Origin: Naegleria lovaniensis
Taxonomy: Eukaryota; Heterolobosea; Eutetramitea; Acrasida; Naegleriidae
Length of the DNA: 48,498 bases
Assembly: GCF_003324165.1 (NCBI RefSeq)
Contig: NW_025407863.1
Span: 5,043 to 53,540 of the forward strand
Reading direction: 5' to 3'
Shown here: one piece after another, positions 1 to 48,498 of the stretch
Position numbering within the stretch: the first letter of the stretch is position 1
How the letters are laid out: every line of letters starts with the position of its first letter
The notes under the pieces: generated by a model
Databases searched by the model: none
Told to the model about the DNA's origin: nothing
What the model saw: the letters and a program-made list of their open reading frames with translations, nothing else
Program-made: the position numbers and the translations under genes

Positions 1-196
1 AAATGCATTCCACAACTAATGCTATCAGCAATAGATATCAGCAAAGTCAAGTCTAAATGTAGCTGTATTTGCTATTCATTGCCATCTGGGTTAAAGTGGC
101 AATTGAATCAATTTGCATTTTGTTATAATTTTTGTAAATAAATATTAATTTTCTAAATATTTCAAAAATCAACAAGTCTTATTCAACAAAGTATCG

Positions 197-560
197 ATGA
201 AAATAATTCGTGGTACTTTCATCCGAACCAATCCGAAGGTATTGTCCGTCGTTGTTATCATAATTAATTTCAATCATTATTTTGTCAATATTATTCTCCG
301 TCCATATCTTGCCAGTGGTATTTCATCCGACAGTATTGGTCGAGCAGTAAAATATGTCATATATTCGTCGGTCAGTATTTTCCTCATTTACTTTTCCGAC
401 GGTATTTTGATGACCAGTATTATGCACATGTAATTGCCCTGTTGTATTATGTCGTCCTTGATGCCATGGTTAATATCCATCAGTATTTTAACCAGGGATA
501 TTCTCCATCCGTATTCGTCCAGCAGTATTTTAATCGAAGGTATTTTTCGATGGTAGATAA
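197..560. repeat. Degenerate tandem repeat, period about 14 bp
   Basis: A core of CAGTATTTT/GGTATTTT recurs. TATT cores begin at about 240, 319, 334, 376, 403, 418, 484, 512, 526 and 541, and many of the gaps are near multiples of 14 to 15. CCG or GTC often precedes the core. Open frames cross the region on both strands, but they look like products of the repeat. I see no other feature in positions 1-657. The repeat lies directly upstream of the RUN-domain gene. Confidence 0.6.
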
Positions 561-657
561 ACGTCTTATTTTTGACCGCACTTATTCTCTGATTACTCAT
601 GCGGTATACCTGCTTCCTTCTGCTCCTAGGATTCCAATCACTCCCCCATAAAAAATA

Positions 658-3600
658 ATGACCCGAATTAGAGAGACAGGTGCATCGCTGTCATCCACGA
701 CCAACGATGGCACCTATCATGGTACAACCTCATCCAAGAGAAATACATTGGATTTAAGAGGTGTCATTGGAAAATTCAAAACAAATCCATCTTCTTCATC
801 CTCTTCACATCAACACAATGGAAACTCTGTACTCAACCAAATCATTGCCGATGAACAAAATTTTCATTTACATCCAATTACAGAGCAAGAAGGAACTTCT
901 TCGGAAGGGGTGAATGATTTGAGTTTTCCTGTTCCTCCAGGTCGATTCAAAGTTCAAATTTCCAACACAACAGCCATGGGTTTAAAACTCTTTTCGTCGG
1001 TTATATTGCGAGCAGATGTATCGTGTCAGTCATCGGGATCTTCCATCATGTCCAAAGATGATGATCAATTATGTAATTCAGATAATATTGAAAAAGGAGG
1101 TTCATGGAGTACATTAATTTCTACTCCAATGGACTCTCAACAATCCATCATTCGAGTTACATTGTTTTGTGAGCCACCCGATTCCAAGTGCAGTTACAAA
1201 ATTACCATTCATCAAATATTTAATGTTCTTCATACGAAAGGCTTTGAACTCGGAAAGGGAGAAGAAAATGATTATAATTTTGAATTGCCAATGGGACAAT
1301 ATCATATTCTTGTTCATTCGGTGAATCAAATTCCTTTTCATTGTACTTACAAATTTGCAAATTCAACCAGTCATTCAGAAAAAGATATTACGGAATTGAA
1401 AATATTACCACAACCTATTGTGGCAATTATTGAGGAAGATACAGATCAAACCAATCTCACACAACCATTGAATGTGAAAGTTTCTGCTTTCAGTAACAAA
1501 CCAGTGAAGGGAAGATTATTAATTTTGCAATCAATTGGAGCTATGGAACTCAAAAGAATGCTCGATAGTGAACAACGTGTCACAATTAATGAATACAAAT
1601 CTCTCATTGATGACTGTTATACAGATAAGAATGTAGAATCTCTTACAGATTTAGAGACCATGCTCGGCGATTTATTAGAGAAAAAAGGTCTTCGCTATCA
1701 ACCAATTCATTCCTATGTTCAAGCAATGAAAAAACATTTAATCGAATCTCAAGAGCTTGAAAAAGAAGTCAAAGAACTTGTGATGAATAAGAGCTTGAAA
1801 TCATCTCAACTCGATCAAATGCAATCACAATTCAGAAAATTACGTCATTTAGTGGAAAAACACAAATTAGATACAAAAATTATTATTAATCTTTCAGAGG
1901 AAGAAAAAAAGGTCACACACTACAAAGAAATTCTGAAAAGGATTAAAGATTACACAAGTCGTCTGAAAGAATATGTGAATCAATATGATACGTCCACACT
2001 CGAAGCACTGTTACATGATATTTCAGAAGACACATATTTACAAGATGAATGTTGTGCGAGTATGGTTCATTCCATGATTGAAGAACCTGAATCCATTTTG
2101 AAAAAACTTAAAATTATTGATTCTGTAAAAGAAGATATTGAAAAGTACATGATGGATGAAGATCTTTCACAACTAGAGAAGATCAAGAAACAAATTGATA
2201 CAACCTATGATTCCTATGAACGTAAATATATAGAAAAAGAATATACTCGGTTGGATGAATCAATCAAAAAGATCAAAACACGTTTACATGCTGAGAAAAA
2301 GTTAAGAGAAGCAATTCTCACCAAGCAAACACATAGAATAGGTTCAGATATCAAAGCATTTGAACCATACCTGAAAGGTACACAAATCTTGCGAGATGCA
2401 AAAAGAATCATGGAAGATCTACTCGATAATGGAGATGCAGATATTTCCAAATATGTCAATCAACAAGAAACCACTGTGCAGAACAGTGAAGATTTAAATC
2501 CGATCACTCGAATGAATGAGACCACAAGTGTCCAATCAGTGCCATTAGTATCAACACCATCAGTCATTACCAAAACTGTATCACACCAAGATCCTTTGAA
2601 ATTACCTCTCGATCCTATGAAAGAGACCGATGTACTTTCAAAATTACTTCTCGAAGATGATGATTTAAGTGCGAGGGACCCAACAACCTCAAAAAGCTCA
2701 CTAACGAATCCATCATCATCCAATCCAAAGAATACCTCAATAGAGTCCTCTCTCAATTCTATGGACAAGAAAAAAGACAACCTTTTAGATTCCATTCTTG
2801 CTGAGGAATATGATGATGATTATGAAGAGCAAACTACTACGACACCCATCGTGGCATCTTCTCCTTCAGCCCAAATTAGTAATTCTTCAATCTTTAACAA
2901 CACATCATCCAACAACAATGAACCTTCAGTGATGATCTCGACGACTTTATCCAAAGCTCAGACACAAAGAACGTCGACGAGCTCACCCACACGAACCATT
3001 CCTAAAACCTCAAGCAAAATTTCCATACCAAAACGTAAGACCAAAAAAGCAACAACACCTACAACCACTTCGACCACTAGTATGAATGTACATCCAAACA
3101 CTTCCAATAGTAGTAGTAGTAGTAGTAGTGGTAGTGATAAATCCATTGTTTCCACACCACAATCACCATTTTCACCTCCTCAGGAGCAAGTGGTGAATCT
3201 TAACAAATCTTCACTCACCATGACGACTCGTCAAACTCATAACAAAGAAGAAGAAGAACTCTCAGATAGTGACATTGAAAACATTTCTGATGATGAGGAT
3301 GATCCAACTCCACTTTCAAAACCAGTATCAGTTTCTCAAATCATGGGAGCTATTTATGGAGATGTGTTAACGGAAGAAGAAATTAAAAAGGGTCGAAATG
3401 AAACTCTTAGTAGTGCTCATTCAGGAGTGGACATTGAAAGAGCACCTACAAGTGGTGGTCAAGAAGCGAAACAACATTCGTATGATAACACGACAAGTAG
3501 CTCACAACAGCAACCTCCATATAATTGTAACTCGGCAACTAGTAGTGAAATTACTACTACTGCCACTGCCACTACAAATGTGGTACAACCTATTAACCAC

Positions 3601-5190
3601 ATGACCTCAGCTTTGAATAATAACAATCACATACAATCCAGTAGTACTGGCACAACCGTGCATACCAATCATCAGAGATCATCTTCCAATGTCATTGTGT
3701 TAAAACCAAATAAGCAGAAAGTGTGTGCTCCTTCCTCTTCTTTAACAGCACACTGGGAAACAGAGTTAAAACAGAAAGAATCTGTATTGTTAGAAAGATT
3801 TCAAAGTATGGTATCTAAACCCATTCACAACGTGCCAGATATCAACAACAAAGATGTTGTCAAATTAATTGCCAAACAACACAAAATATCTGAACATCCA
3901 TTACTGAACCAATTGCACCATGAAATTTTGATATTAATTAACAGCAATGGTGGTGATATGCAAAATAATGGAGTGATCACAATAACCAAATTTGATTATC
4001 ATGTTGAACATGATATTGTATATAGCCCTGTCGTTGCATCAGGTAGAACTCTCTCACAACATACTGCACAACATTATGACAACTTTATTAAGACTCTCAC
4101 AAATGTTTGCTTAAATAGAGCAAAGAAGAAATATTTTGGAATGTCAGAAAGAACATTCTATAACATCCTTCATGACTGTGTTTGTGATGAAAATGCCAAT
4201 ATTCAAGCGATTAATGATCCCAATTTGAGATATATGAATGTTCACAGAATTCATTTACTTTTAGAATATTTTAATTCGAAAAAGTTTGCACAAAAATACC
4301 AACAACAATATCAACAAACGAAAGATGTCACTCTCATGGAGTTCTTATTGGACATTGGTGAACTAGTAGATATATTCAACTACTTGTGTAAATATTGTAG
4401 CAATTACTTGAAGTCAATCTTTGAACCTACATCGATACTTGTAGACAGTACGCACAGAGACGAATTTCTTTCGATTGTAGAATTACTTTGCCAAATGAGC
4501 TTTAAACTAGGATATTCATCCAAGTCCAGGGATGTGTACAATATCAACACATATATTTTGGGAAGCGTCGAAAAAGTTCAGCATTTCATCAAAGTGGCAA
4601 GTGAAATTTCGAAGTTTGTAGATTCTAAAAAGGTATTGATGATTGAAGACAGAGTCTATTTAGCTAAATTTGCTCGAGGTAGTATTTGTCCTGCACTAGA
4701 AAACTTTTTCAAACAAGGCATCAAATTTCAATCAGTCATGAAAGGATACTATCACATTTGGAATGTCATTTTGGAGCTATATTATTACTTACAATTTCAA
4801 TTACCAGATTTTGTGAAGTATCGGCTCAACCAAGCAATAGAAGAACAGCGAGCGGTAGATGTTTCCTCTTTGACCAACGAACAAGTTCACTACTTTGATT
4901 TTGTTCAGTATACCCTCATGATTTCCAAGTCCATACAAAGTGATGAATTGTTATTCGATCGACGTATACATTTCAGAACATGGATTTGCCTTGCACTCAA
5001 TCATCACAAGTTGTACAGCTTCATTCGTTTATTATTCAAGAACCACCAGATCCTTAAACGATATTATCATCCGGAGGCTTCTGTATTTAACCCACACGTG
5101 CAAGAGGTCATTTTATCTCATGTGAATTCCCTTTGTGAAATTGATTTTGACATCAAGCTCGACCATCAAGAGATGTTTGTAAATCTATAA
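658..5190 (+). CDS. RUN-domain protein with long coiled coil
   Basis: This is a single-exon gene of 1510 residues. The last 180 or so residues (about 1330-1505) resemble a RUN domain: an alpha-helical bundle with a late Trp-x-x-Leu-Ala-Leu-Asn segment (TWICLALNHHKL), an Arg-Tyr-Tyr-His-Pro stretch and a closing acidic IDFDIKLD. RUN proteins usually act as effectors of Rab or Rap GTPases on membranes or motor complexes; that role is inferred here. Residues about 360-600 are charged and heptad-like, suggesting coiled coil. Residues 600-1040 are low-complexity Ser/Thr/Asn sequence with an uninterrupted Ser run near 820. Residues 95-290 may form beta-rich domains that I could not name. The start is the first ATG after an A-rich stretch. 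The stop overlaps the convergent SPO11 gene. Confidence 0.75.
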   Translation: MTRIRETGASLSSTTNDGTYHGTTSSKRNTLDLRGVIGKFKTNPSSSSSSHQHNGNSVLNQIIADEQNFHLHPITEQEGTSSEGVNDLSFPVPPGRFKVQISNTTAMGLKLFSSVILRADVSCQSSGSSIMSKDDDQLCNSDNIEKGGSWSTLISTPMDSQQSIIRVTLFCEPPDSKCSYKITIHQIFNVLHTKGFELGKGEENDYNFELPMGQYHILVHSVNQIPFHCTYKFANSTSHSEKDITELKILPQPIVAIIEEDTDQTNLTQPLNVKVSAFSNKPVKGRLLILQSIGAMELKRMLDSEQRVTINEYKSLIDDCYTDKNVESLTDLETMLGDLLEKKGLRYQPIHSYVQAMKKHLIESQELEKEVKELVMNKSLKSSQLDQMQSQFRKLRHLVEKHKLDTKIIINLSEEEKKVTHYKEILKRIKDYTSRLKEYVNQYDTSTLEALLHDISEDTYLQDECCASMVHSMIEEPESILKKLKIIDSVKEDIEKYMMDEDLSQLEKIKKQIDTTYDSYERKYIEKEYTRLDESIKKIKTRLHAEKKLREAILTKQTHRIGSDIKAFEPYLKGTQILRDAKRIMEDLLDNGDADISKYVNQQETTVQNSEDLNPITRMNETTSVQSVPLVSTPSVITKTVSHQDPLKLPLDPMKETDVLSKLLLEDDDLSARDPTTSKSSLTNPSSSNPKNTSIESSLNSMDKKKDNLLDSILAEEYDDDYEEQTTTTPIVASSPSAQISNSSIFNNTSSNNNEPSVMISTTLSKAQTQRTSTSSPTRTIPKTSSKISIPKRKTKKATTPTTTSTTSMNVHPNTSNSSSSSSSGSDKSIVSTPQSPFSPPQEQVVNLNKSSLTMTTRQTHNKEEEELSDSDIENISDDEDDPTPLSKPVSVSQIMGAIYGDVLTEEEIKKGRNETLSSAHSGVDIERAPTSGGQEAKQHSYDNTTSSSQQQPPYNCNSATSSEITTTATATTNVVQPINHMTSALNNNNHIQSSSTGTTVHTNHQRSSSNVIVLKPNKQKVCAPSSSLTAHWETELKQKESVLLERFQSMVSKPIHNVPDINNKDVVKLIAKQHKISEHPLLNQLHHEILILINSNGGDMQNNGVITITKFDYHVEHDIVYSPVVASGRTLSQHTAQHYDNFIKTLTNVCLNRAKKKYFGMSERTFYNILHDCVCDENANIQAINDPNLRYMNVHRIHLLLEYFNSKKFAQKYQQQYQQTKDVTLMEFLLDIGELVDIFNYLCKYCSNYLKSIFEPTSILVDSTHRDEFLSIVELLCQMSFKLGYSSKSRDVYNINTYILGSVEKVQHFIKVASEISKFVDSKKVLMIEDRVYLAKFARGSICPALENFFKQGIKFQSVMKGYYHIWNVILELYYYLQFQLPDFVKYRLNQAIEEQRAVDVSSLTNEQVHYFDFVQYTLMISKSIQSDELLFDRRIHFRTWICLALNHHKLYSFIRLLFKNHQILKRYYHPEASVFNPHVQEVILSHVNSLCEIDFDIKLDHQEMFVNL

Positions 5191-6384
5191 TGATACAGAT
5201 TGGTTCTTAATGTTGAATCTACTAATTTTCTTTGATACAAACATTGTCAGGTAATTGATATCTCTGTAGCTGACCAAAGACTCGATTTCAAATTTCAATG
5301 TTTTCATCTTTTCAAGCTCTGCATAAATCTGGAGAGCGTTCTTGCCGCCTCTGCTCTTTACGTCATGTTGGTGTCTGTCTAATAATTTAAGTTCTTGCTC
5401 AGTGACACTCTGGCAGTAAAAGCTGGGAAGATCCTTAATATCATCATACAACAACCCAATCCATTCTATTCTATCTCCCAATGTAGTGCTTTGTTGGATC
5501 GAATGCTTACTAAGCTCCACACTTCCATACTTGAATGTTGTTACTATTTGATATCCATGAATGTTGAAGTCACACAGAGCATAGATTTGAGCTTGAGGAA
5601 ATTTGGATGATATTTGATGCAAAATATATCGTGTAATAATACTTGGATACCCACAGCCGGTAATGATGCAAATATTCCGCACCCATTTGAATATCTTATC
5701 CTCGACAAGCCTTCTAAATATCGCATCTTTTTCGACAATTAAGATGGTATCAACTTTACCAAAGAAGTCAATCGTAGGAAAATCGCCTGGAATTTGTTCC
5801 ACCGTAGATGCCGTGAGATGATGGCAAGAAACCAGAGCATTGCCACTTCCGTCGTTGCTGTACAAAAAACCCTTGCTCATACAAATGATATTTAGGACAG
5901 ATCGATCCACATTCAAAATGTCTCCAACACAACTTAGGTATCTATTGCATTGATTCTGATCTTTGAACGCCATGACATTCATATAGAACAACTCTCTTTG
6001 GGTGATCTTAATTCCTTGCTGTATCAGCTTAAAAATGTTGTTCATCAACAACCAAATAAAGTGGCTTTTTCGTTTTGGAGAAGTGCCGTGTCGTAATGAA
6101 TAAGTTCCAGAAGCAGTTTTCAGTACATTGATGGGCTTGGTTTGAGATAAAGCTGTGGGTTGATCTTCAGTTTGGATTTCAGATCGGAACTTGTATTTGA
6201 AAAGCAGATCTTCCAAGGTCTTCTTTTCTTGAATGAGTTGTAAGAGAAATTCAACAACATGAGCTTCAATGAGCGCTATTAGCTCTTCTCTTGAAAGAAT
6301 GTAATGAATTTGGCAAAGCCTTTCAATATCAAACAAATTCCAGTCCGTTGGCACCTCATCATTGAGGCTTGGTGTTTCATCCAT
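5185..6384 (-). CDS. SPO11: SPO11, meiotic DNA double-strand-break enzyme
   Basis: A 399-residue protein without introns, matching SPO11/topoisomerase VI subunit A. The winged-helix part carries ITQRELFYMN, with Tyr134 placed as the catalytic tyrosine. The TOPRIM domain shows LIVEKD (Glu218), then TGCGYP, then ALCDFNIHG (Asp272, with Asn274 where the second metal-binding Asp often sits). SPO11 family enzymes cut DNA by transesterification to start meiotic recombination in the nucleus. The length is normal for the family. The start follows a run of A. Its stop overlaps the last 6 bases of the RUN gene on the other strand, and the start lies about 48 bp downstream of the Hikeshi-like stop on the same strand, too close for a large promoter. 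Confidence 0.9.
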   Translation of the reverse strand: MDETPSLNDEVPTDWNLFDIERLCQIHYILSREELIALIEAHVVEFLLQLIQEKKTLEDLLFKYKFRSEIQTEDQPTALSQTKPINVLKTASGTYSLRHGTSPKRKSHFIWLLMNNIFKLIQQGIKITQRELFYMNVMAFKDQNQCNRYLSCVGDILNVDRSVLNIICMSKGFLYSNDGSGNALVSCHHLTASTVEQIPGDFPTIDFFGKVDTILIVEKDAIFRRLVEDKIFKWVRNICIITGCGYPSIITRYILHQISSKFPQAQIYALCDFNIHGYQIVTTFKYGSVELSKHSIQQSTTLGDRIEWIGLLYDDIKDLPSFYCQSVTEQELKLLDRHQHDVKSRGGKNALQIYAELEKMKTLKFEIESLVSYRDINYLTMFVSKKISRFNIKNQSVSL

Positions 6385-6432
6385 TTTTTTCAGTTCAGTA
6401 CAAGCCTTGAATCATAAAAAGGGATGCCCAAT

Positions 6433-7102
6433 TTATTCAGTTTGGTATTTATAAACTATTCAAACAGTTGAAATGATCAAAAGAATGCATGACAAAATAC
6501 TTACAGTGAGGATTATTTCGAAGTTTGGTTAAGAACTTTTGTAACCAAGTGTCAATACAATTTGTTGGAATTATTAACATATCTTTCATCTCTCCAGTTT
6601 GGAATTGAATTGGCTTTGTAAAACTAGCCATATAATTAAATAAATCTTTTGCAATAAACTGAACCAATTGTTGGACTTGATTTTGTTCTCTCTGTTGCTT
6701 TCCTTGAGCATTGAACGTTAAATTATTAATTGTATCCATTGGCTCTAGTGATATTCCGATAAATACGGCGTTCGAATCCGATTGTTGAAATGTAAAATCT
6801 TGAAACAATCCACTGGAAGAACTTGTGTTAAATGACAATGGCATGTGAATATGAGTGCTTTGCTTTTCCAAAGACAGAAAATCAACATATTCCCAATTTT
6901 GGGCATCTTTTGAAATATAAATTGTAAAACCGAATGGTTGGTAAGGTGGAGGAGCCATTGAAGCATTCGGTAAAATAAAAAGACTCATTTCCGATATTGA
7001 TTGGCCATTGATCTTATCTACAACTTGAGCCATCCAACGATGCTCTCCAACAAGTTGAAAATCTGCAAAGCAGGGCCTTCCTGGAATGATGAGTCCGAAC
7101 AT
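6433..7102 (-). CDS. HIKESHI: Hikeshi/OPI10-like Hsp70 nuclear import factor
   Basis: The protein opens with MFGLIIPGRP, the hallmark of the Hikeshi/OPI10 family, followed by a beta-rich domain (FIGISLEPMDTINNL) and a C-terminal helix ending LRNNPHFYKYQTE. The final residues need a 49-nt intron (6504-6456, donor GTAAGT, acceptor AATAG). Read through, the frame would instead give an unrelated tail, while the spliced end resembles the NPLFWK ending known in animals. I chose the ATG at 7102 rather than an upstream one because homology starts there and it follows eight A. Length is about 206 residues, close to the usual 197. Family members carry Hsp70 into the nucleus during heat stress. It is divergent from the VMA22-like gene. 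Confidence 0.85.
6456..6504 (-). other. Intron in Hikeshi-like gene
   Basis: GTAAGT donor and TAG acceptor, 49 nt. Removal yields a C terminus that matches the family and a stop at 6433-6435. Confidence 0.8.
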
Positions 7103-7213
7103 TTTTTTTAATATTGTTGTGCTTAAAAAAAGTTTCCTTTGCTTCACCGGAAGCACCAAATTCCGTTTGTTCCGAGGTGCAAGCTTAATACATTGCAAAG
7201 TCCAATCAAAAAA
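7103..7213. promoter_or_regulatory. Shared divergent promoter region
   Basis: Only 111 bp separates the start codons of the Hikeshi-like gene (minus) and the VMA22-like gene (plus), so both must be driven from here or from inside each other. Runs of A abut both start codons. No specific motif was identified. Confidence 0.4.
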
Positions 7214-7840
7214 ATGTCCACAAACAACAGGGCAACAGAAAAATTCACAGATGAAGAACGGGAAGAATATGTGACAAAATATCTCTCACTCATTGATCAA
7301 TACATGAATATTTATAAAAATGATTTAATACCAAATATTAAAAGCGGTCATTTCAATATGGCTGCAACCCGACTGAACATGGGAGCTGAATTTTTAGGTT
7401 TGGAACGAATTCCAAATCAAGAAGATATTTTAAAATCAAAAATTCATTTAGATCCGAATACATTAGAAGTGATAGAATTTGAAAATGTTTCAAATCATTT
7501 TCAAACATCCTCTCAAAGATCTACGACGTTAGAGGATTTGAAACAAGACACTGATGAATCCTCATTGTCAGGTGTTCGGAAAAGAAAACCCAATAATCTG
7601 ACGTCAACCACAGAAACTACAACTTCAGAATCATCATCAATTTCTGGATCAAAATTAAATGCCAGCGTCGAAGAGAATTTAAAAAGACACAATCCTATTT
7701 ATTGGTTCGGAACTCTTCAACTATCGGAAGATCTGGTGCAAGCACAACTACATTTTGTCAATGCTGTGAAAAGTATTTTAGAATTAGGAAAAATTGTAAA
7801 AGAAATGAATGAATTGGATAAACAAAAGTACAGATATTGA
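7214..7840 (+). CDS. VMA22/CCDC115-like V-ATPase assembly factor
   Basis: The 208-residue protein has an N-terminal helical segment (YVTKYLSLIDQYMNIYK, then LIPNIKSGHFNMAATRLNMG) and a C-terminal block NPIYWFGTLQLSEDLVQAQ followed by FVNAVKSILELGKIVKEMN. The WFG-x-L near the C terminus after an Asn/Asp-Pro is the signature of CCDC115/Vma22. That family works in the endoplasmic reticulum to assemble the membrane sector of the vacuolar proton ATPase. A Ser/Thr-rich linker joins the two halves. An in-frame ATG exists upstream at 7139, but the ATG at 7214 follows seven A and gives the family-like start. The stop is 10 bp from the stop of the convergent TUSC2-like gene. Confidence 0.7.
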   Translation: MSTNNRATEKFTDEEREEYVTKYLSLIDQYMNIYKNDLIPNIKSGHFNMAATRLNMGAEFLGLERIPNQEDILKSKIHLDPNTLEVIEFENVSNHFQTSSQRSTTLEDLKQDTDESSLSGVRKRKPNNLTSTTETTTSESSSISGSKLNASVEENLKRHNPIYWFGTLQLSEDLVQAQLHFVNAVKSILELGKIVKEMNELDKQKYRY

Positions 7841-7850
7841 ATGGAAGAAA

Positions 7851-8276
7851 TTATGGGAAAATCTGTACTAGTATTTCATTTCCAGTTTTTCTGTCAATGA
7901 CCATCTCATAAAACTCATTTGCAAAATCTCCATCTTGATCCATGTAATATGGTTGCTTGCCAATTCGGTATTCTTTGACGTCCTGCGAGGTTAATGGAAT
8001 ATTACGATATTTGTGTAATAAGTGTTCTAATTGATCCATGCTTTTAATTTCTCGAAATGCTTCTTTTAGTGTAGCAGACTGATGTTTCTTATTTGAAAAT
8101 TTTGTAGAAAGTGTTGAAGTATCAAGCTTCGGAAATAAATGAAGTATGAGAGAATGCAATCTTGATAGGTGTTTTGACGAAATCCAATGAAATCTAGTCG
8201 GCCATGATGATACATTGATGCTATATTCATCATTGTGAATTGGTATTGAATCAAACTCCTTGCCTTTCAACAACAT
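7851..8276 (-). CDS. TUSC2 (FUS1)-like protein
   Basis: A 141-residue protein whose C-terminal part reads YYMDQDGDFANEFYEMVID followed by a Lys-Thr-Gly turn. This closely follows the conserved FYDEDGD-x-A-x-EFYEE segment of TUSC2/FUS1, a small mostly mitochondrial protein in animals. The N-terminal 90 residues are not recognised. The protein stops about 11 residues after the core, so the longer tail of animal TUSC2 is missing. Start ATG is preceded by seven A. The gene is compressed between convergent VMA22-like and the next gene on the same strand. Function in this organism is unknown. Confidence 0.6.
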   Translation of the reverse strand: MLLKGKEFDSIPIHNDEYSINVSSWPTRFHWISSKHLSRLHSLILHLFPKLDTSTLSTKFSNKKHQSATLKEAFREIKSMDQLEHLLHKYRNIPLTSQDVKEYRIGKQPYYMDQDGDFANEFYEMVIDRKTGNEILVQIFP

Positions 8277-8316
8277 TTTTTTTAATAATTAAAATCATTC
8301 GTTGATGGTGAACGAA

Positions 8317-8841
8317 TTACTCCATGGGATTCAGAATATTGCGATATAATTTTCCATCTCGCTCATTTCTTTCTGATTGCACTACTATGGAGCATTTAAA
8401 CAATTCCGAGTCATCGTTGCTATTGCGAAGAGAGGCCACAAGTGAGCCTACATTATTCAATAAGATCATTGGAATGTTTTCAAGAGGAAGTTTGTCAACG
8501 GAATATTTAAATTGTTCAAACTCAGTTGATGATGCTCTATAATCAAACACATTACTTTTCCCCACAGGAACAATTTGTTTGCTGTTGGCTAAATCTACAA
8601 CATAATAAATATTCCAATAAACTTGTTTCAAATCTTGCAACACTCGGAATGTGAATGATAAATCTAGTCCATCCTCAAGCAGGGATTGGAAAGGAATTAA
8701 TGATGATTGGGTAGAGTTATCAAAAATCGTAACAGAATGTAGATCTAGTAGGCTCATGCAATTTTTTGTTGCAGTCTCTGAAATAATTTGTGGTGTTTTT
8801 AAATTTGAATAACGGTCAAAAACTCGAAAAAAATAAAACAT
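8317..8841 (-). CDS. Unassigned protein, possible ASF1-like beta fold
   Basis: Not recognised with confidence. From the ATG at 8841 it is 174 residues. A second candidate start at 8757, preceded by an A run, would give MSLLDLHSVTIFDN and 146 residues. The stretch VTIFDN...IPFQ, LSFTFRVLQDLK and YWNIYYVV has the pattern of alternating hydrophobic strands seen in the histone chaperone ASF1, but the key ASF1 residues were not verified, so this is only a weak resemblance. No signal peptide or membrane segment is obvious downstream of the second start; the longer form begins MFYFFRVF. If the first ATG is used, its start codon overlaps that of the divergent neighbour by two bases. Confidence 0.5.
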   Translation of the reverse strand: MFYFFRVFDRYSNLKTPQIISETATKNCMSLLDLHSVTIFDNSTQSSLIPFQSLLEDGLDLSFTFRVLQDLKQVYWNIYYVVDLANSKQIVPVGKSNVFDYRASSTEFEQFKYSVDKLPLENIPMILLNNVGSLVASLRNSNDDSELFKCSIVVQSERNERDGKLYRNILNPME

Positions 8842-9903
8842 GACGAAAGTGATAAGAACCACCCCCATCGATCGGTCCAAGAGAACTGCTGTCAAGGGGG
8901 ATGTTGTCGATGAGATCAACATCATTCATGGAAAGAGAAAACGAAAATTGAGTCTCAATTTTTCGGACTTGATATCTTCGGAAGTCGTCTCCAAGCCGAA
9001 ATCGTCTCCGAAACAAACCAAAACAAAGAAAAAGCAGAAGGAATTATCTGACAGTGAGGCGGATGAGGAAAATCCAGTTATTTATTTAAACACTGGAAAG
9101 AGTAAATTTGAAGTTGTGGATATGTTTGATGACGAGAGCAAGGATAACGAAACTACAGAAGAGGAGAATTTATTCAGTCAAGAAGTTGTGGAAGATCAAT
9201 CGAGCAAAAAGAAAACAAAAAAATATAACAAGAAGTCAACCAAGCGAACCAAAGAGACAAGCTCTAAAAAGAAGGAAAAGAAACCAATCTTTGTTGAAGA
9301 ATTACCACCACAAAAGCATTCTGAATTACCTTTTGAGCCTTTGCAATACTTTTCTAAAAACATTGTAGAACATGTGAAGAAATTAGGTGGCACTTTCCCA
9401 ACAACTTACAATAGAAACCATCCTTTTATTTATGGAGATCGAACGTATGAACGTTTTGATGAGTCTTTGAGGTTATTCACTTGTATTCAGTGGAACAATC
9501 ATTTATGTAAGTATTTGCACACCTTTTCACAATGAATGACATTTATGTTGAACATGATGTGAAACACACAGACAAGAGTACTATCTCCAGTGCAATCTTT
9601 GGATTAGAATTTTTACTGTTTGTCATGGATGAACAAGACATGACTCATTATGATTTTATTCAAGATCGTAATAGCGAAATTGCTCTTATTGGTGATGCAA
9701 CTGATACAATTATTGCTGCTGACGTTTTGCCCACAGTTCCTTGCAGTAGCAGTGAGAAGGGAGACTTTTTATTGTACCTAATTTTTGATGACCAAAAGCA
9801 TGCAGCTCCTAAAGGTGTTTACCTCTCAACATTTTTAGAATCTCTTAGTATTGATACAACTGAGTATTCAGAGACAGATCGAGATAACTTCACACAAAAT
9901 TAA
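8840..9903 (+). CDS. Unassigned lysine-rich, probably nuclear protein
   Basis: Two exons, 8840-9506 and 9572-9903, joined across a 65-nt intron (GTAAGT donor, CACAG acceptor). Reading through the intron meets a stop at once. The product is about 332 residues. The first half is highly charged with several Lys/Arg clusters (KRKRK, KKTKKYNKK, KKKEKK) typical of nuclear or nucleolar proteins. The second half (from about residue 165) looks globular, with EFLLFVMDEQDMTHYDFI and a hydrophobic LLYLIFD strand. I do not recognise the family. The stop is 9 bp from the stop of the convergent PRPF3 gene. Confidence 0.65.
9507..9571 (+). other. Intron in lysine-rich protein gene
   Basis: GTAAGT donor and ACAG acceptor, 65 nt; splicing restores the frame through a Tyr codon split one plus two. 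Confidence 0.8.
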
Positions 9904-9912
9904 ACATGTAAA

Positions 9913-11499
9913 TTATAATACTGCAGCAACGTTATTCAAATCATTTTGGAAAATGTCAAAGTAGTGACTGCATCCATGATCTTTGAGATAATTTTTGATT
10001 GACTCCTCAGTTTCAAATTGTTGAAATTTAAAATATTGGAAATTACGCTTAAGAATTGTTCCTTTCCATAATAATTTAGCAGAGTCAGGTTCAGACCTAT
10101 CAATGTTTGATTCCTCTTCAGAGGTTTCCCTTTTGGTCCAATCAATTCGATTCAATAAAACATGGTCATAAGCTTTGAGACTTTTTTTTCCTCCCTCAGC
10201 AATCAACAATATTCTTTTCTTGTCATTGTTCTGATTTGCACATGAAAGTACTGCTCCTGTAACACCCTTCTCTTTTGCTGTGTTAATTTTAAACCTAGTT
10301 TGAGGATGTGCCAAGTTTGGTATTGAATAAAGAGCTACAATCAATTCATATTCTGCATCTTCATTGATTTTCCTTATTTTTCTCTCACGTTTTTCCTCCT
10401 TTGTAAGTTTTTGAGCTTCCATTCTCTCCTCATGTGCTTTTACTCTCTCTGCAATTTCCCTCTTAATACGCATTTCCAATTCAGTAGGGTCCTCTCCAGA
10501 ACCCAAAAGAGCTTTCATATAATTTCCCATGTTCGCTTTGGGAGGAGGAGGTGGAATCAGACCTAATTTAATTTTTCTCTGCTTTTCTTTTTCTCTTTGA
10601 ATTCTTTGCTGTGTTCGCATTTTCTTTTGTTCCTTTTTAGTTAACATTAAAGGCAATGGGCCAATCTCGACTTTTTTCTTGAGCGGTTCAACAATGACAG
10701 GATGTTCTACAAAATTGTGTTTGACCATTTTTTCCTTAATTTTAAATATACTTGATTCTGTGTCATAATCTCTCTCATAGGGATCAATAGATGAATCTAC
10801 TCGCGAATCATCTCCTTTTTTAAAGCTTTTCAATATTCTTTTATCCCACCAAAAAGCATCAGGTATGGTTGATTCATAGTCTTCCACTCTTCTACACCCT
10901 AACATTAAATGTAGCTCTCCAATTTCTTTTTCTTCTTGTATGAGACGCTCTCTTTCTTGTTCTTTTTGTATCCGATCTTGTTCTTTTTTTTCTGCTTCTA
11001 ACTGTTGTTTAAGAAGAGCCTTTTGGCGCTCTTCTTCTTCTAACTCTCTCATAATTCTTGCTTTTTCAATAAATTCTCCTTTTTCATGAAATTCAAGACC
11101 TCTTTTTCGTTTTTTCCGATCTGCAGATGGTAATCCTAAAGAGGGGTCATAAATTTCTTGTTTTTTAATACTTGGAGGTTTTTCAATTTTCAATGCATTT
11201 TCTTTTTTTTCCTTTTGTCTTCTTTGATTGATTTTTGTTGTTACAACAGTTTTTCGTGATTGAATGATTTTACCAGTTTCATCTACCAAATTACCAAATT
11301 CATCCATGATCACTGCTGAATACGACGTGGGAGCATTTGATGATGTTGTTGAATCCCGAGATGATATTTCTCCATCAGCATGATCGTTTGTCGCGGAAAA
11401 AGATTTTTCGGCACTACCATCAACTTGGTGTGATTTACCATCCGAGGATGATGATGAACTGCTCATTGGCTTGCCTCTTCCTCGTCCAGCAAGAAACAT
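9913..11499 (-). CDS. PRPF3: U4/U6 snRNP protein PRPF3 (Prp3)
   Basis: Single exon, 528 residues. The central region carries the PRP3 signature YDPSLGLPSADRKKRKRGLEF and FIEKA, a long charged helix (Glu/Lys/Arg/Gln rich) and WWDKRIL. Near residue 330 the KLGLIPPPPPK motif and the MKALLGSGEDPTE segment are typical of Prp3. The C-terminal domain (about 400-525) ends LLWKGTILKRNFQYFKFQ, the conserved block of the Prp3 C-terminal fold that clamps the U4/U6 RNA duplex. Prp3 is a core component of the U4/U6.U5 tri-snRNP in the nucleus. The start at 11499 is chosen over an upstream ATG because it follows ten A. The Gly-Arg repeat after the start is unusual but not disruptive. Confidence 0.92.
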   Translation of the reverse strand: MFLAGRGRGKPMSSSSSSSDGKSHQVDGSAEKSFSATNDHADGEISSRDSTTSSNAPTSYSAVIMDEFGNLVDETGKIIQSRKTVVTTKINQRRQKEKKENALKIEKPPSIKKQEIYDPSLGLPSADRKKRKRGLEFHEKGEFIEKARIMRELEEEERQKALLKQQLEAEKKEQDRIQKEQERERLIQEEKEIGELHLMLGCRRVEDYESTIPDAFWWDKRILKSFKKGDDSRVDSSIDPYERDYDTESSIFKIKEKMVKHNFVEHPVIVEPLKKKVEIGPLPLMLTKKEQKKMRTQQRIQREKEKQRKIKLGLIPPPPPKANMGNYMKALLGSGEDPTELEMRIKREIAERVKAHEERMEAQKLTKEEKRERKIRKINEDAEYELIVALYSIPNLAHPQTRFKINTAKEKGVTGAVLSCANQNNDKKRILLIAEGGKKSLKAYDHVLLNRIDWTKRETSEEESNIDRSEPDSAKLLWKGTILKRNFQYFKFQQFETEESIKNYLKDHGCSHYFDIFQNDLNNVAAVL

Positions 11500-11704
11500 T
11501 TTTTTTTTAAAGTTGACTTTTAATTCATCTTCAATGAAAGCTAACAAAAGAAACTGTTCATAATTGAGAATACCACCACCTGATTCTCAACGTTCATTCC
11601 AACCAATATCCAAAACAATTCTCTCTGTTCATATTCCAAAAAAATACTCCAAGTTGCCAACGGTTGTCTCCTTTTCGAAAAAAACGAATACAAACTGAAT
11701 CTCG

Positions 11705-12690
11705 ATGCCTATCAAATATTTTCTCGTTACCGATGGTGCCGATGTTGTTGCTGAAGCACCAACTCAGCAAAAACTCAGAATGATTCTCATGGATAAAGTT
11801 GTACCCAAGTTGGAGAGAACAAATCATAAGAGAGTATTGACCAATGATGAGTATGTGTCTATTGTTACTTTCAACTGTGATGATATATTTTGTGTATTGA
11901 TTACATGCCTGTATGGTGTTTGGATTTCATCGTTACCCAATCATAATAATAATTTGTGTCAACCAAATCTTCATTGTATTCGTTCTCTATCGGGCTATTA
12001 TCGACCTAAAATTATGATGATTGGAAATGATGCGTCAAACGATCACAAACAATGCCAATTACTTTCAATGTTGTCATAATTTACATAATTCATCATTTCA
12101 TAGTAACAATATTTATGTAAAATACAGTGGAAGATATTATTACTTTTGTATCGCAACCCAAGAAATCAAACAAAGAGTTTGTTGGAACTTGATCGATGAA
12201 GTTGAAAATGAAACATTGAAAAATAATTTGGACAAAAGTCTTTTGAAGGAAAAGCTAAAGTTCTACAACAATCCCGATAATGACAAAATTCAAAAGTTAC
12301 AAAACGAGATTGATAGGGGTATGTTATACATTTGAAATAGAATCTTAACACTTTTGAATCACTCTACTTCTCAAACAGTTCGTGATGTCATGGTAGAAAA
12401 CGTTGATAAAATCTTGGCTAATCAAGAAACTATGAATGGTTTAATTGAAACCACAGAGGAACTCGCTCAACAAGGTGAAGAGTAAGTAGTTTGTTCATTC
12501 CCTTGTGATGTGACCTGTCACACTTTATAGATTCCAAAGAGGAGGAAGAAAGTTGAAGTGGAGCATGAGAAAACGTTTAATTATCATCATTGTTATCATT
12601 ATCATGGTCGTTTCAATCATCCTTGCAATTATCATTATTATTTTGATCGCCTATTTCGCTCCAAGAGCAAACAACGGTAACAACAAATAA
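11705..12690 (+). CDS. Longin R-SNARE (VAMP7-type) with atypical zero layer
   Basis: Four exons, 11705-11850, 12104-12318, 12379-12481 and 12531-12690, give about 207 residues. Donors are GTATGT, GTATGT and GTAAGT; all junctions keep frame. Residues 1-110 form a longin domain (MPIKYFLVTDGADVVAE, then VKYSGRYYYFCIA). The SNARE motif runs through DRVRDVMVENVDKILANQE, followed by a basic juxtamembrane KWSMRKR and a long Ile-rich membrane anchor with a short lumenal tail. VAMP7-type proteins drive fusion at endosomes, vacuoles or plasma membrane. In this motif the central position that is Arg in R-SNAREs is Asn135. No other feature suggests a pseudogene. Confidence 0.85.
11851..12103 (+). other. 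Intron 1 of R-SNARE gene
   Basis: GTATGT donor and CATAG acceptor, 253 nt; joins codon parts GA and T into Asp inside the longin domain. Stop codons occur in the unspliced frame. Confidence 0.75.
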
Positions 12691-12732
12691 ACCATTTGCT
12701 TCTTATTGTTTCACAGTATTTCTCGTTGTTTT

Positions 12733-15575
12733 TTATACCAGTCGTTGATTGTTGTTGGTTTTGTTTGGGTGATCTAACTCCTTGACAATTAATCTAATGA
12801 CATCTTCAATTCTCCTCACCACGCTAAAGTCAACACTTTCAGTGTTAAAGTTTTTCAATACTTCTCTCAGCTCGTCATGTAAATATTTAATGTCTTCTGC
12901 TCTAGCTCCAAGATCTGGCAACTTCTCACACAAATCATAATTATGTACCAGGTAAGCCATTAACTCTCCAAGCAACGTATCAAGTACGCTCAAATAGCTC
13001 ACCGTTTTGGCCTCTCTCAAATAATGATCTTCCTTGTTGGTTTGAATTTCAGAAGCCAAATTGTGAAAATCGAGAGCCAATTTAACATTTCTTGATTCAA
13101 TCTCTTGACGAGAACGTTCACAATCCTCTAACTGTTTGCGTATAGAGTCCATTTCCATTGCATGTGATTCTGTCAAGTCTTTAATGTTACCTTGAGCTCT
13201 TTCTAATTTCTTGTTCAAGGTTTCAACTTTTTTTTCAAGCTCACTACGTTGAGACTCTTCCATCTGCGACGAGGTCATGTGATTCTGAATCATCTCACGT
13301 TTCTCATTTTCCAGTGAATGTAATTTCTTTTTAAGGTCAGAAATTTCTTGGTCTTGTGAGGAAATTGTGGATTGTCGTTGTTTCTCTTGCTCTTCATGTG
13401 TCGCTTTGAGACATACATTTTCATTTTCCAAGTCAGAGATTTTCTTTTTCAGTTGCAATTCATTCTCTATCAGGATTGAATTTTCTTTTTGCAACCCAGA
13501 AATTTGTTTGCGCAATTGTTCAGTATCATCTTCATAGTCGTTCTGTAATTTGTCGGATTTTTGTAGGACTTGTTGATATTTCTCAATGGTATGTTTGTGT
13601 TCATTTTGGAGTGATTCGTACTGCTCTTCCATTAAAGTTTGCTTCTCTGTCATTGTTGAGATTTGTTTTCGTAACATGTTTAACTGAGTTTCATAATCTG
13701 AAATACTGGACCTTAAAGTTTCATTCTCTTTGAGTGTAGAATTTTGTTCTTTCTCTATGCTTGTTATCTTTGTTTGTAGATTTTGAATTTCCATCTCCAA
13801 ATTGTGTTTGTTTCGTATTTCCAACTCTAGTTTGTAGTTGTCATGTTTGAAACGATCAATCTCAGATTTTAATGAATCTACTTCCATGGTTAGATTTTGA
13901 ATTTCTGTCACGCTCTCCAAGTAATCTTGTTCAAAGTTCTTTTTCTCGCTCTCGTCAATGTTATCTTTGCTTGATTTTATCTGTTCAATCGAGGATAGCG
14001 TTTTAAAAGTGAGCATGGAATAGTATGATATTTGCTCCATTTCTGGAGATGAGTACTTGATCCTATATTGTTCATAGAGAGTGTTATATTTGATAATTGT
14101 AGAATTGAATTCTGACTCTGAGAGTACAATATCTGGTGTTTGATTACATTGTTGTTCCATCTCTTGCACACGATGACTCAGTTGAGGAACTAGAGAGCAT
14201 AGATATCGATAAGCATGCGTTTTTTCAAAATCTTTGATCATGGCTGTGAATGAGGACCTCCTTTCATTCTCCTGTCTGATGAGTTTATTCAGCTCATCAA
14301 TGGTTGTTTGGAGTCTTCCACAAAATAAATTTCGTTGATGCAATTCTAGAAGAGTCAAATTATAAATATCATCCATATGGTCCATCGCCTTGTCAAAAAA
14401 ATCAGTCCAATTTTTGTAAACAATAATGATCACCACAGCACTTACCTTAAATCGAGGATAAAAATGGGATAAAATACTCTGAGTGTGACTCAGTTTGGAT
14501 AAATTCAAAAATTGTTGATAAACGTCTGACATTAGTATAGTGTTCAATGTACTTCGCAGCTCTATGATACAGTTCATCCATTTGTCAGGATCATCTCGTG
14601 TAGCAGTCATTTCTAAAAACAAATTTTCAATTTTGTCTGTGTTCAAGGAAATGCCAAAAGAGATCTTATTCAACTCTTCCAATCTTGGATTAAATTTTTC
14701 TATAAATGTTTTCATTTGCTCTTGTACATTATTGAAATGTTCGTTAAGTGATTTTGGGTGTCCCATATTTGTAATATTGTTATTCACATAAATATTTTTC
14801 AATTTAGAGAGATTCATTTTCGTTAGTTCAGGAATTCTCTTCTTAATGGTCTCAGTGATTTCTTGAGCCTTGTCTTTCATGGAATTAAAATATTTCACTA
14901 TTGCTTGAATAGCGTCGTATTGTTTCATGCAACAATCTAACAAATCTTGAAATAATCGTTGTTCATCATGGGTGATACTCTTTTTTGATTGCTCCTTGAT
15001 TTCCATACATTCTTTGAGAGTTGTATCTAACCAATTCTTGGCGATAAACACAAATAACTGATCACTATTTTTAAACTGAATCCATGAGGAATGATTAAAT
15101 GGACGAATTGTTCAGACAATTTGTCGTGATCATCCTTGTCACAACAACTTACCATTTCCGAGCACATGGAGTCGTTTTTCAGTTTCTTTCCATTTCTATC
15201 AATGATTAACACCACATCGGAATGAACATTAAGAGTCCTTGCGACAAAATCAATCACGTCAATACCTCTAAAGCAATTATGATACTTGTGTATTCAAGAA
15301 AAATCCTACCTCTTGAAAATGGGTTCTAGAGAGTCATTATTTTCAATGATTGAACCTGAATTTGCCAAATATATTCCAATTTGATTTAAAGAAGTTTCAC
15401 TTTCACTATTAGCCAAATCGCAACTGCTGTTGGAACTATTACTCATCCCAGAGGAATAACATGACGGAGGAGAAGTTTCGGAAACGGGTGATTTGAATCT
15501 AATAGAGGAGGAGGACCTTCGTTTTGATGAAGGTGTTCCTGTTCTTGGTTGGTTGTTGTCATTATCGTGAATCAT
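12733..15575 (-). CDS. Long coiled-coil protein, ATG11/FIP200-like layout
   Basis: Exons 15575-15310, 15267-15153 and 15057-12733 give about 901 residues; a further in-frame 57-nt intron (14445-14389) would reduce this to 882. After a Ser-rich N terminus, residues about 75-130 have a ubiquitin-like pattern: IGIYLANSGSIIEN, DVIDFVARTLNVHSDVVLII, NGKKLKND and LFVFIAKNW. That order resembles the N termini of autophagy scaffolds ATG11 and FIP200. Then come helical segments and about 400 residues of continuous coiled coil. A conserved ATG11 C-terminal domain was not clearly seen; the end is a helical block (SVLDTLLGELMAYL). An autophagy-scaffold role is therefore only inferred; a generic tether or cytoskeletal coiled coil remains possible. 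It is divergent from the lipoate ligase gene. Confidence 0.7.
14389..14445 (-). other. Possible in-frame 57-nt intron
   Basis: A GTAAGT sequence follows TTTAAG, and a GACAAG acceptor lies 57 nt on. The length is a multiple of three with no stop, so it is invisible to frame analysis. Read as protein it puts a hydrophobic VVIIIVY stretch in an otherwise charged helical protein. Confidence 0.55.
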
Positions 15576-15838
15576 TTTGCTCTTGCAACGATTTCAAATA
15601 AAAGGCTTTGATGATCACGTTGAAAATACAAGAAGCGTCAATCGCTGGAGATGGTGTATGATTTTTTTTAGAATGTTGCAAAGTGCCAATCGAATTCACA
15701 TTCTCTTTCGAACCAGATGATTTTCAGCAAGCCAAGTAGAAAGTCTCATACTCGTCCCAAGCACCACACTCTAACGTTACCTGCCCTCGCAAAGGAAACC
15801 TCTTTTGAACTCGAACCCAAAACCAACATCTCAAAAAA
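15576..15838. promoter_or_regulatory. Divergent intergenic region
   Basis: 263 bp between the starts of the coiled-coil gene (minus) and the lipoate ligase gene (plus). It should hold both promoters. No motif stands out apart from A/T runs and the A tract at the ligase start. Confidence 0.3.
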
Positions 15839-17126
15839 ATGAAAAAAACAGCTCTCGCTTCTCAAAAGTTGTTTGGGAATTGTTCTTTGGTTGCAACAAC
15901 AAAACCATCATCAACCTACTCCTTCTTGTCTCAACATCATTACAGAACAGAAACAAGTGCATGGTTTTCTCAGTGCATCACTCTTCAGAGAAAACCTGTT
16001 CGGGTCATTGTTTCAAATTCCAACGATCCCTATTTCAATTTAGCCACCGAAGATTATTTGTTTGTTGATGAGGCGAGTAAACAAGTTGAAACGTTGTTTT
16101 TGTGGAGAAATGATAGGACTGTGGTGATTGGAAAACATCAAAATCCCTATAAAGAATGTAATATTTCAAAGATGAACCTAGATGGAGTCAATCTAGTTCG
16201 ACGACGATCGGGTGGTGGAGCAGTTTATCAAGATTTAGTAAGTATTAATTGAGGACTAGATAATAAAATAGATCCACTCTCAATGAACCATTCGATTTTA
16301 TCACTTTTAATAGGGAAATAGTATTTTTACTTTTATTTCTCCAAAAGAAGATTATTCAAAAGAATTAAATTTTCAAATTTTGATGGACGCACTTAAACAT
16401 AGTTTCAACATTCAAAGTGAACTCAGTGGAAGAAATGATTTAATTTTGTCTGAGTGCAAAAGAAAAATTAGTGGATCTGCGTTCAAGCAAGGAAAAGATG
16501 TTTGTGTACATCATGGTACCATGTTACTCAATCTTGACGTGAACGCATTACAAAATTATTTAACTCCACACAAACTAAAGTTATTGAGTAAGGGAGTAGC
16601 TAGCGTTGCAAGTAGAGTTTGCAATTTAACAACAATTTCTTCAAACATTTCTCACGAATCTCTTAATACATCAATCATTCGTGAATTTTGTAAGAGGCAT
16701 GATTTTGATCGCCAAGTTGAAGTAGAGGCCATTGATCATAGCTCTTTTGCAAGTAACAATGGATGGAAAGATTTTTACAAACAATTAAGCGATCCAGAAT
16801 GGAATTATGGTATGACACCAGATTTTACATACAATATCGAAACCAAATTTGATTGGGGACTTGTTGATCTTCATATTGATTACAAATCAGGGAAAATTTC
16901 GTCTGTAAAAATGTTCAGCGATTCTCTCTTTCCAGTACTTGTGGAATCCGTTGAGGACGGTCTCGTTTCACAAGAATTTTCAATGAATGGAATCAAGTTA
17001 TTCGAGTCGTGGATGCTGGATGTGAAAATACCTTCTCTTCCTAACATTGATGACGCATCCAAGCAATTATTACAAACGTACACCACCCAACTTTGTGCAT
17101 GGATGTGTATTGCTCTATTTCAATAA
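15839..17126 (+). CDS. Lipoate-protein ligase A, mitochondrial
   Basis: Exons 15839-16237 and 16314-17126 (76-nt intron, GTAAGT to AATAG) encode about 403 residues. The first 45 residues are rich in Lys, Ser, Gln and Thr with few acidic residues, fitting a mitochondrial presequence. The catalytic domain shows PYFNLATEDYLF, LFLWRNDRTVVIGKHQNPY, the signature RRRSGGGAVYQDLGNS (split by the intron) and RKISGSAFKQG with the lysine that contacts lipoyl-AMP. A C-terminal accessory domain follows (WNYGMTPDFTYNIETKFDWG). The enzyme activates lipoate with ATP and attaches it to the E2 subunits and H protein of mitochondrial dehydrogenases. The start follows seven A. Confidence 0.9.
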
Positions 17127-17227
17127 GATCTCCTGCCATCTCTGTTGAATTGGCGTTTGAATAAAGCGAAAAATTGGCTGTCACTTGTCCAAGCATCATA
17201 AAAAAATTTCTCTTCTTCACCATCATC

Positions 17228-20200
17228 ATGAGTGTATTGCCCCAACCCGCTGTAGAATCCAAGCACCACAAGAGTGGTCAACGGCTCAATATCATGAAAG
17301 AAATCCTCGACACCGAGAAGAATTATTTAACGGAATTAGAGGTTTGTATGACCAATATTGCGCATTCCTTAAATATACAATAATAACACATTGGAAAAAT
17401 TAACATTCTTTTTACACTGGTCATGATTGATCAACAATGGTTCAAACATTTATATACTGAACTGTGAATTGAAATTCGAAACGCCATAAAATCAACTCTA
17501 ATATAATATAGCTATTAGAAGAATATTATGCTAAACCTCTTAAAGAGTTAATTGGTAAACAGAAATTCATCACTCAACCACTGTACAACAAGATATTCAA
17601 AGGAGATTTGGTCATTATTAGAAAAACAAATTCGGAATTGTACAATGAATTAATAGAAAATTTTGAAATTGAGAGAGCCAACAAAGTGCGTATGTATCAA
17701 GTCTAACGTCTGTATTCAATGGTCATTTCTAATATCACTACTACTACTACTACTAACGACTATACTACTATTCCATCATGGTGGTTGGATAAATGTGTGG
17801 ATCCTATCATTGCTATTACTATTACTATTACTCTCGTACAATGACTTGTATCCCATGTGAAATGTTCATCACCACTCCGACGACTTACAACTTTCACTCC
17901 ACACAACTTTCACATTCTGAATGAATAGCTAACAAAACATTTGGACAAATATTCCTTCAATACGCTCCCTTCATTAAGGGATACACTCGATATTTTAATG
18001 AATTTGACAATATCAATGCTACTCTCGAAGATATTCGTAAAAACAACAAACCTCTCCAATTATGGTTAGATACACAAAGAAAAGAAGCTCAAAACAAACC
18101 ATTAGGAGGACTTTTAATCACTCCAGTTCAACGTGTTCCTCGATATAAATTATTATTAACAGAATTAGTGAAATATACTTCTCCTTATCATAAGGATTAT
18201 CCCATGCTCACCAATGCACTTACTCAAATTTCAGAAGTTGCTACAGAATTGAATACGAAAATGCGTGAAAGTCAAAATCGATCTAGAATGTATGCCATTG
18301 ATTTATATCTCAAAGGAAGAGAAAAATTAATTGAAATGGAACCAAACAAACAAATTGTTCAACCTGGTAGACTCTATTCACAAGAAATTCCTCTTCATGC
18401 TGTGTATAGTAAGAAATTTAATGTGAATATTAGTCATGCTGTTTTGATCTTATTTAACAACATGTTTATTTTGTGTAAGAATTTGGAACCTGAGAAATCC
18501 ACAACGTTGGAAGAGTATGACGGAAGAACCATTTTTAATTATGAAATTTTTGAATTTGTTTTTGAGCCAGTCCTGTGCGACGCTCGATTGGTAGAGAAAC
18601 AACCCGATCAATATCCATTCCCTTGGATTATAGACATTCCATCCGAAGAAGAAAATAGAATTGAGGAAGTAGTGAATGAGAGTGGAAATAATACTCCAAC
18701 GTCGTTATCGGGTAGCAACAATACACCACCGCCACCACCCCTCTCAGTGCAGCAGACCAATCGATCGTATAGTGTTGCTGCTTCTACTACTGCTTCTACT
18801 ACTACTGCTTCTACTACAGCACCTAATACCACTATTGGTCATGATAGTACAGAGAAAAAGACGACCAAACACAACATGAATGATTTATACATTTTCAAAA
18901 AACCCTTATTTCAATTAGTTTCACAACATGATGTCTATACGTTACAATTTAACTCAGTCTCAGAGAAACTTGATGGTTTGAGAGCAGTGTATGACATTAT
19001 TGATGAACAATTCAAAGATTGTAAATCTAAAGAAAAAGACCAAAAGAGATGTCCTTTCTTGAGTTATGAAAAAGAAAGAATTCAACTCTACTCTGAAAAG
19101 AAGGTTTCATTACCAAAAGAATTGAATGATGGAGACACTGCCAATCAATTATTTTCCACATGGAACTATCTCACACAGAAAGATTTTCCAAAAATTAAAT
19201 CCAAAAAGAAAATCGAAGAATTATTGTCCATTGTGAATGATAAGATCTGTGAAGAATACAAACAAAAATTGAATTTTATTCAAACAGTTGAAGAGCAGGC
19301 ATTAGGTGCATATTATGCCATTGCTGATTGTGTAGATGCAGACAAATCTCTATTTCAATTAGATTTTCATGTCGGAGATATATTTATACTTTGGCAAAAA
19401 GTGAAAAATGGAAAGAAATGGCTACTCGTGGTAAGTAGAAGTAGTAGTAGAAGTATTAGTAGTAGTGATCATGAACATGTTAACAACCATATTGTTGTTG
19501 AACACACATTTTCACATGTACATTCATATTCTGTAATGTATGGATATATATATATACATATACACATTCATGACAACAGCAAAAATCAGGATTGAACTTT
19601 AGTCCCATGCGTAAAATTCAACTTCTCGATGAGCTCTTACCCAATAACTTGAAAGATATGAAATCAGTGATGAGAAAACAGCAATTGGCAAAAAAGAAGA
19701 AACCAAAAACACCTAAACAAATTATTTCCATCTCAGATCACTATTGTAAAATAGAAAAAGAATTAGAAGCAGACAAAATGCTCGAAGAAATTGCACTCGA
19801 GTTGAACTTTTTATCTCTTCTCAATTCTGACACCAACTTGTCAAATTTAGAGAATTCTGGAGGAAAGAAAACATCTGAGAAGGATCGTGCAGAATTCAAA
19901 AACCAAATTAGAAAGTCTGTAAGCCCTGCACTCATTGGAGCCAATAAGGACGAATACAAACAACATGCAGATACTCTCTTTTACAAACATATATTCAATG
20001 TGAGTCAAGAAAAAGGCCAAGTAGGACTAGTTCCCACAAAAGCACTTGTTGAGCTTCCTAATCAGACGTTTAAAACTTTATTAACACTCATGGAGAAGAG
20101 AGATTCCATTGAGAATAGAAAAGTGAGAAACTTTTCAGTCATCAAAAAGGCACAACCTCAAATCTCCAACTCGTCGTCTGAAAGGTTAGGAACATCATCA

Positions 20201-20368
20201 AGTAATACGAGTAGCACCACGACCCCACCCACTCCGCAGGATCAACCCAACACTTCTTCCAGTAATAATAATAATAGTACTACTACTACTACTGGTGCAC
20301 TGACATCCTCTTCGGAACCAGCAGCTCAAGACAAGAAGAGTAAATTATTTGGCATATTCAAAAAGTAA
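17228..20368 (+). CDS. Rho guanine-nucleotide exchange factor (DH-PH-SH3)
   Basis: Four exons (17228-17341, 17512-17689, 17929-19430, 19580-20368) give about 860 residues; every junction keeps frame. Residues about 17-210 form a DH domain: RLNIMKEILDTEKNYLTELE, FGQIFLQYAPFIKGY and the core LLITPVQRVPRYKLLLTEL. A PH-like region (about 238-458) is interrupted by a Thr/Ser/Ala low-complexity insert. Residues about 557-613 fit an SH3 domain (AYYAIAD, FHVGDIF, KWLLVQKSG), with its last strands encoded across intron 3. A Lys-rich segment, a second QVGLVPTKALVEL strand and a Ser/Thr-rich tail follow. DH-PH proteins load GTP on Rho-family GTPases at membranes and steer actin. The target GTPase cannot be told from sequence alone. 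Confidence 0.85.
17690..17928 (+). other. Intron 2 of RhoGEF gene with CTA/ATT repeats
   Basis: GTATGT donor, AATAG acceptor, 239 nt. It holds short trinucleotide runs (ACT and ATT) around 17735-17830. Stops occur in all frames of the unspliced reading. Confidence 0.7.
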
Positions 20369-20402
20369 TAACCTCCTCTGATCAATAAAGATGAGTATAA
20401 CT

Positions 20403-20822
20403 TCAACCTCTCAAAGAACAAAATAGAGGGTTACAAAACATCCAAAATATATAAGTTAGAAGTACTGTCAATGGCGCTACAATGCAAATACAGCTACAGC
20501 AGCATACACCCACAACCGTTTCTAACGGGTTTCTCCTGAAGGAGTATCTAAGGAAGCCCATGAAGCTTTGTTCTTCCTTTCTTCTCTTACAAAAGGCGCA
20601 GTGAGTAGCCTTGAAGTTTGGTCCAGCGTACTGTCGTTTTAAGAACCTGGCCCAAAGAATATCAAGATTTGAGATGCTGTTCCAACATCTATTAACGGAA
20701 GACAATGAAACTAGAGTGGTTCTGTCCACGTACGAGAATATTTGAATCAAAATTTCTTCTGGAAGAACGCAGACGCTTGGACCGCAGTTTTTGAATTCAA
20801 CAACTTGGGGGGCAAGGCTCAT
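20403..20822 (-). CDS. Small F-box protein with C-terminal membrane segment
   Basis: 139 residues, single exon. Residues about 18-65 make an F-box: VLPEEILIQIFSYVDRTTL, then SSVNRCWNSISN and LWARFLKRQY. A short CAFCKRRKE pair of cysteines follows. Residues about 104-132 are strongly hydrophobic and Cys-rich (VVGVCCCSCICIVAP, LTVLLTYIFWMF), which fits one membrane span or two close ones. F-box proteins link substrates to SCF ubiquitin ligases through SKP1; the hydrophobic tail suggests it is anchored in a membrane, which is inference. The start ATG is preceded by an A-rich stretch. It is convergent with the RhoGEF gene (34 bp apart). Confidence 0.75.
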   Translation of the reverse strand: MSLAPQVVEFKNCGPSVCVLPEEILIQIFSYVDRTTLVSLSSVNRCWNSISNLDILWARFLKRQYAGPNFKATHCAFCKRRKEEQSFMGFLRYSFRRNPLETVVGVCCCSCICIVAPLTVLLTYIFWMFCNPLFCSLRG

Positions 20823-20886
20823 TTGTTTTTTAAGTTTTTGGGAAAAGCAAGTCTGTGCAGCATACCAGAAAATTCAGGAAGAAAAA

Positions 20887-22421
20887 ATGTCTGAAAAACA
20901 AACCGGGTCATCATCATCGACGGCTCATCCACAAACCATCGCCTGCACACAAAGCGGCAACATGTGCACGGAGGAAGAAGAAGAAAAGAGGTTGCAACAC
21001 TACTTTCAGAAATTTTACAAGACAGATAAACGACATCGAATTGATTTACAGTGGTTTGGGCATCCGATTAGGTATGTACGCAAAGCTATCGTGCCATTTC
21101 ATCAACATGTACAATCATCATGACGATACAGCAATGACATGAACCGTCCGGTGTTAGTTGATATTCTGGTCTCTAGCAGAAAATTAAAAAACGAAGAAAC
21201 ATCACCAACGGAAGTACTTTTTAAAACTCATTCTTATGAAATCAAATTGATTCCAAACGAACATTTCTTTGAATGGAACGGAGGAAGAAAAAGTGGCTAC
21301 ACTGTCGAACTGAAATTATTCAAAAAAGTTGTGAACACAAGAAAGAAGAAAGATGAGGACTCTCAAGACTCTTTCGCAGAACACACTGATTGTGGAGTTC
21401 CTCTTATTAGTTACACTTTTACAGAAGATGTTTTCTCTAACACATGGATTTTAAATCTAATATGGCCTGACGAGAAAACAAAGATCTCATTTAGGGGTGA
21501 TTTTTTCTTTTCTGTTTCTGTATTCAGAAAGGTTGATGCTGATACATCAAGAAGAATATTCACACGAGTTTCAAGTAGATTTAAGATTGTATCTAAACCT
21601 GGTGTGTACTTAAATAAGAAGAGAAAAAAGAACGTTGATGAAGAAGAAGATGTAGAAGGAGACTCGGAGCTCTTCAAAAAGTTACCGCCACCATCACATT
21701 TTATCCCAACAAATCCTTCAACTACCTTATTTGCGAACAATTCTATGGTCAATTTATTGCCAAACATGGACATATCTCACAACTCATCCCTTGTAAATCA
21801 ATACTATCAACAGGTAGTGTTCGAACATGTGGCACAATCCAACCAGCATCCAATAATTTCATTCTTCCCACCACCACCAGCATCAGCTTCAAATAGTGCT
21901 GCTCTTCCATTTCCACCAAAATCATCAACACAAACAAATCAATTTTTTGGCGAGCAACAGCAAAATGTTATGCAACCTCCTAAATTTTCACTGGAGAAGA
22001 CTCAAGATTTATTTTCATTCACACAAGCATCTCAATTAGCTGCTTCACAACACACCAGTACACTACTACCATCACTCTCAGATCTAGGTAATTTGACAAC
22101 ACCAATGAAAACCGAGCAAGAAGAGAATCCTTTTTCTCCAATCACACCCAGCACTCCAATCACTCCATTAGGTATCTTTGGAACTCATCAACCAACACCA
22201 CAAAAAGGTAAGCTTTACTGCAACATATTCTTACTCAATTTTATTATGAATTCTTATTGATCTCGTCCACAGGTGTTCTAAGCCTTAATTTTTCACAAGA
22301 GGTTCCAACAAGCAACACTCAAGATCCTTGGAGTTTCTTCAATTCTCAAGAAGAGATCATGCAAGACTCAAAAAAGGATGACTTTTATTACAAAATGTTA
22401 GCCGACGAAAAACGTGTATAA
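20887..22421 (+). CDS. Unassigned protein with basic core and Pro/Gln-rich tail
   Basis: Three exons (20887-21071, 21132-22207, 22273-22421), donors GTATGT and GTAAGC, 469 residues. Residues about 60-250 look like one beta-rich domain: LVDILVSSRKLKNEE, NEHFFEWNGGRKSGYTVELKLF, WILNLIWPDEKTKISF, FSVSVFRKVD and SRFKIVSKPG. A KKRKK cluster follows, suggesting nuclear entry. The rest is Ser/Pro/Gln/Asn-rich with a repeated TPITP, resembling activation domains, and a conserved-looking end (DPWSFFNSQEEIM). An immunoglobulin-like DNA-binding fold in a transcription regulator is my guess from the FKIVSKP-basic arrangement; I could not name a family. Confidence 0.6.
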
Positions 22422-22595
22422 ATTATAATATTAACTTATTTGATCTGTTGATTGTAGGAAACAAACTCTTTATTTTGTGCGAAAATGACCTTGGCCAAGC
22501 ATACTTGCTGCTTTTTGGTCTCATTAGTAAGGAATTTCTCAAAATTGTGGCAAAATTGATTTCAAAATTGTTGTGTCGTGGCGTGACAAAATAAT

Positions 22596-24332
22596 TCACA
22601 TGGTTGATGTGAATAGTGTTGTGTTGTCAGAATGCTCCTCAGGTTGAGTAAACTCATTTTCCAAAGTTGGTGGAGTTAGGTTAGCTAATTGTAAGTCTGG
22701 AACTGAATTACTAATAAGGCTACTACTGCCAAAGGAATAACCATCACAGGATGATGTTGATATTCGAGCAGGATCTCTTTCCAAGCGTTGTTCATCCAAT
22801 ACGTTTCCACTACTGAGCCTTGTTTTTCCAAGGTCAGTTCTATCATGCTGAGATCTTGGAGCACTATTATATTTCAAATATTTAACTTCTCTCCATTGTA
22901 TGTACTCCTTTGTTTGAATGAATCTCGAGAATGCATCAAATAAATTGGTACACACATCTCTTTTGAGAAAGTCTACAAGAGTCAATGTGGACTCAACATC
23001 AATTTTCTTGGAGTGTCTTTCTTTTTCAACGAGTTGTCTTGCATGATGAGATACGTTCACTTCTAATTCGCTGTCCATACTCAAAAACTTTTCATGAATG
23101 GATTTGATATGTTTCACTCTCGATGTGGATGATAAATTGGGAATTTTATGCTCCAACCATTCCAATTCTTTGAATAGCTCTATATTTTCACTACACATTT
23201 GTTTGGAACAAAATTCATAAAAAAGTTCCAAACCAATGGGATCTCTCAACAATTGAATGACTTGTTGAGCATTGATGGATGGATATAAGGTTGAGAAGAG
23301 TGTAGTAGTACTCTCCTCGTCAGTGAGTCCTGTCTGGTATAGAGAAGGTGATGAAAATGATGATGAGAGAGAAGAAGTCGTTGTAGTTGCAGTTGTAGTA
23401 GTAGTAGTAGTAGTAGTAGTTCTCACACCATTAGTTTCAGTGTTATTGCTGGGTTGAGAGGATGACCTTTTCGATCTTCTCTTGAGTGCCAACAGTCCCG
23501 ATAAATAACCAGGTCTATGAACCGATGGAGAAAGTGATTTAATTTTACCATCCAAGTGTGTTGTTTGAGAAGAACTTGCATTATTGGGAATCATGAGTAA
23601 GCCTGGTTGGGTGCTACCACTTCCGCTACTACTTCCACTACTGGCTGCTGAGAAAGAAGGAGAAATGATTGGAGAGTGATGATGATGGTGTTGACTTTGG
23701 GGTCGATGTTTGTTGTTGTTATTCTTTTGTTTGTTGGGAGAAGAGGGTTCACTCTTACTTCCTTTTGGTATATTGCCAAGTGGTTGTTGTTGATGAAGAA
23801 TGGTCATGGCATTGGTGGAGTGTCTTCGTGAGGTAGCAGTTGCAGAAGAGGAATCATGATTGTCGATGGTAATTTTCATGGACATTGGAGGAGGTCTTCT
23901 GTCCACCACTCGATCACGACGTGAATGCTGGCCCGATGATTGAATTCTGTCGTGATGATGATCCTCTTCTCGATAATAGAATTGAGCCTCTGAAGAAGTG
24001 GTAGTAGGTGGCGACTTTGAGGAAGAGGACGTTCTAGTGAATAATGAAATGGTGAATCGTTTCTTTTCACCATTGCTGCTGTTATTTGTGTTATTGGAAT
24101 GAAGCAGTAAGCCAACGGATGCTCTGTTTTTTGCACTTTCTTGGTTGGTTCTTTTCTTGTGCCTTGACAATGAAGAAGTCTCTGATTGTTGTGACGTGGT
24201 GGTGGTGTTGAGTTTGTTGGAAGTGGTGATCGTCGCTCGCTCTTCATTCATCACAATATCATCATTACCACTCATACCCCCATGATAGAGCATTTCTCGC
24301 TTTCGGGCAAGAGAGGATTGATTCACTCCCAT
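22596..24332 (-). CDS. RGS-domain protein (regulator of G-protein signalling)
   Basis: About 578 residues from the ATG at 24332. The open frame extends a little upstream without another ATG, so a 5' exon cannot be excluded. The first 340 residues are low-complexity Ser/Thr/Asn/His/Pro, with a run of consecutive Thr around residues 304-320. Residues about 356-485 match an RGS domain: LLRDPIGLELFYEFCSKQ, CSENIELFKELEWLEHKI, the middle IHEKFLSMDSELEVNVS and the end LFDAFSRFIQTKEYIQW. RGS domains speed GTP hydrolysis by heterotrimeric G-alpha proteins at the plasma membrane. A Ser-rich tail follows. It is convergent with the previous gene and divergent from the CPSF6-like gene. Confidence 0.85.
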   Translation of the reverse strand: MGVNQSSLARKREMLYHGGMSGNDDIVMNEERATITTSNKLNTTTTSQQSETSSLSRHKKRTNQESAKNRASVGLLLHSNNTNNSSNGEKKRFTISLFTRTSSSSKSPPTTTSSEAQFYYREEDHHHDRIQSSGQHSRRDRVVDRRPPPMSMKITIDNHDSSSATATSRRHSTNAMTILHQQQPLGNIPKGSKSEPSSPNKQKNNNNKHRPQSQHHHHHSPIISPSFSAASSGSSSGSGSTQPGLLMIPNNASSSQTTHLDGKIKSLSPSVHRPGYLSGLLALKRRSKRSSSQPSNNTETNGVRTTTTTTTTTTATTTTSSLSSSFSSPSLYQTGLTDEESTTTLFSTLYPSINAQQVIQLLRDPIGLELFYEFCSKQMCSENIELFKELEWLEHKIPNLSSTSRVKHIKSIHEKFLSMDSELEVNVSHHARQLVEKERHSKKIDVESTLTLVDFLKRDVCTNLFDAFSRFIQTKEYIQWREVKYLKYNSAPRSQHDRTDLGKTRLSSGNVLDEQRLERDPARISTSSCDGYSFGSSSLISNSVPDLQLANLTPPTLENEFTQPEEHSDNTTLFTSTM

Positions 24333-24743
24333 GATCAAAGATTGTAATGCACTGAGAGAGTGTGTTCTCTTCAAACAATAAACTCTCTAAATCGATTGAT
24401 ATTGTTTTTAACAACAACCGACTCTTGGTGTATCCATGTTAATGTCACTTGCGAAAAGCTTTTCGTTGCGGCGTGTGGATAATTTGACATTCAACATTTG
24501 AATACCACATTTGAAGTAACTGCGAAACTGTTGTGCGAAAAATCAATTTACAGAAACCATCTCGAATTCAATTCAAATATAGCTCTGTCAAGATTGAAAA
24601 TATAGTCTATATATTAAGGTCATGCTTACAGAACCCAGGAAAGAGAGAAAATACAATGCAAACTCAATTGAAGAAGAACATGGAATCAGAGTGCACATTG
24701 TAAACTTCATGGAGGTTTTCATTTTAATGATCACAAAAAAAAA
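24333..24743. promoter_or_regulatory. Divergent promoter region with 14-bp palindrome
   Basis: 411 bp without a gene between the RGS (minus) and CPSF6-like (plus) starts. It contains the perfect palindrome CGAAAAGCTTTTCG at 24452-24465 and a run of ten A directly before the CPSF6-like ATG. Otherwise it is AT-rich with no clear element. Confidence 0.4.
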
Positions 24744-25844
24744 ATGTCGAATGTAAGTCTCACTCGTCATCGTCATGACCTTTCATTTTTTTCAAAATGA
24801 AAATATTCAAAAGAATGATCAAGAGGATATGCTAGATATTTATGATGATGTTCTGAGTGCTCCTATAACAGCATCAGCCATCACAAGTACTTCTTCCGAT
24901 GCACAACTGTCATCCAATAATAACATTAAACTAACAACATCTGTGGTTGGCAATTTTGATGGAGGATTTGATCAAATCAATAGTCAAATTAATGACAAAC
25001 TCAATGATTCAACGTATGAGGATGACTCTCATGCAACACCTTCAATTAAAATTAATAATTTACAATGGGTGAGTTGAACACAAAATGTTGTTAACAATAA
25101 TCATTGATTATTTGGAATATTTAATACTCATAGTGGACAACTGATGTGTTTATGGAAAATATTCTCCAAAAATTTGGTGCGATTAAAACACTGAAATTTG
25201 AAGAAGAAAAAAACAATGGTAAAAGTAAAGGAGTTTTGAATTGTGAGTTTGAAGATAAATTTCAAGCAATGAAAGCTAAAGAAACTCTTAATGGAATGAA
25301 CATTCATGACAATATAATTCAAGTTGAATATATTTCAAAAATTCCAACGTCACGGTATTCTGTAAATACTCAACAACAAAATAGAAGACAAGATTACAAC
25401 AGTGGAGACATGAATGATGGGGATGATCATGAATTTTCTGGAACATCTTCACATACAAGTTCAATTGGAAGCAATGTTAGCAATCAACAACAAGCATCTC
25501 AACAGGATTACTATTCGGGCAGAGGATCTTCATCAGATACATATGATGACCGACAAAGTGGCAACAAAGGATACTATGGTGGAGGAGGTCAGAGCGGAAG
25601 TAGTCGATCGAGCATGAGCGGTGATCGGTCTTCATATCGAGGAGGTGACACTAATCGAGGAAGTGGCGATTATTACAGGTCCTCGTCATCGTCATCGAGC
25701 TACAACGCAGACAAGAAGAGAGATCGTAAGAATTATGAAACCAACACAGGAGATGGTGGTAGACGAGATCGATCATCGTACGATTCTCATAGCTCTCGCT
25801 CCCAAAAATCGCCAAGAAGATATGGAAAATCTCAGTACTACTGA
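24744..25844 (+). CDS. CPSF6/CPSF7-like RNA-binding protein
   Basis: Three exons, 24744-24752 (only Met-Ser-Asn), 24814-25068 and 25134-25844, about 324 residues. Junctions use GTAAGT and GTGAGT donors and restore frame. An acidic N terminus is followed by one RRM (about residues 83-158): IKINNLQWWTTDVFM, then IKTLKFEEEKNNGKSKG and IIQVEY. The WWTTD after the first strand and NGKSKG fit the RRM of CPSF6/CPSF7, the large subunit of mRNA cleavage factor I. The C-terminal half is Ser/Gly/Tyr/Arg/Asp-rich and ends in an RS-like tail (SYDSHSSRSQKSPRRYGK), as in that family. Role: 3'-end site choice of nuclear pre-mRNA, inferred. The 9-nt first coding exon is notable. Confidence 0.75.
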
Positions 25845-25903
25845 AACATGCATCATTATTGAAATACAGAACTAGGATCTTAAGCATCTTTAGAACAATT
25901 AAT

Positions 25904-26704
25904 TTAATCATTTCTCTTTCTTTTTCCAACACCTTCATCCACTGTCTGTGTAGGATCGAATGAGTCATCAGACCGTTTCTTGAGTTTAAGTTTTCTTCTG
26001 ATTTTCTGAGCAGATGATGATGGATTAGTTTTCGAGTTTTGTTTTGCAACGTTACTTGTTTTTGAGTGTTGTTGGGAAGAAGGTGGGTTGGGCTGAATAG
26101 TGGCCATCTTATTTCGCAAATGTAGTTGGATGCTTGCTAAAGGGTTTGACTGAAACACGGGATGATTGACAACATTTGTAAATTGTTGAATTTCGCTTTT
26201 CATATTCTTATTCTTCTTTTTGATAACATTTGTCGTTGTTTTCTGTTGTGGTTGAGGTTGCTTTTTACTGTCTGTGGTCTCCTCTGCTAATAATTTACTG
26301 ATAGGTTCAAAATTAAATGTCACTGACTCCTTATTCTTATTGGATGATTTATTCTTTTTTTTATCATCCTTTGACTTGACTTCATTGATTTTTTCAACCA
26401 ACTTCATCCTCCGATCTCTCTTTTCTTGTTTTTTAAGAGTCTTTCGTTTTCTTCTAGATAGACCTCGTTCAAATTCTAACCGATCTGTTGCAGTAATTTC
26501 TTCATCATTAGAAGCTGCAGCAGAATTTGGATGTAAAGAAGCAGAATGATTATCGGACTTGTCCTCAACTTTTTCCACGAGAGTTGTATGCGATGCATCA
26601 CCACTTTCTGCAACAAAACGTCTTCTTTTGAGTGTTGGTTGTTTCACGACCAGTTGTTGTTGAGAGGAATCTGTCATCATCGAGTCGGCGTTTTTCGTCG
26701 TCAT
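25904..26704 (-). CDS. SLX9-like ribosome biogenesis protein
   Basis: 266 residues from the ATG at 26704, which follows eight A. The protein is strongly basic: RLEFERGLSRRKRKTLKKQEKR, further Lys-rich helices, and the conserved-looking FTNVVNHPVFQSNPLASIQLHL. The pattern of a basic helix, a spacer and a final NP-x-x-x-I-x-x-HL segment is like the SLX9/FAM207 family, which binds pre-40S particles and helps export or 18S processing. The match is by eye on one short motif, so another nucleolar basic protein is possible. The tail ends in a basic RKLKLKKR and KRKR, typical nuclear localisation signals. It converges with the CPSF6-like gene. Confidence 0.6.
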   Translation of the reverse strand: MTTKNADSMMTDSSQQQLVVKQPTLKRRRFVAESGDASHTTLVEKVEDKSDNHSASLHPNSAAASNDEEITATDRLEFERGLSRRKRKTLKKQEKRDRRMKLVEKINEVKSKDDKKKNKSSNKNKESVTFNFEPISKLLAEETTDSKKQPQPQQKTTTNVIKKKNKNMKSEIQQFTNVVNHPVFQSNPLASIQLHLRNKMATIQPNPPSSQQHSKTSNVAKQNSKTNPSSSAQKIRRKLKLKKRSDDSFDPTQTVDEGVGKRKRND

Positions 26705-27096
26705 TTTTTTTCTTGAAGAAATTTCACAACAAACCAATCGCACGCAAATCATCATCATCGGGAGAAAAGAGTGATTTCTTTTTCCATTTCTCTCTCAATG
26801 TCATATTCTCAGAAAGTTTTAAATTGTGGTTATATTGAAATTTAGGAACGTGAGGAATTTTAAATTTACGTAACAAGAAATAAAACAAAAATTCTCCAGT
26901 TCGGCTAGTAGAATGTTACATGATACAATCATGATTCAAAGACTTGTCACAAACCTACTAAATGAACCAACCCCATACTAAGGTGTTAAAGACAAATTTC
27001 GGAACGTCCAGTGTTGAAGATGAAGCATCCCTTGCAACCAGTGATGACATTTTTTAAAGAACGGATGACCAAGGTTCTACAAAGTTTGGCCAAAGA
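26705..27096. other. Intergenic region between SLX9-like start and STPG stop
   Basis: 392 bp. It should contain the SLX9-like promoter at its left end and the 3' end of the STPG gene at its right. One 31-codon frame (26962-27057) is the only coding-like stretch seen. Confidence 0.4.
26962..27057 (+). CDS. Possible 31-residue small ORF
   Basis: ATG to TAA in the gap upstream of the SLX9-like gene. The peptide begins MNQPHTKVLKTNFGTSS and ends in an acidic, Ser-rich stretch. Its composition resembles coding sequence more than the AT-rich gap around it. It could also be a first exon or chance. No family recognised. Confidence 0.2.
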   Translation: MNQPHTKVLKTNFGTSSVEDEASLATSDDIF

Positions 27097-28784
27097 CTAT
27101 TGTGCTATGGTAACATTGTAAGAAGGTTTTAGCCATGTCTGCGTTGAATCGTACGAGCCTGGACCCAAATTTTGGTTGTTACTATTTTCTAAAAGCGGAG
27201 CAGAGTGTCCCAATGACTTGGCAATATTAATTCCTTTTGGTTTTTGATTAGCCATTCCAGGTGGTAAATAATTTGGACCAAGCAAGGTAGCTTTGTCGAG
27301 TATCTTCGTGTCTCTAAATCTCTTGCTAGATGAGGAAAATCCGTGTGTTTTCGGATCAGAAATATTAAAGCTCTTCTTTGACCAGTTTTCTGAGGTGTGA
27401 TACTGTCCTACTGAAGGAAATACGTCTTTGTCTGGCTTCTTTTCTGAATGCATCGTGCGTTTAGTTCTCGATTGAAAAACAAAGGATCTTTGATCTGGTT
27501 TCCTTATATCATATTGAGAAATGTCACTGGGATTATAGGAACCTGGTGGAGGTGCTGAAGGCTTTGTTTCTCGATATGTGAATCGAGCTGTCGTGCTTCC
27601 AAAAACTCCATAACTCCCTTTTGTTTTCCTTGAAAGCTCAGATAGAAGGCTATTTGAATCGTGACTGATGTATGAACCAGGGCCCAGCTCAGTAGTGTCT
27701 GATCTGTAAATAAATCTTTCAGATTTGGAATTAAAGGCTCCATGAACTTTTGCAACATCTTGATTCGTGGGTAGGTCATTTATATCTTTTTTAAAGTATT
27801 CACCAGGACCTGGAGTATTCATGAACGATGTTGAGATTGATGCATCCAAGGGTCTTGAGGTTGTACTTCCAAAAGGCAACTGTTTTTTCTTCTCCTTCAT
27901 ATATTTAGGTTCTTTGGTTTCATACGATCCAGGACCCAGATTTGTTGACTTTAACTTGTCGGGTGGAATCAAAGACGATCGTTTCGTTTTTGAGTTGAAA
28001 ACAGAGACATAATTTCGAAGATCGGCATGTGAAGATGAATGACCTTGATCAGAATATGTTCCAGGTCCTGGTGTGTCTTGTAGTTTGAATAGGTGTCTTT
28101 TTGTGTTGCTACTGAATATTCCTTGGTTTTTAAGACTCTTAGAATTAGTTGTGTTTTCGTCAGAAAAGTATGCCCCTGGCCCGATGGAATCATCTTGTGT
28201 TCCTTTGTACCCCCGAACAGGTGAGGATTGTCTTATTAATTCGCCATTGGGGCCTTCCTCATATCCATGAGATTGAGAATTGGCTGGAATGGATGGAGCT
28301 GTTGAAAGATGACGAGGAGAGCTCGTTCGCTTATTCTTAGGTGAGCCAGTTTTTCGTTTTAAATATTGTTCTGTGTCATGGTTAAAGTAAGATCCTGGTC
28401 CTTAATATTTTAAAAGGGAAATGATCCTTCTTAAAATCATCACCACATGCCGGGATAACACTTACCTGGTAATTCTTGGCTTTGAATAAGTGAGGACTGA
28501 TTAAATCTTGATGTTGCTGACTTGAAAACGCTTGAAGCGTCTTTTTTATAAGGCTCATAAGGTGACTCTAGTGGTTTATGATAGGAACCTGGGCCTGGTG
28601 TTTGGAATTTTTCTGTAGAAGTAATTGTTTTTCTCTTTTCTGTTGATGAGAAAGGTGCCGATGCATATCGGGGAGTGCGTCCAATGGGATCATGAGATAG
28701 ATAGCAGCCCGGCCCAATATTTTCTCCCGTTGTTGTTGGATTGGTTATTGATATTTCTCGTATGGATCGGGAAACCCATGCCAT
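27097..28784 (-). CDS. STPG/SHIPPO-repeat axonemal protein
   Basis: Two exons (28784-28466 and 28400-27097, 65-nt intron, GTAAGT to TTAAG) encode about 540 residues. Roughly a dozen Pro-Gly-x-Gly-x-Tyr repeats are spread along the protein, among them IGPGCY, TPGPGSY, LPGPGSY, IGPGAY, TPGPGTY, LGPGSY and TPGPGEY; the intron sits inside one of them. Between repeats are FGSTTSR and FNSKTKR type motifs. This is the sperm-tail PG-rich repeat family (ODF3, STPG), found on and inside axonemal microtubules. In an amoeboflagellate it would be used during the flagellate stage; that is inference. The last repeats are degenerate (SVGQY, LGPNY). Confidence 0.85.
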
Positions 28785-28962
28785 TTTGCTTTGCTGATGA
28801 TAATTACCAAGAATGAGTCAATGATGAGTTAATCTCATAGACTGGATCGTGCGATGAAATTGTTTTTTTTAATTTTTCAAATTCAAAAACTGTTGGTTTG
28901 AGCGGCTGAAATTTACGAGAGACATGCTCGTTCATCATGAAATCATCATCCCCAAGAGAAGC

Positions 28963-30621
28963 TCAATGAATCGCTGAGTAAACTTCAGCCAAGGCGTAAC
29001 TTTGGATTTGATCTTCCCCAAAGAATGGAGCAATCAATTGTTTCATACATTCGTCCTCTGGTAAATCATTCATTCTCTTGTCTCCATAAATAAACAAATG
29101 TTTGACTGAGTGATTTTTGGGAACTCGATCGGACAATACGCCTTGTTGTTGTTGTTCTAAAACATCTAACAGAGACATATTTCGAGTCTCTTTTGCAGTG
29201 GTGTTATTGTTTCCGTAGTGATGAATGGAAATCAAATGTTCAATACACAAATACTCTAAATTTAGGGAATGACAAAGAGAATGGAAAAATCTTCCATTGA
29301 GTAAGGTATGACCCCTAATGTCCAGAAATTCCAAGTTACGAAATTCTTTCAACATGAACGATACATCATCATCTTTCAACATGAATGTTTCAAAATTTGC
29401 ATGTAAAATTAATGTGTTCAAATTTTGTGATAAATATTTCATACTCTCTACAATATTCATGTCATGCATTCCAATACAATCAATCATCTCTAAATATTGC
29501 AATGAAGAAGGAAATAGAATATTCTTTGGTAATGTACATTGGACGAGTTGGCAAGTATGAAGAGAATGATACGATGGAGAATTACATAAAAGAGACCTTG
29601 GAGATGCTGTACTGTAATACAACCTATCAGAGTGAGCAGTCACAGTGTCCTTCAAATTCATGTAATGACCATGGTTATTATTAAGATGACACTCATGAAT
29701 GGTGTCATGTATAGTCTCTTGATTGTTGTAAATCTGACTGTTCACACTTGCGAAACATTCAACAAGGGTTTGATGCTCTTTCACTCGTTTCAATGAAAGA
29801 TATTGTAATTGTGTAAATGGAGGTGAGACAACATCTACACGTGTTGATGCTGCATTGAATTCTTCTTGTGAAGTAGATAACTCCTCACTTTCAATGATTA
29901 ACTTTTTCAATGAACGATATACTTTTCCTCGAATGATATGAAATAAATAATTATCAAATGAATTGCAATACAAGGATAATACTTCTAAGCGAGGTGTCAA
30001 TATTAATAAGCTTGATAAATCATAGGCATCTGAAAGGTATAGTTTGTGAATGGTCAATTGAATTAAATTTTCATAGCAAATGACGGGCACTAACTTTGTT
30101 TTTTGAAGGAGTGAATCATAAAAGATTTGATTCACATCCACACCATTTAAACGAATATTCAAACATTTCCATAGAGTACCAAATTTGTGAATCATTCGAT
30201 CGAGAGTAGATTGCATACGTGACATGAGATCATTGTAATCATCCTTATTGTTGTAATCATGATGATGGTGATGTATATTGTCAAGATGATTCTCTGTCAG
30301 TCTTTTTCTCTTGGCATTCGCAAAATTATCAAATTGAGTACAATAGATATCCAAAGGATTCGTAATGGTCACATTGGACCATAATACTTGGGATCCTAAA
30401 TTGGTAAATTCACACACAGTTGAATCATCATCATTGCTTGAAGAAGAACTTGGAGCAGTATTATTGATAATACCATCAAATAACCGACACACACAAGCGA
30501 GGCTCCCAAGTTGAAATAAATTGATGAATGAAAAGATTAATGCAAGGGATTCCGATGGCAGGTCAATTAGTGAATGGCGATGACGGGTGGATTGATCGTT
30601 CATCATCATAGACTCTGCCAT
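28963..30621 (-). CDS. F-box and leucine-rich repeat-like protein
   Basis: 552 residues, one exon. The N terminus (about residues 17-70) is an F-box: LIDLPSESLALIFSFINLF, SLACVCRLFDGIINN, then LWSNVTI. The remainder is Leu-rich with irregular repeats (YENLIQLTIHKLYL, LEVLSLYCNSF, LQYLEMIDC, LEFLDIRGH, LEYLCIEH), consistent with a solenoid that binds ubiquitination substrates. A His/Asn/Asp-rich insert lies near residue 110. FBXL-type proteins are SCF ubiquitin-ligase adaptors. The substrate is unknown. Confidence 0.75.
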   Translation of the reverse strand: MAESMMMNDQSTRHRHSLIDLPSESLALIFSFINLFQLGSLACVCRLFDGIINNTAPSSSSSNDDDSTVCEFTNLGSQVLWSNVTITNPLDIYCTQFDNFANAKRKRLTENHLDNIHHHHHDYNNKDDYNDLMSRMQSTLDRMIHKFGTLWKCLNIRLNGVDVNQIFYDSLLQKTKLVPVICYENLIQLTIHKLYLSDAYDLSSLLILTPRLEVLSLYCNSFDNYLFHIIRGKVYRSLKKLIIESEELSTSQEEFNAASTRVDVVSPPFTQLQYLSLKRVKEHQTLVECFASVNSQIYNNQETIHDTIHECHLNNNHGHYMNLKDTVTAHSDRLYYSTASPRSLLCNSPSYHSLHTCQLVQCTLPKNILFPSSLQYLEMIDCIGMHDMNIVESMKYLSQNLNTLILHANFETFMLKDDDVSFMLKEFRNLEFLDIRGHTLLNGRFFHSLCHSLNLEYLCIEHLISIHHYGNNNTTAKETRNMSLLDVLEQQQQGVLSDRVPKNHSVKHLFIYGDKRMNDLPEDECMKQLIAPFFGEDQIQSYALAEVYSAIH

Positions 30622-30730
30622 GTTTTGGGAACACGTGACTCACAGACCGAAATATTTTTTCCTCTCTCTATCCAGCAAAAAGTGGAACAAATTTGTTTAT
30701 CAATGAATACTTTAAATAATTGTATTGGTC

Positions 30731-33700
30731 TCACTGGTGATTGAAGATTTCAAGTAATCTACTTTGTGTCTCTTGCATTGCTTGTTTCAAATCTCCATGT
30801 TGTACTAACAAGTTAGTGATTTTGATTAATTCATCACTGTTGTTGTTATACATGAATGGAAGTGTTTGCTCATAACGCTGTTGTTGAGTCCAATTTTCAA
30901 TGGGCTCTGAATTCAAGTCAAAAATCCTTCCCATCGCACATTGCAATAAAATGTAACCAATGCTTTTAGCATTCATGGATTTCATGGAACAAGTGTCTGA
31001 CTGGCTTGGAGAAATTAAAGTACGTTCCCAACATGTGGTTCCATTCTCTTGACGATGTTTTAGATTCAATAAAACCTTATTGAGGGCATCTTGATATGGA
31101 CTTGTTGTTGTCGATGATGAAATGAAGTAGAATGATTCCTCTTCTTGGCCATTCTAGTAGTCTTCTTATGATTGTTATTCGTTGTTGTTGTTGTTGTTGT
31201 TGTACTCTCTAAATTCTCAATATTTTCAATATATTCAATACCTGAAAGGACAATATCCATCATCATGGAATTCTCACTTGTGATGAAATCAGTACTGCCA
31301 ATAGTAGTAGTATTACACCTTGTTGTTGAATTCATTATTGTTGAATTCCATGAATGATTTTCATGTACAAGTAATACATGATCGAGTGTGAGTTGAGTAT
31401 GAATGTATTGTCGATCATGCAAATATTGAACTGCTTGCATGATTTTAAAGATTAAATTCAATAATTCATATTCTGAAAAGAGATAGATATTCAGAGTACT
31501 GGAGGTGTGGTTCAATAACAATGTTCGAAGTGAAATTGGATAATATTTCGTTACAATACAATAGTAATGTGTGTTGTTGTTAGAAATATTTCTACATCCA
31601 ATCGTACCCATAAATTCTTCTAATTTTTGGACAAGATATTTGTGTTGGAATAGAGAGAATTTAGAAGACTGTGTGTCGTGATGGATGTTATAGATGGTTG
31701 TTATGATTGCAATGAAATGTAGTATGGAACATACCATTTCTGTAAATTCTTTCAAGTTTGAATATTTTCTGACATGATAGATTTCACCTAGATGAGGTTC
31801 TACTAAATCCATGACTGTGATTAATTGGTTATCATGATTGGTATGATGATCATCAGAATGACAAATTTTAAATCTTGTACCTCTACTATCATTCATGTAT
31901 TGTTCATGATATTTCTATAAAAATTTAATATTAAAAGATTGATATAAAAGATAATACACATGATAATACACATAATATCACACATGATAATACACATGAT
32001 ATCACACATGATAATACACATGATAATACACATAATATCACACATGATAATACACATGATATCACACATGATAATACACATAATATCACACACAATATCA
32101 CAGTTATAGAATTCATTCATGAATATGGACATGAATATCAGTCATGTACAAACGTGAACACAACGTGAACACAAACTTACTTTCAAATAATCTCTAATCA
32201 TTTCTTGTCTCTTCATGATTGAAAATGATGACATGAAATATGTATTTCCTCCTCTTCTATGTTTTGGTAATTTCACTAATAATTTATCATACCGTCGCAC
32301 ACATTCTTGTATGGCATTGGAATGGTAATGTTGATTGCTATTAAATACATTCAAAATATCCACAACGACATCAATACTAGGTCTAGCATTGGGATGTAAT
32401 CTCAACATGCTCAATACCAATCGAATGATAAAATCATGAATCTTGTTCTTTTTCAATTTGGAATAAATAATGTAATGAGTTTCTGCTTCATTGGTTTTGA
32501 TGGCTTCATTGATGAGAAATTTCGTGTGTTGAACCAAATGACTCGTTGTATTAGAAGAAGAATTTGTTGCTGCTGTTGTTGTGGTTGTGGTTGATGAAGA
32601 AGAGATGTTTGTTGTGTGGTGGTGGTGTTTGTGGTGGTGGTGGTTGTTGGCATTGTCATCGTCGTGGTAGTATTGGTAGTGGTACCAATAGTAATCGGAT
32701 TCTTACCATGACTATGAACACTACTATTATTATTATTTCCACTACTATTACTTCCACTATTACTACTACTGCTATTGGGATGACGACTTGATGCAACAAC
32801 AACACGTTGAGAATATTCTCTAGGATGACTCGTCATGATATCATTCGATCGATTCACTTTCATTTCAATTTGAATATCCAATGTTAGTAATTCAAATAAT
32901 ACACATCCCAATGAGAATATATCTGAACTCTGATCGACTTTAAATTCACCTGTAACTGCTTCAGGTGAAATAGTAATTGGAGTTCCTTTCATGTAACTCA
33001 TTTCAATATCATGGACTGGTTTCAATAATCCAAAATCGCTAATGACTACTCGCATTGTATTGAAATGATTCGATGACATGGAAGACAATGATGAAAGGGA
33101 CCATTCATGACTCAAATGACCACTCATACTGTAACGAATAGGATGACTAGACTTGTCACTAGTAGTAGTATTAGTAGTATTAGTAGTATTACTAGTAGTT
33201 GTAGTAGTAGCAGTAGTTGTTGTAGCGGTCGTTGCTGTTGAATTCAAGGAAGGCAATTCAATTAAAATATTCTCTGTTTTTAAATCTCTAAAAATCAAAT
33301 GATTCATGTGAATTTTCTGTAGACCTAAACTAATTTGGAGTGCAACACTTGTCCAATTTGGTAAATATTTCAAATTGAGTTTCTTACAATCTAATATTCT
33401 TTGATGAAGAGTTGATTTGTAGAAGGGCATGACAATACAACATGAATATTCATCCTCTCCTTTCTGTTCAATAAATGTATCTAAATATGGAATGATATTG
33501 GGATGAGATAATTGTCTCACTTGTTCCAAGTGCCATTTGAATTCTTCTAATTTGATTCGATCAAACGTTTCTGATAATTTCTTAATAGCAACATGTCCAC
33601 CATTACCATATATCATCATATTCATACTCGTTGGTCTTGAATGATTCATAGTACTATTATTACTGCCTCTACTACTACTACCTCTACTATTATTATTACT

Positions 33701-36700
33701 ACTACTACCTCTACTACTATTATTATTACTACCTCTACTTAAAGAATCCATCATCATCATCATGGGATAACTCACACCACCACCACCACCACCACTACTC
33801 ATCATCACAGGCACACATTGAAAGACAGTTCCTTCACTTCCTGATGCCAATCTCTTCAATACCATATATTGACCATTACACAGAGTATGAGCACAGACTT
33901 CACGTGCCCACATGGGTTCAGGTTGTAATACATTTAAAATTAAATATTTCAATAAAATAGAAATTTGATTTCCTTTCGTGAATTCAGGTAAATGTCCAAT
34001 AATTTGTTTACCAATGAACCACATTTGTTTCATGGTATAGAGAATGAGTCGAAATTCTTTAGACCTCCACTCACTATATTTGGTTTCTTTTTGGTCGAGG
34101 ATGATGTTTTGTTAAATTCTAAATGTTCACGAAGATGATCACGAATAGCATTCATTGAAGTTTGAAATGCAATCAATTCATCTTTGGATATTTTAGCATC
34201 AGGTGTTTTCACTCGATCACTTTTCAATAATAATTTGATCGCTGCTAATATTCCACACACAAACACAAAAGTGAATGGTTCGACAGGTTTTTGAGAAAGA
34301 TACGAATAATACTTGTCATTGATCATTGCAATCGATCCAAATTCATGACAATCATCGACACACTGGTCTCCAACAGCAGATCCAAATCCCAATAATCGAC
34401 CATCATTCTTTGCTATTTTCTTTCTTCCAAATGTGGCAGGTGGTGGTAATTGTTTACGATCGACCAATCCAAAGGCATCAATGACCATTTTATGAAGTTC
34501 ATCATAATTAGAGGGAACTGTTGAGAAGAAAGTGTTGGTAGTAGTAGTACTTGTAGTACTGGTAGTAGTAGTGTTGGTAGTAGTATTCATATTCATCTTA
34601 TTCCTTGTATGCAACAACTGAAGAGTCATGTTCGTTGAGTTGGCCATTACCGAAGAAGGTGAACATGGAATGTTGCCACCACCACCATATTGATCATGTC
34701 GATCTTCATTCACACTCTGCAAGATGGTATCTTGTAAATTCTGAATAAATGCTTCTATAGCTACTGTAATATTCTTTTCAAAACAAATCATTAAGGTAAA
34801 TATTAATTCATTGATCGTGGTTGCATTTTGAAAGAATTTCTTAATATGAATATAATGTACATAGAATTGATGATGTGAAGAAATTAAATTGGAATGATGA
34901 GTAGTGAGAAATTCTTTGAGTCGTTGTTTCACTCCACGTAAGAAGGAATCCTCTTGTAATGAACTAGTATTACTAATAGTATTACTACTAGTATTGGATG
35001 TTGTTGCTATTGCTGCTGACACAAAGGTATATTTATCAATCCATAATTGTTGTAATTGAATTTGTTGTGCATTGTAAGCATCTGAAGAACTTGCTTTAAA
35101 ATAAGATTCAAAATGTTTCAAATCATAATCTCCTAAAATCATTTGATATAAAGAGAGTGAATTAAAAAAATCAAGTAATTTCTTGTAGGTAATTTCAGAG
35201 AGTTTTGAAGTAGATTTTGAAGAATGAATAATACTACTCTTTTTGGAGTGTGAATGTTGATTCACTTGTGTTACATTGGGAGGAGTAGAATTTGAAGTGA
35301 TAGATGTAGTAGAAGCATTTGAAGTCATACCAATAGTAGTAGAAGTAGAATTGAAAGTAGTAGAAGTAATTGAATTTGAAGAATTAAAACTAGTTGAATT
35401 CGTAGAAATTGAACTCTTGTGATTCACTAATGATCCATGATGATCATTGGAACAACAACTATCAACAAGACTCTTTTTCACACTACTAGCAATAGAATGA
35501 GAAACAAAATAAGGATCCAACAATTGAGCCTTACTGAATATATCCATTGGATAAATGGCACTTTTCAATACGGTTATAATTTTTCCATCAATTAAAAAAT
35601 CAAAATGATCCATTCGATAGAAAAATTCATTATAATATTGAGAGACATATCGAGAAACAATACTTCCATTTCTTTTCATAATTTTACCTCGATCTGCAAT
35701 AAATAAATCATTATGAAGTAATTCAGTCACATAGTGTGTGAGAAGTATCTTGACAGGTGGTGATGATATTGTTGGTATTGTTGGTATGATGATATTGATG
35801 ATGTTGGCATTGTTGTGGTTGTTCGTACAGCAGCTGACCTGAATGATGAATTTGTTGATTGTAAATTTACAAATTCTCCACTACAATATACAGTTCCACA
35901 ATTGGTGAGAAAATAACAATTTCGATCTGAACATTCAATATCAATGATTTGAAGAGATTGATTTTGAAAATAATCTTGTCTTGTCAATGTATCTATGAAT
36001 TCTGAATGGTTAGAGTCATTTGAGTTAGCAATATTATTAGCTATTATTCCAAATTTACCACATGTATTTTCTCCATACACATAGATATTACCTAAATTAG
36101 TTAAAATCATCAAGCTTCTTCCATGACATGATATTTTGATAACAAATTCTCTTGGTAGTGTTGTACATGTTCCAAAATGAATGGGTAGCATTTGATCATC
36201 AATGAAACTAGTATGATTATTGTGATGATTAGTATTCGTTGCATTGTGATGATTATTATTTGTTGCATTGTGATGATTATTATTAGTTGTATCATGATGA
36301 CTTGATAATTGTTCACTTCCTGGAAAGGTAATGGGTCGAGTATTATTCGTGATGACACATGGTTGATCTTCTTGCATTCCATGTGATTCTATCATCATGG
36401 ATCGTGTGACTTGTTTGATTCTTCCACAAATCATCAATTCAAAATCTTTGGTAATCATGACAAGATAGTCTTGTGTGTGTGATGAAATGTTTTGAATATT
36501 TGTAAAGATGAGAGTTGGAGAGGAAAAGACATGATGATGATTGATTGTATGATTTGCATTGCAATGATAATCTGAAGTGTAATAATCAATTCCACATGCA
36601 TAGACATTTCCATTTTCTGTTGAAATATAATAATAAATATATAACCATTGTTCATTGTCATGTTCAATCAGATATTAATATGTGTAAGAATGGAATGAAA

Positions 36701-37881
36701 CAATTATTGAATGAAACAACAACAACATAACGAAATACAACAACAACAACAAATGAAACACAACAACAAATGAAATACAACAACAAAATGTAACAACAAA
36801 CAATCAATAACCCATTACTACTACTACTACTCCCGAGTCACACACCTACCTGTTAAAAACACAGTACTCCCGATGAGTATGGAAATCTTTTTAATCTTTT
36901 CATGATGACTTGTAAAGGATGGTATTAGTGTTGGTATTTGTGTGAGTGGTTGGTTGTGACCTAGTCCTAATTGATAATTGGAATTATCACTTCCTGCCAC
37001 CCATATCGAGTCATCCTCTACAATGTCGTGGGGTATGTATATGTGTAGATTGTATATTCATGTAGTGATGTATATGTTTACATACATGTAGATGTAGTAT
37101 ATAGATGTAGTATATAGATGTAGTATATAGATGTAGTATATAGATGCAGTAAAAAGATGTAGTATATAGATGCAGTTAAATTGAATAGTGTTGTTGTTGT
37201 TGTGAAATATTGAATAATATTATTGTGAAATATTAAATTGTTGTGAAATATATTGTGAGATATGAATAATATTATTGTGAAATATTAAATTATTGTGAGA
37301 TATTATTGAATGTTGTGAAAATGAAATTCATGAGAGAATGAAATTCAATGATGGTGATATTAAAATCACTTACCCATGACAATAAAAGTAGATTCATTCT
37401 CTGAGAAGATACATTTAATTCTCGAAACATCCATCACATCTCTAAATTCATTTTTCACACCAATTAACAATAATTGATGATCATCATCATATTGATCATC
37501 CATCATCGTCATGGCATCATCCACAGTGTCATCACCTCCATCTCCACCATCATCATCATTATAAAGAATGTAATCATCATATTCATGATCATCCATAGGA
37601 ACTAGAAATTGTTCATGACGTGAAGAGTGACTTGAATTTTGCATCTTCATATCGGATTGATTGGAAGGTAATGTGACGACCAATGTTGAAGATCCATTCA
37701 ATTTACTGAGATGATTGATTTTATAGAATAAATATTTGAGAGGAGGTGATGATGAAGGTTGTTGTTGAGATGATGCTTTTTGGAATGACATTATGGTTGT
37801 TGTCAAAGAAGTGGAATTCGAGGAGGAAACCAATCTGGTTGATCCGTGTCGATCCCTCATTTTTTCAATGCGAGGTTCCAT
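30731..37881 (-). CDS. RCC1-like repeats, kinase and pseudokinase protein
   Basis: A large gene, about 2000 residues. Resolved exons: 37881-37374, 37017-36850, 36616-35871, then (after a 32-nt or somewhat longer intron) from 35838; later boundaries include 32706-32573 and 32180-31915 as introns. N-terminal RCC1-like repeats: FIVMG, DSIWVAGSDNSNYQLGLG, NGNVYACG, NIYVYGENTCGKFG, and VYCSG. A less clear helical region follows. The kinase domain shows VAIKKL, HLIFRDLKTENILIE, ISDFGLLK and SSDIFSLGCVLFELL, so catalytic residues are present. Downstream, YIHTQLTLDHVLL replaces the HRD motif, implying a pseudokinase. Exact introns near 34030-34110 and 31070-31180 are unresolved; frame changes there show they exist or that two genes abut. 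Low-complexity Ser/Thr/Asn tracts are frequent. Confidence 0.65.
31915..32180 (-). other. Intron with 12-bp minisatellite
   Basis: GTAAGT donor after a Lys codon and TTATAG acceptor; 266 nt. Splicing joins the kinase part to the pseudokinase part in frame. It contains the 12-bp repeat array listed separately. Confidence 0.75.
31956..32101. repeat. 12-bp minisatellite, about 12 units
   Basis: Units such as ACACATGATAAT, ACACATAATATC and ACACATGATATC follow head to tail. Three variants alternate in a partly ordered way, hinting at duplication of multi-unit blocks. Entirely intronic. Confidence 0.9.
32573..32706 (-). other. Intron in kinase C-lobe coding region
   Basis: GTAAGA donor and CAACAG acceptor, 134 nt. 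The frame before it (Ser/Asn-rich kinase insert) and the one after it (kinase C-lobe end HPNARPSIDVVVDIL) differ by one, and this intron reconciles them. Confidence 0.65.
36617..36849 (-). other. Intron in RCC1 coding region, CAA-rich
   Basis: GTAGGT donor, CAACAG acceptor, 233 nt, with many ACAACA runs. Splicing makes the continuous RCC1 strand FLTGENGNVYACG. Confidence 0.75.
37018..37373 (-). other. Intron with 13-bp repeats
   Basis: GTAAGT donor and TTGTAG acceptor, 356 nt. Splicing yields IVMGEDDSIWVAG, matching an RCC1 repeat. It carries a 13-bp repeat array (37091-37176) and a degenerate AATATTATTGTGA repeat (about 37205-37320). Confidence 0.75.
37091..37176. repeat. 13-bp tandem repeat
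   Basis: About 6.5 copies of GATGTAGTATATA, with later copies varied (GATGCAGTAAAAA). Intronic. Confidence 0.85.
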
Positions 37882-37933
37882 ATCTCAAAGCCTTGCATTT
37901 CTAATTTTTCAAAAAAATTCATGTTGTTCCAGC

Positions 37934-40900
37934 ATGTCTTCAACCTTCCTCTCCTACTGCAACAACAATGAAGAGGTCATTGTCATTAGCGACGAAGAAG
38001 AGAATAAGGTTGAAGGTCTTTTGAACGAAATTCAGGGTCATCATCATGGTGAAGGACATACAAACAGACAACATGATGATGAAGAAGAACAAGGCTCGAG
38101 TGATGATGAGGCTCAAAAAACTTCTTCTTCAGATGATGATAACGACGACAATGATGATCACGTTCAAGTCATCCATTCCATGATTCATTCTCATACAGGT
38201 GGTGATGAAAATGATGAAACATTTCTCTTACATCAATTTGTAATTCGGAATGAACAAGACCATTCATTGGTTGCACTGAACGATCTTTTGCAAGACAATG
38301 ATTCTAAAGAAATTCGGAAAACCCATTCCATCGTTTATGGACGTGTCATACAAGTAAAGAATGAATTACCATCTCATATTTGTATCGACATGGACACATT
38401 GGATGGAATTGATGCATTGGATGAATGGATTTCAGAAAAAACAGAACCAGCAAACGCTTCAGAAAAAATTGGATATTTATTGGATGTTCGAGTGGAATAT
38501 GAACTTTGCACTCGACCGATTCTGATATTCACCATCGATAGAAGCAATGGTTCGATTGAATGTGAATGTCTTGACCCATCCGATGAATATATTGAAATGT
38601 ATGAAAAGGTGTATCAAAGATCATGTATTTGTCATTGTCTTATAGAAAGTATCAGCACTTATCCTTTAGGAACTTATTCAAAAATCATGAGTGCAGTAGG
38701 TATTAACAATTTCATAATTAGTGGAAACAACAATTATCATGAAAGGCAAAAGAATTTTCTCAATCTTTAGGTGTTACCATCACTAATAGCATTTTACTCA
38801 GTCACTTCTCATTTATTGTGAATCAATTTTATAGATTGAATGATCCACTCATTCTCAATAGCAAATTTATGATTGAATTAACAAGTCTCAAACTTAAAGG
38901 AGATTCCATTGAAGATGATCATCTCAGTAGCGACAATGATGAGTTGTATGAAGAAGAGAATCAAACATTCAAAAAACCTTTAACATTGAATACAAAGAAA
39001 CGAAAACAATATTCCAACGTTACTAGGAAACATTTCAAAAGAAAAAAACAATTGACAAACTCTTCTCCAAATAGCAATGACACTCAATTCTCTCTTTCAT
39101 ATCTCTATGATTCATCTCAAAACAATATTATTGGATTTGAAATTAATGGTCAAACCATACTAGAAGGAGAATCCATCTATATTTTACCTCATGAACATTT
39201 ATTTCCTAATTTTATGAGAGGAAATATTGATAAGAGTTATCCCTATCTCATTTATAGAGTTGAATTTAAGGGTTTAGAAAAATCAATCTATGGTAGGAGA
39301 CTCTATCGACACTATGACATGGCGTTTATGTGTTTGGGAAGTGATAAGAATATTCTCACACATGATGTACATGAATTGATGATTTCTAGTGAGAATGTTA
39401 TTGAGGTTTGTATCTTGTTCGTCCTCCTCGTGAAGAGTATATCCATTACACTCAATGTGATCGTTTTATAATATCCATTACACTCAATTTGATCATGGAT
39501 CGTTTTATGTGATCTAGTTACCCATCCAGAACTATTTCATTCGTAAATGTTTTGTATTTTACTTGACCAGTGCTGAAGAATTTGTAGAAATTTCTAATGA
39601 CATTCGTGAACGTAGGGATGTATTCTATTGTATTAGTTCTGTTACTATATCCAATTCATTTAAATCCTATCAACTATCACCTATTGATCAATTATATATT
39701 ACAAGAATGTTTGAATTAATCGATCGATATGCTGAATATCTCTATGAAAATTTAATCATTGAATTAGGATGTAAAAAACCACTCAAAGGAATGGATGTCT
39801 TTTCAGGATGTGGAGGACTCTCTTATGGATTACATAAGGCTGGTATTCAAATATGTTATGCTGTTGATAGTTCCATAGATGCAATTAATAATTATCAATT
39901 GAATTTTAAATCATCCAACACATTTCAAAAAAACGCATCTAAATTCTTACGCAAAATTAAGATGATTAACAAATTGAGAGAAATTTGTGGAATGAACTAT
40001 GAAATGACAAGTGATGATACACTGCATCCTACAAATGGAACAACCTCATCTAGGGATATTCACAATACTATCAATAGTGATACTTATGCCAATAATAGCA
40101 TTACGAATAATCAAAAATCTTCTTCTACCATTTTAAAAATTAAGAAATTTAGAGTTCATCATGACCGAATGGAATTTAAAGTCATTTGGGATAACACCAT
40201 TTTGAAAAACAAGCAATGGATTTATTTTTCTCAATTACAACAACAAGCCCCAACTATAAGATGTTACTTTCAAAATTTCTAGAGAAGGTATAGTAGTAGT
40301 ATAGATTCATTTGAAAAAATTTGTTGCAACAATTCATGTACATATTCTATAATTGAACAACTTAGAAATACCATGACTATCCTTATCAAAATGAAATTGA
40401 TGTACTCGTTGGTGGTCCTCCTTGTCAAGGTTTTTCTCTTCTCAATCGAAAGAAAGATAACACAACGTCCATCATGTCTCAAGAAAAGAACAAACAAATT
40501 CTAACCTTTATTAATTTTGTAGATTATTTTAAACCTAAATATGTATTAATGGAGAATGTTACTGGAATGTTAATGAACAGTGATGTATTTGGTAAGTTTA
40601 TTATTTGTTGTTCCATCATTTAAATTTATTGTTCCATCATTTAAATTTATTGTTCCATCATTTCATTGCATTTTTCAAAATTTTATTTCAAACACTGCTT
40701 GAAAACTTTGAATATACACACACAGATGTTCCAAAATTCATCATTTCTAAATTCAAAGACATTGGCTATGATATTCGAATATCCGTATTCAATGCCATTC
40801 ACTTTGGAATCCCTCAATCTAGGTCTAGATTATTCTTTTTGGGTCAAAGAACATCAACGACGAATCTAAACACTCATTGCACGATACAATTTCCAATTCC

Positions 40901-41962
40901 AACTCATGCTGGAAGGGTGAACTCTTCCGTACCTAATGTTTTTAAAAGTTTATTATATTCGTATCCTAATGCTATTCAAAGTGGTTCAATGCCACCTGTA
41001 AATTTAAGAGACTACATTTGTGATTTGAAACCATTGGAAGAAAATGATTCTCATCCACGAAATGTGAATTCTGATCATCATTCAAAAGATGTGAATCATT
41101 CCTATCCAAGAGAGGCTCTCACGGTGTATCAAAAAATTGCCCGAAGAGGATGTGATCGTTTAACGAATATGGAGTACAGAGAATACAACAATTCATTTCT
41201 TACAAAATCAGTGATTCGTTGCTTACCAAGACGGTCTGGGGCTACCATTGAAGATTTGGAATTTGATTCATTAAGGATTGCAATTTCAAAAAAACAAAAA
41301 TCAAAGAAATCCTTCAAACGGTTGGAATGGTCGAAACCAAGCTCTTGCATCGTGTCGAATATGAGTGTCACGCATTTTGAATTTATTCATCCTACAGGTA
41401 GGTTTTAATGTCTAAAAAAATCTAACCTCTAGACATACCAAAAGAAAATCGAATTTTAAGCATTCGAGAGTGTGCGCGAATTCAAGGTTTTCCAGATACT
41501 TTTGAATTTGTGGATGATCAGGGTCCTTTGTGTCGCTCCCAAAAATTAAAAGAAAAGTATACACAAATTGGGAATGCTGTTCCTGTCGTTTTTGGATTTC
41601 AATTTGGAATTGAAATTAGAAAAGCGTTTATCAAGAGCACACAACCGAATGACCATTCGATGGTACAACATCACATATCAATCATTTCTGAACAATTAGA
41701 ACGAATACTGAAGGAATCGAGCGAAAACGCTAATAGGACAATTGCTGAGTGGTCAGAGCAAGACTTTGAGATATCCAACGACTTGCGAGAAGGTACTACT
41801 TTGGAATTTCGAAAGGCAGAAAAGGAATTCCACAACAGTGATGAGTTTGTTTCTCAATTTCTAAATGTGCAACTCGAGCAACCCTCCTCCAGCCTGTCTA
41901 TGGATGAAGATTCAGATGATCACATGGTTGAAAACGACTTTGAAGGATCTCCATTGGTTTGA
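37934..41962 (+). CDS. DNA cytosine-5 methyltransferase, RFTS-BAH-chromo type
   Basis: Exons 37934-38695, 38746-39405, 39530-40287, 40366-40591, 40726-41397 and 41433-41962 give about 1202 residues if one apparent frameshift (C run at 40248-40251) is ignored. The acidic N terminus is followed by an RFTS-like domain (YGRVIQVKNELPSHICIDM; ILLSHFSFIVNQFYRL) as in DNMT1, then a BAH domain (GESIYILPHEHLFP; YFIRKCFVFYL). Catalytic motifs: I DVFSGCGGLSYGL, IV GGPPCQGFS, VI LMENV, VIII GIPQSRSRLFFLG, IX-X ARIQGFPD and QIGNAVP. Between I and IV lies a chromodomain-like stretch (KIKKFRVH, EFKVIWDN, QWIYF), the arrangement known from plant chromomethylases. The expected reaction is methyl transfer from S-adenosylmethionine to cytosine C5 in nuclear DNA. 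It is tail-to-tail with an ATRX-like remodeller. Confidence 0.85.
39406..39529 (+). other. Intron 2 of methyltransferase gene with internal duplication
   Basis: GTTTGT donor, CATCCAG acceptor, 124 nt; splicing gives IENYFIRKCFVFYL inside the BAH domain. A segment starting ATATCCATTACACTCAAT at 39439 is repeated at 39471. Confidence 0.7.
40248..40251 (+). other. Apparent 1-nt frameshift in methyltransferase gene
   Basis: The chromodomain-like frame runs into TAG at 40280-40282. Two bases further on in phase, a frame starting about here continues ML-LSKFLEK and reaches a GTATAG donor in the phase needed by the next exon. One extra base in this C run would reconcile both. Confidence 0.55.
40592..40725 (+). 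other. Intron 4 of methyltransferase gene with 21-bp triple repeat
   Basis: GTAAGT donor, CACACAG acceptor, 134 nt. It holds three copies of GTTCCATCATTTAAATTTAT (period 21, from 40610; the third is partial). Confidence 0.75.
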
Positions 41963-41973
41963 CACATCAATGC

Positions 41974-44900
41974 TTATAAAACTTCATCATCTGAATCGAT
42001 GAATATGGTTTCTCTTTGTGTAGTTACATGTGAGATTTCTTCGTGGTCATCAGGTATGGAAATGATGTTTTGCATGGAATTCATAGATGATGACACCCTT
42101 GATTGTTGTTGAGAAGGTGGTGGTCGCATCATTGATTCGTCATCAGCGATCAGAGAAATTACAGGTGTGTGGTTGGGTGGAGAGGAAGAAGATGCTTGAC
42201 GTTGAGGTGGCATGTTAGTAGAGTTCGTATAAGCAGTTGAATTGAAAAAGAATGAAGGAAGTGATGAGTGTTGCTGTTGCGGTACTGCACTACTACTACT
42301 GCTTGATCCAATGATCCCCAATGACGTGTTTGCTGTTGGTTGTGAAAATTGTTGTGGTGTCTGAGTTTGAGAAAATGGTGTTTGTTGTTGTGTGGATGCT
42401 GTGGGAAGGCTAGTTCCACCACTACTGCTATTGCTGCGAATATTACTACTACTACTACCACTGCCACTACTACTACTCGTATTACTCTCATGAGCCAGCT
42501 GTGTTCGAAAATACATATTGGACAGTCTAGACCAAATATCTGACAAGGCAGATGTAGCATTCCTCTCTTCTGCACTGTACACCACGGATTCATCCTCTCG
42601 AGCTTGCATGAATTGTTGTAATCTTGCCAATATGGACAATCGAGAAGTATCTTGAGAAGATGATGATGTTGGAGGAATCCATCCACTATTACTACTACCA
42701 CTACTACCACTACTACCACTACTACCACTACTACTCAAACCACCACCAGCATTGATACTACTACCGCTATGAAGAATTTGATCCATCATGGGTAATCCAT
42801 TCAACATCATGGACATCATTCCATCATCATTTCCATCAATCATTGTGTTTCGAAGTGCATTCAATAAAATACTTGGATTTTCTCGAACTTGTTTTCTTCT
42901 CTCTTCATAAATGGTAAATGTTTGTTCTTGTTCATTTTCTTGTAATCTCAAATTATCATTTTCAACAAAGAGTGAATCATAGGGATAGACGGTTTTGATT
43001 TTTCGTTCTACATTGAATTCTCCTGTTGTGAGTGATTCCTCTGGTGTATTTGTATTATCGTTATTTGAAATATTCCTTGAATGACTTGAATTACTACTCA
43101 TTGAATGACTTGAACTCATTGAATTATTTGAATTACTACTACTACTCCTTGAATGACTACTTGAAGAACTACTACTGGTCGTATGATTCATAGAATGATT
43201 CTTGTTCATCAAATCTTGATTCTTTACATCATCATTGTGTGAACATTGTTCATCAGAGACATCCACATGAACAGGTCTCAATGGATCAATTTCTTCACTT
43301 TTCGAATCATAGGTCCAATGAGTTCCTAATAATTCTTTTAAAATTTCATCATCTTGATATCTTTTAGGATTCAATAAGAGCTTGTCTGTGAGTGTTTCTT
43401 CAATTCTTTTAGCTTGCTTAATAATTTCCAAATCATCCTTCTTAAGAAATAAATCAGGTGTTTGATCATCGACAACTCTTCTTGCAAGCCATGCTTTCGC
43501 TGTACTTAGATTGAAAATCTTTTCTTCAGCAGATCCATAGGTGACTAATCGATAGACATACACTGGTTTTGTTTGTCCAAATCGATACGTTCTAAATAAG
43601 GCTTGTTTATCCCAAGTATCATTCCATGAAACATCATAAATAACTACTCGTGTAGCAGCAGTTAAATTAATTCCTAATCCACCTGCTTTGGTACTAATTA
43701 AAAAGACATGAGCTTGAGATTCTGGTGTAAATGCATCAATCATGGCTTGTCTCTTTTTAGAATTTACACTTCCATCCAATCGAAAATAATCTTCTCCTTT
43801 TTTTAACACTTTTACAATGGGTTGTTGAGAGAGATCAGTTCCAATGACAAGTGGTGTTTTTGAAAATACTTTTTCAATGACACTCAATGTCTCTGTATAT
43901 TGTGAAAAGACTAGAATCTTTTCATCATGTACATAACACTTTTCAATGAGTCGAATCAGAAATTCCATTTTCGCACTCTTTTTAGCATCACCTTGTTGAT
44001 AATCGGGTGAGAGAACAGGTGCTGCCCAAAACAACGATGATGCATCAAATGCATGTTCAGCTTGTTCCATGAATTGATCAAATTCTTGTTCCATTTGTGC
44101 ATCATCCATGTCTGTATCGAGTGAACTTTTGTGTTTCTTTTTTTTTTGTGAAGAGTAGAAATGTAATTCTTGAGGAGTGTCCTCATACGGGAGGTCTTGT
44201 GGTGGATGGTTGAGGACAATTTCAGAATCATGCATGTCATGATGATTTCTTATTGTTGTTTCTAGGGTAGTTGTTGTTATACTAGTATTATTGTTACTAC
44301 TACTATTGTTACTACTATTGTTACTACTATTGTTACTACTACTACTGTTACTGTTACTACTACTGGTTCTACAAGTCTCTTCCATAATTTGTTCAAGTGC
44401 ACTCTTCCTTGATGGTTGAATGTCTTGCACAAGATCTTGTGGTGTTCTTGTTGTATTTGATTCACTCTTTGGGGTGAGTGGACTCAGAAAATCCATATTC
44501 AATAATTCATCATCATCATCAATCACAATGCTGGGTGTTGAGGATCGAGAGGATGAACAAGATTCTTGTTTCATGAGGGATGACGTGATATTCAAACTGC
44601 TATTCCTATGAATACTACTATTACAACTACTATTACTGCTACCAGTATGAGGAGAGGTCATTCTCTTCTTTCTTTGACCACCCATCATGGTGGTGGTACT
44701 GAGAGGTGTTCGAGGTGATGATGATGATGACTGGTTTACTCTTAGTCGAGTCCAATCACCACCACCACTAATACCACCACTTATACCAGTAGTAGTAGTA
44801 GTAGTAGCAGTAACACCATTCTTATTTTCATGAGATTTGATGGATTGTTGCTGAGAATTGGGTGGAATGAAAGTAACATCTTCGATTGGTGGTTGTTGCG

Positions 44901-47106
44901 GCGGTTGTTGCATTTGCTGTTGTTGTTCATGCCATTGTTTCAATTGTTCAGTATCTTGATGAGTGAGAAAGACTCCACCACCACTACCACCACCACCACC
45001 ATTGCCATGGCATCGTCGATGTTCCAAATCGGACATGTCAAAGAGTCCTCTCTTATGACAATAAAGAAGTACCAAATCAGGATGATTGGTAATCTTATTC
45101 ATGAGTACAGACAAGTAGAATAATGTTTTGGACTGTTTTGCAAGTTCTTCAGTGGTGAGTGGACGTGTCAAGAGTTGAGGATTGAAAAAGTGAGAACTTC
45201 CCATACCACTGCCATTACCGCCATTTCGTTCTTCTTCAGCCATTCTTGCCTCTGCAAAGGCTTGATATAATTTGGCTTGAAGAGGTGTGACTCGAAATGA
45301 AATGACATATTCGTATTTGGGTGGTAAACTTTCTCTCAATACTCGTTGATCTTTTCGATGTACAAAACTCTCCAATTCATGAACCAATAAGAAACTACTC
45401 TTTTTCATTTCTTCAATTTGATTAGAATCTGAATCTTTTCTCATTCCTGATTGAATGGGTTGGGAAAAGAAATGAAAGAATTCTTCTCGTGTCCAATGAA
45501 ACTCCTTAACCCAATTAATCATTGAATAATATTCCATGAGATTGTTTTGAATGGGTGTACCTGTGAGAGCTATACGTTGTTTGGTTTTAATGAGAACGAG
45601 TGCTCGATTTAAATAAATATCTGCATTGGAACACATTCGATGAGCTTCATCAACAATGACTAGATCACATGAGGTAATGAGTTCAGTGACTGCATTCTCA
45701 AAGTCTTGACGTTCTCTCAATTTCTGTTCTTGTTTTTGAATATTTTTAGAAAGATCTTTGATGAGTGCAGTGAGGCTAATGAGAGTGTGTGTTGTTGTTG
45801 TTGTTGAGGTGATGGAAGGAGGAGGGGTAGTAGCAGCAGGGGTAGTAGTATTAAGAGTACTTGTAGTAGTACTTGTAGTAGTACGGGTAGGGGTAGTACT
45901 AATAGTATTGGTACTACTAGAGGTATTTGAAGAAGAACTTGCAGTAGTACTTGTTCGTCGTCGTTGCAAGAGTTGAGCGTGTTGTTCTGTATACTCTCTG
46001 AGAGCTTGTTTTTGATCTTCCAATGAATCGATTTCTTTTTGTTTACCATATTGTCCTAAAAATCGATGAAATAAATTAAAGGATAAAATGAGCACTCCAC
46101 CATTGTCACTCCAATCTTTAACAATTTCTAATCTCTTTTCATGTGTTCGAGTATATTCATCAATTAAATAAATTGGTAATTCAGAATTGACACAAAGTGA
46201 TAACCATTTCTCATATTCTAATTTCCAATTCAAAATGACACTTTTTGGACATACAATTAGAATTTTTCTACCCAAATTTTGTGTCACATATAAATAACTG
46301 AGTGCTACCATTTGAAGTGTTTTTCCAAGACCCATCGAGTGAGCGAGAATACAACCCTTATTTTGAGATATTAATTTCCAACAAAATCGAATACCTTCCA
46401 TTTGATGAGGTTTAAGATAGTTCAAAAATCCACCATGAATGAGAACAGGTTGTTCGAGACCATTTTGTTGTGTCACGTTAATAATTCTATCAAATTCTGA
46501 GAAACCACAACTTTCATCTTCTTCTATTGTTACAGGTTTTTTCTTTTTCTTTTTCTTTTTGGTTGTTGAATTGGTATTATTGGTATTATTGGTATCAGAA
46601 GTCATGTTGGATGCATTTAAATCAGAAGAAGAGGATGATGATACATGACTGGATGAGTGAATTGTCATGGATTGTTGTGGTTCATTCAATTCGTCTTCGG
46701 TTTTCATTTGATTTTCATATTTTCTTTTTAACGCTTCCAAATTTTGTTTTTCAATTTCTTTACTTTGTTCAAGTTCAATGCGTGCTTCTTCTCTGTTTTT
46801 AGCGGCCATTCTACGCTCTTCTTCAAGTTCTTTCTTTGTTTTTCGTTTCTTTTTTTGTTTGTTAGTGCGTGATGATTTATTATCTACCTGATCATCATCG
46901 TCCACAATAAATTCCGATAGGTCATCGGTTATGATGTTGTTGTTTTGTTCATCTTCCTCTAGATGGTCCGAGCTGGATGATGGGTTGTTTTTTCTCTTTC
47001 GATTGTTGTTGGTTGAGTTAAGAGTATCATGATCGTATATAAAATCGTCACTGAAATTAGTCTTGGTTCTTCGTCGAGAAGAGCGGCGAGGTTGCTGTTG
47101 GCTCAT
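41974..47106 (-). CDS. ATRX-like SNF2 chromatin remodeller
   Basis: 1710 residues in a single exon. The ATPase N-lobe has LKPHQMEGIRFCW, Walker A ILAHSMGLGKT (about residue 255), LIVCPKSVILNW, DEAH box VIVDEAHRM (about 485) and LTGTPIQNNLMEYY. The C-lobe has ILVFSQYTET, FLISTKAGGLGINL and YRFGQTKPVYVYRL (about 1185), then ARRVVDDQ. The ILAH-x-MGLGKT form and the RVVD segment after the last helicase motif are typical of ATRX and its relative ARIP4 rather than other SNF2 enzymes. No N-terminal ADD zinc finger is visible; the N terminus is a charged Lys/Glu helix. Long Ser/Thr/Asn/Gln tracts interrupt the ATPase (about 385-440 and 650-1010) and fill the tail. It should move or remodel nucleosomes. 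The start follows a run of eight A and a T. Confidence 0.88.
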   Translation of the reverse strand: MSQQQPRRSSRRRTKTNFSDDFIYDHDTLNSTNNNRKRKNNPSSSSDHLEEDEQNNNIITDDLSEFIVDDDDQVDNKSSRTNKQKKKRKTKKELEEERRMAAKNREEARIELEQSKEIEKQNLEALKRKYENQMKTEDELNEPQQSMTIHSSSHVSSSSSSDLNASNMTSDTNNTNNTNSTTKKKKKKKKPVTIEEDESCGFSEFDRIINVTQQNGLEQPVLIHGGFLNYLKPHQMEGIRFCWKLISQNKGCILAHSMGLGKTLQMVALSYLYVTQNLGRKILIVCPKSVILNWKLEYEKWLSLCVNSELPIYLIDEYTRTHEKRLEIVKDWSDNGGVLILSFNLFHRFLGQYGKQKEIDSLEDQKQALREYTEQHAQLLQRRRTSTTASSSSNTSSSTNTISTTPTRTTTSTTTSTLNTTTPAATTPPPSITSTTTTTHTLISLTALIKDLSKNIQKQEQKLRERQDFENAVTELITSCDLVIVDEAHRMCSNADIYLNRALVLIKTKQRIALTGTPIQNNLMEYYSMINWVKEFHWTREEFFHFFSQPIQSGMRKDSDSNQIEEMKKSSFLLVHELESFVHRKDQRVLRESLPPKYEYVISFRVTPLQAKLYQAFAEARMAEEERNGGNGSGMGSSHFFNPQLLTRPLTTEELAKQSKTLFYLSVLMNKITNHPDLVLLYCHKRGLFDMSDLEHRRCHGNGGGGGSGGGVFLTHQDTEQLKQWHEQQQQMQQPPQQPPIEDVTFIPPNSQQQSIKSHENKNGVTATTTTTTGISGGISGGGDWTRLRVNQSSSSSPRTPLSTTTMMGGQRKKRMTSPHTGSSNSSCNSSIHRNSSLNITSSLMKQESCSSSRSSTPSIVIDDDDELLNMDFLSPLTPKSESNTTRTPQDLVQDIQPSRKSALEQIMEETCRTSSSNSNSSSSNNSSNNSSNNSSSNNNTSITTTTLETTIRNHHDMHDSEIVLNHPPQDLPYEDTPQELHFYSSQKKKKHKSSLDTDMDDAQMEQEFDQFMEQAEHAFDASSLFWAAPVLSPDYQQGDAKKSAKMEFLIRLIEKCYVHDEKILVFSQYTETLSVIEKVFSKTPLVIGTDLSQQPIVKVLKKGEDYFRLDGSVNSKKRQAMIDAFTPESQAHVFLISTKAGGLGINLTAATRVVIYDVSWNDTWDKQALFRTYRFGQTKPVYVYRLVTYGSAEEKIFNLSTAKAWLARRVVDDQTPDLFLKKDDLEIIKQAKRIEETLTDKLLLNPKRYQDDEILKELLGTHWTYDSKSEEIDPLRPVHVDVSDEQCSHNDDVKNQDLMNKNHSMNHTTSSSSSSSHSRSSSSNSNNSMSSSHSMSSNSSHSRNISNNDNTNTPEESLTTGEFNVERKIKTVYPYDSLFVENDNLRLQENEQEQTFTIYEERRKQVRENPSILLNALRNTMIDGNDDGMMSMMLNGLPMMDQILHSGSSINAGGGLSSSGSSGSSGSSGSSNSGWIPPTSSSSQDTSRLSILARLQQFMQAREDESVVYSAEERNATSALSDIWSRLSNMYFRTQLAHESNTSSSSGSGSSSSNIRSNSSSGGTSLPTASTQQQTPFSQTQTPQQFSQPTANTSLGIIGSSSSSSAVPQQQHSSLPSFFFNSTAYTNSTNMPPQRQASSSSPPNHTPVISLIADDESMMRPPPSQQQSRVSSSMNSMQNIISIPDDHEEISHVTTQRETIFIDSDDEVL

Positions 47107-47480
47107 ATTTTTTTTGGTCCAAGTCGGTTGAATGAAAATACGCTTGAGTTGGCCCTGATTTTAAGATAATGAAAAATTTCATAGGCCAAGCTACAAGAAG
47201 AACTTTTCGCTGGAAATTTTAAACTTGGCACAATTACAACTCAAACAAAATCGTTTTTTGTATCAACCTCCAACTTTCTTCTTTGTTTTATGTAGACCCT
47301 CATTGGTCTTCTCTTTTCCTCTTAATCTGCTTGATGTTGAAACAATCAATAGCTTTCCATGTGTTCTTAATTTTGCGCTCACATAACTGTCACCAACAAA
47401 GAGTATGTATAACTAGAATGCATAAAGCATCAAGAATCATGTTCGTTGATTGAAAATCGTCGGGGTTGAAAAATGACCAG
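47107..47480. other. Intergenic region upstream of ATRX-like gene
   Basis: 374 bp, presumed promoter of the ATRX-like gene. No gene, tRNA or repeat was recognised. Confidence 0.35.
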
Positions 47481-47532
47481 AATATCATTTTGCCTTTACC
47501 TTTGATCGGGTTGAATGTAGTAATCAAAAACA
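47481..47532 (+). repeat. Left arm of a 52-bp perfect inverted repeat
   Basis: These 52 bases are the exact reverse complement of 48447-48498. The arm begins AATATCATTTTGCCTTTACC. Immediately inside, the two sides diverge. Confidence 0.97.
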
Positions 47533-48064
47533 GATCATAAAGTTAAGAGATTTCTTGTCCTTTGTTATGAAATAAAAGTAAGTGAAAAAAGATCTACATC
47601 TGTTGAGTGCGGTAGAAGTTTGAACAACCTCACCATTTTAGTTTTTCATTTCGCTACATCTCCGCGGCTCAAGTATGTTATGTAACTTCAAACAATAATA
47701 GATTAATACCAATGGGTTAGTTGCTGTCTCCTCTCCAGGAAGTGTCGCTTCTTTGGAGATGGAGTGTCAACCAACAACCTTTATTGTTGTACAGTTGTCC
47801 CGAGAAATGGATACTAGAATGTGATGAAAAAACTCAAATTGCTCTGAGAAAAACCACATTGAATGGATAATAGCTCTGGGACGAATATAGATCATATAAA
47901 TAAATTTGTTAGTAAACATCAATCAAATCATCAACAAAAAGTTAATTTTGAAACAAATCAAGAATATTCAAGTCTACTTCACCACAAGTGATCATAAAAA
48001 AAGGTTAGCTCAATAAAAATTTGTTAAATAAGAAATTGATATAAACCATGTTCCTTGAAAAACA

Positions 48065-48249
48065 TCGCATTAATGCGACGAAAACATCGTTGAGCGAATC
48101 AACGACGGATAAAATTTAAAAAAGATCGTGGGAAAAAACCCATCAATAATGGCCAAAGCCAATCGAAGACACAAAAGTGTCAAAGGAAATCACTGAGCAA
48201 ATCAATGATACATAAGGCAAAAGCCAATTAATACAACACAAAGTGTTGT
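48065..48249. other. Row of eight short hairpins
   Basis: In order: TCGCATTAATGCGA (48065-48078), TCGTTGA-GCGAA-TCAACGA (48087-48105), TGGG-A6-CCCA (48129-48142), TGGC-CAAA-GCCA (48150-48161), GACAC-AAAA-GTGTC (48168-48181), TCACTGA-GCAAA-TCAATGA with one mismatch (48190-48208), GGC-AAAA-GCC (48216-48225) and ACAACAC-AAA-GTGTTGT (48233-48249). Centres are about 18 to 40 nt apart. Stem sequences differ while loops stay A-rich, so it is not a simple repeat. Whether DNA or RNA folds is unknown. Confidence 0.75.
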
Positions 48250-48374
48250 TGAATTCTAAGTATATAATGGGAGGGAAGGGAGGGTGTTGTTGTGGTGCCA
48301 GACTGTTGGGAAGCTGCAGTAGTGGTATTAGTTTGCTCTTTAGAGAGCTGTTTTGGTTGTGGATTTGTTGACAT
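48228..48374 (-). CDS. Possible 48-residue ORF inside inverted-repeat element
   Basis: ATG after six A, the same start context as the firm genes here, then MSTNPQPKQLSKEQTN and a Thr/Ala/Ser/Gln stretch and a TTTTPSLPSHY segment, ending at TAA. Composition matches local protein N termini. It may be a first exon whose remainder lies outside the window or a captured fragment. The G-quadruplex motif lies inside it on the other strand. Confidence 0.25.
   Translation of the reverse strand: MSTNPQPKQLSKEQTNTTTAASQQSGTTTTPSLPSHYILRIQQHFVLY
48269..48284 (+). other. G-quadruplex motif
   Basis: GGGAGGGAAGGGAGGG: four G3 runs with loops of 1, 2 and 1 base. Such short loops make stable quadruplexes in vitro. 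G runs are rare elsewhere in this AT-rich window. Confidence 0.8.
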
Positions 48375-48446
48375 TTTTTAGCCATACTTTTAGTCAACCT
48401 TATTGTTTTCGTTACAAAACACTTCCGTTCTTTTCAGAACATTCAA

Positions 48447-48498
48447 TGTTTTTGATTACTACATTCAACCCGATCAAAGGTAAAGGCAAAATGATATT
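48447..48498 (-). repeat. Right arm of 52-bp inverted repeat (at window end)
   Basis: Exact reverse complement of 47481-47532. It ends at the last base of the window, so the arm may be longer. Confidence 0.97.

Follow-up and report, generated by a model that had tools for sequence, protein, structure and literature searches.

Short hairpins behind a C-rich tract near the 3' end of a PAT-type tyrosine-recombinase retrotransposon in Naegleria lovaniensis

Host element of the hairpin array

Eight short hairpins that follow each other within 185 bp of the N. lovaniensis genome belong to the 3' noncoding region of a PAT-type tyrosine-recombinase retrotransposon (here E1), which is read from the minus strand of the 48.5-kb stretch of DNA that we analyzed (the window; Table 1). 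A reading of this DNA made from its letters alone (the sequence-only reading) had listed a transposon end among the possible sources of the array, and this proposal is borne out by the repeats, open reading frames and protein domains of the element. When we searched the host genome (30.7 Mb, 97 contigs), the 776-bp dispersed repeat that carries the array had at least 72 matches, and the 401 bp around the array had at least 35.

Table 1. Features of the E1 copy in the window, by window position
Feature	Position	Strand	Basis or remark
E1 3' end (b2 to a2), PAT-type tyrosine-recombinase retrotransposon	47675..48450	minus	repeat boundaries; at least 72 genome matches
b2, the terminal one of the 47-bp b repeats	47675..47721	minus	b1 is a second copy of positions 1-47
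AATAAA, candidate poly(A) signal, 5' of b2 on the sense strand	47780..47785	minus	position 666 of 776
Hairpin array, eight short hairpins	48065..48249	minus	sequence, folds, hairpin count, background windows
Hairpin 1, TCGCA/TGCGA	48065..48078	minus	plus- and minus-strand folds, E1 copies
Hairpin 2, TCGTTGA/TCAACGA	48087..48105	minus	plus- and minus-strand folds, E1 copies
Hairpin 3, TGGG/CCCA	48129..48142	minus	plus- and minus-strand folds, E1 copies
Hairpin 4, TGGC/GCCA	48150..48161	minus	plus-strand fold, E1 copies
Hairpin 5, GACAC/GTGTC	48168..48181	minus	plus- and minus-strand folds, E1 copies
Hairpin 6, sense AUCAUUGA/UCAGUGAU, with a U-G pair	48189..48209	minus	plus- and minus-strand folds, E1 copies
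Hairpin 7, GGC/GCC	48216..48225	minus	plus- and minus-strand folds, E1 copies
Hairpin 8, ACAACAC/GTGTTGT	48233..48249	minus	plus- and minus-strand folds, E1 copies
C-rich tract CCCTCCCTTCCCTCCC	48269..48284	minus	plus strand GGGAGGGAAGGGAGGG, G-quadruplex motif
a2, internal copy of repeat a	48285..48450	minus	holds gag start codon region, ATG 48374-48372

On contigs C4 and C21, the first 47 bp of the repeat occur again after its end, and its last 165 bp recur about 4 kb further on, which is the split-direct-repeat layout. The repeat b1 adjoins a2 at C4:519438-519484, C21:401804-401850 and C52:167692-167738, while a1 comprises positions 611 to 772-775 of the repeat and recurs about 4 kb away on C4, C21 and C43; the same positions are also found on C2. 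Between the repeats, the minus strand of the C4 copy (L059) encodes a gag-like open reading frame of 397 amino acids, a reverse transcriptase (RT)/Dam-like frame, and an overlapping frame that ends in a tyrosine recombinase. Pfam searches of this copy detected RVT_1 (8.6e-27), Phage_integrase (4.5e-14) and Dam (1.2e-6; 28.7 bits at a cut-off of 28.1); no Pfam domain matched the gag-like frame. RT and recombinase are present beside the intact copies on both C4 and C21, the stop codon of the recombinase adjoins b1 (L059 97 and 39-82), and a1 carries the gag start, so that the element reads in its sense direction a1, gag, RT/methyltransferase, recombinase, b1, a2, C-rich tract, hairpin array, AATAAA, b2. 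Since the repeat begins with TG and ends with CA, a Ty3 or Ty1 LTR had been considered, a reading that we gave up in view of the split repeats and the recombinase frame.

The copy in the window is the 3' end of an element at C43:52717-57858. Its a2 is followed by a 52-nt inverted copy and then by an N gap, so b1 is not seen there; beyond the gap the sequence resumes as E1 over 1274 nt that are 100% identical to the C4 copy, and the RT of the window copy falls into the gap or past it. The perfect 52-nt inverted repeat has its arms at 47481-47532 and 48447-48498, the second of which occupies the b1 site of other copies and abuts the N gap (C43:53541-56584). It had no other match in the genome at the sensitivity used and is perhaps a misassembly at the contig edge. 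By eye, three E1 copies (C43, C4, C21) showed no target-site duplication in their flanks. An AATAAA near b2 also occurs in the related families E2, E3 and E4 described below and, by eye, in E5 and E6; it is a weak candidate for a poly(A) signal, as we estimate about one chance occurrence per region in such AT-rich DNA.

Folding of the array

All eight self-complementary segments that the sequence-only reading had reported in a row can be read within the array, and folding against dinucleotide-shuffled controls (200 per strand) revealed it to be far more stable than expected on both strands. The plus strand reached -44.6 kcal/mol, compared to -24.8 (sd 3.5) for its shuffles (z -5.72), and the minus strand -53.2 kcal/mol, compared to -31.8 (sd 3.8; z -5.60); on neither strand was the value attained by any of the 200 controls. 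For the 200 nt behind the C-rich tract, with pair spans limited to 40 nt, the z values were -5.92 on the minus and -5.53 on the plus strand (0 of 500 shuffles each). We built a background of 476 windows from 238 positions of the 48.5-kb window on both strands, with 60 shuffles each; none was as low as -5.92. The lowest background value (z -4.66) came from the plus strand of 43801-44000, inside a SNF2-type gene of the opposite strand. In sliding windows along the C4 copy of the element, no other local structure is as strong as the array (z -6.1).

The sequence-only reading had made its case depend on the hairpin content of shuffled sequence. Over 47675-48450 we counted 12 hairpins, while shuffles gave a mean of 4.9 and none of 300 reached the observed number. 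This count has to be read with caution, since a coding control from E2 (L060 3000-3850) also exceeds its shuffles (15 versus 7.3; 0 of 300); for the other four controls, the observed count was reached by 16, 71, 295 and 172 of 300 shuffles. By virtue of the shuffles and the 476 background windows, chance folding of AT-rich sequence is ruled out for E1.

A known RNA family was likewise rejected, as no Rfam 15 model matched at its gathering score anywhere in the window; no tRNA was found either. The idea of a free-standing non-coding RNA, also raised by the sequence-only reading, is thus left without support. Stems of three to eight pairs seem too short for a Dicer substrate or a microRNA precursor. 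Class I RNAs of Dictyostelium gave no match, and neither did the controls of that search. As to the suggestion that some hairpins are diverged copies of each other, hairpins 2 and 6 are indeed alike (TGA-GCGAA-TCA and TGA-GCAAA-TCA), but an origin through paired changes cannot be demonstrated from a single copy.

Related families and the C-rich tract

A search of the same genome with the E1 recombinase uncovered five further families: E4 (44 and 39% identical), E2 (32%), E3 (30%), E6 (26%) and E5 (25%), the latter with ten rows at or near frames of 1332 amino acids or parts thereof. RT matches are found close to the recombinase in E2, E4, E5 and E6; among the matches listed, none lies near E3. 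The Dam domain was tested on E1 (C4 copy) and on E2 (C25 copy), and in the latter Pfam detected RVT_1 (8.7e-24), Dam (2.2e-11) and Phage_integrase (1e-8). Direct repeats of both types, a and b, were found in E1, E2, E4 and E5; of the repeats of E3 and E6, only b copies were found. The DNA of E2 and E3 is 76% identical over 87 nt close to the end of the recombinase and to the b/a junction; the five other families are therefore not fully independent. The array regions themselves showed no match to one another in a DNA comparison of E1 to E4.

By eye, a C-rich tract follows a2 in all six families, in a looser form in E3, where two CCC runs are accompanied by a CCCC farther off. The tracts are CCCTCCCTTCCCTCCC in E1, CCCTCCCGTCCCACCC in E2, CCCACCCATCGCACTCCCACCC in E4, CCCACCCTCCTCCC in E5 and CCCACCGCCCCACCC in E6. 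On the antisense strand, those of E1, E2 and E4 form a four-run G motif, and the E1 tract is the sole motif of this kind on either strand of the window; three-run C motifs are confined to this tract and one other place in the window. For four families a1 could be located, and in each of them repeat a comes to its end at the tract, with no gap in E1 (611 versus 595-610), E4 (206 versus 207) and E5 (218 versus 219), and within 6 nt in E2. Among the E1 copies, the tract is 98.4% conserved compared to 95.6% overall, a value that is not special, as 114 of 761 windows of 16 nt are equally high.

Structure behind the tract in the other families

We then evaluated the 200 nt behind the tract in every family. 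On the sense strand, z amounted to -5.92 in E1 (0 of 500 shuffles), -2.62 in E2 (3 of 500), -3.13 in E3 (1 of 500), -1.75 in E4 (26 of 500), -1.92 in E5 (16 of 500) and -2.34 in E6 (3 of 300), and the numbers of background windows as low as these values were 0, 5, 3, 25, 17 and 7 of 476, respectively. Only 5e-6 of random five-window sets matched the mean of E2 to E6. The rule of taking 200 nt after the C-rich tract was fixed after inspection of E1 to E4; E5 and E6 came later, when their sequences had already been read. The corresponding antisense values (E1 -5.53, E2 -0.79, E3 -1.42, E4 -1.23, E5 -1.72, E6 -2.98) reveal a weak strand preference, the sense strand being lower in five of the six families and the order being reversed in E6.

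Hairpin counts exceeded those of shuffles in E1 (0 of 300), E2 (0 of 300) and E3 (3 of 300), but not in E4, where 62 of 300 shuffles reached the observed count. For E6, the whole stretch to b2 was not significant (z -0.78; 66 of 300), and for E4 or E6 taken alone chance folding could still hold. The coding region of E2 possesses unusually strong local structure on its sense strand, with 200-nt windows down to z -3.6 (L060 3000-3850 in the hairpin count); the value behind the tract is therefore not special within E2. Taken across distant families, the combination of a C-rich tract with local hairpins of unrelated stems hints at an undescribed structural signal in copying.

The E5 array

The array of E5 (L085 sense 336-630, C28) consists of about 13 hairpins whose stems differ while the GGATGC linkers between them are constant; one block of three units is present twice. 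Over 320 nt it folds with z -3.48 (0 of 500). Since the linker, and not the pairing, sets the limits of the inserts, their self-complementarity can be tested. A comparable re-pairing test on the E1 hairpins was discarded as circular because these had been selected for pairing. We used nine of the twelve E5 inserts, three near or exact repeats being dropped, and set the outer limits of the first and the last insert ourselves. The longest helices of these nine distinct inserts summed to 36, compared to a mean of 26.3 after their 3' halves had been re-dealt, and none of 20000 re-dealings reached the observed sum; one insert pairs poorly, with a longest run of 2. Ten copies match at least 757 of the 759 positions of the E5 3' region at 99-100%, and on C10, C48 and C3 the halves of the array overlap as though one unit block had been lost.

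Covariation and conservation among copies

The sequence-only reading had suggested that paired changes accumulated in the stems, yet a covariation test among the copies came out nearly empty. Of 22 E1 segments extracted, 19 were used; C4:518667, which is identical here, and the partial C22:335856 and C26:230943 were left out. Across these 19 copies, 95.4% of 700 cells pair, a figure that depends on a structure taken from one of the same copies. Both sides had changed in 2 of 43 pairs, corresponding to 3 of the 700 cells, and no compensatory change was present in six E2 or seven E4 copies. The E1 covariation score was reached by only 2 of 500 shuffles; the count of pairs changed on both sides is not in excess, as 68 of 500 shuffles reach it, and one of these two pairs rests on the C71 and C20 copies, which have changes in common. 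The latter two (L018, C71:27051; L020, C20:346577) share nearly all of their changes, and the segment was probably duplicated.

Broken pairs comprised 10 A-C and 20 G-U cells in E1 and, among the changed cells of E2, 12 A-C and 2 G-U. Since A-C is found besides G-U, no sense-RNA constraint is seen in either family; as a test of strand, these cells show no clear bias in E1 and point the opposite way in E2. The array is 94.9% conserved among E1 copies, compared to 94.6-95.0% for its flanks, and a2 98.2%. Whole hairpins are missing from several E1 copies (C26, C50, C9, C34); C17:352621 possesses a longer hairpin 1 that is still self-complementary. Conservation equal to that of the neighbouring DNA is as expected under drift if most copies are remnants, and since most probably are, the copies neither prove nor exclude selection in active elements.

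Comparison with known elements

PAT elements are defined by split direct repeats (A1 ... B1-A2 ... B2), an RT with a methyltransferase, and a tyrosine recombinase, according to the parts of PMC4157794 and PMC3266345 on which we draw. E1 resembles this group of the DIRS order (Pat1, Toc, kangaroo) in all three respects. A direct a1 ... b1-a2 ... b2 arrangement was found in E1 (on C4 and C21), E2, E4 and E5, and RT with Dam plus a recombinase of the same orientation lie upstream of the internal repeats in E1 and E2. On these sequence grounds we classify E1 as a further PAT-type element, by its repeats, gene order and domains and not by placement in a tree. It differs in possessing both a hairpin array and a C-rich tract behind A2, neither of which is mentioned for the PAT group in the parts of these two papers covered here.

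DIRS1-like elements such as DIRS-1 of Dictyostelium likewise possess RT, methyltransferase and tyrosine recombinase, and a circular intermediate has been proposed for them (PMC3266345, in the part used). Their terminal repeats are inverted and accompanied by internal complementary regions, whereas the terminal and internal copies of E1 are direct, which rules out this identity; the 52-nt inverted repeat of the window falls outside the DIRS1 scheme. Ngaro and VIPER elements are described without a methyltransferase domain in the relevant parts of PMC3266345 and PMC4157794, and the Dam matches in E1 and E2 eliminate them for these two families.

In the dictyostelid element Skipper, a pyrimidine tract (PPy) directly behind the left LTR stands in for the primer-binding site, and unconventional priming has been suggested (PMC5006619, in the part consulted). 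Skipper is a Ty3/gypsy element with an integrase, whereas the E1 tract follows a2 of a recombinase element; the likeness is one of layout.

In the open literature searched, outside of which lie the founding papers on PAT and DIRS-1, neither an array nor a tract of this kind was found described for tyrosine-recombinase retrotransposons; the terms hairpin, secondary structure, stem-loop and palindrom- are absent from the main texts of PMC3266345, PMC3783388 and PMC6681497.

Possible roles of the tract and the hairpins

Retroviruses possess a stem-loop leader, with the packaging and recognition region, 3' of the primer-binding site, the site at which an LTR stops. E1 is similar in its order of repeat end, putative priming tract and run of short stem-loops, an analogy and not a matter of membership; its module differs in being located in the 3' noncoding region, and priming by the tract is putative. 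Our best reading is that the segment acts as a structured cis element in RNA or cDNA, a role that we infer. More specifically, the C-rich tract and the hairpins may together constitute a cis-acting structured module of the genomic RNA of the element, a proposal drawn from sequence comparison to which we give about even chances. Because the tract bounds repeat a in the way that a primer-binding site bounds an LTR, the tract would be the site where copying starts or switches. The hairpins immediately 3' of it would then be the counterpart of the retroviral leader, and Gag or RT might bind them, thereby selecting and folding the template; what would matter is the run of short stems, not the stem sequence. 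We only tentatively extend this proposal to split-direct-repeat tyrosine-recombinase elements in general. These would carry a two-part signal behind a2: a C-rich tract, equivalent to a primer-binding site, would determine where repeat a ends, and an array of short hairpins free in sequence would serve as a packaging or recognition leader. The start of reverse transcription would thus be encoded in their 3' region.

The selection for structure put forward by the sequence-only reading gains indirect support from the structure of unrelated sequence behind the tract in five other families and from the linkers and inserts of E5; against it stand the near absence of compensatory change and an array conserved like its flanks. 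The same two observations, with compensatory change scarce in E1 and absent in E2 and E4, would suit an array that has no function at all and is a mutational by-product: mistakes of RT or of replication, such as a switch of template at short inverted repeats or the duplication of units that bear hairpins, would have created and spread short palindromes in a tolerant noncoding part. The loss of whole hairpins in four E1 copies, the longer hairpin 1 on C17, the repeated unit blocks of E5 and the overlapping halves of its array in three copies also fit such an origin. However, the placement behind a C-rich tract is identical in six families, error alone does not readily produce constant linkers with differing stems as in E5, and hairpin loss in old copies says nothing of active ones; we consider this explanation doubtful, while still reckoning with it. 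Less probable, in our estimation, is a module that operates on DNA, in which a quadruplex strand and hairpins on single-stranded cDNA or on a circular intermediate mark second-strand synthesis, circle closure or the binding of the recombinase. It would account for the nearly equal antisense folding in E1, E5 and E6, for the antisense four-run G motif in E1, E2 and E4, and for the end of repeat a at the tract, and the encoded recombinase and the lack of a visible target duplication at three copies fit a circular intermediate. Yet the structure is mainly on the sense strand in E2 (-2.6 versus -0.8) and E3 (-3.1 versus -1.4), and the junction at which recombination takes place is b/a rather than the tract.

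A host regulatory feature unrelated to the cycle of the element, either a free-standing non-coding RNA or an array bound by a host protein, would agree with the stable local folds. We regard it as very improbable, given that the array is present in dispersed copies within the repeat unit and that Rfam offered no match at gathering score; since the stem sequences differ, no shared protein site is evident. That AT-rich, low-complexity sequence simply happens to fold is hardly credible: hairpin counting by itself does flag a coding control as well, but neither the 200 and 500 shuffles nor the 476 background windows ever reached the E1 values.

To our knowledge, the start and finish of reverse transcription and the closure of the circle in elements of the DIRS order are known only from models. 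If copying starts or switches at the tract and the template is recognized by its hairpins, a short and defined target for tests is available in six families of one genome. The array of E5, with its constant linkers and changing stems, would also offer a clear example of selection acting on the hairpins themselves and not on their sequence.

Other features of the window

The window has a GC content of 35%, and its genes include Prp3, a Spo11-like gene, RUN and SNF2. About seven other sites of the genome are 73-85% similar to the segment 47221-47361, which is accompanied by further pieces at 47363-47482 and looks like part of another dispersed repeat. On the minus strand, 5185-6384 comprises an open reading frame similar to Spo11/topoisomerase VI A (Pfam TOP6A-Spo11_Toprim 5.4e-27; PDB SPO11 2.6e-08).
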